A stretch of DNA of 64,000 bases from Vampirovibrionales bacterium (lineage in GTDB: Bacteria > Cyanobacteriota > Vampirovibrionia > Vampirovibrionales > Vampirovibrionaceae). The stretch covers positions 124,001-188,000 of the forward strand of contig JARXAD010000013.1 of assembly GCA_029866025.1 (NCBI GenBank). The letters are read 5' to 3'. Both the position numbers and the translations under genes were made by a program. The notes below the pieces were generated by a model. It had not been told where the DNA came from and did not search any database. It worked only from the letters and a program-made list of their open reading frames with translations. This document shows, piece after piece, positions 1 through 64,000 of the stretch (its first letter is position 1; each line of letters begins with the position of its first letter).

Positions 1-1
1 A

Positions 2-451
2 TCCACGGCCTTTGCTTACTCTGCAAATGCCACAACGGATGATGATAAAAATGTGGTGGTAATTATTGGCGACCCTAATAGTCCAGAAACCAAAGATATG
101 GCTAAGGCTTTTGATAAAAACCGCAGTACAAATGCAGCCAAAATAAAAGTGTTTAAGCCCAATGAGATGGCTGCCGCTAAACAATTTATTACAAGTCAAG
201 GAACAGTAAATTCTAATGTAGCTATTGTAAATACCGCTAATGTGGAAGTTGATCCACTTGGTGGGGGTATAACCAAAGCAAACAATGCCAATCTATACAT
301 TATGAATGCTGCTAAAACGCAAAAAGAAGGTGTTACTAATGAGACTGATTTCCAAGACCTGATCGATCATGCCGGAACCACAGCAGTTAGTGGACACGTC
401 TCCGTAATTAACACCAGTTGTAATGGCACCGCGCTGTTAGATACTGACTAA
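2..451 (+). CDS. hypothetical protein, 5' partial (open to left edge of window)
   Basis: Frame of ORF 53..451 stays open upstream to base 2 (STAFAYSANATTDDDKNVVVIIGDPNSP...); no recognised family. Confidence 0.6.
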   Translation, partial: STAFAYSANATTDDDKNVVVIIGDPNSPETKDMAKAFDKNRSTNAAKIKVFKPNEMAAAKQFITSQGTVNSNVAIVNTANVEVDPLGGGITKANNANLYIMNAAKTQKEGVTNETDFQDLIDHAGTTAVSGHVSVINTSCNGTALLDTD

Positions 452-470
452 TAAGACTTTTTTCACCTAA

Positions 471-508
471 AAAAGCCCCCGGCTCGTGTTATCGAATCGG
501 GGGCTTTT
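471..508. terminator. bidirectional intrinsic terminator
   Basis: AAAAGCCCCC...GGGGGCTTTT inverted repeat between convergent genes. Confidence 0.8.
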
Positions 509-520
509 GGTTCGGTTAAC

Positions 521-1432
521 TTACTTACCAGCTTTGGCAGTGCGTTTGCCTTTGGTGGCCGTCTTTGCCTTGGGGGCTACTTTTTTACCCACGGCTTTGG
601 TGGTTTTTTTAGTGGCCACACGGGCGGCTACTTTTTTAGTGGCTGTCTTGGCCATTGTTTTTAGGGGGGTTACTGCTTTTTTACCTTTGGCCGTCACTTT
701 TTTGGCGGTGGCTTTAACGGCTTTGGTTACTTTTTTAGTGGTTTTGGCGGTGGCTTTGCTCACCTTTTTCCCGGCTTTGGTCGCTGTTTTTACGCCTGTC
801 TTCAAGGTGGATTTTAAATCGTTGTGGGTCACCAACTTGAGGGTTTTGACCACGTTGGCCACTTGGCTCTTCACGGTGGTTTCAATTTGTTTTTCAATGG
901 CTTTGCGTTGCTTTTTTACCAGCTGAGCAATATCGTTACCAAATTTTTGGGCTTGGCCTTTGGGAAAATTTTCTTTTTCCACCAAGTGTTTTACTTGTTG
1001 GTCTACCAGCTTTTTCATGGCTTGGGTGGTGTGCACCGCAGCGCCAAAACCAATCAATAATCCGCGTTTTACCAGTTCGGTAACGGGTTGGGCCGATGGT
1101 TTGCCAGAGGCTTTGGTGGCTCCTTTAGTGACCGCTTTTTTAGAAACAACTTTACCGGCCACTTTGGCAGGACGTCCACGCTTGGTGCTGCTGGCTTTAA
1201 CGGTGGCTTTGACTGTTTTGGCAGTGGTTTTTTTAGTGGTGGTTTTGGCGGCTGCTTTTTTAGGAGCGATTTTTTTGGTGGTCTTGGTGGTGGCTTTGAT
1301 TTTTTTGTCAGTGGTTTTTTTGACAACAGCTTTGGCTACTTTTTTAGGGGCTGCTTTTTTAATGGGAGAAGGCGAAGCACTGGGGGTGGACTCGGGCGTG
1401 GGCTGAGACTCATCCATCTTCATTAGAGACAT
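521..1432 (-). CDS. phasin/PhaF-like protein with histone H1-like Lys/Ala/Pro/Thr-rich tails
   Basis: Start reassigned to Met at 1432 (upstream AAAGGAG RBS); low-complexity KKAAPKK/AKTTKK arms flank an amphipathic central segment (LLIGFGAAVHTTQAMKKLVDQQVKHLVEK...). Confidence 0.65.
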   Translation of the reverse strand: MSLMKMDESQPTPESTPSASPSPIKKAAPKKVAKAVVKKTTDKKIKATTKTTKKIAPKKAAAKTTTKKTTAKTVKATVKASSTKRGRPAKVAGKVVSKKAVTKGATKASGKPSAQPVTELVKRGLLIGFGAAVHTTQAMKKLVDQQVKHLVEKENFPKGQAQKFGNDIAQLVKKQRKAIEKQIETTVKSQVANVVKTLKLVTHNDLKSTLKTGVKTATKAGKKVSKATAKTTKKVTKAVKATAKKVTAKGKKAVTPLKTMAKTATKKVAARVATKKTTKAVGKKVAPKAKTATKGKRTAKAGK

Positions 1433-1786
1433 GAAACACTCCTTTGTGGGCAACGTACAAAACACGTGAATAAACGAAAACATCGACAAAAAATAGTTTA
1501 AAGGGAAAAATCCATTTCGTGAAGCCTCTTTAGACAAGGCTTTTAAATGATCATGAAAAATACACGCCCATCATTATCCTTATTTTGCTGGGCAAGTTTG
1601 TAATGCGTGGCGAAAGTCCACTAATTGATGGAGGCCACGGCGGCTCTAAACGCGTGGGGTTCCATTGGGTAATGGAGTTTAAACGTAGCCAAAAACGCTA
1701 TGGTGGCAGTGGGGTTTTATACAACATCACCCTTTGCTATTACCTACTTCGGCCATCATTCAGTCACACACGACGGGAAAAAAACT

Positions 1787-2116
1787 GTGGGCCTCGCCGC
1801 CAGTCAGTCTCGCTACCTATCGCTTACCGCACGTAAAAGCGATTTGGAATTAACCGGTCAGCAAATCAACCAAGGTCGGTTGCAGCTGGCTAACCTTACC
1901 AATGATTTATTCAATACGGCCACAACCCTCGATCCCGATTCCGATGAAGCCGTTAAAATCCAATTGAGAATTAATAGTCTTCAAAAGCTGGATCAAACCC
2001 TGGAGCTTCAATTGCGCCGAGTGGATACCCAGCAAAATGCCATTGCCACCGAGCTGGATGCGGTGAAGAAGGTGATTGATAAAAACATCGATCTCACCTT
2101 TAAAGTATTTGCCTAA
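1787..2116 (+). CDS. hypothetical protein (GLAASQSRYLSLTARKSDLE...), coiled-coil-like
   Basis: ORF 1700..2116; probable GTG start at 1787. Confidence 0.5.
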   Translation: MGLAASQSRYLSLTARKSDLELTGQQINQGRLQLANLTNDLFNTATTLDPDSDEAVKIQLRINSLQKLDQTLELQLRRVDTQQNAIATELDAVKKVIDKNIDLTFKVFA

Positions 2117-2158
2117 CGGCCAAAGGCCGTTTCGTAATAATTGGATCGTCGAAGATAA

Positions 2159-2331
2159 GGGGACATAATCGGTCGAGCGATGCTATGCGAGGGTGGGGCT
2201 AGCTGACGTTAAGTTCTCCGCCAAATGACCGATACCTAGGGAAAGGATTAGGTGTGCCGTTCATGGGCACCGGGTTGCAATGCTTACCCAGCAACTTACC
2301 CTACTCCTAACCTCTCGGCGCCATCGTCCCC
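2159..2331 (+). ncRNA. candidate structured RNA, family unidentified
   Basis: Non-coding gap with nested complementary arms: GGGGAC/GTCCCC, ATCGGTC/GACCGAT, GGTGGGG/CTCCGCC, GTTGC/GCAAC; followed by TTTTTT. Confidence 0.3.
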
Positions 2332-2354
2332 ACTCATTGGATTTTTTACTGGCA

Positions 2355-3277
2355 TGAGTTACAAAAACGACAGCTTTCTCGTCATCCTCGATAAATATTC
2401 GACGGCCAGTTCGGCTGCCAAAGCCGATTTGTTTGAGACCTACGATCGCATTCGCGATTTAACGGCGTCGGGCAATGCCATGGGTGGCGGCGGTACGGGC
2501 AAGTTTTTTGGGGTGCTCACCAATTTGGCCAAAATGTTTGGCTCTTCTGCTTTTAACCCCACCATGGGCAACGAATCCATGACGGTACCGGGTACCAGCT
2601 ATTACAGCCCCATTTCCGGCGGAACCGGTATTGTACCCGGTGGCCAAGCGTCTTTTGGGCTCTCACCCTTTGGTCAACTCCCAGGTTTTCCTACCGGTGC
2701 TGCTGCTAATATTGGCGGCTTGTCGGGTATTTTTGCAGGGGGTGCTGCGGGTCTTAACTCGGCTCCTGTGGTATGGCTGCCCACGGGTTCTCAATCCCTC
2801 TCTCCGGCCAATTTGGGTATCGAAGACACGTCACGTTTTCCTGTGGGTATGGCCCAAGGTATGATGGGCGGCGGTTATTTTGCAGGGGGCGCTAGCCCTT
2901 TGGGCAGTTTGGCAACGGCCGGTTCTTTGGGTGCTGGCGCGGCTGCCGGTGCGGGTATGGGCCGTAACTGGGTAATGCCAGCCGCAGGCATTGTGAGCGG
3001 TATTGGTGGATTATTGACGACTCTTGGCCCGTTTTTTGGTCCCTTTGGTTTGGCCGCAGCCGCTGGGGGTGCCTTGATGAACGGCGCTGCCGGTGCAGTG
3101 CTTTCTTCGTACCAGTCCGTTAGTAACCGAATTTTGGTGAATGCTGACACTATTTTAAGCAACCGCGTTAAAAACCTCGAAACCACCATCAAGCAACTCG
3201 ACGCCCAAAATGACATTGTCAAAAAGCTCATGAAGGAATACATCGACGGCGAGAAAAAAGCCCTCGACAACCTCTAG
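2355..3277 (+). CDS. hypothetical Gly/Ala-rich protein
   Basis: ORF 2252..3277; first plausible Met (MSYKNDSFLVILDKYS) at 2355. Confidence 0.55.
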
Positions 3278-3452
3278 GCCCCAAAGCGGCCCTCTTATAT
3301 TTGGATCATTTTTTACTTCGTTTGTTTTTGGTTTTATCGGCATCGTCGGCTTTGTATACTGGCTTATCGGATACTTTTTTAATGCTTGGTTTTTTTCTGT
3401 CGTCATCAAACACGTTGTTACTTAAAACACCTTTTTAGGATGTTAACTCCCT

Positions 3453-3707
3453 GTGGCCACTGCCCCTCGCTGGAACGACCCCACCCTCCAAGCCACCATG
3501 CTTAGCCAAACCGTTCGCCCTAAAGAATGGGCTTTAGCGATGCTGGCCGAAATTATCAATCGGGTGACGGTGTTTTTTCGCCTGCAAAAAAACCTAACCG
3601 CCTGCAAAGTGCGTATTACCGATTTGCAAGCCCGCAACCAGCGCATTGAAGACTACATGGCGGCCCATCATGTGAAAGACGGCCAAAAAATAAACTGGCT
3701 TCGCTAG
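3453..3707 (+). CDS. hypothetical small protein, C-terminal coiled-coil-like
   Basis: 84 aa ORF followed by a terminator hairpin. Confidence 0.5.
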   Translation: MATAPRWNDPTLQATMLSQTVRPKEWALAMLAEIINRVTVFFRLQKNLTACKVRITDLQARNQRIEDYMAAHHVKDGQKINWLR

Positions 3708-3714
3708 CCGCTAA

Positions 3715-3733
3715 CCCCCAAGGGGGCTTTTAT
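3715..3733 (+). terminator. intrinsic terminator
   Basis: CCCCCAAGGGGGCTTTTATT directly after ORF stop. Confidence 0.6.
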
Positions 3734-3794
3734 TACAAAAATCATGGGTGCGATTTTAAAACGGTTGGTTTTCGTGTTTTTAATGAGTGCTTCA

Positions 3795-4343
3795 TTAATA
3801 CTGCTGAAATAACAGTGGTCGATAGCTGAGGGTGTTGGTTTGAAACAACCTGTTGTTAAAAGGCATGCGGGCCAAAGCTTTTGGCGCTGGCATTAGGGCT
3901 ATTGTTAGGCCGTCATTCCGTCTTGCGATGTTATTGGTAGGCTGAAACCACCGTTGTGTCATCCACTCTGCCAAGCGTTTGGCCCCAAACCCAGAATAGG
4001 TTGACGCCAAGATGCAGCCAATGGCTGTGGATACCAACCCCACCCGTTTGGGTGTCCATGGGTGGGCCCACCGTTGGGTGGCTTTTGCTAGCCCGAACTG
4101 AACGGATGGCGTGATGACTAAAAAAATGCCCCAGCCCACGGCATAAGCGGCTAAATCTCGAATGGAAAGCATCAAACGGTCGTGAAATGGACGTTTTTGG
4201 TCGTCTAAAAAACGAAACAGTGGCACACACACCGTAGGAATGCCCCATGCCATGAGCACAGCAGGAGTAGTGGCCGGGCTGGTTTTAATGGCCCGCCAAA
4301 GTGGCTTGATGGTGTTCCATAATCTCATCATCATAAGAAACAA
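3795..4343 (-). CDS. hypothetical membrane protein
   Basis: 182 aa ORF with several hydrophobic segments; start (TTG 4343 or a downstream ATG) uncertain. Confidence 0.5.
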   Translation of the reverse strand: MFLMMMRLWNTIKPLWRAIKTSPATTPAVLMAWGIPTVCVPLFRFLDDQKRPFHDRLMLSIRDLAAYAVGWGIFLVITPSVQFGLAKATQRWAHPWTPKRVGLVSTAIGCILASTYSGFGAKRLAEWMTQRWFQPTNNIARRNDGLTIALMPAPKALARMPFNNRLFQTNTLSYRPLLFQQY

Positions 4344-4365
4344 GGTTGACGTTAACGTAAACCTT
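4342..4365. promoter_or_regulatory. operator-like palindrome, copy 1
   Basis: AAGGTTGACGTTAACGTAAACCTT, near-perfect palindrome. Confidence 0.55.
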
Positions 4366-4399
4366 GTGGGTGAAAAAGAAAGGGCAAGTACAATATAAG

Positions 4400-4417
4400 G
4401 TTGACGTTAACGTCAAC
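4400..4417. promoter_or_regulatory. operator-like palindrome, copy 2
   Basis: GTTGACGTTAACGTCAAC, perfect 18-bp palindrome sharing its core with copy 1. Confidence 0.6.
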
Positions 4418-4489
4418 TATATCAAAAACACGAGTGTCAGTTGTACCGATTGGTATAAAGAATCATGGCGTGTTCAGGACAACACGCTA

Positions 4490-5620
4490 TCAAGTGTCTA
4501 GCCATAGGCCAAAGGGATCGGGAATGGAGACTCGAGTGGTGCCCTTTTCCGTAATGATTTGAGAAATATACTGTGCTGGAGTCACGTCAAAGCCTGGGTT
4601 CCAAAAGCGAACAGGTACTGGGTAGTCGCCATAAGGGTCAGTGATTTCATTAGAGCAGCGCTCTTCAATCTCAATGGTGCTGCCGTCGGGTAGCTCTGGA
4701 TCAATGGTAGATAAAGGAGCTACCACGTAAAAGGGTATGTTATGGACATACGCTGATAATGCATGGCTGTAGGTGCCAATTTTATTAGCGGTATCGCCAT
4801 TACGGGCAATGCGGTCGGCACCCACCAGCACGGCATCAATGCCGCCTTGGCGCATCAGGCTGGCCACCATGTTGTCACTCACTAAGGTTACGGGGATGCC
4901 ATCCCGGTAAAGCTCCCAAGCCGTGAGTTTGGCGCCTTGCAAGCGGGGGCGGGTTTCGCTGGCCACCACCTTTAGGGTGGGGTCTGCGGCAAACAAACTA
5001 CGAATGACCCCCAGTGCCGTACCATACCCGCCGGTGGCAAGCGCCCCTGCGTTGCAGTGGGTAAGGATGGTGGCCCCTTTGGGCAAGTGCTGTTGCAATA
5101 AGGCGGCTCCATGGGCGCCCATGGCTTTACACGCGGCTATATCTTCGGTGTGGATGGCGTTGGCTTCCGCTGTGATGGCCTCAAATAGGCTTTGTTTATT
5201 GGCACTGTCCCAACCGTTTAAGTGGTTGGTTTGGGCCTGGGTAAAGGCCAACATTCGGTCTACGGCCCACATGAGGTTGACGGCCGTGGGGCGAGTAGCG
5301 CGGAGTGTGGCGGCATCGGCGGTAAAGGCCTGCCAAAAGTCTCCCTTGGTGGGCGATGTATTGGACACCAAATGCTCGTAAGCGCTAAGCACCAACCCAT
5401 ACGCCGCGGCAATGCCAATAGCGGGGGCACCGCGCACAATCATGGTGGTAATGGCGTTGGCCATGGCTGCCACGGTACGGATGCGCACCGTTACTTCCTG
5501 CGCGGGTAGCAGGCGCTGGTCCCACAGCACCACCGTGGGCGATTGTTCACCGGTTTGGGCGGCTTCATCCCACCACAGGGGGGTGAGAGCTTGGGTGGGG
5601 CGTTGGAGTGTTGCTGTCAT
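4490..5620 (-). CDS. mtnA: S-methyl-5-thioribose-1-phosphate isomerase
   Basis: GAPAIGIAAAYGL, NAGALATGGYGTALGVIR, ETRPRLQGAKLTAWEL, GADRIARNGDTANKIGTY motifs; start MTATLQ at 5620. Confidence 0.93.
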   Translation of the reverse strand: MTATLQRPTQALTPLWWDEAAQTGEQSPTVVLWDQRLLPAQEVTVRIRTVAAMANAITTMIVRGAPAIGIAAAYGLVLSAYEHLVSNTSPTKGDFWQAFTADAATLRATRPTAVNLMWAVDRMLAFTQAQTNHLNGWDSANKQSLFEAITAEANAIHTEDIAACKAMGAHGAALLQQHLPKGATILTHCNAGALATGGYGTALGVIRSLFAADPTLKVVASETRPRLQGAKLTAWELYRDGIPVTLVSDNMVASLMRQGGIDAVLVGADRIARNGDTANKIGTYSHALSAYVHNIPFYVVAPLSTIDPELPDGSTIEIEERCSNEITDPYGDYPVPVRFWNPGFDVTPAQYISQIITEKGTTRVSIPDPFGLWLDT

Positions 5621-5787
5621 AGAAAGAAGTCCACGAGGGGGGAAAATGATAGTGTTACTGTAGCGCAAAGGCAAACGCCCCCAAAGCCTTATTATGATAG
5701 ACGTTATCGGTAGGCTTTTTCGCTGAGGGGTCAGCCCCCAGCAAGCTGGACTTAATAAATTAGCAAGTAGCGTAAAATATCTGTAAC

Positions 5788-5820
5788 TTTAGGAACTTAC
5801 TCATTGTGTAGGTTCCTAAA
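5788..5820. repeat. intergenic inverted repeat
   Basis: TTTAGGAAC/GTTCCTAAA 9-bp perfect arms. Confidence 0.55.
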
Positions 5821-5973
5821 CACGCATAGCTTGGCTCTCAAACAGGCGTTATTAGGCTAATGCTAACGCATGGTAAGCCCAACAACCCGCCCTCTCCCAC
5901 GGCATCTTGTTTAAAAGGGCCATTGGTTATAAAGCGCTAGAGAGTTAAAAAACGTTTTTGTTACAAAGGGTAC

Positions 5974-7575
5974 TTACTTGCCTTGCAAAAAGCCGGGCAA
6001 ATCCAGCAAGCTGCGGGCGGCATCGGCCAGCGAGGACTTGCGCTCCGGCTCGGCAGCCGGTTTTCGTTGCGGGGCTGTGGCAGGCATGGCGGCAAAGCGA
6101 GGATCCGCAGGACCACCGCTCAAAGGCTGTCCCAAAGGTTGTTGAGACTGTTGCGCTTGCTGAGAACCATACCCAGCATAAGCCGGTTGTTGTTGGGGCA
6201 CCGAGTAACCGCCCACACGCTCAGGACCGGAACGTTCGGGCATCACGGGGGTAGGCATACCGGCGTTGGCAGCGCCCAAGGCGGCTGGGGCGTAGCGGTA
6301 GCCGGCATCAAAGGGGGTTTGCACACCAAAGCGGCTAGCCGCAGCGGCTTGCTGGTTTTTGAGCTGGAATCCGGTAGCAATAACCGTAATTTGTAGCTCG
6401 CCTTGCAGGCGCTCATCAATCACCGAGCCAAAGATGATGTTGGCATCTTTGTCCACGTGGCTGTAGATGACATCGGCGGCTTCGTTCACTTCGTGCAGGG
6501 TCATATCGGGGCCACCCGTCACGTTAAAGATGACGCCACTGGCGCCTTCAATGGATGTTTCGAGCAGGGGCGAATTGATGGCCATTTGGGCGGCTTCAAT
6601 GGCGCGGCCTTCGCCGGCGGCCATGCCCACACCCATAATGGCGCTGCCAGCGTGGTTCATGACGGCTTTTACATCGGCAAAGTCCACGTTAATAAGGCCA
6701 GGGATGGTAATGATGTCGCTAATCCCTTGCACACCGCGCATCAGCACGTCATCGGCAATGCGGAACGCTTCCTGCATGGACGTGCGACGATCCACCACTT
6801 CCAACAACTTGTCGTTGGGGATGACGATGAGGGTGTCAACGGCTTCGGCAATGGCTTCTAGGCCACTGACGGCTTGTTGCTGACGACGACGACCTTCAAA
6901 GCCAAAGGGCTTGGTCACAATCCCAACAGTGAGGGCGCCCAAGTCGCGGGCAATATCGGCTACTACAGCAGCAGCGCCGGTGCCGGTTCCACCGCCCATC
7001 CCGGCGGTAATAAACACCATGTCGGCGCCTTCAAGAGCGGCCATAATGTCGTCACGGCTTTCTTCGGCAGCTTTTTGGCCAATGGCAGGGTTACCGCCAG
7101 CGCCTAATCCGCGTGTAATTTTTTGCCCAATTTGCAAACGTTTGGGTGTGGCGGCCATTTCCAACACTTGGGCGTCGGTGTTCATCACCCAAAACTCAAT
7201 GTTGCTCATCCCGTGGGCAATCATTCGGTTGACGGCGTTACCGCCGCCACCGCCCACGCCTACCACCTTAATATTGGCCATGAGGTGATTGGGTTCTTGA
7301 GGAAAACCGTGTTGAGACTGTTGTTGAGGGTTGGACATGGAGGGCTCCGGGGATTGAGGCGGTAACGAAGAAGGTAAAGACTGAAGGGGTGCTGAAACAG
7401 CGGGTAAAATATTGTCTGCTAGGCGGTCTGACAGGTTGTCGGGAGGCAGTGTGCCGTCTGGATTGGGGAATAACTGCGGGAAACGAGACGATAGGGACGG
7501 TTGAAAGGGCGTCTCGCTATTGTGATGAGCTCCTTTCGTATTCTTTGGATTGGCGGGCGGTTGTGGCTCCGTCAT
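5974..7575 (-). CDS. ftsZ: cell division protein FtsZ with ~100-aa N-terminal extension
   Basis: [34 protein letters not shown] tubulin signature, C-terminal [11 protein letters not shown]. Confidence 0.97.
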
Positions 7576-8045
7576 CGCGTGTGTTTCTTCCCTAATCAAC
7601 CAGACTTAGTCAATCAAACCTAATCAACCAAAAATTAAGTCAACCAATAAGCTACCCACTATAAAACCCAAGTCCTTATGATATTGGATCCTTGGGAGCA
7701 ACCTTTGGATAGCTTGCATCATTATGCTGGTGACCCCACGGTGATGCCAAGTAGAAATAGGGTTTCGGTACACGAACCGTAATATATGGTAACGATTGAC
7801 GCCAAAGGCTGGCAGCAAAGTACTGGCTTGGACCCATTCTATCCTTCATGTATAAAGTCAGAGCGTCTTCTCTCCACTTGGCCATGCGGGGTGAGGCATC
7901 GTTACGTTTCTTGAAGATTCCCTCCAAACACCCTATGCCCCAGCCTGCCTCCATAAGGTAGGATGGAGCTTTACTCCTCTCTTTTACGCCCTCCCCTTTT
8001 ATGAATCTCTTCCCACGCTTTAGGCCTTCATTGCTTTAGCCCCCT

Positions 8046-8969
8046 ATGCCACCCCTCACTCAAATCACTTTAGCCGATCTCAAGCAACAAGCCGACCGGC
8101 TGCCCAAAATGCCGGAAGTGGCGTTGCAGCTAAACCGGTTGTTGCACAATCCCAAGGCCAGCGCCGAATCCATTGGCAATGTGTTGCGCCTGGATAGCCG
8201 CATGACGGCAGAAGTGCTTCGACTCTGCAATTCAGCAGCTTATGGCCTTAAGCGCCGTATTTTAACAGTTAAAGAAGCCGTGGCCATGCTGGGTACCAAC
8301 GCCATTGTCAGTATGGTGTATGCCATTTTGTCCAAATCCACGCTGGATAAGCCCGTTAAAGGCTACGGGCTGGAAGCGGGACAATTGTTTAAAAGCGGGT
8401 TGACAGGTGCGGTGTACGCTAAACATTTGGCTAAAAAACTAAAAACTCCCGTGGATGGTGAATTGGCCTTTACGGGCGCCATTTTGCGAGATATTGGCAA
8501 GCTGTTACTGAGTGATTTTGTGGGCGAGCACTACCCTGTGATTGAAGCCTTGGCCCAGCGCGATGGCATTGGCTTTGCCGACGCTGAAAAAGCAGTGTTG
8601 GGCTTAAGCCATATTGAAGCAGGACACTACTTGGCCAAGTTGTGGGAATTGCCAGATCCGTTAGTGAAGTGCGTTCGCTATAAAAATCAGCCTTCGGCGC
8701 TGCCTAAAACCGACCCCTTTTACCGGGACACTTTTCCCTTAGTTACCAGTGTGCATTTGGCCGATTTGTTTACCAAAATGGCGGGTGTTGGTATTGGTGT
8801 GGATGGGCTAATGGTGGTGCCCGATGCTGCCGCCGTTGAATTGTTGCCGGTACTACTTACCGAGACGGGTGCGGATCACATAATGGCGGACTTGCTGGCC
8901 CTACAGCCCGCCATTGATGACCTGTTGGATTCCATTACCAAAGCAACCCATGGTGAGGGTAACCCATGA
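8046..8969 (+). CDS. HDOD domain-containing protein
   Basis: LPKMPEVALQLNRLL...LDSRMTAEVLRLCNSAAYGLKRRILTVKEAVAMLG, typical HDOD pattern. Confidence 0.88.
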   Translation: MPPLTQITLADLKQQADRLPKMPEVALQLNRLLHNPKASAESIGNVLRLDSRMTAEVLRLCNSAAYGLKRRILTVKEAVAMLGTNAIVSMVYAILSKSTLDKPVKGYGLEAGQLFKSGLTGAVYAKHLAKKLKTPVDGELAFTGAILRDIGKLLLSDFVGEHYPVIEALAQRDGIGFADAEKAVLGLSHIEAGHYLAKLWELPDPLVKCVRYKNQPSALPKTDPFYRDTFPLVTSVHLADLFTKMAGVGIGVDGLMVVPDAAAVELLPVLLTETGADHIMADLLALQPAIDDLLDSITKATHGEGNP

Positions 8970-9565
8970 CCCTTGCTGTGAACAATATACCCCCACCGTC
9001 CGGCGATTCGTCCTCTACCAAAGCCTTTGAGGGTGAGAGCTTGGTGGTTACCCCTGGGCAGATGGTAGTGGCTTCCACGCCCAATGTGTGCTTTAAGGTG
9101 GAGCGCCTAACCTCAGGCGTGGTGGTGGTGGCGTTGCCATCCGCAGCCATGCTCAGTGACGGTAAGGCTTTGTCGGGGATGGTTCATTGCTCATTGCCCG
9201 ATAGTACCTCCGTTTTAACGGCTGAAAACGCTTCCCGTGTGGTAGATGAAACCCATCGCCCCGAGTGGTTGTACGTGGATTGTGCGATTCCGGCACTGCT
9301 AGAAGCTTTAGAGTCTCAGGGTGGGGTGTTGGTCGATTTTCGGTGGATTGTTGCGGGGGGTGCCCAACCCTTTACCTTTGGGGGGGGCAATAACACCCTT
9401 AATATAGGCAGTCGTAATATTCAGGCCGTGCAAGCCTTGCTGGCTCAGCATGGGCTACCGGTGGTAGGAGAATCGGTGGGGAGCAACAAGGCCCGTACCT
9501 TGTATACCCAACCGGCAGGCGTTACGGTCCAGTTGTTGGGGGGGGAATCGGTCATACTTTTATAG
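8966..9565 (+). CDS. CheD-like protein, probable catalytically inactive homolog
   Basis: GMVHCSLPDS, GGAQPF, IGSRNIQAVQALLAQHGLPVVGESVGSNKART match CheD; LGSC motif is LTSG. Confidence 0.75.
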   Translation: MTLAVNNIPPPSGDSSSTKAFEGESLVVTPGQMVVASTPNVCFKVERLTSGVVVVALPSAAMLSDGKALSGMVHCSLPDSTSVLTAENASRVVDETHRPEWLYVDCAIPALLEALESQGGVLVDFRWIVAGGAQPFTFGGGNNTLNIGSRNIQAVQALLAQHGLPVVGESVGSNKARTLYTQPAGVTVQLLGGESVILL

Positions 9566-9665
9566 CCGTTCCCTTTGCGTCTCCTTCTGTAAGCCTTACC
9601 TTTGCGCTCCATACCCACCTATAATAATAGGCCTTCGTTCCTCTCCATTCGCCTTTTGTTTTGTG

Positions 9666-11090
9666 ATGCTTTTTTCTTCGGCTCCTTTATCCCTATTCTC
9701 CGCGCTTTGGTGTAAGCGGGGGGATGCTGAGGTGCTGTTTACAAAGGTGGCTGTTCCTTTTGTTTTGCTAGGCACCGTGGGTGTGTTTGCGGGATTCGGT
9801 TTTGACGCCGGTGTTCATGCTGCCCCTGCTGCGGCAACGGTAGAGAGCATTGAACCTTACGAAATTCCTACCGACCCGTGGGAAGAGGTGCCTGCTGGAA
9901 AAACCCCTAATTCAGCCTTGGATGAAGGGGGTGCTGCTGGCGAATCCTTGGATTTTGAACCCCTTCCTCATGCCAAGGCGTCCTTTAAAGACGAGGCTCC
10001 AGCGTCGGTTGCAACCGATAAGCCCACCGACCCCTTTGATGGCGTGAGCCTGGATCGGTTGTTTAAAAAATCCAAGCCCGTTATTCAAGGTAAAGATAGC
10101 CTTCGAATGGCCCTGGCCCTTGCTGCAGTGCTGGCTTTGGTACTGGCATTTTTTAAGTGGGTGTTTCCCAAACTGTTGCCTTTATTGGCCAGAGAACCCA
10201 ATCACCCTTTGCCAAAGGCGTCTCGGCCTTCTCGAAAAGCAATACCACCTTCTCGCCTTTCGACGCCTTCAATCCTTGCCGCGGGTTCTCAAGAACCCAG
10301 GCCCTACGAGGTGCTCCAATCGTTCCCGGTGCACAAGCACACACGCATTGAGCTGGTTTCGGTGTGGGAACGCTACTTGCTGGTAGGTGCTACCCGCGAA
10401 GGGTCTGTTTCTCTCGGAGAAGTGCACCCACCCGATGCCAATGACCGGCAAAGCCAAAGCTGGTTTGAACCCACACGGACTCCGCAAGGCGAGCCCATTA
10501 GTGATGTTTTGCAGCGTCATCCCGCGATTTTGCAAGCCTGCCTGGATTGTATCACCGAGCGCGTGTTTCCGCCCATTCTTACTCCTGCTCCCCCTGCTGT
10601 AACAATGCCTCCCACCGTTGCTGAGGAACCTGCCGCTTATCGACCCATTCCTGCTGCAGAACCCTCTTATTCTCCTTACTCTTCTTCCCGCTCTGTGGCA
10701 AGCGAAGCCGCTCCATCTCTGGATCCAGAACTGTGGTCGGTTTTGAATAAATACCTGCCCAATGCTGTTCCCCCACCGGCGTTGTCACCACCCACGCCTT
10801 TGCCGTATACCCCTCCCCGTGAGAACTTCCAGCCCCCCCCGGCTCCTCCTTCGCCAGTACCAGTGCCAGTACCAGTACCCATACCACCAGCACCGCCGGT
10901 GTCTCTAAAGCCGACTACTCCACAGCCATTGCAACCCTTTGTGGCTCCATTGGTACCAACGCCTAAGGTAACCTCACCGAAAGAGCTATCTCCAGCATTG
11001 CCTTTACCCCCGCCTCCCTTGATGCCTCCGGCCCCTCCCCCAGAGCCTGAATTTATTACGGTGCTGGATGACTACGATGATATCTTTTGA
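9666..11090 (+). CDS. FliO-like membrane protein with Pro-rich C-terminus
   Basis: TM segment followed by VHKHTRIELVSVWERYLLVGAT (FliO-type beta domain); long PVPVPVPIPP-rich tail. Confidence 0.5.
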   Translation: MLFSSAPLSLFSALWCKRGDAEVLFTKVAVPFVLLGTVGVFAGFGFDAGVHAAPAAATVESIEPYEIPTDPWEEVPAGKTPNSALDEGGAAGESLDFEPLPHAKASFKDEAPASVATDKPTDPFDGVSLDRLFKKSKPVIQGKDSLRMALALAAVLALVLAFFKWVFPKLLPLLAREPNHPLPKASRPSRKAIPPSRLSTPSILAAGSQEPRPYEVLQSFPVHKHTRIELVSVWERYLLVGATREGSVSLGEVHPPDANDRQSQSWFEPTRTPQGEPISDVLQRHPAILQACLDCITERVFPPILTPAPPAVTMPPTVAEEPAAYRPIPAAEPSYSPYSSSRSVASEAAPSLDPELWSVLNKYLPNAVPPPALSPPTPLPYTPPRENFQPPPAPPSPVPVPVPVPIPPAPPVSLKPTTPQPLQPFVAPLVPTPKVTSPKELSPALPLPPPPLMPPAPPPEPEFITVLDDYDDIF

Positions 11091-11286
11091 AGCAATAGAG
11101 TATGCATTACTTTGAGGTGCTGTTGCACCCCTTTGGATAAGGGTTGCCAGCTTGGTTTGTGTGGTATACTTTCAATCGATTAGTATTGAGGGTAAAGAAA
11201 CCGCTCCCCCATCATTAAGTGGCATTTTAAATGTTGGTAACCGTCGTTTTTAAGCGTTTGTTTTTGTAGAAGAGGAACTTCATCGT

Positions 11287-11694
11287 ATGTCTCGAACCAC
11301 CCCATCCTTGTCCGCCAGCACGCTGGAAGACATGCCAACCGTCCCGTCTCATGCCCCCGTAATGACTCCCCGCAAAGGGACCATTCAAAAAGGCGTTTCT
11401 ACCGAGCAGCCCATTGATAAAGCCTTGAATGTGGTGGGTGACCGCTACAGTTTGGCCATTGTGGATCGTCTGTATCAGCACAACGTGTTGCGCTACGGCG
11501 AATTGGAATCCGATATTCCTGGCATCTCTCCCCGAACCTTGTCCATTCGCTTAAAGCAATTGGATGAAGCGGGGTTGATTACCCGTCAAGCTTTTGCCAC
11601 CAAGCCACCCCGTGTGGATTATGCCCTTACCGAAAAAGGAACCGAGCTAGCCATTGCGGCCCAACGCTTGGCCGCCTGGGGCGAAATGCTCTAA
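11287..11694 (+). CDS. HxlR family transcriptional regulator
   Basis: ALNVVGDRYSLAIVDRLYQHNVLRYGELESDIPGISPRTLSIRLKQLDEAGLI winged-helix pattern. Confidence 0.9.
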   Translation: MSRTTPSLSASTLEDMPTVPSHAPVMTPRKGTIQKGVSTEQPIDKALNVVGDRYSLAIVDRLYQHNVLRYGELESDIPGISPRTLSIRLKQLDEAGLITRQAFATKPPRVDYALTEKGTELAIAAQRLAAWGEML

Positions 11695-11866
11695 TCATTT
11701 TTTAATCACTTTCAACACGCCTTCTGGATAATTTCAGGGGGCGTTGTTGTTTGAGGGGGCTTTGATAAAAATTGAAGGATATTTATTGGTTAGCTGGGTG
11801 TAAAAACGATAAACACAGCTTGCCGTGAGGGTTACGCCAATTGTAATTACATAAAACATGCTTGCA

Positions 11867-11940
11867 CGTCTCAGGCAGGATTCGAACCTGCGACCTGCCG
11901 CTTAGAAGGCGGCTGCTCTATCCAACTGAGCTACTGAGAC
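11867..11940 (-). tRNA. tRNA-Arg (anticodon UCU)
   Basis: Reverse complement GTCTCAGTAGCTCAGTTGGATAGAGCAGCCGCCTTCTAAGCGGCAGGTCGCAGGTTCGAATCCTGCCTGAGACG folds as a cloverleaf; anticodon loop CTTCTAA. Confidence 0.96.
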
Positions 11941-12010
11941 CTGCAAAGCAGGCTTTATATAGCGAGATCCTCTTATTTTACTGAAGATTTTGGGTTTGAC
12001 TAGGGTTCAG

Positions 12011-12913
12011 TCACTTTATTTCAACGGCTTGGCCTAGGAACTCTATAGGGGCAGCTATAACGGTGGACACAATACCGGCGGCCACCCGCTGGGGAAAATC
12101 GGGAGCCAAGATGCGTTCCGCATCATTGGGGTGGGTGGTGTAGCCCAATTCTAGTAGCAGTCCTGGCGTGTGGGGTAGGCGGGTCATCGCAAAGCTGCTG
12201 TGGATGACGCCATCGTTGGGTTGGCCGGTACTTGTTATTAGAGTCTCTAAAAAAAGTTGGGCCAGTGGCTGAGCATACGGATGGTAATAGTGAACACTGG
12301 TGCCCTCGTGTTTCCAGGGAGTGGCGTCATCGGGCAGGGCGTTGTGGTGAATGCTGAGGGATAGATGTGCCTTGGACTCTTCAACAAAAACCTCCCTTGC
12401 TTGCAATGAAACATCCCTATCCTCTCGTCGTGTGAGAAAGACATGGGTCAGCCCGGCTTGTTTTAAAGCCTCTTCAATGGCTAGGGCCACTCTTAAATTC
12501 AGATCTTTTTCCGGCACACCCGTGGGGGCGATGGTGCCCAACTCGCTGCCGCCGTGGCCGGCGTCCAATACCATTCTCAGATCCTCAATCCTTCGGTGCC
12601 AAGCTCTGGGGGATTGCTCTAACAGCGGGGTTGTTGGCTTGCTGGGTAGCGTCGGTTTAAAGGCTTTGTTTGGCCCAATAACCGTTAGGGTTTGTTCCCC
12701 TTGTTCAAGGCCATTGGGCGACGTGGCCACAAAATGAAGGGTATTCAGTCCATCGGTCAAGGGAATCACCACGCTAAAAAAGCCTTGAGGCGAAATGGGT
12801 TTTACCGCTTGCCTATTGAGGGTAAGAGCCCAACCGGGTGACACACAGCCGTAGGCAAAGGTTTGATTGGCGGGGCAGCCGTAACCATCCAGTGGGTACA
12901 CTACTTTTAGCAT
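12011..12913 (-). CDS. N-acetylmuramoyl-L-alanine amidase (Amidase_3 type)
   Basis: MVLDAGHGGSELGTI, LSIHHNA, LLLELGYTTHPNDAERI motifs. Confidence 0.9.
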   Translation of the reverse strand: MLKVVYPLDGYGCPANQTFAYGCVSPGWALTLNRQAVKPISPQGFFSVVIPLTDGLNTLHFVATSPNGLEQGEQTLTVIGPNKAFKPTLPSKPTTPLLEQSPRAWHRRIEDLRMVLDAGHGGSELGTIAPTGVPEKDLNLRVALAIEEALKQAGLTHVFLTRREDRDVSLQAREVFVEESKAHLSLSIHHNALPDDATPWKHEGTSVHYYHPYAQPLAQLFLETLITSTGQPNDGVIHSSFAMTRLPHTPGLLLELGYTTHPNDAERILAPDFPQRVAAGIVSTVIAAPIEFLGQAVEIK

Positions 12914-13662
12914 GTTGCAGGGGTTTTTAAAGAATCTAAAATGCGTTGCGCCGCTGCCAACGGATCAGCGGCTTGGGTGATGGGGCGGCCAATCACCAAC
13001 ATGCTGGCGCCGTTGGCCAAGGCTTGTTGTGGGGTGGCAATGCGTTGTTGATCATCTTTTCTGGCGCCACTGTCACTCTCTGCGGGGCGAATGCCCGGAG
13101 TCACCAAACAGGCTTGAGGGCCCAACGCTTGGCGTATGGCAGCCACTTCCAAAGGAGAGCACACCACGCCATCCAACCCTGCGGCTTGGGATGCTTGGGC
13201 CAAGTGCACGGCGTAATCCGTTGGAGAGTCTGTGATTTTTAGGTGCGAGGCAAGAACACTAGCCGACAAGCTGGTGAGGAGGGTGACGGCAATAATAGTA
13301 ACGGTTTCGGAAGAGCCCATGTTTGACAAGGCCTTTGTCGCCCCAGCACGAGCTCCTTGCATCATCTCGGGGCCACCTTGGGCATGGACGTTAAAAAACC
13401 GAACGCCTTGGTGCACCAAGTTGGCGCTGGCCCGTTCCACCGTGGCAGGAATGTCATGCAGCTTGAGATCCACAAACACGGGGGCCGCACACAATGTTTG
13501 TAACCGCTGCACAATGCCAATGCCTTCACGCAGGTAAAGCTCTAAGCCCACTTTAAAGCCCAGTTCGCCGCCCATGCTGGGGGGGGCCAATGCCTTTGCT
13601 ATGGCCAGAGCGTCGTCAGCGGTGGGCACATCCAGCGCCACATAAATGGGGGAACGTGTCAT
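12907..13662 (-). CDS. pyrF: orotidine 5'-phosphate decarboxylase
   Basis: FVDLKLHDIPATVERA, VTPGIRPAES, MLVIGRPITQAADP. Confidence 0.95.
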   Translation of the reverse strand: MTRSPIYVALDVPTADDALAIAKALAPPSMGGELGFKVGLELYLREGIGIVQRLQTLCAAPVFVDLKLHDIPATVERASANLVHQGVRFFNVHAQGGPEMMQGARAGATKALSNMGSSETVTIIAVTLLTSLSASVLASHLKITDSPTDYAVHLAQASQAAGLDGVVCSPLEVAAIRQALGPQACLVTPGIRPAESDSGARKDDQQRIATPQQALANGASMLVIGRPITQAADPLAAAQRILDSLKTPATC

Positions 13663-13951
13663 AGCGGGGTGTGTCTCCTAAGGTGTTAAAATTCCCATGC
13701 TCGCCTCATGCTATAGCCTTAGGGGGTACCATGGAGGTATTGTATGCGGTATAACCCAGTGAGGAATAGGCTTTGCACGGATTAATTGTAAACCTTTGTA
13801 ACAAAAGGTGCGCCAGCTAGCAACACCTCACCTTGATGGCGTTAATACAAATACACAAGCATATTAGGTAGACCTTGCTACCCCCCCCCATAAATCTCTC
13901 TCCTTTTGTTCCGTTTTTTGTTGCCCTCTCTCTGAAAGGATCATCCGTTCC

Positions 13952-15322
13952 ATGTCACTCGATGTTAAGCCCAAATCCAACGTGGTGAGCTTTGGCCAAA
14001 CCCAAGCTGCCAAATTTGGTAATGTCACTGCCCCCCAAGCCCTCCGCTTTAGCGGTATGGATACCCTGCACTTAGGTAACACCGTAAAATTTGGCAACAA
14101 TAGTGAAGAGCCAAAGCCAGAGAAACCTGCAAAAGTCCCTTACAGTTTTAAAGGTGACGGCTTTCCGAACCCCCTTAGAAACTTTTGGGCGTCCGCCATT
14201 GTGGCTGCTATCAGCGTTCCTTTAGCTCCCGTTACGATGGGTGCTAGCTTAGCGTTGGCCCCCTTGCTATGGTTATTGAGCGCCTTTGGCGTGGGCCGTG
14301 GCGGTGCTGCTGAAACCCCCTCAGAAGGATCTGCCGCCCCTGCTGGTGCTGCCCCCGATGGTAAAGCTGTGGATGGTAAAACCGCTCCTGCTCCGGCAGC
14401 CGTCGATGCTAAAGTGGAAGCAGCTAACGCAGCCGCCACTACCGAGGCCTTGGCTGCGGTAAAAGCTGCCTTGGGTAGTGATGACACCTTGAAAAAAGTG
14501 TTGATTGCTCGTTTAACGGGCCAAAAATTGGACAAAGCCCCCTTGGGTGAAGAACGCGCCACACAGGCGTTAGTGCAGCACTTTGCTGAATTGACAGATG
14601 CTCAAAGAGACGCTGTCATTTCCACATTAAAAGGCGTGGATAATAAAGCAAAACTACAATTGAGTAATGATTTCACACACGAGTACAATGCTTTAAAAGC
14701 ATTGTTTGGTAAGCCTGCTGGCCGTGGCAACTATGAGATTTTGGCTAAAGAAGGTGGTAGCTATAGTCGCATCCATAGTTCAACAACGTTACATGACGAA
14801 TTAGATGCGATTGCTTTGGCTGCCGTGTTAGAGCGTTCAAATCACTTAACAGCGGTGGTCAATGCTAACCGCGGGTTAAGCCAACAGTTGCGTAGCCACG
14901 TGGATAGCACTTACAAGCCTTATGCCTTTGGCACAATGACTCGTGGTGAGTTCGACATCTTGGAAGATAAAGACAAAGCGTCTCATCGGGCTGAATTTAA
15001 CAGACTGACAGCAATTGCTGATCCGGACCAAAACTTGATTGATATTGATATCTCTAATGCACCCAAAGCGAATCAATCCAAAAAATTCATTCAAGACATT
15101 GTTGCCGAAAAGAAAGGCAGAACAATAACCACGGCCCAGGAAACCGCTATTTTAAGGCAGTATGTTAAAAAGAGCCTCGAAATTGATTACGGCCTTGTTG
15201 GCGACTACGCCGATGAAGTCAACTTTGTACGCGGCCTAATTGGTCAGGAGCTTGCTAAAGCTAAACAAACCAGCCAAACCCAACAATCACTTTCTCCAAC
15301 ATCAGCTAATGGTAATCCCTAA
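13952..15322 (+). CDS. hypothetical protein with repeated N-terminal FG/FSG motifs
   Basis: 456 aa ORF; VSFG, AKFG, LRFSG, VKFG in first ~50 residues. Confidence 0.7.
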   Translation: MSLDVKPKSNVVSFGQTQAAKFGNVTAPQALRFSGMDTLHLGNTVKFGNNSEEPKPEKPAKVPYSFKGDGFPNPLRNFWASAIVAAISVPLAPVTMGASLALAPLLWLLSAFGVGRGGAAETPSEGSAAPAGAAPDGKAVDGKTAPAPAAVDAKVEAANAAATTEALAAVKAALGSDDTLKKVLIARLTGQKLDKAPLGEERATQALVQHFAELTDAQRDAVISTLKGVDNKAKLQLSNDFTHEYNALKALFGKPAGRGNYEILAKEGGSYSRIHSSTTLHDELDAIALAAVLERSNHLTAVVNANRGLSQQLRSHVDSTYKPYAFGTMTRGEFDILEDKDKASHRAEFNRLTAIADPDQNLIDIDISNAPKANQSKKFIQDIVAEKKGRTITTAQETAILRQYVKKSLEIDYGLVGDYADEVNFVRGLIGQELAKAKQTSQTQQSLSPTSANGNP

Positions 15323-15903
15323 GCAAAAACGCCTAAAAACCCTAATAAACATATGGTTTTGGCATCCACAATCAACGAGGCTCTGGCTAATCCCCAGGCC
15401 TCGTTTTTTGTTAGGGTCACTACGTTTAGTAGCTCGTCGTCATCAGGGTTGTGGGGGTTGTTGGCCAAGGGGGTGGCGTTGTGGGCAATAAACAACCACA
15501 GGCGCTCATCGCAAAAGCCAGGGGCTGTGTAAATGGCGGGCAAGGACTCCCAGTCCTCACTATGCAGCCCTGTTTCTTCGGCTAATTCGCGCTGGGCGGC
15601 TAGTAATGGGTCTTCCTTCTCGCCCGTAGGCAAGGTGTCCAGCTTCCCAGCAGGAAATTCCAACAGCGCCTGTCCCGTGGCGTAGCGCCATTGCTGCACC
15701 ATCACCACACGGCCATCGGGCAGCACGGGGGCCATGGTCACCCCTCCGGGATGCTTGAGGATATCGCGGTGGCTGGTGCGCCCATCGGGCAGGCGAATCA
15801 CGTCATCGTAAAAGCCCACCACCCGCCCTTGATGAATGAGGGTGGAACTTACGGGTTCTTCGCGCATGTAGTCGGTGTTGGGCAATTCGGGTACATTCGT
15901 CAT
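15319..15903 (-). CDS. NUDIX hydrolase (ADP-ribose pyrophosphatase-like)
   Basis: LEFPAGKLD...AAQRELAEETGL Nudix box. Confidence 0.9.
   Translation of the reverse strand: MTNVPELPNTDYMREEPVSSTLIHQGRVVGFYDDVIRLPDGRTSHRDILKHPGGVTMAPVLPDGRVVMVQQWRYATGQALLEFPAGKLDTLPTGEKEDPLLAAQRELAEETGLHSEDWESLPAIYTAPGFCDERLWLFIAHNATPLANNPHNPDDDELLNVVTLTKNEAWGLARASLIVDAKTICLLGFLGVFA
15375..15408 (+). terminator. intrinsic terminator inside the opposing NUDIX coding region
   Basis: ACGAGGC...GCCTCGT followed by TTTTT, ~55 nt after stop of 13952..15322. Confidence 0.6.
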
Positions 15904-15986
15904 GGCAGTATCTTTCAATCACAGAGACTCTTCCCCATAATAGGGGGGGAGCAAGCTCCTCTTCTATAATAGTGGTTATTGGCTCC

Positions 15987-16538
15987 ATGACGTTAATCCT
16001 GAAATTAAACTCTCTCGATGATACCCGTGCCGTGGCCGCTTGGCTGGCCAGCCACATGGTACTGGGCGATGCCTTGGCCTTGGTGGGGGGCTTGGGCGCT
16101 GGTAAAACCACGTTTATGCAAGCCGTGGGCAAGGCCTTGGGCGTGGTGGATCGAGTCACCAGTCCCAGCTATGTGTTAGTTCATGAATATGCCGCCAAGA
16201 CAGAAGCGCTCGGCCTCTTTACACTGACCCATGCCGATGTGTACCGCCTGGGCTGCCAGCAGGCCGATAGCTTGGCTCCCGAGTTGTTGCCCGCACTAGA
16301 ATCTGCCGATGGCGTGGTGGCGGTGGAGTGGGCCGACGAAGCAGCCTTTTTAAGCGAGTTTTTAACCTTACGTTTGGCTTTCTCGGTTAAAGACGTTACC
16401 CATGAGGCAGAAGAGCCAAAACGCTTTTTAGCCCTTACGCCCCTTAATGAACGTTGGGGACAGATTCTTTTGCTGGCACCCTATGCGGTCAATTTTCCTG
16501 ACGTGGCGTATGAATTATCGGAGACAGCAAGGGTATGA
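15987..16538 (+). CDS. tsaE: tRNA threonylcarbamoyladenosine biosynthesis ATPase TsaE
   Basis: GDALALVGGLGAGKTTFMQAVGKALGV, SPSYVLVHEY; start at 15987. Confidence 0.9.
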   Translation: MTLILKLNSLDDTRAVAAWLASHMVLGDALALVGGLGAGKTTFMQAVGKALGVVDRVTSPSYVLVHEYAAKTEALGLFTLTHADVYRLGCQQADSLAPELLPALESADGVVAVEWADEAAFLSEFLTLRLAFSVKDVTHEAEEPKRFLALTPLNERWGQILLLAPYAVNFPDVAYELSETARV

Positions 16539-17182
16539 CCACCTGTTTGTATTTAGACACCACGACCCAAACCTTGTTGCTGGGCCTTAGCGTCAACAAC
16601 GTATTAGTAGCGGAAGAGTCCTCAGAAAACACGTCGCAACGGTATCACTCGGCGGTATTATTGCCCCTTATTCAGGCCATGTTTCAGCAGCACGGCGTCA
16701 ACCCCATGGATCTAACCACCGTGATGGTGGTGACGGGCCCTGGCAGTTTTACCGGGCTGCGCACGGGTGTGCTGGTGGCTAAAACCTTCGCTCAGTTTGG
16801 AGGGGCCAATCTTATTGCGGTGGATGGGTTATCACTACGGGTGTGGTCGGCAAGCCAACGACGGTGTGACCCAGCATCAATCGCCGTCAGTATGAAGGCG
16901 GGCCGAAATGAGGTGTATGGAGCGGTGGGCTCTATCAACGTGGATTCTTCTGTTGATTGGCAGGTAGAGCCTGCTTGGTTTACCAATGATGAGTGGCAAA
17001 TGGTGTTGGCCGCCAACCCTCATGCGGCTATGTTTGATGATGCCAGCCCTCAGCCCACCGCAGCCGATTTGCACGCCTGGCGGCTGGCCATGTTACAGCC
17101 CATGTTTACCCCGTGGGAAGAATTGACGCCTACCTATTTACAGCCCCCCCGCATTACACTCAAAGCCACCCCGGTTATGTGA
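16535..17182 (+). CDS. tsaB: tRNA threonylcarbamoyladenosine biosynthesis protein TsaB
   Basis: YLDTTTQTLLLGL, VTGPGSFTGLRTGVLVAKTFA. Confidence 0.92.
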   Translation: MTTCLYLDTTTQTLLLGLSVNNVLVAEESSENTSQRYHSAVLLPLIQAMFQQHGVNPMDLTTVMVVTGPGSFTGLRTGVLVAKTFAQFGGANLIAVDGLSLRVWSASQRRCDPASIAVSMKAGRNEVYGAVGSINVDSSVDWQVEPAWFTNDEWQMVLAANPHAAMFDDASPQPTAADLHAWRLAMLQPMFTPWEELTPTYLQPPRITLKATPVM

Positions 17183-17228
17183 TGAGGCTCCTCGGCTTGG
17201 GCTATGATGGGGGCAGTTTGGGGATTTG

Positions 17229-17597
17229 ATGATGACGCTCCGCGTTTTTTTACTGGAAGACGAACGCCTGTGGCAGCAGGGGGTGGGTCAGCTGCTGGCC
17301 ACCGTGCCTGGCGTAGAACTGGTGGGCATGGCCAATGATGCGGAAGACGGGTGGATCCAGTGCCAAGCGTTAATGCCCGATGTGGTGTTGCTAGACTGGA
17401 ATGTTAAGGGGCTTTACACCGGCGATTGGCTGGGCCAAAAACTGTTGGATGCGGGTCATGCTTCCGACTGTTTGGCCATGGTGAGCGGGGCGGACCCTGC
17501 CATGCTGCCCCCCATTCCGTATCGTCTTATCCCCAAGCCCCAGTTGGGGCGTTTACTGGTGCCTTATCTTGAAGGCTGTATTGCGTCTAAAACCTAG
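17229..17597 (+). CDS. stand-alone response regulator receiver domain
   Basis: LLEDE, PDVVLLDWN, IPKP (acidic pair, phospho-Asp, Lys); no output domain. Confidence 0.8.
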   Translation: MMTLRVFLLEDERLWQQGVGQLLATVPGVELVGMANDAEDGWIQCQALMPDVVLLDWNVKGLYTGDWLGQKLLDAGHASDCLAMVSGADPAMLPPIPYRLIPKPQLGRLLVPYLEGCIASKT

Positions 17598-17864
17598 CCC
17601 CCTTGTGTCGTCATGGGAGGCCTACTTCCTGCACAAGTCGTGTCCGAACAGACCCACGAGCCCATTATAAACCAGTATAAAAAGGGGGCCTGTGGCCCCT
17701 ATGTAACAAAAAACTTGACAAATGAATGGAAAACACCCTTTGGATCGGTCCTCCCCCTTTACAAGCCCCCTTGACGATCTATTCTATAAGGCTCTGTTAT
17801 TCGTAGCGTCCTTTGGCCTCCAAAGGCCAGCGCTTTTAAAACATCGCCAGAAAGATTAACCATC

Positions 17865-18401
17865 ATGGGTGCCTTGCCTCAAAAAAAAGAAGCCGTTGTG
17901 GTGATTGAAGAATCCCTCAACAAAGCCTCCGTGGCTTATGTGTTTGATTATCGTGGCCTAACGGTGGCGGAAATCACCAAGCTGCGTCGCAAACTGTACA
18001 AAACCGATGCCGTGTTGATTGTCACCAAAAACACGTTGCTGCGTCGTGCCATTACCGGCACCAACAAAGAAGCCATGATGCCGTTTTTGGCAGGCCCTAC
18101 CGCCATTTTGTATGGCTATGGAGACCAAGTGGCCCCCTTAAAGGCCATGAAAGAATTTTTAAAAGAAACCAAAAAAGAAAAAGACAACGTGATTCGTGGC
18201 GGTGTGCTGGATGGGGCTGCTTTGTCCCCTGCTGATGTGGATCAGTTAGCCAAGCTCCCGTCTCGCGAAGTGTTGTTAGCACAACTGGTGGGTGGAATCG
18301 CTTCTCCGTCTCGTGGCCTTGTTGCAGCCATTAGCGGCCCCCAACGGTCGTTGGTCAACGTGTTGGATCAGTTTGCTCAAAAACAGCAAGCCGCTTCGTA
18401 G
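17865..18401 (+). CDS. rplJ: 50S ribosomal protein L10
   Basis: AYVFDYRGLTVAEITKLRRKLYK..., position before rplL. Confidence 0.96.
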   Translation: MGALPQKKEAVVVIEESLNKASVAYVFDYRGLTVAEITKLRRKLYKTDAVLIVTKNTLLRRAITGTNKEAMMPFLAGPTAILYGYGDQVAPLKAMKEFLKETKKEKDNVIRGGVLDGAALSPADVDQLAKLPSREVLLAQLVGGIASPSRGLVAAISGPQRSLVNVLDQFAQKQQAAS

Positions 18402-18481
18402 CACACCGATCAATTGCCATTGCAACGGTTTAACGCCCCTATTATTCTGTTTATTTTCGTTCACTCATGGAGACTCACCTT

Positions 18482-18880
18482 ATGTCCGTAGCTACTTTAG
18501 ACGACAAAACAACCAAAATTTTCGAAGAGATTAAAACCCTTACGTTCTTGCAAACTGCCAACTTGGTAAAAGCGTTTGAAGATGAGTTTGGCATTACTGC
18601 CGCCGCTCCTGTGGCTGCCGCTGCTCCTGCCGGTGGTGCGGGTGCCCCTGCTGCCGCTGCTGATGAAGATGCCGAAGTGTCGGTGATCTTAACCAGCGCT
18701 GGCGACAACAAAATTAACGTGCTTAAAGAAGTGCGTGCTTTAACCGGTTTGGGACTGAAAGAAGCCAAGGATTTGGTGGACAACACCCCTAAGCCCATTA
18801 AAGAAGGCCTGAGCAAAAAAGATGCCCAAGAAATTGCTGACAAATTAAAAGCGGTGGGTGCCACGGTTGAAATCAAGTAA
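18482..18880 (+). CDS. rplL: 50S ribosomal protein L7/L12
   Basis: Ala-rich hinge, [27 protein letters not shown]; start MSVATLDD at 18482. Confidence 0.97.
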
Positions 18881-18903
18881 CTCACTTGGCTAAGAATGAG
18901 ACA

Positions 18904-18929
18904 CCGGCTGTCCTGTTTAGGGCAGCCGG
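18904..18929 (+). terminator. attenuator-like hairpin between rplL and rpoB
   Basis: CCGGCTG...CAGCCGG followed by a weak T-rich tract. Confidence 0.5.
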
Positions 18930-19075
18930 CTTTCCTCTATCCGCCAAGGTTTTGCCTCTCGTCCGTGTTTTTTAAATGTTTTTCTATTCCCCTGATCATC
19001 GTTTTGGTTGCCAGCACCCAGCTGTGCTTGCAACAGTCCCCTTCGGCCGGTTTTGATTGATAACGAGGTTTTTCG

Positions 19076-22000
19076 ATGGCTCGCACGTCCCCTTCTCGTC
19101 CTTTTTCCACGCGCAATTCCAATAACTTAATTCCGCGCGAAACGTTACAGGGCTTAGAGCCCTTGCCGTTAAGCGAACTTCATGATCTCGCCGAAATTCA
19201 GAAAAAATCCTTTGAATGGTTTCTGCGCGATGGCCTAAAAGAAGAGTTGCTCTCCTTCTCGCCCATTCGCGATTATACGGGCCGCTTGGAGCTGTATTTC
19301 TTGCCAGAAACCACCTTTGAAAAGCCGCGCTACACCGAGCAGGAAGCCCGTCTGAACGAAGCCAGCTTTTCGCGTCAGTTGCGCATTATGATGCGCTTGG
19401 TAAACCGCGACACCGGTGAAATTAAAGAACAAGAAGCCTACATTGGCGAAGTGCCCATGATGACCGAGCGCGGCACGTTCATTATCAATGGCGTTGAGCG
19501 GGTTATTGTTAGTCAGATTGTGCGCTCGCCCGGCATTTACTTTAAAAAAGAAATGGCTTTGAACGGCAAGCGAACCTTTAACGCTACCCTGATTCCTAAC
19601 CGTGGGGCTTGGGTGAAATTTGAAACCGATGCCAACGACATTGTCCACGTTAAAATTGATAAAAACCGGAAAATCCCTGTTTCTACCTTGTTGCGGGCCT
19701 TGGGCATCTCCATCAGTGAGATGGAAAACCGTTTCCGTCATTTTGAGTTTTTGCGCAAAACCCTCGACAAAGACACCACCAAAACCACGGAAGAAGCCTT
19801 GATTGAGGTGTACAAAAAGCTCCGTCCTGGCGATCCGCCAAGCGTAAGTGGTGGCCGTGCCTTGCTGGAAAGCCGCTTCTTTGATGACAAACGCTACGAT
19901 ATTGGTCGTGTGGGTCGTTACAAGCTGAACAAAAAACTCGGCCTGTCTGTGTCGGATTCTATCCGTACCCTCACCACCGAAGATATTTTGGCAGCCGTCG
20001 ATTACCTCATGAACCTTCACTTTGATGAAGGGGAAGAGGATGACATCGATCACTTAGGCAACCGTCGCATTCGCTCGGTGGGCGAATTGCTTCAAAACCA
20101 ATTCCGCGTCGGCTTTACCCGTCTTGAGCGCATTGTTAAAGAGCGCATGACGCTGCAAGAATCAGAATCCCTGACCCCTAGCAACTTGCTAAACCCCAAG
20201 CCTTTATTGGCGGCCATCCGCGAGTTCTACGGCTCATCGCAATTGTCCCAGTTTATGGACCAAACCAACCCATTGGCAGAATTGACCCACAAACGCCGTA
20301 TTTCGGCTTTAGGGCCAGGCGGTTTGGCTCGGGAGCGCGCCGGTTTTGCCGTGCGTGATATTCACCCCAGCCACTACGGCCGTATTTGTCCCGTCGAAAC
20401 TCCGGAAGGTCCTAACGCGGGTTTGATCGGTTCTTTGGCCACCTATGCTCGTGTGAACGATTATGGTTTCTTGGAAACCCCTTATTGGGTGTGTAACCAA
20501 GGCGTTGTTACCGAAGACATTAAATTCCTGTCTGCCGATGAAGAAGATCGGTTCCGTATTGCTCCTGGGGACATTCGTCGGGACAAAAAAGGCCGCATCT
20601 TAGGATCCGATATTCCTGCTCGTTATCGTGGGGAATTTACCATTTCGGAGCCTGAATTGGTGGATTACGTGGGTATTTCGCCCATCCAGATTGTGTCCAT
20701 GGCCACGGCCTTGATTCCCTTTTTGGAGCATGATGATGCCAACCGCGCCTTGATGGGTTCGAACATGCAACGTCAGTCGGTGCCTTTGGTTACCGCTGAG
20801 CGTCCTATTGTGGCCACGGGCTTGGAAAAACGTGTGGCGCAAGATAGCGGCATGTCAGTAGTCGCCAAGCAAGCCGGTACCGTTACCAAGGTGACGGGTG
20901 ATGAAATCCGTGTGAAATCCGCCGATGGCAAAACCCAAAACTACACCCTCATGAAGTACATGCGGAGCAACCAAGATACGTGCCTCAACCAGCGTCCCAT
21001 TGTGACGGAAGGCGATGACGTCAAACAAGGCCAAATCATGGCCGATGGTGCCGCCACCTGCCAAGGTGAATTGTCGTTGGGTCGTAACTTGGTGTGTGCC
21101 TTTATGCCCTGGGAAGGCTACAACTACGAGGATTCCATCCTCATTAGTGAGCGACTCATTCATGAAGACGTGTACACCAGTATCCACATTGAAAAACTGG
21201 AAATTGACGCCCGTACCACCAAGTTGGGACCGGAAGAAATTACCCGTGAAGTGCCCAACGTGGGTGAAGATGCCCTGCGTAACTTGGATGAGCGCGGCAT
21301 CGTAACCATTGGGTCGCGTGTGTACCCCGATGATATTTTGGTGGGTAAAATCACGCCCAAAGGGGAAAGCGAGCGTCCTCCCGAAGAAAAACTCTTGCGT
21401 GCCATCTTTGCTGAAAAAGCCCAAGACGTGCGTGATAACTCCTTGCGCGTTCCTCACGGTGAAACGGGTCGCGTCGTGGACGTGAAAGTCTTCGATCGTG
21501 AAAAAGGTGATGAATTGCCTCCTGGCGCCAACACCGTTGTGCGTGTGTACATTGCCCAAAAACGCAAGGTGAGTGTGGGCGATAAAATGGCTGGACGCCA
21601 CGGTAACAAAGGTATCGTTTCCAAAATTTTACCGTTGGAAGACATGCCATACTTACCCGATGGCACTCCGGTTGATATCGTCTTGAACCCTCTGGGCGTG
21701 CCGTCTCGGATGAACGTGGGCCAAACCTTTGAAGTGCTGTTGGGCTTGGCCGGTTGGTTGGCCAACAAAAACTACGAAGTACCGCCCTTCGATGAAATGT
21801 ACGGCGACGAATCCTCGCGCTTGTCGGTTTACAAAGAACTGAAAGAAGCCATTGCGTCTTCCGGCAAAGACTTTGTTCGCGAAGATGGCAAGTCTATTTT
21901 GTACGATGGCCGTACCGGGGAAGCTTTTGATAACCCCGTTGCCATTGGCAAAATGTACATGCTGAAACTGGTTCACTTGGTGGACGATAAGATTCACGCC

Positions 22001-22411
22001 CGTAGTACCGGTCCTTACAGCTTGGTGACTCAACAACCCTTGGGTGGTAAAGCTCAGTTTGGTGGTCAGCGCTTTGGGGAGATGGAAGTGTGGGCTCTTG
22101 AAGCCTACGGTGCTTCTTACACTCTGCAAGAGATGCTCACCATCAAGTCCGATGATGTGACGGGTCGTAGTCGTGCTTATGAGTCTATTGTGAAGGGTGA
22201 AAACCTGACACGCCCTGGCATCCCCGAATCCTTCAAGGTATTGGTGCGCGAACTCCAGAGCATTGGCTTGGATGTGAGCGTGCACAAGCAAGCCAAGGAT
22301 ATGGCTGACGTGGAAGTGGACTTAATGCAAGATGCCTCGGTTGCCAAGAAGAAAAAGTTGACCGGTGGCCCCGATGCCAACTTGGTTAGTTTCTTGGCCG
22401 GTATTGAGTAA
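19076..22411 (+). CDS. rpoB: DNA-directed RNA polymerase subunit beta
   Basis: Canonical RpoB motifs ([43 protein letters not shown]). Confidence 0.99.
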
Positions 22412-22476
22412 GGCCTCATCGTTTTCATCGATAGCACCTATTTGGAACACATTTTTGAAAAATAAGGAGACCCTTC

Positions 22477-24201
22477 GTGGCTACCAGTGGATCCCATATC
22501 GATCAGTTTGACTACATCCGCATTGGCATTGCGTCTGAAGAACGTGTTCTGGACCTGTCTCACGGTGAAGTAGAAAAACCCGAAACCATTAACTACCGCA
22601 CCCTAAAGGCGGAAATGGGCGGCCTATTCTGCGAGCGCATTTTTGGACCCACCAAAGACTGGGAATGCTTCTGCGGCAAATACAAGCGTGTGCGTCACCG
22701 TGGCATTATTTGCGAGCGCTGCGGCGTTGAAGTCACCGAAGCCAAAGTGCGTCGGGTTCGCATGGGCCACATTGCATTGGCGGCTCCCGTCAGTCATATC
22801 TGGTTCCTCAAAGGCATTCCAAGTTACTTGGGCCTCATTCTCAACATGGCGCTGAAGGATCTGGAACAGGTTATCTACTTCAACGCCTATATTGTGTTGG
22901 ATCCCGGTAACACAGAACTCAAAGCCGGTCAGTTATTGACGGATGACGAGTACGATCGCCTTATTGATGAATTGGAAGATGCCCAGTTTGAAGTGGGCAT
23001 TGGTGCTGAAGCCGTGAAATCCATGCTGCAAAAGCTGGATTTGCCCGTGCTGTACGAAGAAGTGAAAGAAGAAGTCGCTAACACCTCGGTTACCAGCCAA
23101 AAACGCACCAAGTTGCTGCGTCGTTTGCGCTTGGTCGAGTCGTTGATCTCCAGCAACACCAACCCTGCCTGGATGGTGATGGACATGCTGCCCGTTATTC
23201 CCCCCGATTTGCGCCCCATGGTGCAGTTGGATGGTGGCCGCTTTGCTACCAGCGATTTGAACGATTTGTATCGTCGTGTGATTAACCGCAACAACCGCTT
23301 GCGTCGCTTGCTGGATATGGGCGCGCCTGAAATCATTGTGCGTAACGAAAAACGCATGTTGCAAGAAGCCGTGGATGCCCTCATTGATAACGGTCGTCGT
23401 GGACGTACGGTGGTGGGCCCGAACAATCGTCCTCTCAAGTCCCTTAGCAACATTATTGAAGGGAAACAAGGTCGTTTCCGTCAAAACTTGCTGGGTAAAC
23501 GGGTGGATTACTCAGGCCGTAGTGTTATCGTCGTCGGTCCTAAGCTTAAGCTTCATCAGTGTGGCTTGCCGCGTGAGATGGCCTTGGAATTGTTCAAGCC
23601 CCATGTCATCAATCGCCTCATTGAAATCGGCGAGAGTCAAAACATTAAATCGGCTAAAAAACGCATTGAGCGCCAAGAAACCTTGGTGTGGGATGTATTG
23701 GAAGAAGTGATTCAGGGCCACCCTGTGTTGCTCAACCGGGCCCCAACGCTTCACCGTTTGGGTATCCAAGCCTTTGAACCCGTTTTGGTTCGTGGCCGAG
23801 CCATTCAGTTGCACCCCTTGGTGTGTCCTGCCTTTAACGCCGACTTTGACGGCGACCAAATGGCTGTTCACATTCCGTTGTCTATTGAGGCTCAAACGGA
23901 AGCCCGCTTGTTGATGCTGGCCAGCAACAACATTTTGGCTCCTGCCACGGGTCAGCCTGTTATTACGCCGTCTCAGGATATGGTATTGGGTATTTACTAC
24001 CTCACCATTGACAACCCCAAAGCCACCAAAGGCGCGGGGATGACCTTCTACAACTTTAATGACGCTTTGTCTGCTTACGATGCAGGCCTTATTGAGTTGC
24101 ATGCCAAGGTTCGTGTCCGTGATGACGAAGGTGACCTGATGGAAACCACGGCCGGCCGTATCATCTTTAACCAGACGGTGCGCCAAGCCATTACTGTTTA
24201 A
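22477..24201 (+). CDS. rpoC1: RNA polymerase subunit gamma (N-terminal half of beta')
   Basis: [17 protein letters not shown] catalytic motif; ORF ends at 574 aa, downstream half is separate. Confidence 0.97.
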
Positions 24202-24210
24202 TGTTCTTAC

Positions 24211-24261
24211 GGGAAGAGCTTAAACCGCTCTTCCTTTTTCCCATTATTTCAAGCTCTTCCC
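24211..24261 (+). promoter_or_regulatory. alternative-hairpin region between rpoC1 and rpoC2
   Basis: GGAAGAGC/GCTCTTCC + TTTTT versus GGGAAGAGCTT/AAGCTCTTCCC; both use the same 5' arm. Confidence 0.5.
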
Positions 24262-24290
24262 TGTTTCATTGCTTCTGAGGTCCGTCTCTA

Positions 24291-27200
24291 ATGCCTGCTG
24301 CCACCAAAAAAGCGCCCACCAAAAAAGAATCCGTTAAAAAGCAATTGCCCTTTATTAATAAAATTGTGGATAAAAAGGGGCTTCGTATCCTGTTATCCAG
24401 TATTTATGAAGAGTTTGGTACCGCCAAAACAGCCTTGTTGGCCAACGCTTTGAAAGATTTGGGCTTTAAGTACGCCACCAAGGGCGGCGTCACCATCTCC
24501 ATTGAAGATTTGACGGTTCCCGAAGAGAAAAAGAATTTGCTGAAAAAGGCCGACGACGAACTGGCGGAAGCCACCCAGCGCTTTGTGCGCGGCGAAATTA
24601 CCGAGGTAGAGCGTTATACCAAGGTTATTGATACGTGGAGTGAAACCACAGAAAACCTCACCAAATTGGTGATTGACGGCTTTGACCGCATGAACCCCGT
24701 GTACATGATGGCCTTCTCCGGTGCTCGCGGTAACGTGAGCCAAGTGCGTCAGCTGGTGGGTATGCGTGGCCTGATGGCCGATTCCCAAGGGCAAATCATT
24801 GATATGCCCATTAAAACCAACTTCCGTGAAGGCTTGAGTGTTACGGAATACATTATTTCCAGCTACGGTGCCCGTAAAGGTTTGGTAGATACCGCCTTAA
24901 AAACCGCTGACTCGGGATACCTGACCCGTCGTTTGGTAGACGTGGCTCAAGACGTGATTATTAGTGAAAAAGATTGCGGCACTTCCAAAGGGATTCCGTT
25001 GCAAGCCATTTTGGAAGGGGAAAAAGAACTTGTTTCCCTCAAAGATCGGATCGTGAGCCGTACCTCGGCCTTTGATGTGAAACACCCCACCACGGGCGAA
25101 GTGCTGATTGAAGCGGGCAAAGTTATGAACTTGGTGACGGGCGAAGCCATTGTGGCCGCCGGTGTCCAAGAAGTCGTCGTGCGTTCGGCTCTAACGTGTG
25201 AAACCGGTTTTGGTATTTGCCAAACCTGCTACGGTTGGTCGCTTACCAGCAACAAAAAAGTAGACATTGGTGAAGCCATTGGGATTATGGCGGCCCAAAG
25301 TATTGGAGAACCCGGAACCCAGCTCACCATGCGTACCTTCCACACGGGGGGTGCTGTGAGTGGTACCGCAGGCCGTGATTTTATTCACTCAGCCCATACC
25401 GGTATTGTGACGAAAGACGTGCCTGTGCGTGAATACCGCACCCGTCACGGTGAAAACGTTTACATTACCTTGCGTGATACGGAGTTGGAACTTAAAACCA
25501 AATCAGGTACCGAGGCACTACGTTTGCCTGTTAACACCACCATGCACGTGTTTAAAAAAGGCGATGAAATAGCCAAAGGCCAGTTGGTGGCAGAAATTGA
25601 TCCCTACATTGCTCGTTCCACCGCTCGTTTAACAGAGCGGGTCACGAAAGACTTGAATACCGTTTATGGTGGTGAAGTGTTTTACGATGGCTTTGAGGCC
25701 GATGAAAAACGCGATCGTCAAGCCAACATTACCCGCACCGCCAACCGTAGCGGCACCATTTGGGTGTTGGGTGGCGAAGTGTATTCGCTTCCTGCCGGTG
25801 CCAAGCACTTGGTAGAAGACGGCGAAACCATAAAAGAAGGCGCCATCTTGGCAGAATCCATGCTGATTAGTGAGCATGGTGGCCAGGTGCGTGTTCCCGA
25901 AAGCCTAAAAACCGAAACCATTAAAATGAACAAAGACAGTGTGGAAAATATTGTGGAAGGCAAAGAGCTAACCATTATTATTGCCAGCATTGAGCCCAAA
26001 AATGCCGAGTTGGTGCAAACCAAAAAAGAGCGTTTGTGGGAAACCAAAAAAACCGACGAAGTGTTTGTCATTAAAGCCCCCGACAACACCTTGGTGGAAA
26101 GCGGCAGCATTATTGCCGAGCTTGTGGATGAGTCCGTCATTACCCCTTCCAGCGGTCAGGTCATTTACGATGACGTGGAAGTCGATGATCAGCGCATCAT
26201 TACCAAGCCTGGCACTGTGTACTTTGTACCGGAAGAAGTGCACCAAATCAGCAAAGATATTTCGCTGAAAATCCCCAACATTGAAACAGGGGATTACGTG
26301 GATGCCGGAACAGAAGTCGTCAAAGGCATTATGACCCGTATTGCCGGTATTATTGAATTTGTGGAAGAAAACGACGTTATCCGCGAAATTATTGTGCGTC
26401 CTGGCAAGCGTTTCCGCGTGAATGATGTAAACGACTTGAACGTGGACGATGGTGCCATTGTGGAAGCCGGCACGGAAGTGGCTCCTGGCATTACGGCCGA
26501 TGAAAAATGCCTCGTCACTGTGAACTTCCAAATGGATGAGCCCGGCGATGATTTGGATTTGGATAATCTGGATACGAGCCAGTTTGAATACGCCGAAGTG
26601 ATTTTGCGTCCTGCGCAAGCCTTTTTTGTGGAGCCTCGTGATCTCGATATTGCCTTTACCAATGGCGGTTCCGATAACATCCGTATGGTGCCTCTGACTC
26701 AGTTGCAATACGCCAATGGGGATCGGGTGCGTCAAATTGAGGGCGCGTCTCTCATTCGTACCAGCTTGGTTCTGCAAATGACGGGACCCTTAGAGCACCT
26801 GCGGGGCATGGTGGAAATTGTGGGTGAAGACAAAAAAGCCCAACTGCAAATTGTGGTGCTAGAAAACCTGTTAATTCGCCACGATGCGGCCAACGATCTA
26901 TCGGCCACCAAAGACGCCACTCAAACCCACTTGCTGGTGAAAGATGGTCAAGCCATTAAGCCTCATACGCCGTTGGTAAAAACCTTGGTGTTAGCCAAAA
27001 CACCTGGCCAAGTTAGCTTGGGTAATGCCGGCGAAGAAGGCAAAGACGTACGTCGTGTGTTGTTGGTCACCGAAGCTCACTTGCAAACGGTAGCCACAGG
27101 CAAAACAAGCCTTAAAAAAGGCAGCTATGTGCGCGAAGGCCAGGATTTGGATGGTAAAGTGGTAGCCCCAGCTTCCGGTCGTGTGGAAGCGGTGGATGCG

Positions 27201-28268
27201 AAATCCATCACCATTCGCACGGGTCGTCCCTACCTGATTAGTAACGGTACCCAGTTGCAAATGGAAAACCGTGCACTCATTCAGCGCGGTGATTTACTGG
27301 CCTTGTTGGTGTTTGAACGCCAAAAAACCGGGGATATCGTTCAAGGTCTACCCCGTGTTGAAGAGTTGCTGGAAGGCCGTAAGCCGAAGGAAATTGCGGT
27401 GCTAGCTCACTCTGCTGGAACACTGCACCTAAAAACGGAAGATGAAACCATTACGGCTTATTTGGAAACGGACAATGGCCGTGAAGAAATTACGCTTCCT
27501 TTGGGCGCCAATATTTTAATAGAAGACGGGAATCCCGTGGAAGCGGGTCAACCCATTACCGATGGTTCCATCAACCCTCATGAATTGCTGGAAGTGCGCG
27601 GTATTGTGGCCGTTCGCAAGTACCTGTTGGATGAAGTCCAAAAGGTATACCGGACCCAAGGCGTAGAAATTGCCGATAAACACGTGGAAGTTATTGTTCG
27701 TCAGATGAGCAAAAAAATGCGTGTGGAAGACAGCGGCGATACCACCTTGGTTCCAGGTGAATTGCTGGATGAAAAAGACCTGCATGCTGCTAATGCCGTG
27801 GTGACCAACAGTGGCAAAGAAGACCCACAACTGGCTGTGGGAACCCCATTGCTGTTGGGAATTACCAAGGCCAGCTTGAACACTGAGAGCTTTATCTCTG
27901 CGGCCAGCTTCCAAGAAACCACTCGGGTTCTAACGGAAGCAGCGGTGAGCGGTAAGAAAGATTTCTTGCGTGGTCTGAAAGAAAACGTCATTATCGGTCG
28001 CCTGATCCCTGCCGGTACGGGCTTCCCTGCCTTTGATCAGGTGGTGGATGAGCCCAAGCGGGATCTGTCGCTGGCGTCCTTGTCTCGTGCCAGTTCGCGT
28101 AAGCCATCGGCTATTTTGGAAGAAATCGAAAGCATGTTTGGTTCGCCTGACATCAACGAAGAAACCATTGGTCAGTTGCTCATTGATGATTCGTCTATTT
28201 CTATACAGGGCGCTGATGATATGGCGGCCATTTTGGATGACGAACTGGATGCCGATGACGACATTTAG
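24291..28268 (+). CDS. rpoC2: RNA polymerase subunit beta'' (C-terminal half of beta')
   Basis: GARGNVSQVRQLVGMRGLMADSQG, AAQSIGEPGTQLTMRTFHTGG. Confidence 0.98.
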   Translation: MPAATKKAPTKKESVKKQLPFINKIVDKKGLRILLSSIYEEFGTAKTALLANALKDLGFKYATKGGVTISIEDLTVPEEKKNLLKKADDELAEATQRFVRGEITEVERYTKVIDTWSETTENLTKLVIDGFDRMNPVYMMAFSGARGNVSQVRQLVGMRGLMADSQGQIIDMPIKTNFREGLSVTEYIISSYGARKGLVDTALKTADSGYLTRRLVDVAQDVIISEKDCGTSKGIPLQAILEGEKELVSLKDRIVSRTSAFDVKHPTTGEVLIEAGKVMNLVTGEAIVAAGVQEVVVRSALTCETGFGICQTCYGWSLTSNKKVDIGEAIGIMAAQSIGEPGTQLTMRTFHTGGAVSGTAGRDFIHSAHTGIVTKDVPVREYRTRHGENVYITLRDTELELKTKSGTEALRLPVNTTMHVFKKGDEIAKGQLVAEIDPYIARSTARLTERVTKDLNTVYGGEVFYDGFEADEKRDRQANITRTANRSGTIWVLGGEVYSLPAGAKHLVEDGETIKEGAILAESMLISEHGGQVRVPESLKTETIKMNKDSVENIVEGKELTIIIASIEPKNAELVQTKKERLWETKKTDEVFVIKAPDNTLVESGSIIAELVDESVITPSSGQVIYDDVEVDDQRIITKPGTVYFVPEEVHQISKDISLKIPNIETGDYVDAGTEVVKGIMTRIAGIIEFVEENDVIREIIVRPGKRFRVNDVNDLNVDDGAIVEAGTEVAPGITADEKCLVTVNFQMDEPGDDLDLDNLDTSQFEYAEVILRPAQAFFVEPRDLDIAFTNGGSDNIRMVPLTQLQYANGDRVRQIEGASLIRTSLVLQMTGPLEHLRGMVEIVGEDKKAQLQIVVLENLLIRHDAANDLSATKDATQTHLLVKDGQAIKPHTPLVKTLVLAKTPGQVSLGNAGEEGKDVRRVLLVTEAHLQTVATGKTSLKKGSYVREGQDLDGKVVAPASGRVEAVDAKSITIRTGRPYLISNGTQLQMENRALIQRGDLLALLVFERQKTGDIVQGLPRVEELLEGRKPKEIAVLAHSAGTLHLKTEDETITAYLETDNGREEITLPLGANILIEDGNPVEAGQPITDGSINPHELLEVRGIVAVRKYLLDEVQKVYRTQGVEIADKHVEVIVRQMSKKMRVEDSGDTTLVPGELLDEKDLHAANAVVTNSGKEDPQLAVGTPLLLGITKASLNTESFISAASFQETTRVLTEAAVSGKKDFLRGLKENVIIGRLIPAGTGFPAFDQVVDEPKRDLSLASLSRASSRKPSAILEEIESMFGSPDINEETIGQLLIDDSSISIQGADDMAAILDDELDADDDI

Positions 28269-28277
28269 GCTCTGTTG

Positions 28278-29684
28278 ATGACACCAATGATTGACCCTAT
28301 TCCCAACCCTCACGAGATTCCTCGTGGGGGTTTTGGGTTTGGAATTAGCAGCCAAGCCTGGCCGTGGTGGCTCTATAATGCAGGGCAGTTAACCTTGATC
28401 ATGGCGGGTTGGAAGGTGCTGGTGATCCTTCTGGTGTTCTCTAAAAAAATGAGAGCCAAGCTTTCGGTGGGATGGAAAGAAAAATTGGGGTGTTATTCCG
28501 CTGAACGCCTAGTCCGCTGGAATCAACCATCGCCCAAACCACGGCTGTGGCTCCACGCGGTGTCGGTGGGAGAAGTCAATGCCCTTCGCCCTTTAATCAC
28601 CTTGTTAGCAAACGATTATGAAGTATGGCTCTCAACGACTACCGCTACGGGGCAAGTAGTGGCCAAGGCCCTGACGCAAGAACTGTGTGGAGAAGATCGC
28701 ACTTTTTACGCCCCTTGGGACCTATTGTTTTGCGTGGCTTCTACGTTTGCCCATATGAAGCCAGCATTGCTGGCGGTGGTGGAAACGGAACTGTGGCCTA
28801 ATTGGTTGTTGGCTGGGCGTTTAAACACTATTCCCATGGTGTTAATCAACGGCCGTTTGTCCCCCAAATCGTACCGTGGCTACCGGTGGTTGAAGTGGCT
28901 AATGGCCCCTGTCCTTCGTTGCTTCTCGGCAGTGTTGGCGCAATCGGTAGGGGATGCAGAACGGCTAACGGCTTTGGGGGCTGCCAACGTTACCGTGATG
29001 GGGAACTTAAAGTGGGATTATTCTCCGACCGAAAATAGTGCCTTGCGTGAAAATTTACAACAGATGCTAGGCATAGGGTCAAGCCAGAATGAAGCCCGCC
29101 CTTGGATCGTTATTGCCAGCACACGGGGTGGTGAACCACTGGATGAAGAAGCTGTGTTACTGCCTGCCTTGGCGACCTTGAAAAAACGATACCCTGCCCT
29201 ACGTTTTGTGTTGGCTGTGCGCCACCCGGAACGTGGTGATTGTGTGGCCACCATGGTTCAGAACGAGGGACTGTCGGTGGCACAACGGTCTCAATGGGAT
29301 GGTGTGGCTGCTGTTGAAGAAGACGTGGTAATTCTCGATACCATTGGGGAATTGACGACGTTGTACCGTTTGATGGACCTGGCGGTGATGGGGGGTAGTT
29401 TTATCCCACATGGCGGACAAAACCCTTTGGAACCCTTGGCCGTGGGCATACCCACCCTTGTGGGGCCCTGTATGACTAACTTTGCCGCCATTGAGGCGGA
29501 GTTGCTTGCCGTTCAAGCGTGCGAAAAAGTAGCCTCTGCCGATGCCTTGGTGGCTCAAGTAGCGGTGTGGTTGGAGAACCCTGAAGAGGCGAAGGCCTCC
29601 GTGGCGCGAGCTCAAGTGGTACTGGCCCAGCATAAAGGGGCCAGTCAGCGGGTTTGTAACATTATAAACCCGCTAATCGATTAA
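28278..29684 (+). CDS. waaA: 3-deoxy-D-manno-octulosonic acid transferase
   Basis: LHAVSVGEVNALRPL, VVETELWPNWL, LINGRLSPKSYRGYRWLKWL, GGSFIPHGGQNPLEP. Confidence 0.92.
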   Translation: MTPMIDPIPNPHEIPRGGFGFGISSQAWPWWLYNAGQLTLIMAGWKVLVILLVFSKKMRAKLSVGWKEKLGCYSAERLVRWNQPSPKPRLWLHAVSVGEVNALRPLITLLANDYEVWLSTTTATGQVVAKALTQELCGEDRTFYAPWDLLFCVASTFAHMKPALLAVVETELWPNWLLAGRLNTIPMVLINGRLSPKSYRGYRWLKWLMAPVLRCFSAVLAQSVGDAERLTALGAANVTVMGNLKWDYSPTENSALRENLQQMLGIGSSQNEARPWIVIASTRGGEPLDEEAVLLPALATLKKRYPALRFVLAVRHPERGDCVATMVQNEGLSVAQRSQWDGVAAVEEDVVILDTIGELTTLYRLMDLAVMGGSFIPHGGQNPLEPLAVGIPTLVGPCMTNFAAIEAELLAVQACEKVASADALVAQVAVWLENPEEAKASVARAQVVLAQHKGASQRVCNIINPLID

Positions 29685-30207
29685 TAGCACCTTCGTCTCC
29701 GCCAAAATATTTAGATGAAAGTTGTTTTATTTGACGATCATATTGTACAACTTGCTCGTTGGTTAGTTTCTTCATATCTGTCAGCATATCAAAATCCTTA
29801 AACCCAAACCGCGAGTATAATTCCACGAGTTCGGCATCAAATGTTTTAGGATTATGATGATGCTTGGCTAGTTCTTCAAATAGGGGTGTTTTTTTACCCT
29901 CGGTTTTTTGTATCATTCGGTTGAAGTAAGAAGAAATAGATTCTTGTTTGAAGTGGGCGATATTTTTATTCCACCAAAACTGGGTGCCTTCTAGCCAGCG
30001 GCTAAAGCGGCTTTTAATCCTTAGCATGTTGGTACCAGGGCGAAGATCAAGCTCTCCTAGCTTATCGACAACGATTTTTCGATCGGACTTTTGGTAGCTA
30101 TCGGCAATTTGCTTTAAATAGCCCCTAAATTCTTTGGTAGATAACTTTGAAACCGCTTCGCTAAAAACCACCAAGGGACGAAAACGGTTTGAAAAAGCAA
30201 TGCTCAT
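29662..30207 (-). CDS. hypothetical protein
   Basis: 181 aa ORF, 3' end overlaps waaA 3' end by 23 bp. Confidence 0.6.
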   Translation of the reverse strand: MSIAFSNRFRPLVVFSEAVSKLSTKEFRGYLKQIADSYQKSDRKIVVDKLGELDLRPGTNMLRIKSRFSRWLEGTQFWWNKNIAHFKQESISSYFNRMIQKTEGKKTPLFEELAKHHHNPKTFDAELVELYSRFGFKDFDMLTDMKKLTNEQVVQYDRQIKQLSSKYFGGDEGAINRLAGL

Positions 30208-30288
30208 ATAGTCTCTCTTCTTTAGTGCGCCAAAACACAGGGTGCCATGTGTTCCAACTGCATAAAAAAGTAGAACGCAAGAATACTG

Positions 30289-31194
30289 CTACTTTGTTGT
30301 GGTTTTGTTACAAGCCAGTTGCTGCTTGGCGGCTTTCCATAGGTCGTCCCACTCGGTGGTGGAGAGGGATTGTAGGCTTCGGTTGGGCATGGTGGTGGCA
30401 ACCAACTGCTCCATTACTGTAAAACGCTGGGTAAATTTGGTGTTGGCTCGGTGAAGGGCGGTTTCGGCGTCCAGCCCGTAATGGTTAGCCAAGCTGGTAA
30501 AGGCAAAAAAGATGTCGCCCAGTTCGTCTTCCATGCGGCTGGGATCTTTCTCTACTGTTTCAGCCTTAAATTCTGCTACTTCGCTCATCACGCACTCCCA
30601 GAGGCTGTCATCGTTGGGCCAGGCAAAGCCCACTTTGACGGCTTTGCGGCTCAGTTGGGTGGTTTGCATCAGCGCCGGTAAATGTTTGGAAATCCCATCC
30701 AGGACGCTGGTAGTTGCTTGGGTTTCTCCCTTTTCAGCGGCTTTAATGTCACTCCATTGGGCTTTCACGGCGTCAGCAGAATCAATGGTGTTATCGGTAT
30801 TGGAAAACACATGAGGATGGCGCCGAATCATCTTCTCCGTGAGGTTCTGTACCACTTCATCGGCGGTAAACCAACCGGCTTCCGTCGCTAATTGGGCATG
30901 CAGCACTACCTGAAGGAGAACGTCCCCCAACTCATCTTTAAAGGCAGTAATGGTTTCAGCCGTTGGTTGGGTTGTTACGGCGTCAATGGCGTCCAGGGTT
31001 TCGTGAGATTCTTCCAGCAGGTATTTTTTAAGGCTGGCGTGGGTTTGTTTTAAGTCCCACGGGCAACCGGCGGTGGGGTGGCGCAGTTGGGCCATTACGG
31101 CCAACAGGGTTTCCCACGGAGGAATGGATTGGGCGGATGCTTGGGTTGCCGGATCGCTGACCCCTGCAAAGGGCGTCGTGTGAATGGAGGACAT
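30289..31194 (-). CDS. mazG: nucleoside triphosphate pyrophosphohydrolase MazG
   Basis: CPWDLKQTHASLKKYLLEESHE, DELGDVLLQVVLHA. Confidence 0.95.
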   Translation of the reverse strand: MSSIHTTPFAGVSDPATQASAQSIPPWETLLAVMAQLRHPTAGCPWDLKQTHASLKKYLLEESHETLDAIDAVTTQPTAETITAFKDELGDVLLQVVLHAQLATEAGWFTADEVVQNLTEKMIRRHPHVFSNTDNTIDSADAVKAQWSDIKAAEKGETQATTSVLDGISKHLPALMQTTQLSRKAVKVGFAWPNDDSLWECVMSEVAEFKAETVEKDPSRMEDELGDIFFAFTSLANHYGLDAETALHRANTKFTQRFTVMEQLVATTMPNRSLQSLSTTEWDDLWKAAKQQLACNKTTTK

Positions 31195-31299
31195 GGTGGA
31201 CTTTCTCGTGTGGTGGCAGTACCTTCGGGTTAGAATGACACGATTATACGACTTTTCCTTCTTTCCTGCCCCTTTTATTGATAGTTATTGATTGCCTGT

Positions 31300-32331
31300 A
31301 TGCACCCTTCTGTCGCCATGAACAACGCTGTTGCCGCATCCGTTAGCCCTGCTGATTTGTTTGGACCAGCGACGGAGGCCTTGCGCCAAGCCAAAACCCT
31401 GTTTGTCACGGTCCACGTTAACCCCGATGGGGATGCCTTAGGATCGGCCTTAGCAATGGTTCGCTTGTGTGAGGCGGCGTTTCCTCACTTACAGCAAGTG
31501 GATTGCGTGATGGACGGCGAGCCTGCCGAGTATTTGTGCGTGATTCCCGACTTGCCTCGTGTGAAGAACATTCATACCGATACGACCTTGCTGGCTGAAT
31601 ACGATGTAGCCTTATCGTGCGATAGCGGTAGCTTGGAGCGTTTGGGAGCCTGCGCCGACCGCTACAAAGCGGCAAAAACCACTATCAATCTCGATCACCA
31701 TGTGAGCAACACCCTGTTTGCCGATATTAATTTACTGATGTACGACGCTGCCGCCAGTGGCGAAGTGGTGGCCCATTGGATGGAACAGCTGGGTGTGGCT
31801 CTTACGCCTGAGTCGGCGTCTGCCATTTATACGACCTTGGTGACGGATACGGGCGGCTTTCGGTTTTCCAGCACCACGCCGTATACCCACCGTTTGGCGG
31901 CCCAGTGCGTGGAAGCGGGTTGTGACCACACCGCCATTTACAAAAATATTTTTGAGTACCGACCCAAGGTGCAAATTTTACTTATTAGCGAAGCCGTGGC
32001 AGCAGCGACGTTTGAGTTGGACAATCAATTTGCCTGGACCACAGTCACTCAAGCTCAGTTGGGTAAATACAAGGCCTTGGAAGAACACACCGAAGGGGTG
32101 GTGGATGCCCTGCGCCAAATGCGTGAGGTAAGCGTGGCCGCCTTTTTTAAAGAAATGCCCGACGGTACCGTCAAAGCCAGCTTGCGCAGCGATAAACCCT
32201 CCATTAATGTGGCGGAAGTGCTGATACCTTTGGGTGGAGGGGGCCACGCCGCTGCTGCCGGGTGCAGTTTTGACATGACCCTGCCCGAAGCCTTGGCCTT
32301 GGTGCTACCCAAACTACGCGAACTGCTCTAA
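31300..32331 (+). CDS. DHH family phosphoesterase (NrnA-like)
   Basis: HVNPDGDALGSALAM, NLDHHVSN, GGGGHAAAAG. Confidence 0.9.
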   Translation: MHPSVAMNNAVAASVSPADLFGPATEALRQAKTLFVTVHVNPDGDALGSALAMVRLCEAAFPHLQQVDCVMDGEPAEYLCVIPDLPRVKNIHTDTTLLAEYDVALSCDSGSLERLGACADRYKAAKTTINLDHHVSNTLFADINLLMYDAAASGEVVAHWMEQLGVALTPESASAIYTTLVTDTGGFRFSSTTPYTHRLAAQCVEAGCDHTAIYKNIFEYRPKVQILLISEAVAAATFELDNQFAWTTVTQAQLGKYKALEEHTEGVVDALRQMREVSVAAFFKEMPDGTVKASLRSDKPSINVAEVLIPLGGGGHAAAAGCSFDMTLPEALALVLPKLRELL

Positions 32332-32695
32332 CGCACCCCGTAAAGCGGGACTTTTACACTGGCATTGGGCGTAAGCATCTAGCGGTGATGGGCTGCTAAA
32401 AAATGAGTCTCCTTGACGGGATGGGTGATGGGACGTAAGGGGTGGGAAGAAGAAAATTAGCCTAAGCGCTGGCCTTGCCCACCGGGGCGGGCAAACCGGT
32501 TATGCGGCAAGCCAGCCAACGCTTCTACTGAAAACGAAATCCGGATTCGTCCAGGATGACATCACTATAACAGATGAAGTAAAAAGCCCATAGCGAATAA
32601 CTTTTACGATCGCCCAGCAAGCTGGGTTTATATACTGAGACAAGGTGTCAGTAGCCCTAAATTGTCGGGGTTTACGCAGTATCTCGGTAAAAATA

Positions 32696-32889
32696 AACAC
32701 GCCAAGGCGTGTTGGGGCTTCGCCACTGTGGGGGACGTCTGTCCCCCACGCCCCCAGCAAAGAAGGGGACGTTGTCCCCCTCTTTGGAACTCCCCGACCG
32801 GCCACAAAAATGCGGCCCTCCACTGGAACCCGGTATACGTGGTGCGCACCTTGGCGCCGATTTTTTGTGACATCGGTGGCTGCCAGCCC
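32696..32889. repeat. hairpin-rich interspersed intergenic repeat, copy A
   Basis: AACACGCCAAGGCGTGTT, GTGGGGGAC-gtct-GTCCCCCAC, GGGGAC-gtt-GTCCCC, then 37-mer GGCGCCGATTTTTTGTGACATCGGTGGCTGCCAGCCC shared with copy B. Confidence 0.65.
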
Positions 32890-32982
32890 TTAGCTAGCTG
32901 GGCCTATATATGGCACGTGGCGTAAACATCTAAAATTTTGGTTCTTACGCTAGCTGAAAGTATATAAGCATGGCTTGGCGTG

Positions 32983-34125
32983 TCACTCTTCTGTAGGCAA
33001 GCCACCTTCAGGCAACGTGGCTGTGCTAAACCGCAAGGTTACCAGTGCAAACCACAGCAGGGCCATACCCCCCAGCAGCACCAAGTACGATTCGAGATCG
33101 TGGACATAACTGGTGGCCAACATGCCACTCATAATACACACGCCGTAAATCACACTCACCGCCCCAATTTGGGTCATCCCCGATTGCAACAACCGGTGGT
33201 GCAAGTGGCTGGCGTCCGCCACAAAGGGGCTTTTGCCTGCCAACAACCTTCGCCCCGTGGAATACACAATATCCAAAATGGGCACGGATAAAATCACCAT
33301 AGGCACCAGCATCACAGCAATTTGAGTCTTCAACACACCCGTAATGGCAATGGCTGCCAGCATAAAACCAATAAACAACGAGCCACTGTCCCCCATGAAA
33401 ATTTTGGCCGGATGCGTGTTGTACACCAAAAATCCAAGCGATGACCCCGCCAATAGCGCCGCCATAATGGCTGCCAACGGCTGATTGGTAAACACCGCCA
33501 CCACCGCCAGCGTTAGCCCCGAAAGCGTGGAAACCCCGCCAGCAAGCCCGTCCAGCCCATCAATAAAATTGACGGCGTTGGCAATACCCACCAGCCACAG
33601 CATGGTAATGGGCATACTGAGGGCGTTCAGCTTAATCCACACGGCCCAGGGTAAATCCAAGGCCGTAATTTGAACCCCCAGCTTGTAGGCCACAAATGCC
33701 GCCAAAAACTGCCCGCCCAGCTTAACGTAGGGCGATAGGTTCCACTTATCATCGGCCAGCCCCAACAAAAACATCAGGATGCCACCCACCAACATGCCGG
33801 TAGCGCCCGTATGCCACGCTGGATACTGCCCATAGCTGTAACACACCACTCCCAACCCCAGCAGCCATCCCAAAAAAATCCCCACACCCCCAAAGCGTGG
33901 AATGGCTTGGGCGTGAATTTTTCGGCCGCCGGGCTCATCCAGCAATCCGGCCTGGGTGGCCCAGGTGGTAATGGCTGGTACCACCAGCAGCGAGATAATG
34001 AGGGCGCTAAAAAAGCCCAGCAATTGTAAATATTGAATGGTCAATGCCGGAACTTCCACGCCACCCAGCGGTAACGGCAATGTGGGTAATGGAAGCGAAC
34101 TGGCAGAAGCAAAAAGAGACAGCAT
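32983..34125 (-). CDS. undecaprenyl-phosphate GlcNAc-1-phosphate transferase (WecA/MraY family)
   Basis: GGVGIFLGWLLG, NAVNFIDGLDGLAGGVS, FMGDSGSLFIGF, DASHLHHRLL. Confidence 0.9.
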   Translation of the reverse strand: MLSLFASASSLPLPTLPLPLGGVEVPALTIQYLQLLGFFSALIISLLVVPAITTWATQAGLLDEPGGRKIHAQAIPRFGGVGIFLGWLLGLGVVCYSYGQYPAWHTGATGMLVGGILMFLLGLADDKWNLSPYVKLGGQFLAAFVAYKLGVQITALDLPWAVWIKLNALSMPITMLWLVGIANAVNFIDGLDGLAGGVSTLSGLTLAVVAVFTNQPLAAIMAALLAGSSLGFLVYNTHPAKIFMGDSGSLFIGFMLAAIAITGVLKTQIAVMLVPMVILSVPILDIVYSTGRRLLAGKSPFVADASHLHHRLLQSGMTQIGAVSVIYGVCIMSGMLATSYVHDLESYLVLLGGMALLWFALVTLRFSTATLPEGGLPTEE

Positions 34126-34145
34126 GTAAAAAAACTTACATCAAC

Positions 34146-35426
34146 CTAAACGGCTTGCAGTTGAGGGGCGTGAGCCTCAATGCTTGGGTACAGTGGGTAT
34201 TGCTGGCATAGTTGAGCCACAGACTGACGGGCGCTTTCTGCCGTTACGGTCTGTTTTAAGACACCGGCAATGAGTTGCCCAATGGTGGTAAATTCGGCGG
34301 TGCCAAAGCCACGGCTGGTGAGGGCGGGGGTGCCCAACCGCAGGCCACTGGTAACAAAAGGACTTTGAGGATCGTTGGGGATGGTGTTTTTGTTGGCGGT
34401 CATGCCAGCCTCTTCCAACATGGCTTGGGCTTCTTTGCCTGTTAGGTTTAAGCTCCGCAAGTCGAGCAACATCAAATGGTTGTCTGTGCCGCCGCTAACG
34501 AGATCCACACCATTGCTCATCAAGGTTTGGGCCAGTGCTTGGGCGTTATCCACCACCGCTTGCGAGTATTTTTTAAAGCTGGGCTGCAACGCCTCGTGAA
34601 AAGCCACGGCTTTGGCGGCAATCACGTGCATCAGCGGTCCACCTTGAATGCCGGGAAACACGGCTTTATCAATGGCTTTGGCAAAGGGCTCTAAACTCAT
34701 AATCAATCCACCGCGTGGGCCCCGTAAGGTTTTGTGGGTGGTGGTGGTGACAATATGGGCGTGGGGAAACGGGCTAGGGTGATGCCCTGTGGCCACAAGC
34801 CCTGCAATGTGGGCAATATCGGCCAACAACACGGCCCCTACGTCATCGGCAATGGCGCGGAAGGCGGCAAAATCGATGGTGCGGGAATACGCGCTGGCCC
34901 CGCAAATAATGAGCTTGGGTTTGGATTCCAGGGCTTTTTGGCGCACCGTCTCCATGTCAATGCGGCCCGTGTCCACATTCACGCCATAAAAGGTGTTGTG
35001 ATAGTAAATACCCGAAATATTCACAGGGCAACCATGAGATAAGTGTCCGCCGTGAGACAAATCCAGCCCCAAAATCGTATCGCCGGGCTTTAGGCCTGCC
35101 GCCAAAAACGCGGCCAAGTTGGCTTGCGCCCCGCTGTGGGGTTGCACATTGGCATGAATATCCGGTGCATGGTCGCCGCCAAAGAGTTGCTTGGCGCGCT
35201 CCACCGCTAGGGTTTCCGCTTGGTCCACCCACTCGCAGCCGCCGTAGTAGCGCTTGGCAGAGAGGCCTTCGGCGTATTTGTTGGTAAGCACCGAGCCCAT
35301 GGCTTCCATCACTGCGGGGCTGGTGAAGTTTTCGCTGGCAATCAGCTCTAGGGTGTCGCGCTGGCGGCTCAATTCGCCGCTGATGATGGCCTCAATGGCC
35401 GGATCGACTTGGTGTAACAACGCCAT
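34146..35426 (-). CDS. glyA: serine hydroxymethyltransferase
   Basis: [42 protein letters not shown]. Confidence 0.98.
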
Positions 35427-35506
35427 GATGGGGTGCTCCTCAACCTAATGGGGTTATTTTAGCAAAAGCCCTATTCGATTGCTTTATGGTTGGAACGTTT
35501 TTCTTC

Positions 35507-35725
35507 AAGGGGGCATCTGCCCCCTTGCACCCCCGTCGGGGCCTTCCGGCTGGCCCCGAGCCCCTCAACGGCACGGGGAAACCCCGTGACCCCCGCAGCC
35601 GTAGCGTTGGCTTGGTGTTGGGTGGATTGCGAAACGATTAGGCGTGCCAATAGTGGCACGGTATTTGCGCCCACGAACGGCTGCATGCGGCGCCGATTTT
35701 TTCTGTCACCGGTGGCTGCCAGCCC
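35507..35725. repeat. hairpin-rich interspersed intergenic repeat, copy B
   Basis: AAGGGGGC-atct-GCCCCCTT, CGGGGCC...GGCCCCG, CACGGGG-aaa-CCCCGTG, CGTGCC...GGCACG, then 37-mer at 35689-35725. Confidence 0.65.
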
Positions 35726-35781
35726 GAAGCTTCGGTGGTCCTTTTTGAGAGATAACCGATAACGCCCACGAACGGCTGCAT
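35668..35781. repeat. 19-bp perfect direct repeats flanking ~76 bp
   Basis: CGCCCACGAACGGCTGCAT at 35668-35686 and 35763-35781. Confidence 0.7.
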
Positions 35782-35801
35782 TGTCGCACGTCGCTTATTG
35801 T

Positions 35802-36266
35802 TTAGCAGCGAACGGTTTGACCTACTGCGGATAGCTCATCCACGCGGGGTTGGTGGCGGTCGCCGTCAAAGGGCTCGGCTAGCCATGCGTCTACAATTTC
35901 GGCGGCACGGGGGGCGGCGGTGACGCGCCCACCCATGCATAAAATGTTGGTGTCGTTGTGGCGACGGCTCCACAGGGCGGTGCTCACGTCGTTGGCCCAA
36001 ACGGCGCGGGCAAAGACAAAGCGATTGGCGGCAATGCAGACGCCCACGCCGCTTCCGCAGCATAGGATGCCTTTAATGGCTCCGGATTCAATGCCTTCGG
36101 CGTGCAGGCGAAGCAAGGCGCTTTGGGTGACGGCGGGGTAGTCGACGGCATCTGTGCTGTGGCAGCCCATATCGATGATCTCAAAGCCTTGCTGGGTGAG
36201 GTGTTCTTTGAGGGCTTCTTTTAACGTAAATCCGCCGTGGTCAGCTGCGAGGAGAATGGAGGGCAT
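35802..36266 (-). CDS. rpiB: ribose-5-phosphate isomerase B
   Basis: AADHGGFTLKEALKEHL, DMGCHSTDAVDYP, GILCCGSGVGVCIAANR. Confidence 0.95.
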   Translation of the reverse strand: MPSILLAADHGGFTLKEALKEHLTQQGFEIIDMGCHSTDAVDYPAVTQSALLRLHAEGIESGAIKGILCCGSGVGVCIAANRFVFARAVWANDVSTALWSRRHNDTNILCMGGRVTAAPRAAEIVDAWLAEPFDGDRHQPRVDELSAVGQTVRC

Positions 36267-36400
36267 GGGGGTATTCCTTAAAGGCTTCTGTTAGTTGGTA
36301 TTGTAGCAACAATGGTTAGCAACTTTTATTTTTAGGCGTTTTTAATGAAGTAAGGTTACTCAAAACTTGCTTTTACTCAGAACGAAAGGACTCAATAAAG

Positions 36401-36838
36401 ATGATTCGTTTTAGTGGCTTAATCCTCTACAATGAACAAGCGCTTTTCAATGGTGCTAAAGATGAAGAATTTGATAGGCGTTTAAATTTCACAACGGAGA
36501 TTGCCAATAATTATAAGTGGCCTTTCCCTAAAGGAACTTCCGATTATAATTTTTCTGGCGCGTGTCCCCTTAAAAATTATGACAGCCGGACAGATGCTTT
36601 TGTGTACAGCATTCCTCATGGTGTGTACAACATTGTTCATGGTACAAAAGCAGACTGCGACAAGATGAATGAGCTTTACCCACAAGCGAACGCAGGATAT
36701 TTTGAGTACCCAACAAAATCAAAAATTCCGCTTGTTGGCAACTTGCTTAATGTTGCAATGAAACCCGTCAAGCACACCGATAAACAAATGGATAAATTGG
36801 CCAAACAACATTTTTTAAAGCAGCAAAATTACCTTTAA
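36401..36838 (+). CDS. hypothetical protein (MIRFSGLILYN...)
   Basis: 145 aa ORF followed by terminator. Confidence 0.6.
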   Translation: MIRFSGLILYNEQALFNGAKDEEFDRRLNFTTEIANNYKWPFPKGTSDYNFSGACPLKNYDSRTDAFVYSIPHGVYNIVHGTKADCDKMNELYPQANAGYFEYPTKSKIPLVGNLLNVAMKPVKHTDKQMDKLAKQHFLKQQNYL

Positions 36839-36841
36839 AAC

Positions 36842-36884
36842 AAAAGCCCCTTATTCCATGGTAATCGTGGATTGAGGGGCTTTT
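36842..36884. terminator. bidirectional intrinsic terminator
   Basis: AAAAGCCCC...GGGGCTTTT between convergent genes. Confidence 0.75.
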
Positions 36885-36906
36885 GGATTGCTAGAGCGAA
36901 TACGTG

Positions 36907-38787
36907 CTACACGGCGGCACCGGCGGGGGTGGCCTCGTCACTGGGCCTAAACTCGGCGTCAATCACGTCGTCATTGGGAGCAGAACCGGCATCGGCACCA
37001 CCTTCGGCAGAAGCACCGGCGGCAGCCGCTTGCTCATACACTTGGGTGCTGAGGGCATAGGCGGCGGTTTGCAGCTCTTCTTGCAGGGTCTTCATTTGGG
37101 CGGTGTCGTTGTTTTTTACGGCCTCGCGCAAGTTGTTAATGATGGTGGTCATCTTGTCTTTATCGGCGGCAGGCACTTTGTCACCCAAGTCGGCCAACTG
37201 GCGCTCCACACTATAGCTAAGGCTGTCGCAATTGTTGCGCAATTCCACGGCTTCTTTTTGGGCGGCATCTTCGCTGGCGTGGGCTTCGGCGTCTTTCACC
37301 ATGCGCTCAATCTCGTCATCGTTCAGGTTGGTGTTGCTGGTAATGACAATTTTTTGCTCTTTGCCGGTGGCTTGATCTTTGGCGCTGACGTTCACAATGC
37401 CGTTGGCGTCAATGTCAAAGGTCACTTCAATTTTAGGAATGCCACGCTGAGCCGTAGGCAGGCCTTCTAATCTAAAGTTGCCTAGGGTTTTGTTGTCACG
37501 GGCCATGGGGCGTTCGCCTTGTAGCACGTGAACATCCACGCTGGTTTGGTTGTCTTCAGCGGTGGAAAAGGTTTCGGTGCGGCGCACAGGAATGGTGGTG
37601 TTGCGTTCCACCAATTTGGTCATCACGCCGCCCAGGGTTTCAATACCGAGGCTCAAGGGGGTCACGTCCAGCAGCACAATGTCTTTCACTTCGCCAGCCA
37701 ATACACCGGCTTGAACGCCAGCACCAATGGCCACTACTTCATCCGGGTTCACGCCTTGGTGAGGCTCTTTGCCGCCCGTCATTTGGCGAACCAGCTCTTG
37801 CACGGCAGGGATACGAGTGGAACCGCCCACCAACACCACTTCGTCAATGTCGCTGGTGCTTACTTTGGCATCTTTGAGGGCTTGTTCCACGGGCTTGCGG
37901 CAGCGCTCAATCAGGTCGCGGGTCAGCTCGTTAAACTTGGCGCGAGACAAGGTGAGTTCCAAGTGTTTGGGGCCGTTTTGATCCGCCGTAATAAAGGGCA
38001 AGCTAATGCTGGTTTCCATCACGCTAGAAAGCTCGCACTTGGCTTTTTCGGCGGCTTCTTTGAGACGCTGCATGGCCTGTTTGTCGTTTTTTAGGTCAAT
38101 GCCTTCTTGCTTTTTAAATTCGTCGGCCAACCAGGCAATGAGTAGATCATCAAAATCGTCGCCGCCCAAGTGGGTGTCGCCGTGGGTGGATTTCACTTCA
38201 AAGACGCCGTCGCCCATTTCTAGCACGGTTACGTCAAAGGTACCGCCGCCTAAATCGAAGACGAGGATGGTTTGATCTTTACTTTCTTCCAAACCATAGG
38301 CAAAGGCAGCCGCCGTGGGCTCGTTCACAATGCGAAGGACTTCGAGGCCTGCAATTTTACCGGCATCTTTGGTGGCTTGGCGTTGGCTGTCATCAAAGTA
38401 GGCTGGCACGGTAATGACTGCCTTGGTGACTTTTTCGCCCAAATAGGTGGAGGCATCATCGGCTAGTTTGCGCAAAATTTTGGCGCTAATTTCTTGAGAC
38501 GTGTAGTCGGTGCCGTCAATATTCCATTTGTGGCCGGTGCCCATATGACGCTTATTACTGGCAATGGTGCGGTCGTGATTGAGAATGGCTTGGCGCTTGG
38601 CCAATTGGCCCACCAGCCATTCACCGGTTTTGCTTTTGGCCACGATGGAGGGGGTGGTACGGGCGCCTTCGGCGTTGGGGATGACGGTGGGTTTGCCACC
38701 TTCCATCACGGCCACGCACGAGTTGGTGGTGCCCAAATCAATACCGACGACTTTGCTGCTAGCCTTTTGGTTATTTTGGTCACTCAT
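36907..38787 (-). CDS. dnaK: molecular chaperone DnaK
   Basis: [45 protein letters not shown]. Confidence 0.99.
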
Positions 38788-39024
38788 GGGAATATTCCTA
38801 TTCTGTTTGGATAATAACGATGAAAAATTAGACGGTTTTAAAAAGCTGCTGGTGATTGGATCTGCAGGCGGCTGGCCACCCTAAAGATGTTTCTCAAGAC
38901 ACAGTAACCCTACTGTAGCGCATAAAACGGCCCAAAGCCCCTCGCTTAAGAAAGCTTTAATGTTCCCCCCAAGGGGGGATTGGATAGGGGGGCTTTGGTT
39001 TGGTGGCTGTTAAAATAGTTTGGC

Positions 39025-39408
39025 TTATAGGAGATGAACGTTGTGCGTTGCTGCCCACGTTTCCAGCGCATCCGTGGCAGCGCCATCCCATGCCGGTTGA
39101 GGGTCGTTATTTCGGGCATCAAACAAGGCGGTGCCTCGTTGGGTGTCGTCCGCCCAGCGAGGGTACCAGTTGGGATAGAGGTGTAAATGCAAATGGGGCT
39201 CCACCTCACTCAGCATTAGCCAATACACTTTTTTGGCACCCAGCGATTCTAGCGCAGCTGCCCAAGCAGTAGCGGCGGTAAATAATGCTGGAGGCAGATC
39301 GGCGTAGCGGGTAATTAGTGTGGGTGTGGATAGCTGAATATACCCGTTCCGCTGGCCTTGCAGGGCGACAAGAGGCTTGGTTGTTTCGTTAATAAAGGGA
39401 GAAGGCAT
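39025..39408 (-). CDS. HIT-like protein
   Basis: EVEPHLHLHLYPNW histidine motif, RGTALFDAR. Confidence 0.6.
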   Translation of the reverse strand: MPSPFINETTKPLVALQGQRNGYIQLSTPTLITRYADLPPALFTAATAWAAALESLGAKKVYWLMLSEVEPHLHLHLYPNWYPRWADDTQRGTALFDARNNDPQPAWDGAATDALETWAATHNVHLL

Positions 39409-39426
39409 GCGTAATTAGAAGTCTTA

Positions 39427-39746
39427 TTAGGCACTTATCGAGGGGTTAAAGAGTGAAGGTTTTACTAAGTGAGGTTTCATTATTTCCTTAAACTCTTTCT
39501 GCTCTTTCTCAATTTTATTTTTTTCATAATTTTGGAATATATGTCTAGTTATAAACCCTGATGCGGTTGTAAAAGGGCGAAAGCCAAGTGAGTACCTTTG
39601 GGCGTATAGCGTGTGAAATAGTCGTCGTTAACTTTTCCAAACGTTACGGTATCAACGTCATTTGCATTGACAGAATCAAAACGAGTCGCACTATTTTTTA
39701 ACGCAGCGGGCGGCATTGTGGTAGAAACCGATTGAATGGAGCGCAT
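39427..39746 (-). pseudogene. hypothetical gene with apparent frameshift near 39570-39585
   Basis: ORF 39549..39746 stops just after an alternate frame opens that reads RPFTTASGFITRHIFQNYEKNKIEKEQKEFKEIMKPHLVKPSLFNPSISA* to 39427. Confidence 0.4.
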
Positions 39747-39776
39747 GGGTAAAATCCTTAGAAGTGGTAATTGCGT

Positions 39777-40652
39777 CTAGTTTACACCCAACGTCAACTC
39801 CATCCCAATGTCCACCGGTGGGGCGCCCACGGTAATTTGGCTGGTGGAAATATGATCCACACCGGTTTGGGCAATGGCCCCAATAGTCTCTAAGGTTACG
39901 CCGCCGCTGGCTTCCGTGGTGGGGCGTTGTTCACCGGCAGGCAATGCGTTGATCATGGCCACAGCTTGGCGCAATTGTTCCAGGCTCATGTTATCCAGCA
40001 ACACATTGTCGGGGCGAATTGTTTCTGGCAACGCCAATAGCTGAGAAAGCTGTTCCAATGTATCGCATTCCACCGTTAATTTTTGGGATGCCGACAGCGA
40101 TTGGCGAAGGCGCGTTACGGCTTCTTCAATAGAGATTTCCATGGCCGCCCAATGATTATCCTTCAGCATGGCGGCATCGCCCAAGTGCATGCGGTGGTTG
40201 TGGCCTCCGCCATGAACCACGGCGGTTTTTTCCAGCATACGCAGTCCAGGGGTGGTTTTTCGGGTGTCCAACAGTTTGCACCCACAATTATTCATGGCTT
40301 TTACAAAGCGCTGAGTATGAGTGGCCACGGCGCACAAATGTTGCAAGGTATTCAGGGCCGCCCGCTCCGCCATCAGTAGCGACCCCACAGGGCCCGTGAT
40401 GGTCATTATGCATTGGCCTGTTGTTATGGAATCACCGTTATGCGCATGGGGCACGATGGTAAGCGTTTGATCCACACGTTTAAACAGTTCAGCGGTTACG
40501 TCTATCCCACTTGCCACAAGGTCTTCTCGGGTGTTAAGAGTGGCGGTACCGAATTGGGGCAGTCCACCTAGCCCGGTAACGGTGCAGTCGCCCCAAGCCA
40601 AGTCTTCAGCGAGGATGGCGTCTATCCATGAGTCCTGCGCGGTGAGACTCAT
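39777..40652 (-). CDS. nadC: nicotinate-nucleotide pyrophosphorylase (carboxylating)
   Basis: DTRKTTPGLRMLEKTAVVHGGGHNHRMHLGDAAMLKDNH. Confidence 0.97.
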   Translation of the reverse strand: MSLTAQDSWIDAILAEDLAWGDCTVTGLGGLPQFGTATLNTREDLVASGIDVTAELFKRVDQTLTIVPHAHNGDSITTGQCIMTITGPVGSLLMAERAALNTLQHLCAVATHTQRFVKAMNNCGCKLLDTRKTTPGLRMLEKTAVVHGGGHNHRMHLGDAAMLKDNHWAAMEISIEEAVTRLRQSLSASQKLTVECDTLEQLSQLLALPETIRPDNVLLDNMSLEQLRQAVAMINALPAGEQRPTTEASGGVTLETIGAIAQTGVDHISTSQITVGAPPVDIGMELTLGVN

Positions 40653-42373
40653 GCCACGGCGGCCGACAAGGCCTGGATGGGTTGAGGCGATAACGCCACT
40701 TGATGAGGCGCTTCACCCAACAGGCAGAGGGTGTGGTACGGCGTGAGAGATGCGTTGGGGTAATCGCTTCGGTAGTGGGCGCCACGGCTTTCTGTGCGTA
40801 ACAAAGCACATTGAGTCATAACGTCTGCCAAAATCAATTGCTGCCACACATCTACCCCGTTGGGAGAGGTGTGATGAAGGTTTTGCAACAGGCATTGCTG
40901 CTTTAAAGCCGCAATGCCTTGTAAGGCCAAGCGTAAACCGGCATCGTTACGAATGACACCCACCGAGTCCCACATTAGTTGGCGTAAGGTGGTTTCTATG
41001 GCTTGAAGTTCGAGAGTCTTTCCCCAGCGTAACGCCCTCAGGGTTTCGGGGGCGTCTGTGGGGTGAGTTTCTAATAAGGTTACTTTAGCAGTGATGGACG
41101 GCATGGCTTGAAACGACTGGTTTAACAGCACCGCCACATTGCGTGCCCCAACAACGCATTCTAATAAAGAGTTGCTGGCCAAACGGTTGGCGCCATGCAG
41201 GCCGGTCCAAATACTTTCGCCAATGGCATACAGGCCTTTGACACCAGTATAGCCGTTGCCATCGACTCGAATACCACCCATCATGTAATGGGCGGCCGGG
41301 GCTACCGGAATGGGGTGGGTTGAAATATCGACGCCAAAGCCTAAACAAGCCTTGGCAATACTGGGGAATCTTTTTTCGAGGAGTGCTTTCGGCTGGTGGC
41401 TAATATCCAGCCACACAAAGTCTTTATTTTTAGGCGATTCTTTTTTTAGCGCGTCATAAATGGCGCGCGTTACAATGTCTCTCGGGGCCAAATCCCCTTG
41501 GGGGTGGGTGGAAACCCTTTTCCCGGTTTGGGTGGTAAGCCGCCCACCTTCACCGCGAACGGCTTCGGAAATGAGGAACTGGGTTTGGGGTTGCCCATCC
41601 ACTGGGGCTACAAAGGCGGTTGGATGGAATTGAACAAACTCCATGTCCACCAAGGTGCAACCGGCTTCGTAAGCCAGCGTAAAGCCGTTGCCTGTAGCGC
41701 CTGCTGGGTTGGTGGTTTGGGTGTACAGTCGTCCTGCGCCGCCGGTGGCTAAAATGGTGGCTTGTGCGTTTACCACATAAGCCTGGGGCGATTTTCGATT
41801 AACCACGGCAGCGCCTATTACTGCATTGGCATCATTTTTAATCAGGGATACTGCCTGACAATAGGCCATGCATCGAATATTGGGGTGTTTTTCCACATGA
41901 TCCGTCAGGGTGAGTTCCACTTGGCGTCCCGTGGCATCGCCTCCGGCGTGGATGATACGTCGGGCCCCGTGGCCACCTTCGAGGGTTAAGGCCAGTTGGC
42001 CCCGTTCGTCGCGGTCAAAGGGCACACCTAATAGCATTAAGTCGGCAATGGCCAAATGGCCGTCGCGTAAAATAGCTTCCACAGCGTGCGGGTCGCACAA
42101 GCCTGCGCCGGCGTCCAGGGTGTCGTTAATGTGGGATTGGAGGGAGTCGTCGTCGCTATCGGGCAATACAGCTGCAATGCCCCCTTGGGCGTAGCGAGAA
42201 TTGTTCTCCGTCAGGGCGTTTTTGGTAATAATCAGTACTTTTTGGCCTGCATCTGCCAGCTTTAAAGCACAAAACAAGCCAGAAATGCCGCTGCCAATCA
42301 TAAGAACATCAGCCGAAAGGCTCTCCCACGAAGGAGAAACCAATGATGCAGAGGCAGGAGATGTTGGCGTCAT
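40649..42373 (-). CDS. nadB: L-aspartate oxidase
   Basis: GSGISGLFCALKLADAG, YAQGGIAAVL, EFVQFHPTAF, HYMMGGIRVD; overlaps nadC. Confidence 0.96.
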   Translation of the reverse strand: MTPTSPASASLVSPSWESLSADVLMIGSGISGLFCALKLADAGQKVLIITKNALTENNSRYAQGGIAAVLPDSDDDSLQSHINDTLDAGAGLCDPHAVEAILRDGHLAIADLMLLGVPFDRDERGQLALTLEGGHGARRIIHAGGDATGRQVELTLTDHVEKHPNIRCMAYCQAVSLIKNDANAVIGAAVVNRKSPQAYVVNAQATILATGGAGRLYTQTTNPAGATGNGFTLAYEAGCTLVDMEFVQFHPTAFVAPVDGQPQTQFLISEAVRGEGGRLTTQTGKRVSTHPQGDLAPRDIVTRAIYDALKKESPKNKDFVWLDISHQPKALLEKRFPSIAKACLGFGVDISTHPIPVAPAAHYMMGGIRVDGNGYTGVKGLYAIGESIWTGLHGANRLASNSLLECVVGARNVAVLLNQSFQAMPSITAKVTLLETHPTDAPETLRALRWGKTLELQAIETTLRQLMWDSVGVIRNDAGLRLALQGIAALKQQCLLQNLHHTSPNGVDVWQQLILADVMTQCALLRTESRGAHYRSDYPNASLTPYHTLCLLGEAPHQVALSPQPIQALSAAVA

Positions 42374-42583
42374 AACAATCCATCGTTAAGCAGCGCTACC
42401 GTGTGGCGTGATTGTAACACCAAGCCGTGTGGAACCCAGAAGCTAACGATCAGGGCGACTTGTATTTGTAACACCCCGTTATATTGTTTCGGTTTAGTGC
42501 GTCAACATGGCTAATTTGTGGTGTTTAGGCTTTGTGTCAGTAATTAAACACCCCCTTAATAAAATAAACACCCCTTGCCGTGC

Positions 42584-42612
42584 TTGATGAAGCGTTATTT
42601 GGCTGGTACACT
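42584..42612 (+). promoter_or_regulatory. sigma70-like promoter of rimP-nusA
   Basis: TTGATG - 17 nt - TACACT. Confidence 0.4.
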
Positions 42613-42636
42613 AGGGACTACATTTTTCATACACTG

Positions 42637-42672
42637 AAAAGTGGGAACCTTTTAACAGGTGCCCACTTTTTT
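42637..42672 (+). terminator. leader terminator/attenuator upstream of rimP
   Basis: AAAAGTGGG-a-ACC...GGT-g-CCCACTTTTTT. Confidence 0.65.
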
Positions 42673-42700
42673 AGGTTTTTAGGGTTCCTAACGCTCTTTT

Positions 42701-43405
42701 ATGTCTTCTCCTTTGTCCGTAGCCGCCATGCCAACTCCCTCGCCTGCCCAACAGCAGGCGGCCAGTGCTTTACTGATGGCGCTTAACGAGTATTTGCTGA
42801 CGGTGCCTGCGTTGGCCCATTTATTATGCTTACACACCGGCTGGGAATGGGAAGCCCAACTGGGCGGCGGGAAAAAGAACTTAGGCCGTTGGCATTGGGT
42901 GGTGAGTTTGGCCAATCGCCAAGCAGGCTACCAAACGGGTACCGTGGACCCCGTGACCATTGCTGATTTGCCTAGTGTGACGCTGGCCGAATGCGAGCCT
43001 GTGAGCCTGTGGGTGTCTGAAACCCTAGAGAAACCCGAATTTTCCAAGCTGCTGGGCGACTTGGCCTACGACTTGGACGTGGCCTCTCCCGGTGTGTTTC
43101 GTCAACTCACCACGCCGTTGGAATTTGCCTTTTATCAAGGTTGGCCAGTCACGGTAGAAGAGCAAATGCCGTTGTCAGAAGCGGATGCTCCGGCCAAAGG
43201 CAAGGGCAAACCCACAAAAAAATCTGCGAAACTCCCTTCCTTGCCTACGGCAACGTTAACAGCTGCCAATGGCACAACGGTTACTCTCACTTTATCTGGC
43301 GGTGAGATCCAAACCTTTCCAATCGAAGCGTTGACCACTACCTGTCGGGTGTGCCTTAATCCGCCCCTCAAAAAGCCCACGGCTACTGCCGTGGTAAGCG
43401 AGTAA
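42701..43405 (+). CDS. rimP: ribosome maturation factor RimP
   Basis: YDLDVASPGVFRQLTTPLEFAFYQGWPVTV and location upstream of nusA; divergent N-terminus. Confidence 0.75.
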   Translation: MSSPLSVAAMPTPSPAQQQAASALLMALNEYLLTVPALAHLLCLHTGWEWEAQLGGGKKNLGRWHWVVSLANRQAGYQTGTVDPVTIADLPSVTLAECEPVSLWVSETLEKPEFSKLLGDLAYDLDVASPGVFRQLTTPLEFAFYQGWPVTVEEQMPLSEADAPAKGKGKPTKKSAKLPSLPTATLTAANGTTVTLTLSGGEIQTFPIEALTTTCRVCLNPPLKKPTATAVVSE

Positions 43406-43452
43406 ACGTTAATTTCCCCGTTTTAACCATCCCTGTTTAAGGAGACCACCCC

Positions 43453-44772
43453 ATGTTAAAAATCGGATCCGCTTTACTGGAAAACGCTGAATTGCTGGAG
43501 CGCGAGCGCGGCATTCCCAAAGATGTAACCATGGATGCCTTAAAAGAAGCGATGGTAGCGGCCTACAAACGCTACGCCAAAATGGAAAACAGCGAAGGCA
43601 TTGTGTGCTACCTCACCGAGCGCACCGGCGAAATTGGGATTTTTCAGCAGCAAGAGATTGTGGACGAAATTCCCGAAGAGTTGGAAGAAGAAGGCCTACT
43701 CCACACCGTGATGCTGCTGGATGACGCTAAAAAGCTAAAGCCCGACGTGGAAGTGGGCGATATTTTAGAATTTGAAGTTACCCCTAACGACTTTGGCCGC
43801 ATTGCGGCTCAGGCTGCCAAGCAGGTCATCACCCAGCGTATTCGCGAAGCGGAAAAGCTGCTGATTTTAAAAGAATACGAAGAAAAGCGTGGCCAAGTAA
43901 CCACGGGCGTGGTGCAACGTATTGAAGGCCGCAACGTGGTGGTGAACATTGGCAAAAGCGAAGCGGTATTGACGCCTCGTGAGCAGCTGGATGGCGAATA
44001 TTACCGCGTGGGTAACAAGTTGCGCGTGTATGTGGCCGATTTGCGCGACACAGGTCGTGTGCCCCAAATTATTGTGAGCCAGTCCCATCCTCAAATGGTG
44101 CGTGAAGTGTTTGAACTGGAAGTGCCGGAAATTGAAGATGGCGTGGTGGAACTCAAAAGCATTGCTCGCGAAGCCGGACAGCGCACCAAGGTGGCGGTTC
44201 ACAGCAACGATCCCAACGTGGACCCTCAGGGTGCCTGTATTGGTGGCCGCGGGTCGCGGATTCAAGCCATTGTGAACGAATTGAAAAACGAAAAAATCGA
44301 CATCATCCGCTGGTCAGAAGATCCGGTGGAGTTTATTGGCAATGCCTTGGCCCCTGCCAAGCAAATGACCATTTACATTGACTACACCAACCCCGATTAC
44401 CGTTCGGCGCTCGTGGTGATTCCCGATGATCAGCTGAGCTTGGCCATTGGCCGTGGTGGGCAAAACGTTCGCTTGGCCAGCAAGCTAACGGGCTACAAGC
44501 TAGACATCAAAGGCCAAAGCATCATTGAGCAAGAAGGCTTGCCCCTCCATATTTATGAGCAGTACTACGGCACCCCCACGGAAGTTGCTGAAGGTGAAAC
44601 GCCTGAGACGTCTTCGGATGCGGTGACGGAAGCGGTGGCCGATGCGGAAGGCTTGGACAATACCAACACGGCTGAGGTTGAGTACCAAGGCATCTCTACC
44701 GAAACCATGGATGCCGATGAGGCCATTGCTGTGGTGGAAGATTCTGTGGATGAGCTGGTGGAAACCGTCTAA
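43453..44772 (+). CDS. nusA: transcription termination/antitermination protein NusA
   Basis: VDPQGACIGGRGSRIQAIVNEL, AIGRGGQNVRLASKLTGYKLDI. Confidence 0.97.
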   Translation: MLKIGSALLENAELLERERGIPKDVTMDALKEAMVAAYKRYAKMENSEGIVCYLTERTGEIGIFQQQEIVDEIPEELEEEGLLHTVMLLDDAKKLKPDVEVGDILEFEVTPNDFGRIAAQAAKQVITQRIREAEKLLILKEYEEKRGQVTTGVVQRIEGRNVVVNIGKSEAVLTPREQLDGEYYRVGNKLRVYVADLRDTGRVPQIIVSQSHPQMVREVFELEVPEIEDGVVELKSIAREAGQRTKVAVHSNDPNVDPQGACIGGRGSRIQAIVNELKNEKIDIIRWSEDPVEFIGNALAPAKQMTIYIDYTNPDYRSALVVIPDDQLSLAIGRGGQNVRLASKLTGYKLDIKGQSIIEQEGLPLHIYEQYYGTPTEVAEGETPETSSDAVTEAVADAEGLDNTNTAEVEYQGISTETMDADEAIAVVEDSVDELVETV

Positions 44773-44955
44773 GACGGTCTTTGATAATGAATCATAGAGA
44801 TAGCGCCTTCACACTCTTGGGTTTGGGGGCGTTGTTTTATTTAGGGCCGCTTGTAACGAACGGTAACGTTCTTTAGGTTTTGGGCAATGCGGCATTTTGA
44901 GGGGGCTTATGGTAGTAAGTTGTAGTTGTTTTGCTTTTGCGAGAAAGATGGCTTT

Positions 44956-45255
44956 ATGAAGATCAATCGCTTTGCTTCGTACACCCCCCGATTTGGTACC
45001 GTTGATTCCAAGGTTGAGTTACAAATCGGGATGAATCTCACTTATACCCCCCCCCCAGGTGAGGGGGATGATTTTTATTTGGATCTGAACAATATTCGCT
45101 TAATCCCTGCTACAGAGACGAACTTTGAGGTGGATAAGGAACTGCGCGATGACGGTAAGGTTTTTGCATATGAAGCAGTGAATGACCGTGGCAAAAAAGT
45201 GGCTAGCGGTACTATTGAAGAAGGTACGATTCGAACACTTTACACTATAGCCTAG
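44956..45255 (+). CDS. hypothetical small protein (MKINRFASYTPRFG...)
   Basis: ORF with internal ATG at 44956; contains a C10 homopolymer. Confidence 0.55.
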   Translation: MKINRFASYTPRFGTVDSKVELQIGMNLTYTPPPGEGDDFYLDLNNIRLIPATETNFEVDKELRDDGKVFAYEAVNDRGKKVASGTIEEGTIRTLYTIA

Positions 45256-45299
45256 TGCTAAAAAATAAGGCTCTAGCCTAGTGCTAAAAAATAAGGCTC
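45248..45299. repeat. 26-bp perfect tandem duplication spanning a stop codon
   Basis: TAGCCTAGTGCTAAAAAATAAGGCTC x2, second copy followed by TTTTT. Confidence 0.9.
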
Positions 45300-45304
45300 T
45301 TTTT

Positions 45305-45469
45305 ATGAACATTCAGGACGCCACGGGCCGAGGGGCTTCATTAGGCCGACGGTCATCAGCCCCGGCAAATTTGGGGGGCAGAAAAAATATAGAGGCGCCT
45401 TCGAATGAGTATCAGCAACAAGTAAATGACTTTGTTCGCTCGGTTGCAGAGCCCCGTCTCAGCCAATAA
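45305..45469 (+). CDS. hypothetical small protein
   Basis: 54 aa ORF MNIQDATGRGASLGRRSS... Confidence 0.35.
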   Translation: MNIQDATGRGASLGRRSSAPANLGGRKNIEAPSNEYQQQVNDFVRSVAEPRLSQ

Positions 45470-45478
45470 CTAAGGCGC

Positions 45479-46501
45479 TTAAGCCACCACACAACGCGTT
45501 CGATGGTTGGGTGTGGTTTTAGCTTCCAGTACTGGGACGCCTTGGGTGCAGAGGTCGACGACCTTGGGGCAGCGGGGGGCAAAGGCGCAGGCGTTTAGGG
45601 GAATCTCTCCCACAGCGGGTGGAGCCCCTTCAATGGCTTCCAGTGTTCCGGTATGGGCCAAGGTGGGGATGCTATGGAGCAAGCCTTGGGTGTACGGGTG
45701 CTGAGGGTTGGCAAATAAGTCGTTAGTGGTAGCGGTCTCCACCAAACGCCCCGCGTACATGACGGCCACACGGTCGCACACTTGGGCCACCACGCCCAAA
45801 TCGTGGGTAATCAGTAAGATGCTCATGCCGCGTTCGGCACGAAGGGTGAGTAAGAGCTCTAAAATTTGGGCTTGGACGGTGACATCCAAAGCCGTGGTGG
45901 GCTCATCGGCAATCAGTACGCTTGGTGAGCAGCACAGGGCCATGGCAATCATCACGCGCTGGCGCATGCCGCCGCTAAATTCATGGGGGTATTGATCAAA
46001 TCGGTTTGCTGCCGATGGAATTCGAACCGACTCAAGCGCTTCAATGGCTTTGACCTTGGCTTCTTTGGCTGATAGTGGCTGATGGGCTAGCAGCACTTCC
46101 GTAATTTGTTCACCAATGGTGTAGACAGGATTCAGAGAGGTCATGGGGTCTTGGGGAATGTAGGCAATGCGGGCACCGCGTCGTTTGCGAAGTTCATTGC
46201 CCGAAAGCAGCAGAAGATTCTCCGACGCTTTGGCAGGATTTAACAAATGAACACTACCGCCAGTGATTTGGCCCGGCGAAGGCACTAGGTTGAGGCAAGC
46301 CAAGCTTGTCAAACTTTTGCCACAGCCCGATTCACCCACCAGCCCCAAAATTTCTCCCTGCTGCAAGTCAAAAGACACATCCAAAATCGCTGGCGACATT
46401 CCTTCTGGCCGAGGAAAGCCAATGGAAAGGTGTTGTACCTGCAAAGCGGCTTGTGTGCCAGCGCCAGAAAGGGGTAATGACGGTTGCTGGAGGAGCGACA
46501 T
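45479..46501 (-). CDS. oligo/dipeptide ABC transporter ATP-binding protein (DppD/OppD-like)
   Basis: [51 protein letters not shown]-terminal CAFAPRCP. Confidence 0.93.
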
Positions 46502-46748
46502 GGGAACCTTTCTAAGAAGTGCCCCCTATTGTAAAGGACTTTTACAGGAATGGATGCGCTACGGAGTGCACCCTAACAAAGGGGCGTCTAACCCCCCTTG
46601 CCCCGAGCGATCTCTTGGCGCACAATAAGGCCACTTCATTCTATCGATAGATTGCGCTAATGAGGTGCTTTCAGCCTTCAATAGTGCGCTTTCGGTCAGA
46701 GTAGGGTCGTATTCAAGGGGTTGGCGTGTCTGTTGCCTGCTTGATGCG

Positions 46749-46780
46749 CTCATTCCATCCCGCGGAGCGAATGGAATGAG
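46749..46780. promoter_or_regulatory. 10-bp inverted repeat upstream of ccoN
   Basis: CTCATTCCAT-N12-ATGGAATGAG, no T tract. Confidence 0.45.
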
Positions 46781-46831
46781 AGGCTTACTGGATAGATTGA
46801 TTTCATCAATGAATTTTAAGGAACGACTTTT

Positions 46832-48238
46832 ATGGCGTGGCTCAACCGCCTTACGGCTGAAGTATTTAGTAACGAACCCTTCAGCGCCAGTCGCAATTTT
46901 TTAGTCTCTGCCATTTTTTGGCTGGTCATCGGTGTCACCTTGGGTACATTGGCCGGTGCTTTAATGGTGTGGCCGGATTTGATTACAGGTATTGGTAACT
47001 TGTCTTTTGGGCGCTTGCGGCCAGCCCACGTCAATATGGTGACCCTCGGCTGGTTATCCATGGGTTACGTAGGGTGTTACTTTTATATTTTACCGGTGTT
47101 GGTTCGCCGCAAGGGTATTTGGAACGAGCGCTTTGCCAACATCACTATGGTGGCTTGGAATTTAGTGGTAGGTATTGGTATTTTTTGCATTACCAATGGG
47201 TTTACCGAGGCCCGCGAGTATGCGGAGCTGGGTTGGTGCTTTGATATTTTAGTACTGGCGGCTTTGCTGGCGTTGGGTGTGAATGGTTATATGACCGTTC
47301 TTACGGGCGAAGAAAAAAAATGGTATGTGTCTATTTGGTACATTTTGGGGTCGTTGTTCTGGTTCCCTCTGGTGTACGTTATTGGTAACCGGGTGTTTGT
47401 TTCCTTTGAGGGCTTGAATGATTCCATTGCCAACTGGTTCTATGGTCACAATATTTTGGGCATGTGGTTTACGGTGGGCGGTGTGGGTATTTTGTACTAT
47501 TTGCTCCCTCGTTTTACGGGTGCGCCCCTCTATAGTCACACCCTCTCTATGATTGGTTTTTGGACTATTGGGATGTTCTATGCACCCACTGGAACCCACC
47601 ATATTTTGCAATCGCCGGTGCCAGAGTGGCTCAAAGCCATTGCTGTTATTAGCAGTGTGTTTTTGTTGGTACCGGTACTCACGGTGCTTACCAACTTTTT
47701 TATGACCATGCGTCACAAGTGGTATCTGGCCGCAGATCATATTCCCTTGCGTTTTGTAATCTCAGCCGGTATTGCGTATTTGCTTACCTGTATTCAGGGG
47801 CCCTTTCAGGCCACACGGTCTATTAACTGGTATTTGCACTTTAGTAACTGGGTGGTGGGTCACGCTCACTTGGCCTTGCTCGCGACGTTTTCTTTCATTG
47901 TGTTTGCTGCCACGTATTACATCATCCCCAAGGTAACGGGCAAAAAAATCTACAGCAAAAAACTGGCGGTGCTTCACTTCTGGCTTACCCTCATTGGCTG
48001 GATGCTCATGCTGATTTCTCTCACCATCGCTGGCCTCATTCAGGCGGCGGGCTGGCATTTCTCCATTGCCATGGATCAGTGGGCCTTTGAGCAAGAACCC
48101 TACATGTTGGTTCGCTTCTTGTCGGGCGTGATGATCACGCTGGGCCAAGTGTTCTTCTTGTTTAACATTTACAAAACGGTGTTTAGCAAAGATGCGGAGC
48201 CTGCTCCACACTCGCCCACCGGTATTGATTTTGTTTAA
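46832..48238 (+). CDS. ccoN: cbb3-type cytochrome c oxidase subunit I
   Basis: YGHNILGMWFTVGGVGILYYLLPR, GTHHILQSPVPEW, VVGHAHLALLATFSF. Confidence 0.92.
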   Translation: MAWLNRLTAEVFSNEPFSASRNFLVSAIFWLVIGVTLGTLAGALMVWPDLITGIGNLSFGRLRPAHVNMVTLGWLSMGYVGCYFYILPVLVRRKGIWNERFANITMVAWNLVVGIGIFCITNGFTEAREYAELGWCFDILVLAALLALGVNGYMTVLTGEEKKWYVSIWYILGSLFWFPLVYVIGNRVFVSFEGLNDSIANWFYGHNILGMWFTVGGVGILYYLLPRFTGAPLYSHTLSMIGFWTIGMFYAPTGTHHILQSPVPEWLKAIAVISSVFLLVPVLTVLTNFFMTMRHKWYLAADHIPLRFVISAGIAYLLTCIQGPFQATRSINWYLHFSNWVVGHAHLALLATFSFIVFAATYYIIPKVTGKKIYSKKLAVLHFWLTLIGWMLMLISLTIAGLIQAAGWHFSIAMDQWAFEQEPYMLVRFLSGVMITLGQVFFLFNIYKTVFSKDAEPAPHSPTGIDFV

Positions 48239-48286
48239 CGTTGTTTCTTTGGTTTAACCCGTTCTATCAGTTGAGGCCCCGTCTCT

Positions 48287-49270
48287 ATGCGTCCCAACAT
48301 TAACTACCTGATTGCCGCCGGCTTTGTGGCTCTCATCTTTCTCACCATTATTTACGTGACGGCCATTTTGCCTGCCAGCACTTTTCAGCCCGAAGCGACC
48401 AGGGCGGCCAATGTGTATGTGGAAGGGTCTCCCCAGTTTAAGGGCCGCGAAATTTATCGTCGTGAAGGCTGTTTTTACTGCCACACCCAGTTTTCTCGGT
48501 ATCAAGATAGAGAAATGGGTGAGCTGGTAAAGGCTGGCGATTACGTGAATGAAACCCCTCACGTGCTGGGCACTGAGCGAACTGGCCCCGATTTAAGCAA
48601 TATTGGTGGCAAATATCCCGATGCCTTCCATTGGACTCATCATATGAACCCTAGAGTGGTGAAGCCCGGCAGCATTATGCCAGCTTTTAGCTACCTTAAT
48701 GATCAAGAAATGTCTTACCTCGTGGCGTACCTGCAAGAAGTGGGTAAGCGCCGTAAGCCACCGGCTTGGGTGGCGGCTCCTCAGGAATATCGCGATCGCT
48801 ACCACTTGGTAGCCGAATCGGTGGATGTGAACTCTTCGGCCGCTGCCAATGCTGGTCGCGGTATTTATATGCAAAACTGTGCCCAGTGCCACGGTATCCA
48901 AGGCCGCGGTAACGGCCCGGTTAGTATTTCTATGCAGAAAAAGCCGGCCAACTTTACCCGTCCTTTCTATCGCTCGTATGATGATGCGACTTGGTTCTGG
49001 CGGGTGGCGGAAGGCGTGCCCGGCACGCGGATGCCTCGGTGGTACAAAACCTTGGGCGATGAGAGCATGGCGTATGTGGCGGCGTATTTAAAAACACTCC
49101 CTCAAGATGCCGAAACGCCTGTGGCAAACATGGATGATATTGATCGTGCTGATAAAATGGACATGAACTATTGGCAGATTGAAGCAGCCAAAAACAGCTT
49201 AGGTCAAAATGATCCGTTCCAAGCCTACGCACCTACCACCTTTAAGGCTGCTGTTGGAGGAGCCCACTAA
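48287..49270 (+). CDS. CcoO-type cytochrome c fused to a second cytochrome c (CcoP-like) domain
   Basis: REGCFYCHTQFSRYQDREMG...GTERTGPDLSNIGGKY (CcoO) then NCAQCHGIQGRGNGPVS. Confidence 0.88.
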   Translation: MRPNINYLIAAGFVALIFLTIIYVTAILPASTFQPEATRAANVYVEGSPQFKGREIYRREGCFYCHTQFSRYQDREMGELVKAGDYVNETPHVLGTERTGPDLSNIGGKYPDAFHWTHHMNPRVVKPGSIMPAFSYLNDQEMSYLVAYLQEVGKRRKPPAWVAAPQEYRDRYHLVAESVDVNSSAAANAGRGIYMQNCAQCHGIQGRGNGPVSISMQKKPANFTRPFYRSYDDATWFWRVAEGVPGTRMPRWYKTLGDESMAYVAAYLKTLPQDAETPVANMDDIDRADKMDMNYWQIEAAKNSLGQNDPFQAYAPTTFKAAVGGAH

Positions 49271-49443
49271 TGAATTGTCCTGGATGTTTAACCACGGGCC
49301 TCGGTCCTGGATACATTGCTTCCTTTGCCATTTGCGGCTTGTTTTTTATTTTAGGCTTGGGCGTACTGTTCTGGGCTTCTCGTAACGGCAAGCTGGATGG
49401 CCTGGATGATACCAAGTTTGCCATGTTGCAAGACGAAGATTAA
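49270..49443 (+). CDS. CcoS/FixS-like small membrane protein
   Basis: 57 aa: MNCPGCLTTGLGPGYIASFAICGLFFILGLGVLFWASRNGKLDGLDDTKFAMLQDED; overlaps ccoO stop (TAATG). Confidence 0.55.
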   Translation: MNCPGCLTTGLGPGYIASFAICGLFFILGLGVLFWASRNGKLDGLDDTKFAMLQDED

Positions 49444-49487
49444 TAGAAATAAGAGGTGTTTACCTCAACGTTTTGGAGATAGTTTTT

Positions 49488-49649
49488 ATGACAGATAGTG
49501 AAACAACAGCTGCCCCCGCCGATAGCACCACAAAGGCCAACGAGGACTTTGTGGTTAACGAAACGGACGTGCCTTGGTTTTTGTGGGTGTTTTTTGGTTT
49601 GATTATTTGTTGGGCGTCGGTATCATGGCTCCCTCTCTTTGGTTATTAA
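49488..49649 (+). CDS. small single-TM protein in oxidase operon
   Basis: 53 aa: MTDSETTAAPADSTTKANEDFVVNETDVPWFLWVFFGLIICWASVSWLPLFGY. Confidence 0.5.
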   Translation: MTDSETTAAPADSTTKANEDFVVNETDVPWFLWVFFGLIICWASVSWLPLFGY

Positions 49650-49693
49650 TGGTTATTGGTTTTGAATGAGCATGTTCAATAAGGTTTGATTCA

Positions 49694-50701
49694 ATGTTGG
49701 CTCAACGATTTTTACAAGCAACAGTGATGCTGGCAGGGGTAGCTCTTCTTTTCTCCCTAACAGGCTGTACTCAAGCGACCTCCGTTAAAGATGCTCGCTT
49801 GGCGGCGGCACCCGTGCTGGATTCGGCTCAGACCCAATTGGATTTTGACTATCCTTCGCGCCCTCCCTCTCTAAAGCAGGGCAAAGAAATTTTTGTGGCT
49901 CAGTGTGCGGCTTGCCACGCTCCAAGTTTTTTCCAACAGCCTAAAGTTCAAAAAGATTTTTTATACGCAACGCCCATTGATTTGTACATTTTGCTAACCA
50001 CCGGTAAGGCGCCTGCACTCAAGCAAGAGACTAACACGCGTAAGACCATTGTATTGGCCAGTAGTCATCCTTCCTTCCGCGATAAATTATCGCGTGATGA
50101 GCGTTGGGCCGTGTTGTTTTATGCACGGCACTTGGCTGGCGCTAGCGATATTCAGCACGCCGCGACGGGCAATGACCCTGATATTGCTGCGGTGTATGGT
50201 GCCAACTGTGCCGTGTGTCATGGCAAAAAAGGGCATGCCAATGGCCCTTTGCACACCGGTCACCCCAGTAAGCACGAGCTAAACGGTGGTAAGGTTCATA
50301 CGGGTCTTTTTTATCCGGCTCCGGCGCGCTTTACTCAGTACGATCGTGTGTTTAACCGGACCGATGCCCAGTGGTTCCAGTATTTGGTGGAAGGCATTTA
50401 CCCGTCGGGTATGCCCGCGTGGCTAGGCAACCAAGATAAAGACAGCGGATATGTGTTTGATGAAAAACTGTTGTGGATGCTGGTAAAACACGTGCGTTTA
50501 TTAGCTTTAAATCCCGATTTAGACGTGGATGAGCCAACCCCTTCTGGTTTGGTGCCTGCTAAGGCGGATCAACCTTATACCAATCCCCTCATTCCTCCGG
50601 TTACCAAAGTGGTTCACTTTGATTACCGTGGGAAGCACACCACGGACTATTTTGATAACCAAAAATCCAATATGTCTTGGGTTAATGGATCTCACCAGTA
50701 A
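49694..50701 (+). CDS. diheme c-type cytochrome lipoprotein
   Basis: LLFSLTGC lipobox; CAACHAP and CAVCHGKKGH heme motifs. Confidence 0.85.
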   Translation: MLAQRFLQATVMLAGVALLFSLTGCTQATSVKDARLAAAPVLDSAQTQLDFDYPSRPPSLKQGKEIFVAQCAACHAPSFFQQPKVQKDFLYATPIDLYILLTTGKAPALKQETNTRKTIVLASSHPSFRDKLSRDERWAVLFYARHLAGASDIQHAATGNDPDIAAVYGANCAVCHGKKGHANGPLHTGHPSKHELNGGKVHTGLFYPAPARFTQYDRVFNRTDAQWFQYLVEGIYPSGMPAWLGNQDKDSGYVFDEKLLWMLVKHVRLLALNPDLDVDEPTPSGLVPAKADQPYTNPLIPPVTKVVHFDYRGKHTTDYFDNQKSNMSWVNGSHQ

Positions 50702-50732
50702 TACGGTTGCCTTTTGTTGAAAGTTTGACGTG

Positions 50733-51377
50733 ATGGATCGTAGAGCCTTTCTGAAACTCTTACTCAGCCTCCCGGTTATCGGGGGCTTGGGTTTGTTTGC
50801 TTCTCCTTTGCTGCGGTATTTAAGGCCCAGTTTGGGCCCATTGGCTGCCACTCGTGTGGATACCAGTAATGGTTTACTAAAAACCAGTGGTAGCAAAGGG
50901 CTTTTTACTCCGGGCGATGAGCCTCAGCGTGAAAAAGAAGTGGTATTTAAATTATCGGATTTTGTAAAAACGTGGGATTCTCAAACTTTTACCTTTGGCC
51001 AGCGCAGCAAAGAATTTACCTTTAAGCAGTTTCAATCGGTTCGTATTCCTGGTTTTGTGGTACGTATGCCTGATAAAGACGGGCAGATGGATTTCTCGGT
51101 GGTGAGTCGTATTTGTCCTCATATGGGCTGCGTGTTTAACTATATTTTGCCAGAACAAGCCAAAGAGTATAACTATGCGCAGGCTGCTACCCCTCTGTAT
51201 GCCTGCCCATGCCACTTAAGTGTGTATGATCCGCTGCAAGGGCAGTTGGTAGACGGAAAAAATGTAATGGGAAAAGTGGTCAGTGGTCCTGCGCCTCGTC
51301 CGCCCCGCCATTTTGAGTGGAATATTCGCGGAGATGAACTGGTGATTGTGGCGGTTGAAACCGGAGGCATTAGCTAG
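50733..51377 (+). CDS. Rieske [2Fe-2S] protein of cytochrome bc complex
   Basis: N-terminal RRAFLKLL; CPHMGCVFNY ... CPCHLSVYDP. Confidence 0.93.
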   Translation: MDRRAFLKLLLSLPVIGGLGLFASPLLRYLRPSLGPLAATRVDTSNGLLKTSGSKGLFTPGDEPQREKEVVFKLSDFVKTWDSQTFTFGQRSKEFTFKQFQSVRIPGFVVRMPDKDGQMDFSVVSRICPHMGCVFNYILPEQAKEYNYAQAATPLYACPCHLSVYDPLQGQLVDGKNVMGKVVSGPAPRPPRHFEWNIRGDELVIVAVETGGIS

Positions 51378-51381
51378 CTTT

Positions 51382-52944
51382 ATGCAGGCTGTTATTACAT
51401 CTCTACAAAATACGGTAAAGGCTCAGGGCCAACAGCTTCTTGCCGAGCTAAATCCTCTGGTATTAGTGCCGAAAATTTTTGATTTTATCAAGTCACGCTT
51501 GGAAAAAATTGATTTTTTTGATGAGACCAAAGTGGCTCTTCAAAAAGACTCGCCTTGGTATCAGCTGGGCGGCATGTTTTACATGGCGTGGGTTGTTGTC
51601 TTGGTGACGGGTATTTTATTGATTGCCGTGTATTTGCCCACCATCGATCAGGCCTACAACTCGGTTAATGTTCTTAGCGAAAACTTTTTTGGTTCGGTGC
51701 TGCGCGGCATGCATAAGTATGGTGGAGACGCCATGATTATTGCTGCCACCCTGCGGGTATACCGCATGTGGTTTACGGCAGAATATAAAAACAAAGGTGA
51801 ATTTACCTTTATTCTTTCCATTATTTTATTGCTAGTGGCCATGTATTCGGGTCTTAGCGGCTATTTACTAATTTGGAACCAACGTGCTTTTTGGGCCACC
51901 AAGGTTTTTGCCACGTTCCCCACCTACCTCGATATCATGCCCAAAGTTTGGTATTGGCCGTGGGAAGGCAATGTGTTGGTGAATGGGCGCACTTGGTTTT
52001 TACCCAACCTCATTGGATCGGTTACTAAAATTATTGGGGATGTAACCCACCAAGGGGTCACTACTTCTCAGGCGTTAATGGGCGGTAGTTCCATTGGCCA
52101 GGCCACCATGACACGCTTTTTTGCTTTGCACTTTGCGTTGTCGGTGCTTTTGTTGATTGTGACCGAACTCTATTTCTATAAGAATCGTTTAAAGCGTATT
52201 AACCTAACCACAGGCGTAAAGTGGCTGTTGGTGGGTATGATTTGCTTTGTGGCCATTATTTTCCCTGCCGAAAGTGGATCACGGGCCAATCCAGAAGTCA
52301 CACCCCTGCCGATTTTGTCGGATTGGTATTTTTTGGCGCTGTATCAAATGCTTAAGTATATGGATCCTTATTGGGCCACGATTTGGACCTTGGGTGTGCC
52401 CTTTGTGACCATTGCCATTATGTTTTTGGATTGGGGACCGGAACGTAACCCTTGGAAACGTCCCATTCCTACCAGCATTTGTATTATGGCCATCATTCAA
52501 TTCATCGTCTTCTCGTTGCTGATTATCGCCAACCAGGCCAACTTGGATCGAGATCCGCCGTATTGGTACGCCAGCATGGTGCTGTTTATTACCATTGGTC
52601 AGTTTTGGCACTGGTCGTTGTATCGTCAGTGGTTCCCTATGGCGGTGTGGATTGGTTTTAACCTGGTGTCGGCTACTTTCTACCTATGGTTTTGGCACGT
52701 GCAAGCCGATCCGTGGTTGGCCATTTGGTTCAACACGGAAGTGCTCCACAATGCCGCTTACGTTATTCCAGCCGCCATTAAAAGTACTATGACCTCGGAA
52801 GGCTTGAACTGGACCAACCTTTACTGGAACTTTGTTTGGGCTGGGTTTGCCTATTTGCAAGCACTAGTGGGTGGATTGGTGATGCTAACTACGGGTAAAA
52901 ACCCCATTCCTATGGGTGGCACCTTACCGGAGGTTAAAGCGTAG
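51382..52944 (+). CDS. cytochrome b (fused b6 + subunit IV type), apparent loss of heme bH ligands
   Basis: RGMHKYGGDAM..., RFFALHFALS..., ILSDWYFLALYQMLKYMDPYW; start at 51382 after Rieske stop. Confidence 0.88.
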   Translation: MQAVITSLQNTVKAQGQQLLAELNPLVLVPKIFDFIKSRLEKIDFFDETKVALQKDSPWYQLGGMFYMAWVVVLVTGILLIAVYLPTIDQAYNSVNVLSENFFGSVLRGMHKYGGDAMIIAATLRVYRMWFTAEYKNKGEFTFILSIILLLVAMYSGLSGYLLIWNQRAFWATKVFATFPTYLDIMPKVWYWPWEGNVLVNGRTWFLPNLIGSVTKIIGDVTHQGVTTSQALMGGSSIGQATMTRFFALHFALSVLLLIVTELYFYKNRLKRINLTTGVKWLLVGMICFVAIIFPAESGSRANPEVTPLPILSDWYFLALYQMLKYMDPYWATIWTLGVPFVTIAIMFLDWGPERNPWKRPIPTSICIMAIIQFIVFSLLIIANQANLDRDPPYWYASMVLFITIGQFWHWSLYRQWFPMAVWIGFNLVSATFYLWFWHVQADPWLAIWFNTEVLHNAAYVIPAAIKSTMTSEGLNWTNLYWNFVWAGFAYLQALVGGLVMLTTGKNPIPMGGTLPEVKA

Positions 52945-53321
52945 TGACTTCCGTACCAACCACATCTGCGGGTGATACCCACACGGCTTCTTTGGGAATT
53001 TCCAAGGTGGTTTGGTGGGCTGTGTTTATTGCCGATTCGCTGTTGATGTCTCATTGGTTGCAACAGTTTAAGCTTTTTACCCTAACCCCAGGCATGGGAT
53101 CGGGTCTTTCTCTGGCTGGGTTTAGTGTGGCTTTTATTCTCGCTACGTCGGTGCTTGTGTATGATGGCTACGCGAAAGAATGGGGTAAAGGAACGATTCG
53201 TAATACGATTCCTTGGTTTGAATCGGTGGTTCGCTGGCAGTTGATGCGCCATTCGTTGGCAGCTCCTCCTCAGGCTGCTCCTACTTCCGTGTCTTTGTCT
53301 TCAATGGAAACGACCGTATGA
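52944..53321 (+). CDS. membrane protein of bc operon, unknown function
   Basis: GTG start overlapping cyt b stop; two TM segments. Confidence 0.65.
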   Translation: MTSVPTTSAGDTHTASLGISKVVWWAVFIADSLLMSHWLQQFKLFTLTPGMGSGLSLAGFSVAFILATSVLVYDGYAKEWGKGTIRNTIPWFESVVRWQLMRHSLAAPPQAAPTSVSLSSMETTV

Positions 53322-53626
53322 CTTCTCCTCTTAAAACCGTTGTGGCTGTGTTGTGCGTTTTAGGTGCCGTTTTTGTTGGCTTACCCTTAATGGTGGTAAG
53401 CGAATTGCAAACCAACACAGCAGCCACCTTGGATTTTGCCAGTATCTACTCGTTGGGTTCTGCTGCCACTCTTCAACTCCCTGCCATTAGTCACATGATT
53501 ACGGCAGGCCTAAAGCCTTATTGTGTAGGCTTTGGCGCTGTTTTGTTTTTGGTAGCCATCGCCTTGGTGTTGCTGGATGGTGAAGACAAGATTGCCACTC
53601 TCAAAGGCTCGGATACCGACGCCTAA
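53318..53626 (+). CDS. membrane protein of bc operon, unknown function
   Basis: ATGA overlap with upstream gene; two TM segments. Confidence 0.65.
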   Translation: MTSPLKTVVAVLCVLGAVFVGLPLMVVSELQTNTAATLDFASIYSLGSAATLQLPAISHMITAGLKPYCVGFGAVLFLVAIALVLLDGEDKIATLKGSDTDA

Positions 53627-53681
53627 CGCTTCAATTCTCTCTCGTTTTAATGCTCGACCTCTGGAAAACAGGACCGCCTAT

Positions 53682-54845
53682 ATGACGACCTACGTAGAAG
53701 CCATTCAAAAAAGCCTCGTGTTGCCCCTGGAAAAAGTGGCCAACAAGGTATTTACCCAAAAATACAACCCGCTTTATTACCACGGCGCCTTGCCGAATCT
53801 GTTTTTATGGGCCCTGTTTCTCACGGGCTTGTTGTTGCTGGTGTACTACCAGGCCACGCTGTCTACCGCTTATGCCAGTATGAAATACATCACCTATCAG
53901 GCTCCCTTTGGGAATGCTATCCGGTCTATTCACCGCTATGCGGCGGACGGTATGATGATTTTTGTTCTGATCCACTTGTTCCGAGTGTGGTTTACGGATC
54001 GTTATCGTGAATATCGCATTATTCCCTGGATTTCAGGCATCGTTCTTTTCACGGTCCTTTTCTTAGTGGGCTTGACGGGTTACATGCTGATTTGGGATCA
54101 AGATGCTGTTGCCTTAACCAACGTTACCATTAACCTGTTGCGCTCGTTTCCTGTGATCGGGACTGGTTTGGCTGGTTTTATGCTGGCCACGGATTTAAGC
54201 GGATCGAGCTTGATTACGGATTACACCATCACCCGGATGTTGGTGCTCCACTTGGGCATTCCGTTGTTGATGATGTTCTTGTTGTGGTGGCATTACCTGC
54301 GTATTACGCGGCCTGTGACTGATGCCCCACTGGCCTTGGTGCTGATGATGGTGGGTGGTTTGCTACTGGTGGCCGGTGCCGCGCCGGTGGTGCTGGGTGA
54401 TATGGCCCCTCCAGACTTCGCTGTGGTTGCTAAATCCATTCACCTGGATGGGTTGTATGCTTGGCCCCAACAATTGGCCTTGGCCGGCTGGAACATGGGC
54501 GTGATTTGGTTAATGGTGCTGGCTGTTCCTGTGGGCTTGTTTGTATTGCCTTATCTTCAAAAAAAGGCGCTTCGCGGCCAGTTTGCTCGTGTGGTGGCGG
54601 ACAATTGTACTGGCTGCTCTTTGTGTTACAACGATTGCCCTTATGAAGCCATTACCATGGTGGACCGCAATGATGGCAGCCGCTTTAAACGTTTGGCAAC
54701 GGTAAACCCAGAGCATTGCGCTAATTGTGGCTTGTGCGTGGGTGCCTGTGCTTTTAAAGCCATTGATATTCCTCGTTGTGAATCGAAAGACGTTCTGGCT
54801 GAAATTGAAGCGGCCTTGGCAGGTCAGTCGTTGGCATCGGCATAG
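53682..54845 (+). CDS. short cytochrome b fused to C-terminal 2x[4Fe-4S] ferredoxin domain
   Basis: IHRYAADGMMIFVLIHLFRVWF and VLHLGIPLLMMFLLWWHYLRI (four His), then CTGCSLCYNDCP and CANCGLCVGACAF. Confidence 0.9.
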   Translation: MTTYVEAIQKSLVLPLEKVANKVFTQKYNPLYYHGALPNLFLWALFLTGLLLLVYYQATLSTAYASMKYITYQAPFGNAIRSIHRYAADGMMIFVLIHLFRVWFTDRYREYRIIPWISGIVLFTVLFLVGLTGYMLIWDQDAVALTNVTINLLRSFPVIGTGLAGFMLATDLSGSSLITDYTITRMLVLHLGIPLLMMFLLWWHYLRITRPVTDAPLALVLMMVGGLLLVAGAAPVVLGDMAPPDFAVVAKSIHLDGLYAWPQQLALAGWNMGVIWLMVLAVPVGLFVLPYLQKKALRGQFARVVADNCTGCSLCYNDCPYEAITMVDRNDGSRFKRLATVNPEHCANCGLCVGACAFKAIDIPRCESKDVLAEIEAALAGQSLASA

Positions 54846-54893
54846 TTCTCTTTGTTGTATTTGTTTTCCCATTGCTTTGATTAGGTGATTGCC

Positions 54894-55337
54894 ATGATGG
54901 CTACAGAAACACTGTCGGTAAATGCGGCTCCCCCCGCTGAGGCGTTGCCCCCCATCCGTTTGATTGGGTTGGTATGCGAGCGAAGCGTGGAGCTGGAAGA
55001 TCGGTTGAATGCCGACGGGCGTCTGTTAGATGATCCCAGCGTTAAAATCATTTTGGTGCCGTGCAGCGGTATTATTCAGCCTCTCATGATGGAGACTTCC
55101 TTGAAAAATGGTGCCCAAGGCTGCTTTGCTACGGGGTGCCGCATTGGAGACTGCCACTACCGGGAAGGCAACAAGTTTTTGCAAGAGCGCCTTTTGGGAC
55201 AGCGTATGCCCAAACTAAAGCCCACCGTTGATAAACGCCGTATTGAGGCCTATTGGCTTTCGGCTGTGGAGTATGACGAGTTCCGTGAACTGATTGAGTC
55301 CTTTCAATCCACAGTGTCTTCCATACCCGCTTCCTAG
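54894..55337 (+). CDS. MvhD/FlpD-like iron-sulfur protein (hydrogenase delta-subunit family)
   Basis: VPCSGIIQPLMMETSLKNGAQGCFATGCRIGDCHYREGNKFLQERL. Confidence 0.85.
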   Translation: MMATETLSVNAAPPAEALPPIRLIGLVCERSVELEDRLNADGRLLDDPSVKIILVPCSGIIQPLMMETSLKNGAQGCFATGCRIGDCHYREGNKFLQERLLGQRMPKLKPTVDKRRIEAYWLSAVEYDEFRELIESFQSTVSSIPAS

Positions 55338-55374
55338 TTTTTTGTCTCTTTCTTAACAATAAAGGGTATGACCC

Positions 55375-55512
55375 ATGGCCAAGCAGCCTGTCAATAGTGC
55401 CGATACCAAACAACAGGATGTAAGCCTGTTCCTCAATAAAATCTTCTTTTTTCTCCTGTTTTTTATTTTGTTGGTGATGATTGCCAGTTTTGGAATTATT
55501 GCCGAGGTCTAA
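55375..55512 (+). CDS. small single-TM protein
   Basis: 45 aa: MAKQPVNSADTKQQDVSLFLNKIFFFLLFFILLVMIASFGIIAEV. Confidence 0.45.
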   Translation: MAKQPVNSADTKQQDVSLFLNKIFFFLLFFILLVMIASFGIIAEV

Positions 55513-55567
55513 TGCTTAGGTTTAACGTGGGGCGGGCTATCCTCCCTTCGCGCTTAGGGTGTGGTGT

Positions 55568-56101
55568 ATGGATAGCCGTCTGATCACATGCCGTTTTGCA
55601 ACCTCTGCAGACATTGGCTTTATCCAAGCTACCGTGCGCTGCAGTTGGGAAACCCACTTTAAAGCGTTTTTAACAGATGACCACATCCGCTTTGACATGC
55701 AGCGCGAATATGGGGATGCGGTGTTAAGGCAGCATCTGGATGGAGGTCCGCAGACATTTTGGATTGCTCAGGATGCTGTTACCGCAATTCCTCTTGGTTT
55801 TGTGGCGACGGAACGACTTGAGCAGGGTGAAATAGCCACCTTGATGATTCATAAGGTGTATTTGGATGCTCAGTTAACGGGGCAAGGCATTGGGTCTCAA
55901 CTCATGGCTTGGCTTCGCTCCTATGCGGTTCAACTGGGGTGTTCTCAGTTGATGTTGATGGTGAACCGGTACAATCGAGCCAAAAACTTTTATGAAGCCC
56001 ATGGCTTTGTGATTACTGAAGAAACGGACACGCAGGTAGGAGAAAGCGAGACCGGTGAGACCTATTGGCGAAATGACTACCGAATGGTTTCGGTCTTGTA
56101 G
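55568..56101 (+). CDS. GNAT family N-acetyltransferase
   Basis: KVYLDAQLTGQGIGSQLMAWLRSYA...NRYNRAKNFYEAHGF. Confidence 0.88.
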   Translation: MDSRLITCRFATSADIGFIQATVRCSWETHFKAFLTDDHIRFDMQREYGDAVLRQHLDGGPQTFWIAQDAVTAIPLGFVATERLEQGEIATLMIHKVYLDAQLTGQGIGSQLMAWLRSYAVQLGCSQLMLMVNRYNRAKNFYEAHGFVITEETDTQVGESETGETYWRNDYRMVSVL

Positions 56102-56239
56102 GGTGTTTTTTGCCTTGTTTGGCGTTTTAGGGAAGGGCTACTTGAAGCAGGGCTGTGTTTACCGTATAACAATAAGTCCTCTTAAGTTACCTGTTAATGG
56201 GGAGTTCATCCCCTGTTCCGCCTCTAAGGATTTTTATTC

Positions 56240-56668
56240 ATGGTCATTATTCGCCTGAAACGCCAAGGCCGCAAAAAACACCCGTTTTACCGTGTGGTGG
56301 TTACGGATAGCCGTAATCGTCGTGATGGCGAACCTATTCAAGAGTTGGGTTACTACAACCCCATGAGCAAAGAATTAAAGCTGGACAAGGTGTCGGCTGT
56401 GGCTTGGATTGCCAAAGGCGCCCAAGTGTCGGATACCGCCAAACGGTTGATTGACAAAGCCCCCGAAAGCGGCGAACTGTTTGTGATTCCTGTCACCAAA
56501 AAGCCACGCTTGTCTAAAAAAGCCAAGGCCAAGCAAGAAGCCGCCAAAGAAGCGGCGAAGATTGAAATTAAAGAAGAGCCTAAAGTGGAAGATGCTCCTG
56601 CTAACGCAGAAGAAGTGGTTGCTGAAACACCCGTAGAGGCCCCTGCTGAAGAAGCGGTGCCTGCTTAG
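56240..56668 (+). CDS. rpsP: 30S ribosomal protein S16 with charged C-terminal extension
   Basis: [41 protein letters not shown]. Confidence 0.96.
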
Positions 56669-56682
56669 TTTTCTCTCAATTT

Positions 56683-56718
56683 AAAAAGCCGCCCCAACAA
56701 TTGCTGGGGCGGCTTTTT
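56683..56718. terminator. bidirectional intrinsic terminator
   Basis: AAAAAGCCGCCCCAACAATTGCTGGGGCGGCTTTTT. Confidence 0.9.
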
Positions 56719-56721
56719 ATT

Positions 56722-57123
56722 TTATTGTTTATAAATTAGCCTACTTTTTTGATTAACCTTATAAATAGATAATCGTATTGCATCCAGAGTACTTTTTCCT
56801 TTCTCTACGGCTTTTTCAAGGTTGTTAAACTGCTCAGTAGAGAGCTTTTTTAACTGAGCAGGTGTCATTCTTGTTAGTGTAGTCAATGCAGCAATGTTTT
56901 GTTGAGCTTGTAGCTCGGGCGGGATCGTTTTTTTTGAGTTTTGTTTTTTTAATCCCATTACATACCGAGGAATAAAAATTTTCAAAAAAGCAACTTTTTT
57001 CTCTATGGGCGATTTTTGAAAGCTTTTAAGTCCCAACTCTTCTAAAATCGTTTGGGCAAGTCTATCTAGCGGACAAGTATTGTCACCCTCTATTAGTTCC
57101 GCCATATCCCCATCTTTACTCAT
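56722..57123 (-). CDS. hypothetical protein
   Basis: 133 aa ORF upstream of a bidirectional terminator. Confidence 0.5.
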   Translation of the reverse strand: MSKDGDMAELIEGDNTCPLDRLAQTILEELGLKSFQKSPIEKKVAFLKIFIPRYVMGLKKQNSKKTIPPELQAQQNIAALTTLTRMTPAQLKKLSTEQFNNLEKAVEKGKSTLDAIRLSIYKVNQKSRLIYKQ

Positions 57124-57135
57124 AAATAAATCATT

Positions 57136-57330
57136 TTAACCGGTAGCTGTAATAGTAAGTCGGTCAAATGGCAACCCTTTAACTTGCTTAGCCACTTCTG
57201 GTTCTGCAAAGGCTTCCAGTATAGCCTCTTCTAAAGCAGCTTTATCCGATCCGTATCCCTGCTTATATTTCTTTAAGTTTACTTCTACTACTGCGCCAAA
57301 TTGGATTGCGGGGTGGGGGGCGATGTTCAT
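57136..57330 (-). CDS. hypothetical small protein (MNIAPHPAIQFG...)
   Basis: 64 aa ORF immediately upstream of 56722..57123. Confidence 0.5.
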   Translation of the reverse strand: MNIAPHPAIQFGAVVEVNLKKYKQGYGSDKAALEEAILEAFAEPEVAKQVKGLPFDRLTITATG

Positions 57331-57483
57331 TGAGGGAAAACTCCTGTTGATGAGAGGCGAGTGAGAGGGAGAAATAAAGGTTAACTATTTGTTTAAAAGG
57401 CCATCAATACTAAAACCTGCGCCGTGCCCCTGTTGTTATGGCGCTTCTGTAATAATTTGTTACAACTAACGGTGTGTTGTGGG

Positions 57484-58527
57484 CTAATTGTTGGTTTTTT
57501 GCGAACCTACTGTGGCGGCTGCTGTGCTTTTAGAGGCCTTCTCCATGGATTCCAAGGTTTCCATCCCCACCAGCAGGCTTAAATTTTGGCGTGCAGAGAG
57601 GTACTCTTGCTGAGTTTTAATCAAGGCATCATCCAGCCCTGCCGTAAGGGTGCCCGCCAACGGCCCCCACAGTGGGTCACTTTTGTGGCCCGAATCCGAT
57701 GGGTTCAACAGCTCTTGGTAGCGTTGGATTTCTTGCTGACCTTGCTGGGCTAAGGCCAAGCGCTCTTTGGCATGGCGGTAGGTGTAATAGCTGGTAAGCA
57801 GCTGGCTTTGTAACGCTTCCACTTCTTTGGCCAACAGCAACATATCGGCGTCCGTCACAATACTCAGGGGCGATTGCTTGGGGTTCCCCTGCACGAGGTC
57901 ATTCACAATACTGCCACCCACCAAGCCAGCCGGTGTGCCTGTCATCATGGTGCTGGCAGCGCCACCCACGCGGGCCAAGCTTTGAATGAGACGCTTGGAA
58001 AAATCCGTATCGTTGGGGTCTACGCCCACGGCGTTTTTGCGCGACAGCTTTTCAATGGCAAAACGGATGGTGCCGCTGCGTTCTACAGCGGTTTGCCACA
58101 ATACCCCCACATCAGCCAAAGAGTCGGCTTCTTGATCTCGCAGCATGTTATTAATGGCCTGATGCTGGGTGGCCATGGCTGTGGCCAGCGTGGTATCGGT
58201 GGGCGTGGTTGCTACCGATGGTTGGTTTGCCGTAAGAGGAATGGCAGAAGCTGGCTCGGGGGGTGCTATGGGGAGCGGCTTTTGCACCGATACAATTGGG
58301 GCTTTGTGGAGAATCACCTTGGATGGAGACGCGTTGGGTGTTTTGGTGGTCTTGGTAACGGGAGGTTCGTTCACCAACATCTCCGGGGGAACGTCCAGCA
58401 AGGAGGGTAGAATGGCGTATGCCGGTAAGGTGCAGCAGCAAGCGATTACCAGGCCAAGACGCATGGCCACGGCTACCCCTTGCAGGATAATGGCGTTGGC
58501 TACGAAAGGACGCGTATGCCGAGACAT
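57484..58527 (-). CDS. exported protein, paralog of upstream gene
   Basis: Signal-like N-terminus; VLWQTAVERSGTIRFAIEKLSRK and periodic helical region match the 58527..59684 product. Confidence 0.65.
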   Translation of the reverse strand: MSRHTRPFVANAIILQGVAVAMRLGLVIACCCTLPAYAILPSLLDVPPEMLVNEPPVTKTTKTPNASPSKVILHKAPIVSVQKPLPIAPPEPASAIPLTANQPSVATTPTDTTLATAMATQHQAINNMLRDQEADSLADVGVLWQTAVERSGTIRFAIEKLSRKNAVGVDPNDTDFSKRLIQSLARVGGAASTMMTGTPAGLVGGSIVNDLVQGNPKQSPLSIVTDADMLLLAKEVEALQSQLLTSYYTYRHAKERLALAQQGQQEIQRYQELLNPSDSGHKSDPLWGPLAGTLTAGLDDALIKTQQEYLSARQNLSLLVGMETLESMEKASKSTAAATVGSQKTNN

Positions 58528-59684
58528 TAGATAGAGCCTTTTTGGGTGTCAACAGGCGTTACGGTGGTTAACGTACCGGAAGACGTTGGTTCTGGATCAG
58601 AAGAGCGTTCAGAAGAGGCGGTTTCTGTTGGGGTGTTGGGGTTGGCAATTAACCTAAGCCCAGTGACGACGTTACCCCCTGCCATCCGCTCCAAAGATAG
58701 ACGAAGGCGTTGGGCCTCTTGCTGCAACGTGGTTTCATACAAGCGGGCCTGATAATAGGCGGCACCGTTGCTCATCAGCATCAGTGGGGTGGCAGGACTG
58801 TTGGATTGCTGTTTACCCACCGCCATGGCTTGGGTATACGCTTGTTGCGCCAACGTAGTTTTTTCGTGGGCTAGGGTTAAGGCGCTTAGGGTCCGCTTAT
58901 AATCGTGATAATGTTGCAAAACATCGCGCTGGAGAGATTCTACCAAGCCTGCCAGTTGAATTTTTTCGGTAGCCGAGAGGCGCTGCCCTTGGGGTTGGGT
59001 AGCGCCGCTGGTTAAATTCCGTAAGGCGTCGCCGCCGGCCATAATGCCCATGTTGCGGTAGCCCCCCACCACGTTGCCGCCCGGCAGCATCATGCTGGCC
59101 ATGGTGGCTCCCGAAATCATGGTGCTGAGGGTACGGCGTAAGAAAACACTGCTTTGCTTGGTTTGTAGGGTTTCATCGGGTGCAGACAGCTTTTCAAGGG
59201 AGAACCGAATGACGGCGTTTCGCTCTACGGTGGCGTCCCATAAGGCTTTTAAATCATCGTCCTCAATGCCCTGTTGTAAGGCGGCCAAGGCACGGCTAGC
59301 GTCGTCTTCGTTGGCACCCAGGCTGCTTTCCAAACGCGTAATGGCAGGGCGAGTGGTAAACACTGGTGTGGTAACGGCAGCTAAACTCACCACTTCCAGC
59401 TCACTGTTCGGGTTGGCTGGTCCCACGCTGTTCTCATCAACGGTGGATTGGGCGGATTCTGTGGGGAGTTGGGGGTTAATGGTGGCCATGGGAGGCAGAA
59501 AATCTCGGACTGGCCAGGGCTCGGCTTCGGTAGCCAAGCGGGAAGGCGCTGTGGGGCGAGTCCAGCTAAAGGCTAAAGAACCATGACTAACGCAGACCAG
59601 CAATCCCATGAACAACAGAGCCAGAAAGGGGCGACGGTAGTGGGTGGCTAAAAAACGCATAGGTCCTCTGAAGGTGATAGCCAA
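58527..59684 (-). CDS. exported protein, paralog of downstream gene
   Basis: N-terminal hydrophobic signal; ALWDATVERNAVIRFSLEKLSAP. Confidence 0.65.
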   Translation of the reverse strand: MAITFRGPMRFLATHYRRPFLALLFMGLLVCVSHGSLAFSWTRPTAPSRLATEAEPWPVRDFLPPMATINPQLPTESAQSTVDENSVGPANPNSELEVVSLAAVTTPVFTTRPAITRLESSLGANEDDASRALAALQQGIEDDDLKALWDATVERNAVIRFSLEKLSAPDETLQTKQSSVFLRRTLSTMISGATMASMMLPGGNVVGGYRNMGIMAGGDALRNLTSGATQPQGQRLSATEKIQLAGLVESLQRDVLQHYHDYKRTLSALTLAHEKTTLAQQAYTQAMAVGKQQSNSPATPLMLMSNGAAYYQARLYETTLQQEAQRLRLSLERMAGGNVVTGLRLIANPNTPTETASSERSSDPEPTSSGTLTTVTPVDTQKGSI

Positions 59685-60003
59685 GGGTTAAAAATGGTCT
59701 TGCCATTGTTTAGATTGTAAACCAGACGCTGGGTTCCCGGTAGCGAAAGCCATTTACGACAACCCTAATGTTGTAAAGGTGACTGAAGGTTGCGAATTGC
59801 CTGAAAATAGGGCGAGGATTAGAAGCACCTGAGCAAAAATACCCATGACAGAAATCACTTCAATGGGTATCCTTTTATTCCCATGCGATTCCCTTCCTCC
59901 CATTGTAAGCCCCTTCATCTAAAGCGATGGCAACGACTACCCCTGATGCTTCGCCAGCCTCAGTTCAACGCGTTGTGTGCGTTTTTGATGGAGAAGATTT
60001 GTT

Positions 60004-60432
60004 ATGGCCGATTTAACCACGGTACTGATAGCCCAACGCATCATGAACCAACGGTACCAAACCGCTATTAAAACCAATGCAATTCCGGCCCAATGGCAGT
60101 AGTTGCCCGCTAGGGTTTCAGGGCTACAAACCCAAATGAACGACCTTTACCAACGGGTGAATATTATTCCCCAAGAGACGGTAAAGGTTCAAAAAGAGGT
60201 GGAGGCCAACGCCAACGAGTGGGATACGGTGCTAACCATTGGTCTTTTTGTTGTGGGTGGGCTGATTGCCTTGATGACCCATAGTGGCTCTAGTGTTTCG
60301 CGAACTGGAACGAGTGAATGGAATCACTATAGCCCTCTAATGAATGATTTATTTAAAGACCTTGAAGCCAAGGGAGCCAAAGGCCTCAAGCGTCAAAGCA
60401 ACCGAGTGATTCGGAGCTTTCGTCACAAATAG
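60004..60432 (+). pseudogene. hypothetical protein with in-frame TAG at 60100-60102
   Basis: ATG with GGAGAA RBS at 60004: MADLTTVLIAQRIMNQRYQTAIKTNAIPAQWQ*LPARVSGLQTQMNDLYQRVN... one continuous frame apart from the amber codon. Confidence 0.5.
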
Positions 60433-60435
60433 TCT

Positions 60436-60642
60436 TTAATTGAGCGGCTCATAAATCATAAACACTGCGCCGCCGCCATCAATAAGGTTTGCTTGAGGAC
60501 CCGACAAAAACGCAATGTCTTCGGCTTCTAGGCCAAAATTGGGCGCTATCCACGCCTCGTTTAGGCGATAAAAATCCGCCTGATACTGGGGCGCATAGTC
60601 CACAATGGTGGCCGCCAAGGCGGCTGTAGAAACAAAGCTCAT
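60436..60642 (-). pseudogene. truncated GNAT acetyltransferase N-terminal fragment
   Basis: DYAPQYQADFYRLNEAWIAPNFGLEAEDIAFLSGPQANLIDGGGAVFMIYEPLN*; acetyl-CoA-binding half absent. Confidence 0.5.
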
Positions 60643-60696
60643 AGGAAACCTCTTTAAACCCGATGATTTTTAAAGATTTAGGCCCAATCCAATTGA

Positions 60697-61179
60697 TTAA
60701 TCACGCTTTGCGTGATATTCAACGATGGCGGCGGTAGAAATGCCTCCTCGGGGGGTAAAATTGGCGCTGATTTTGAGGTAGCGGGGGGCAATGGCGGCAA
60801 TAATGTCGTCGCGGAACTTATTGACGACGTTTTCGTAAAAAATGCCGCAGTTTCGGTAGCTCAGGGTGTAGTATTTAAAGGCTTTCAGCTCCAGTACCAG
60901 CGCATTGGGTATGTATTCAATAATAATGGTGCCAATATCGGGCAGGCCGGTTTTGGGGCACACACTGGTAAATTCCGGCACGTTAATAATAATGGTGGTG
61001 TCGCGGTCGGTGTATTTGTTTTCCCAAATTTCCAGCGGGGCAAAGTCAATTTGCTCAGGGGGAAAGCTAAACACGGGGTTCACTTTGCCAGCGGCGTTAA
61101 CGCTCACGGCTGGTGTGAGGGTGGGTTCGGTTAGTGTTGGTTCAGCAAGGGCGGTGCTGGTTTCTAAGGTGGTGGTCAT
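60697..61179 (-). CDS. queF: NADPH-dependent 7-cyano-7-deazaguanine reductase
   Basis: VPEFTSVCPKTGLPDIGTIIIEYIPN, ELKAFKYYTLSYRN; start MTTTLETS at 61179. Confidence 0.95.
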   Translation of the reverse strand: MTTTLETSTALAEPTLTEPTLTPAVSVNAAGKVNPVFSFPPEQIDFAPLEIWENKYTDRDTTIIINVPEFTSVCPKTGLPDIGTIIIEYIPNALVLELKAFKYYTLSYRNCGIFYENVVNKFRDDIIAAIAPRYLKISANFTPRGGISTAAIVEYHAKRD

Positions 61180-61293
61180 GGCTGTGTCCAATACAAAAGC
61201 AAAAGCAACGGTAGAAAATGCCTGTTTACCATAAACTAAGGGGACTATTGATTCAAACCGCTTGTTCAAACAATCAAAGGGAACTGGACTGCT

Positions 61294-62916
61294 ATGGATT
61301 GCTTGGAACTGCCCATCAACCCCCAAGACGCTACTGCCAAAGCCAACGAAGCCGCGATGCTTCAACACGTGGCACTGCTTAAAGAGCGTTTGGCAACCAA
61401 CGCTTTGGGCGGTGGCGAGACCCTCATTGCAAAGCACCAAGGGCGTGGCAAACTCATTGCCCGAGACCGCATTAACGCCTTGCTAGACGACGGCAGCCCC
61501 TTCTTGGAGCTGAGTTCTTTAGCCGCGTGGGATATGTACGACAATGCCGCGCCGGGTGCTGGCATGGTGACTGGGATTGGCCACATTCACGGTCAACCCT
61601 GCATGATTGTGGCCAACGATGCCACCGTAAAAGGCGGCACGTATTTTCCACTGACGGTAAAAAAGCACTTGCGGGCCCAAGAAATTGCCGAGCAAAATCA
61701 TCTGCCCTGCGTGTACTTGGTGGATAGCGGCGGCGCTTTTTTGCCGCTGCAAGCGGAAGTTTTTCCAGATAAAGACCACTTTGGGCGAATTTTTTACAAC
61801 CAAGCCCGCATGTCGGCCAAGGGCATTCCTCAAATTGCTGTGGTGATGGGCAGTTGCACCGCTGGTGGCGCGTATGTGCCCGCCATGTGCGATGAATCCA
61901 TTATTGTCAAAGACCAAGGAACAATTTTTTTGGCGGGGCCTCCCTTAGTAAAAGCCGCCACGGGCGAAACCGTTACTGCCGAAGAACTGGGCGGCGCAGA
62001 CGTCCATTGCCGCACCAGTGGCGTCACGGATCACTACGCCCACAACGACGAAGACGCTCTGGCACTGGCCCGTAACGTGGCCGAAAACCTCAATCGCTCT
62101 AGCGCCAACCGTTGGAGCAGCGTGATTGAGCGCAGCGACGTTAAAGACCCCCTTTACCCAGCCGAAGACCTCTATCGCATCGTCAATGCCGATGCCCGTA
62201 AACCCTTTGACATCAAGGCCATCATTGCTCGCCTCGTGGATGGCAGTGAATTCCACGAGTTTAAAGAACTGTACGGCACCACCTTGGTGTGCGGCTTTGC
62301 CAAGTTGTGGGGCTTGCCTATTGGCATTGTGGCCAACAATGGCGTGCTGTTTAGCGAAAGCGCCGTAAAAGGGGCTCATTTTATTGAACTGTGCTGCCAG
62401 CGGGGTATTCCGTTGTTGTTTTTGCAAAACATTAACGGCTTTATGGTGGGCAAAAGCTATGAGGCCGGCGGCATTGCCAAAGACGGCGCCAAGCTGGTGA
62501 TGGCTGTAAGCAACGCCAACGTGCCCAAAATTACGGTGGTGGTGGGCGGAAGCTACGGTGCGGGCAATTACGGCATGTGTGGCCGCGCCTTTAACCCACG
62601 ATTCCTCTACATGTGGCCCAACGCCCGCATTAGCGTGATGGGGGGCGAACAAGCCGCCAACGTGCTGTGCACCGTTAAGCAAGACCAACTGGAAGCCCAA
62701 GGCAAACCGGTGATGACGGACGCCGAAGCCGCCGCCTTTAAACAACCCACGCTGGATAAATACGAGGCCGAAAGCAGTGCCTACTACAGCACCGCCCGAT
62801 TGTGGGATGACGGCATCATCGACCCCAAAGACACCCGCACCGTGGTGGGCCTTAGCTTACTGGCCAGCCTCAATGCCCCTATTAAGCCCCACACCCAAGG
62901 TGTGTTCCGGATGTAG
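61294..62916 (+). CDS. acyl-CoA carboxylase carboxyltransferase subunit (methylcrotonyl-CoA carboxylase beta-like)
   Basis: [82 protein letters not shown]. Confidence 0.93.
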
Positions 62917-63043
62917 TTGGCAAGCTACCTTTCTACCTTTTTTTAACGGGCACCATTATTTTCTCTAACAACTCGTTTTCAAAGCGTATTCCATCCATCA
63001 GTTATCTCTCTTACACTGGGTTTAGCTGTAAGGAGATGGTTGG

Positions 63044-64000
63044 ATGGATGATGTAACATCAACATGGTTAAGGCACCTGCCCAAGGCAGAGCTGCATTTG
63101 CATATTGAGGGGACTTTAGAGCCTGACCTCATGCTAACGCTTGCGGAGCGTAATAAAATTGCCATCCCCTATTCATCTATGGATGAGATTAAAGCCGCCT
63201 ACCAGTTTGAAAACTTACAGTCGTTTTTGGATATTTATTACCAAGGGGCTTCGGTGTTAAAAACCGAACAAGATTTTTACGATTTAACGTGGCGTTATTT
63301 ATTGCATGCCGAACAAGATGGCATTGTTCATACCGAACTATTTTTTGATCCCCAAACCCATACGGATCGTGGTATTTCCTTTGATACGGTGATTCATGGC
63401 ATCCATGCAGCGCTGCAAGAAGGTCAACGCAAGTTACGCATCTCTTCTCGATTGATTCTCTGTTTTTTACGCCACCTCCCCGAAGCGGCTGCCTTTGAAA
63501 CTCTCAAACAAGCAAAGTCCTATAAACACTGGATTACCGCTGTTGGGCTGGATTCGTCTGAGGCAGGGCATCCCCCAAGTAAATTTGAAGCGGTATTTAA
63601 ACAAGCCCGCCATCAGGGCTATTTAACAGTGGCCCATGCCGGTGAAGAAGGCCCTGCCAGTTATATGTGGGAAGCCATTCAGTTGCTGAAAGTAAAACGC
63701 ATTGATCATGGGGTGCGTTGTACAGAAGATCCTAAGTTAATTCAATTTTTAAAAGAAACACAATTACCGTTAGCGATGTGTCCTTTGTCCAATGTGAAGT
63801 TGCGTGTGTTTGATTCGTTGGCAGACCATCCAATCAAAACCCTGCTACATCAAGGGTTGTGTGTAACGGTTAGTAGTGATGATCCTGCCTATTTTGGCGG
63901 GTATTTGCACCAAAATTTGGTAGAAACGGCTGATGCACTGTCGCTTACTAGCAGTGACCTCATCCAACTTTGTCGTAACAGTATTCAGGCCAGTTTTTTA
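63044..64000 (+). CDS. adenosine/adenine deaminase, 3' partial
   Basis: LPKAELHLHIEGTLEPDLM, VAHAGEEGP, RIDHGVRC, MCPLSNVKLRVF, VSSDDPAYFGGYL; runs off window. Confidence 0.92.
   Translation, partial: MDDVTSTWLRHLPKAELHLHIEGTLEPDLMLTLAERNKIAIPYSSMDEIKAAYQFENLQSFLDIYYQGASVLKTEQDFYDLTWRYLLHAEQDGIVHTELFFDPQTHTDRGISFDTVIHGIHAALQEGQRKLRISSRLILCFLRHLPEAAAFETLKQAKSYKHWITAVGLDSSEAGHPPSKFEAVFKQARHQGYLTVAHAGEEGPASYMWEAIQLLKVKRIDHGVRCTEDPKLIQFLKETQLPLAMCPLSNVKLRVFDSLADHPIKTLLHQGLCVTVSSDDPAYFGGYLHQNLVETADALSLTSSDLIQLCRNSIQASFL

Follow-up and report, generated by a model that had tools for sequence, protein, structure and literature searches.

A conserved cytochrome bc–cbb3 operon with two unlike cytochromes b, one lacking heme bH ligands and the other fused to a ferredoxin, in a non-photosynthetic relative of cyanobacteria

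Results

A conserved 12-gene operon combines a bc complex and a cbb3 oxidase with a cytochrome b–ferredoxin and an MvhD/FlpD-like protein

We analyzed a 64,000-nucleotide stretch of Vampirovibrionales bacterium (hereinafter the window; GCA_029866025.1, contig JARXAD010000013.1, positions 124,001 to 188,000), in which a first-pass annotation made from the sequence alone had singled out a same-strand run of about a dozen respiratory genes at 46832–55512. All the ORFs named there are present on the + strand, and Pfam/NCBIfam profile searches support their assignments (Table 1); thus, the observation itself is confirmed. One correction concerns the first of the two tiny TM proteins, which looks like CcoS/FixS, although its score falls just below the Pfam cut-off. 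The intergenic gaps are small or replaced by 1-nt and 4-nt overlaps, with the largest being about 55 nt.

Table 1. Features of the operon, with positions in the window and supporting evidence (counts refer to related sequences or loci)
Position	Strand	Feature	Evidence
46832..48238	+	ccoN-type C-family heme-copper oxygen reductase subunit I (468 aa)	COX1 E 2.4e-78; H66, H206, Y250, H256, H257, H344, H346 invariant in 35/35
48287..49270	+	ccoO fused to a second monoheme cyt c domain (ccoO-P-like, 327 aa)	FixO E 4.4e-30, Cytochrom_C; CxxCH at 62-66 and 198-202 conserved
49270..49443	+	small TM protein, CcoS/FixS-like	FixS E 2.2e-4, 21.3 bits (cut-off 23.1)
49488..49649	+	tiny TM protein t1 (53 aa)	found in 34 of 35 related loci; no family
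49694..50701	+	diheme cyt c lipoprotein-like protein (335 aa), likely electron link from Rieske to cbb3	two Cytochrom_C/CBB3 stretches; CxxCH at 71-75 and 172-176 conserved; lipobox-like LTGC read directly
50730..51377	+	Rieske [2Fe-2S] protein (215 aa)	PF00355 E 8.9e-5; C129, H131, C134, C159, C161, H162 in 36/36
51382..52944	+	long cytochrome b ('bL protein'): Qo-bearing, predicted mono-b-heme, bH ligands lost	Cytochrome_B N and C; HRHY (26) or HKHY (10) at the four His positions in 36/36
51712..51756	+	helix B of long cyt b: His112 (heme bL ligand, 51712-51714); Arg126 replacing the heme bH ligand (51754-51756)	aligned with PetB of solved b6f
52129..52173	+	helix D of long cyt b: His251 (heme bL ligand, 52129-52131); Tyr265 replacing the heme bH ligand (52171-52173)	
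52318..52329	+	Qo-type motif SDWY (PEWY equivalent) in long cyt b	36/36; aligns with PEWY of the genome's own canonical cyt b
52944..53321	+	small TM protein m1 (125 aa)	no family; small TM ORFs lie between the two cyt b genes in 35/35 loci
53318..53626	+	small TM protein m2 (102 aa)	
53682..54845	+	short cytochrome b fused to a 2x[4Fe-4S] ferredoxin (bF)	Cytochrome_B E 1.9e-28; Fer4_7 E 3.2e-10; HHHH in 36/36
53931..54293	+	four heme b ligands of bF: His82 (53931), His96 (53973), His188 (54249), His202 (54291)	
54606..54749	+	ferredoxin Cys of bF: C307, C310, C313, C317; C344, C347, C350, C354	seven invariant, C317 in 35/36
54894..55337	+	MvhD/FlpD-like iron-sulfur protein; the only copy in the genome	PF02662, 73.7 bits (cut-off 22.3); four invariant Cys 31, 60, 85, 90
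55375..55512	+	tiny TM protein t2 (45 aa)	found in 35/35 related loci

We next asked whether this arrangement is retained in relatives, the first-pass annotation having named loss of gene order as grounds for rejecting its reading. Order and strand are kept in 35/35 related loci examined, with locus-by-locus gaps only for the smallest, fastest-evolving proteins and in one locus whose contig ends inside the operon. The long cytochrome b, bF and FlpD are each present, one copy each, in the same 38 of 58 relatives; in addition, one 56%-complete genome has only a fragment of the long cytochrome b. A search of the flanks for a conserved cytosolic flavoprotein gave no class-wide neighbor (the best families reach about 15 loci), and a promoter/terminator scan gave signals near or only modestly above those of shuffled sequences.

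The residues invariant in CcoN include the expected subunit I metal ligands and active-site tyrosine of cbb3 (C-family) oxygen reductases: H206, H256 and H257 are assigned as the CuB ligands and Y250 as the cross-linked tyrosine by analogy with cbb3 oxidases in general. Likewise, the Rieske protein retains the CxH and CxxH cluster ligands, and the FlpD-like protein carries four invariant cysteines for a predicted [2Fe-2S] cluster, its N-terminal region having one conserved cysteine only.

The absence of HdrA and hydrogenase noted in the window holds genome-wide at the sensitivity used: we found no match to PF00374 and only general FAD or ferredoxin fragments of HdrA, ruling against a hydrogenase-linked Mvh system or an Mvh/Hdr electron-bifurcating complex. 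NuoF was likewise not detected, although NuoH is present. As the genome is 94% complete, some doubt about these absences remains.

The Rieske-partnered cytochrome b has lost the heme bH ligands

Comparison of the two cytochromes b revealed a feature that the first-pass annotation had missed. In the long cytochrome b, both heme bH ligands are replaced (His→Arg/Lys and His→Tyr) in 36/36 sequences, whereas the heme bL ligands and the SDWY motif are invariant; in contrast, bF retains all four histidines in 36/36 but has a degenerate Qo motif. The bH ligands are present in all 72 comparison cytochromes b, including the genome's own canonical cytochrome b and cyanobacterial PetB. We rejected a sequencing or alignment artefact as the cause of the histidine loss because it is seen in 36/36 sequences and in alignment with PetB of solved structures. 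An independent signature comes from helix C: the glycine on the bH side is Gly in only 13/36 long cytochromes b but in 72/72 others, while the bL-side helix-C glycine stays invariant. The cysteine for heme ci at the n-side of cytochrome b6, present in 8/8 PetB, is a tyrosine in 36/36 bF. Hence, the criterion of two b-hemes (four histidines) in each protomer of a Rieske/cytochrome b complex is fulfilled by bF but not by the long cytochrome b. A single-sequence AlphaFold model of the long cytochrome b was uninformative (pLDDT 42.8).

In a tree, bF and the long cytochrome b have different affinities, the former grouping with cytochrome b-ferredoxin-FlpD fusions (see below) and the latter with the b6f/bc side (support 0.93 and 0.99). 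The genome also keeps a second, ordinary Rieske/cytochrome b elsewhere. In a literature search that left out most subscription papers, we found no description of the loss of bH in a Rieske-partnered cytochrome b or of cytochrome b-Fd-FlpD.

A homologous cytochrome b-ferredoxin-FlpD occurs as a single polypeptide in eNOR-type operons

The pairing of the cytochrome b-ferredoxin with FlpD is not unique to this operon. We recovered 80 loci, nearly all labelled Pseudomonadota, in which cytochrome b, 2x[4Fe-4S] and FlpD form one polypeptide, which ties bF to FlpD. These fusions share with the operon described here the four histidines of the cytochrome b and the same four cysteines of FlpD; bF shows 35% identity over 94% to the Defluviimonas fusion. 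The fused protein is predicted with confidence (pLDDT 84.5, pTM 0.84) to have a bc1/b6f cytochrome b fold. Its genomic partner is a CuA/Gln-type, eNOR-like heme-copper enzyme, with cyoE, SCO and hemerythrin genes and no Rieske or long cytochrome b nearby. GHxxQQ is found in 71/71 fusion-linked subunits I, whereas the window encodes a CcoN with Tyr. A search of 23 genomes carrying the fusion returned only weak, partial matches to the long cytochrome b profile, as expected of ordinary cytochrome b (best E per genome 1e-15 to 1e-27 against <1e-200 for true members). A scan of the phylum found no cytochrome b-ferredoxin fusion outside the class among the matches listed.

Discussion

The first-pass annotation had inferred a Complex III/IV assembly with an extra Fe-S route connecting the b-hemes to a low-potential soluble partner, and regarded the joining of MvhD, a protein of Hdr/Mvh-type complexes, to a ferredoxin-fused cytochrome b in an aerobic operon as unexpected. 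Our results bear out this interpretation only in part. A Complex III/IV gene assembly with an added Fe-S route at the cytoplasmic side, conserved as a unit, is supported. However, the pairing with MvhD is not peculiar to this operon; the two cytochromes b are not equivalent, since the one partnered with Rieske has no bH site; and a low-potential soluble partner was not found, in that no hydrogenase, HdrA or NuoF was detected.

We favor, as somewhat more likely than not, the explanation that the operon encodes one respiratory unit: an asymmetric (heterodimeric) Rieske/cytochrome b complex joined through a diheme cytochrome c to a cbb3 oxygen reductase. In this view, the long cytochrome b, with the Rieske protein, carries the quinol-oxidation (Qo) site and only heme bL, while bF carries bL and bH, the n-side quinone region and a 2x[4Fe-4S] domain that docks an MvhD-like [2Fe-2S] protein. 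Quinol would be bifurcated at the single Qo site, with one electron passing through Rieske and cytochrome cc to cbb3 and O2. As the other would have no in-chain route to the n-side, the obvious route is across the dimer, from bL of the long cytochrome b to bL and then bH of bF. There it would meet the Fd/FlpD port, whose favored role is that a cytosolic donor feeds a second electron through FlpD and Fd to bH to complete quinone reduction; the direction of this port is unproven, though electron input is favored over bifurcating output. The sequence analysis directly establishes the gene content, its conservation and co-occurrence, the loss of the bH ligands in one cytochrome b and their retention in the other, and the homology to a single-chain cytochrome b-Fd-FlpD, whereas the heterodimer, the cross-dimer bL-bL transfer, the docking of FlpD, the direction of the port and the association of the bc part with the oxidase are inferred from sequence alone, the heterodimer from the predicted heme content and the association with the oxidase only from the shared operon and a diheme cytochrome c.

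Several lines of evidence favor this view, among them the loss of the bH ligands in the long cytochrome b, the helix-C glycine signature and the occurrence of cytochrome b-Fd-FlpD as one polypeptide. The invariance of the bL ligands, SDWY and all Rieske ligands indicates that the Qo half is under selection, and the long cytochrome b, bF and FlpD co-occur as single copies in a fixed operon. Further, bL-bL transfer at about 14 Å is known to be fast enough, as engineered bc1 with Qo in one half and bH in the other works (PMC4330944). The presence of NuoH without detected NuoF, hydrogenase or HdrA makes an alternative cytosolic entry to the quinone pool plausible.

A less likely alternative is that the same heterodimer is used in the opposite sense, with the low-potential electron from Qo leaving through bH, Fd and FlpD to reduce a cytosolic acceptor, driven by the high-potential branch to O2. 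The Fd/FlpD arm does lie where the Qi electron would exit, bF lacks the heme ci cysteine, and a similar role (NAD(P)H production) is proposed for Kuenenia Rieske/cytochrome b complexes with an n-side NAD(P) oxidoreductase (PMC12954380). Nevertheless, moving an electron from the p-side to a low-potential n-side carrier works against the membrane potential, the homologous fusion sits in eNOR-type operons where electrons are needed by the heme-copper enzyme, and the operon has no NAD(P)-binding subunit.

Equally doubtful is the possibility of two separate enzymes in one operon, wherein bF and FlpD form a stand-alone soluble-donor:quinone oxidoreductase and the long cytochrome b and Rieske form a homodimer oxidizing quinol without a Q cycle. 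The fused homologs encoded without Rieske or a long cytochrome b nearby, and the different origins of the two cytochromes b suggested by the tree, are consistent with it, and bF could be a separate complex here too. However, a homodimeric long cytochrome b would have no n-side exit for the bL electron, the long cytochrome b never occurs complete without bF in 58 genomes, and the genome already has an ordinary Rieske/cytochrome b. That the bF/FlpD arm is mainly structural or regulatory in an otherwise ordinary bcc-cbb3 supercomplex appears very unlikely: small extra subunits are common in supercomplexes, but the eight ferredoxin cysteines (one in 35/36), four FlpD cysteines and four heme histidines are conserved across the class, and the loss of bH in the long cytochrome b leaves bF as the obvious electron exit.

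About as likely as not is a stronger form of the heterodimer hypothesis, in which quinol oxidation and n-side chemistry are on different cytochromes b, such that bL-bL transfer across the dimer is obligatory in every turnover, and the n-side heme bH is wired to a cytosolic ferredoxin/FlpD relay. In effect, this would be a ferredoxin-type:quinone reductase built into Complex III of a sister group of Cyanobacteria. Why bc complexes are dimers, and whether bL-bL transfer matters in living cells, is debated and has been tested only with engineered fusions; a natural enzyme that cannot work without it would make the question directly testable. The Fd/FlpD port on bH also parallels the long-disputed idea that ferredoxin feeds electrons into the n-side of b6f in cyclic electron flow, and it occurs in the non-photosynthetic sister class of Cyanobacteria. 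Finally, the presence of the fused module in the operons of eNOR-type enzymes in many Pseudomonadota gives an uncharacterized electron-delivery protein a clear assignment to test.

Relationship to known systems

With bc1/b6f complexes, the operon shares Rieske, a cytochrome b fold with bL ligands, a PEWY-like Qo motif and a c-type cytochrome acceptor, but it differs in having two different cytochromes b, one lacking heme bH and the other lacking a canonical Qo motif and carrying a ferredoxin, and in lacking the heme ci cysteine. The engineered asymmetric bc1 fusions B-B and BS-B (PMC4330944) likewise have Qo in one half and bH in the other, so that the electron must cross bL-bL; those are man-made fusions and mutants, whereas here two natural genes conserved across a bacterial class are involved. 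The Kuenenia complexes (PMC12954380) also combine Rieske/cytochrome b with an n-side redox partner and a proposed use of Qo bifurcation, but have an NAD(P)/FAD subunit instead of Fd/FlpD and hao-like multiheme c, and we found no loss of bH described for them. An oxygen reductase near petB/petC has already been noted in Melainabacteria Complex III/IV clusters (PMC6349859), without mention, as far as we found, of bH loss, the ferredoxin fusion or FlpD. Like bcc-aa3 and bc1-cbb3 III-IV supercomplexes, the system is inferred to have a diheme cytochrome c bridging Complex III to a heme-copper oxidase, but it differs in its asymmetric cytochrome b pair and Fe-S arm. Lastly, the 2x[4Fe-4S] domain and MvhD match consecutive regions of HdrA2 (571-645 and 667-771), thereby resembling the MvhD/HdrA C-terminal arm of HdrA2 and Mvh-Hdr, but attached to a membrane cytochrome b and without the HdrA flavin part or a hydrogenase.

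Genomic context and conservation of the operon

The stretch examined comes from a 2.19-Mb, 94%-complete genome (hereinafter G000) of a phylum that contains genomes with a 215–217-aa PetB (Cyanobacteria), and from a class whose other families include small (about 1.8–2.2 Mb) genomes lacking the operon; the class is inferred to be Vampirovibrionia (Melainabacteria). Twelve same-strand ORFs succeed each other in it with overlaps or short gaps, and domain searches agreed with the gene list of the first-pass annotation; that observation holds. FlpD is present once in the genome. To assess conservation, we used the cyt b-ferredoxin as the query of a search of related genomes, which recovered full-length homologs in 38 of 58 relatives. 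In the 35 loci fetched around these, the order N-OP-S-t1-cc-R-bL-m1/m2-bF-D-t2 is kept on one strand (N, ccoN; OP, ccoO fused to a second cyt c domain; S, CcoS/FixS-like; t1 and t2, tiny TM proteins; cc, diheme cyt c lipoprotein-like protein; R, Rieske; bL, long cyt b; m1/m2, small TM proteins; bF, short cyt b fused to the ferredoxin; D, MvhD/FlpD-like), although one locus (L063) ends at a contig edge and the smallest proteins fall below detection in some. Small TM ORFs lie between the two cyt b genes in all 35. PF02662 is found in the same 38 genomes, once each, at the operon, and the long cyt b (E < 1e-200) is likewise in the same 38; one 56%-complete genome has a fragment only. The length of the long cyt b varies from about 441 to 688 aa between families (loci L047–L070), with an extra C-terminal part.

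Coordinates of the features described in this section (G000, the genome studied; C2, C3 and C13, its contigs; L071, the locus fetched around its second cyt b)
Feature	Location	Strand
Stretch analyzed	C2:124001-188000
Twelve-gene operon	window 46832-55512	same strand throughout
YYHGA motif of bF (residues 30-34)	window 53775-53789
Second, canonical Rieske/cyt b system	G000:C3 about 45358-49753 (L071 3358-7753)	-
NuoH	G000:C13:290515-291573

Predicted loss of the heme bH site in the long cytochrome b

Cytochrome b holds heme bL and heme bH by one pair of His each, with the first His of helices B and D serving bL and the second serving bH; we mapped these positions on PetB of solved b6f structures. 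At the four positions the long cyt b reads HRHY (26 sequences) or HKHY (10 sequences) in 36/36, while bF, the Pseudomonadota fusions described below, the canonical cyt b of the class, PetB, and PetB-like proteins from other members of the phylum read HHHH in 72/72. Further, the helix-C glycine on the bH side is relaxed in the long cyt b (Gly in 13/36) but fixed elsewhere, whereas the bL-side helix-C glycine is fixed in all. Thus, the long cyt b appears to have one b-heme, on the Qo side. It retains the motif SDWY in 36/36, and its Rieske partner keeps all cluster ligands. In contrast, bF has four heme His, eight ferredoxin Cys (one of them in 35/36), and a Qo motif that is degenerate in this family. 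A further motif, YYHGA, is invariant in 36/36 bF, and its His is absent from the other cytochromes b compared; it lies where PetB has its heme-ci Cys, and may therefore shape the n-side quinone or heme pocket.

The same genome codes for a second cyt b (366 aa), which is canonical, with four His and PEWY. It belongs to a second Rieske/cyt b system that also comprises a Rieske protein (192 aa), a 453-aa protein matching Cyt_bd_oxida_I with a C-terminal heme-c domain (CLACH), and a 402-aa membrane protein for which no family was found. This is possibly a bc complex coupled to a CydA-like protein.

Inference of a heterodimeric complex

The gene order, the co-occurrence, and the loss of the bH ligands in one cyt b with their retention in the other are read directly from the sequences; the step from these to a heterodimer, including electron transfer across it, is an inference from sequence alone. 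In this view, with bL alone the long cyt b would be unable to pass the Qo electron to the n-side, and a homodimer of it would be a dead end, whereas bF, always encoded in the same operon, is predicted to have both hemes. Transfer between the two bL hemes of a dimer (14 A) is catalytically relevant in engineered bc1 where Qo and bH are placed on different halves (PMC4330944), and the operon looks like a natural version of that construct.

The iron-sulfur arm and its homologs in Pseudomonadota

The ferredoxin of bF and the FlpD protein match consecutive regions of HdrA2 (571-645 and 667-771, respectively). A plasmid search recovered a Defluviimonas protein in which cyt b, 2x[4Fe-4S], and FlpD are fused, annotated in its record only as 'cytochrome b N-terminal domain-containing protein'. 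A genome scan then gave 483 relatives, of which the best 80 (loci L107–L186; the fusion loci as a whole are L106–L186) come from records labeled as Alpha-, Beta-, and Gammaproteobacteria, other Pseudomonadota, or, in one case, simply as a bacterium; across the analysis as a whole, phyla other than Cyanobacteriota and Pseudomonadota were not well sampled. The fusion sits in a conserved operon of the form cox2-cox1-cyoE-SCO-fusion-hypothetical-hemerythrin, in which subunit I has GHxxQQ in 71/71 and subunit II has a CuA motif in 70/70. As a Gln in place of the Tyr is the published mark of eNOR (PMC8756737), we call this operon eNOR-type by inference. No Rieske or long cyt b was detected there. 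The predicted structure of the fusion is a confident model, and its cyt b part resembles bc1/b6f cyt b; the four FlpD Cys are shared. In a phylogenetic tree under midpoint rooting, bF groups with the fusions (support 0.93) and the long cyt b with the bc/b6f side (0.99), indicating that the two cytochromes b have different origins.

The proximity of oxygen reductase and petB/petC in Melainabacteria has been published (PMC6349859), and early papers note complexes I–IV and cbb3 (PMC4451040, PMC4040986). However, in the partial body of literature searched, we found no description of the lost bH site, the ferredoxin fusion, or FlpD.

Predicted direction of electron flow

Two directions of electron flow through the iron-sulfur arm may be considered, both inferred from sequence without expression data, spectra, or a model of the complex. 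Searches of the 94%-complete genome detected no NiFe hydrogenase, HdrA, or NuoF, although NuoH is present, which leaves room for a cytosolic donor entering through FlpD. The use of the homologous fusion beside electron-consuming heme-copper enzymes also favors input. Nevertheless, output by Qo bifurcation, as proposed for Kuenenia (PMC12954380), is not excluded. The presence of NuoH while NuoF was not detected points to a Complex I without the usual NADH-input subunit.
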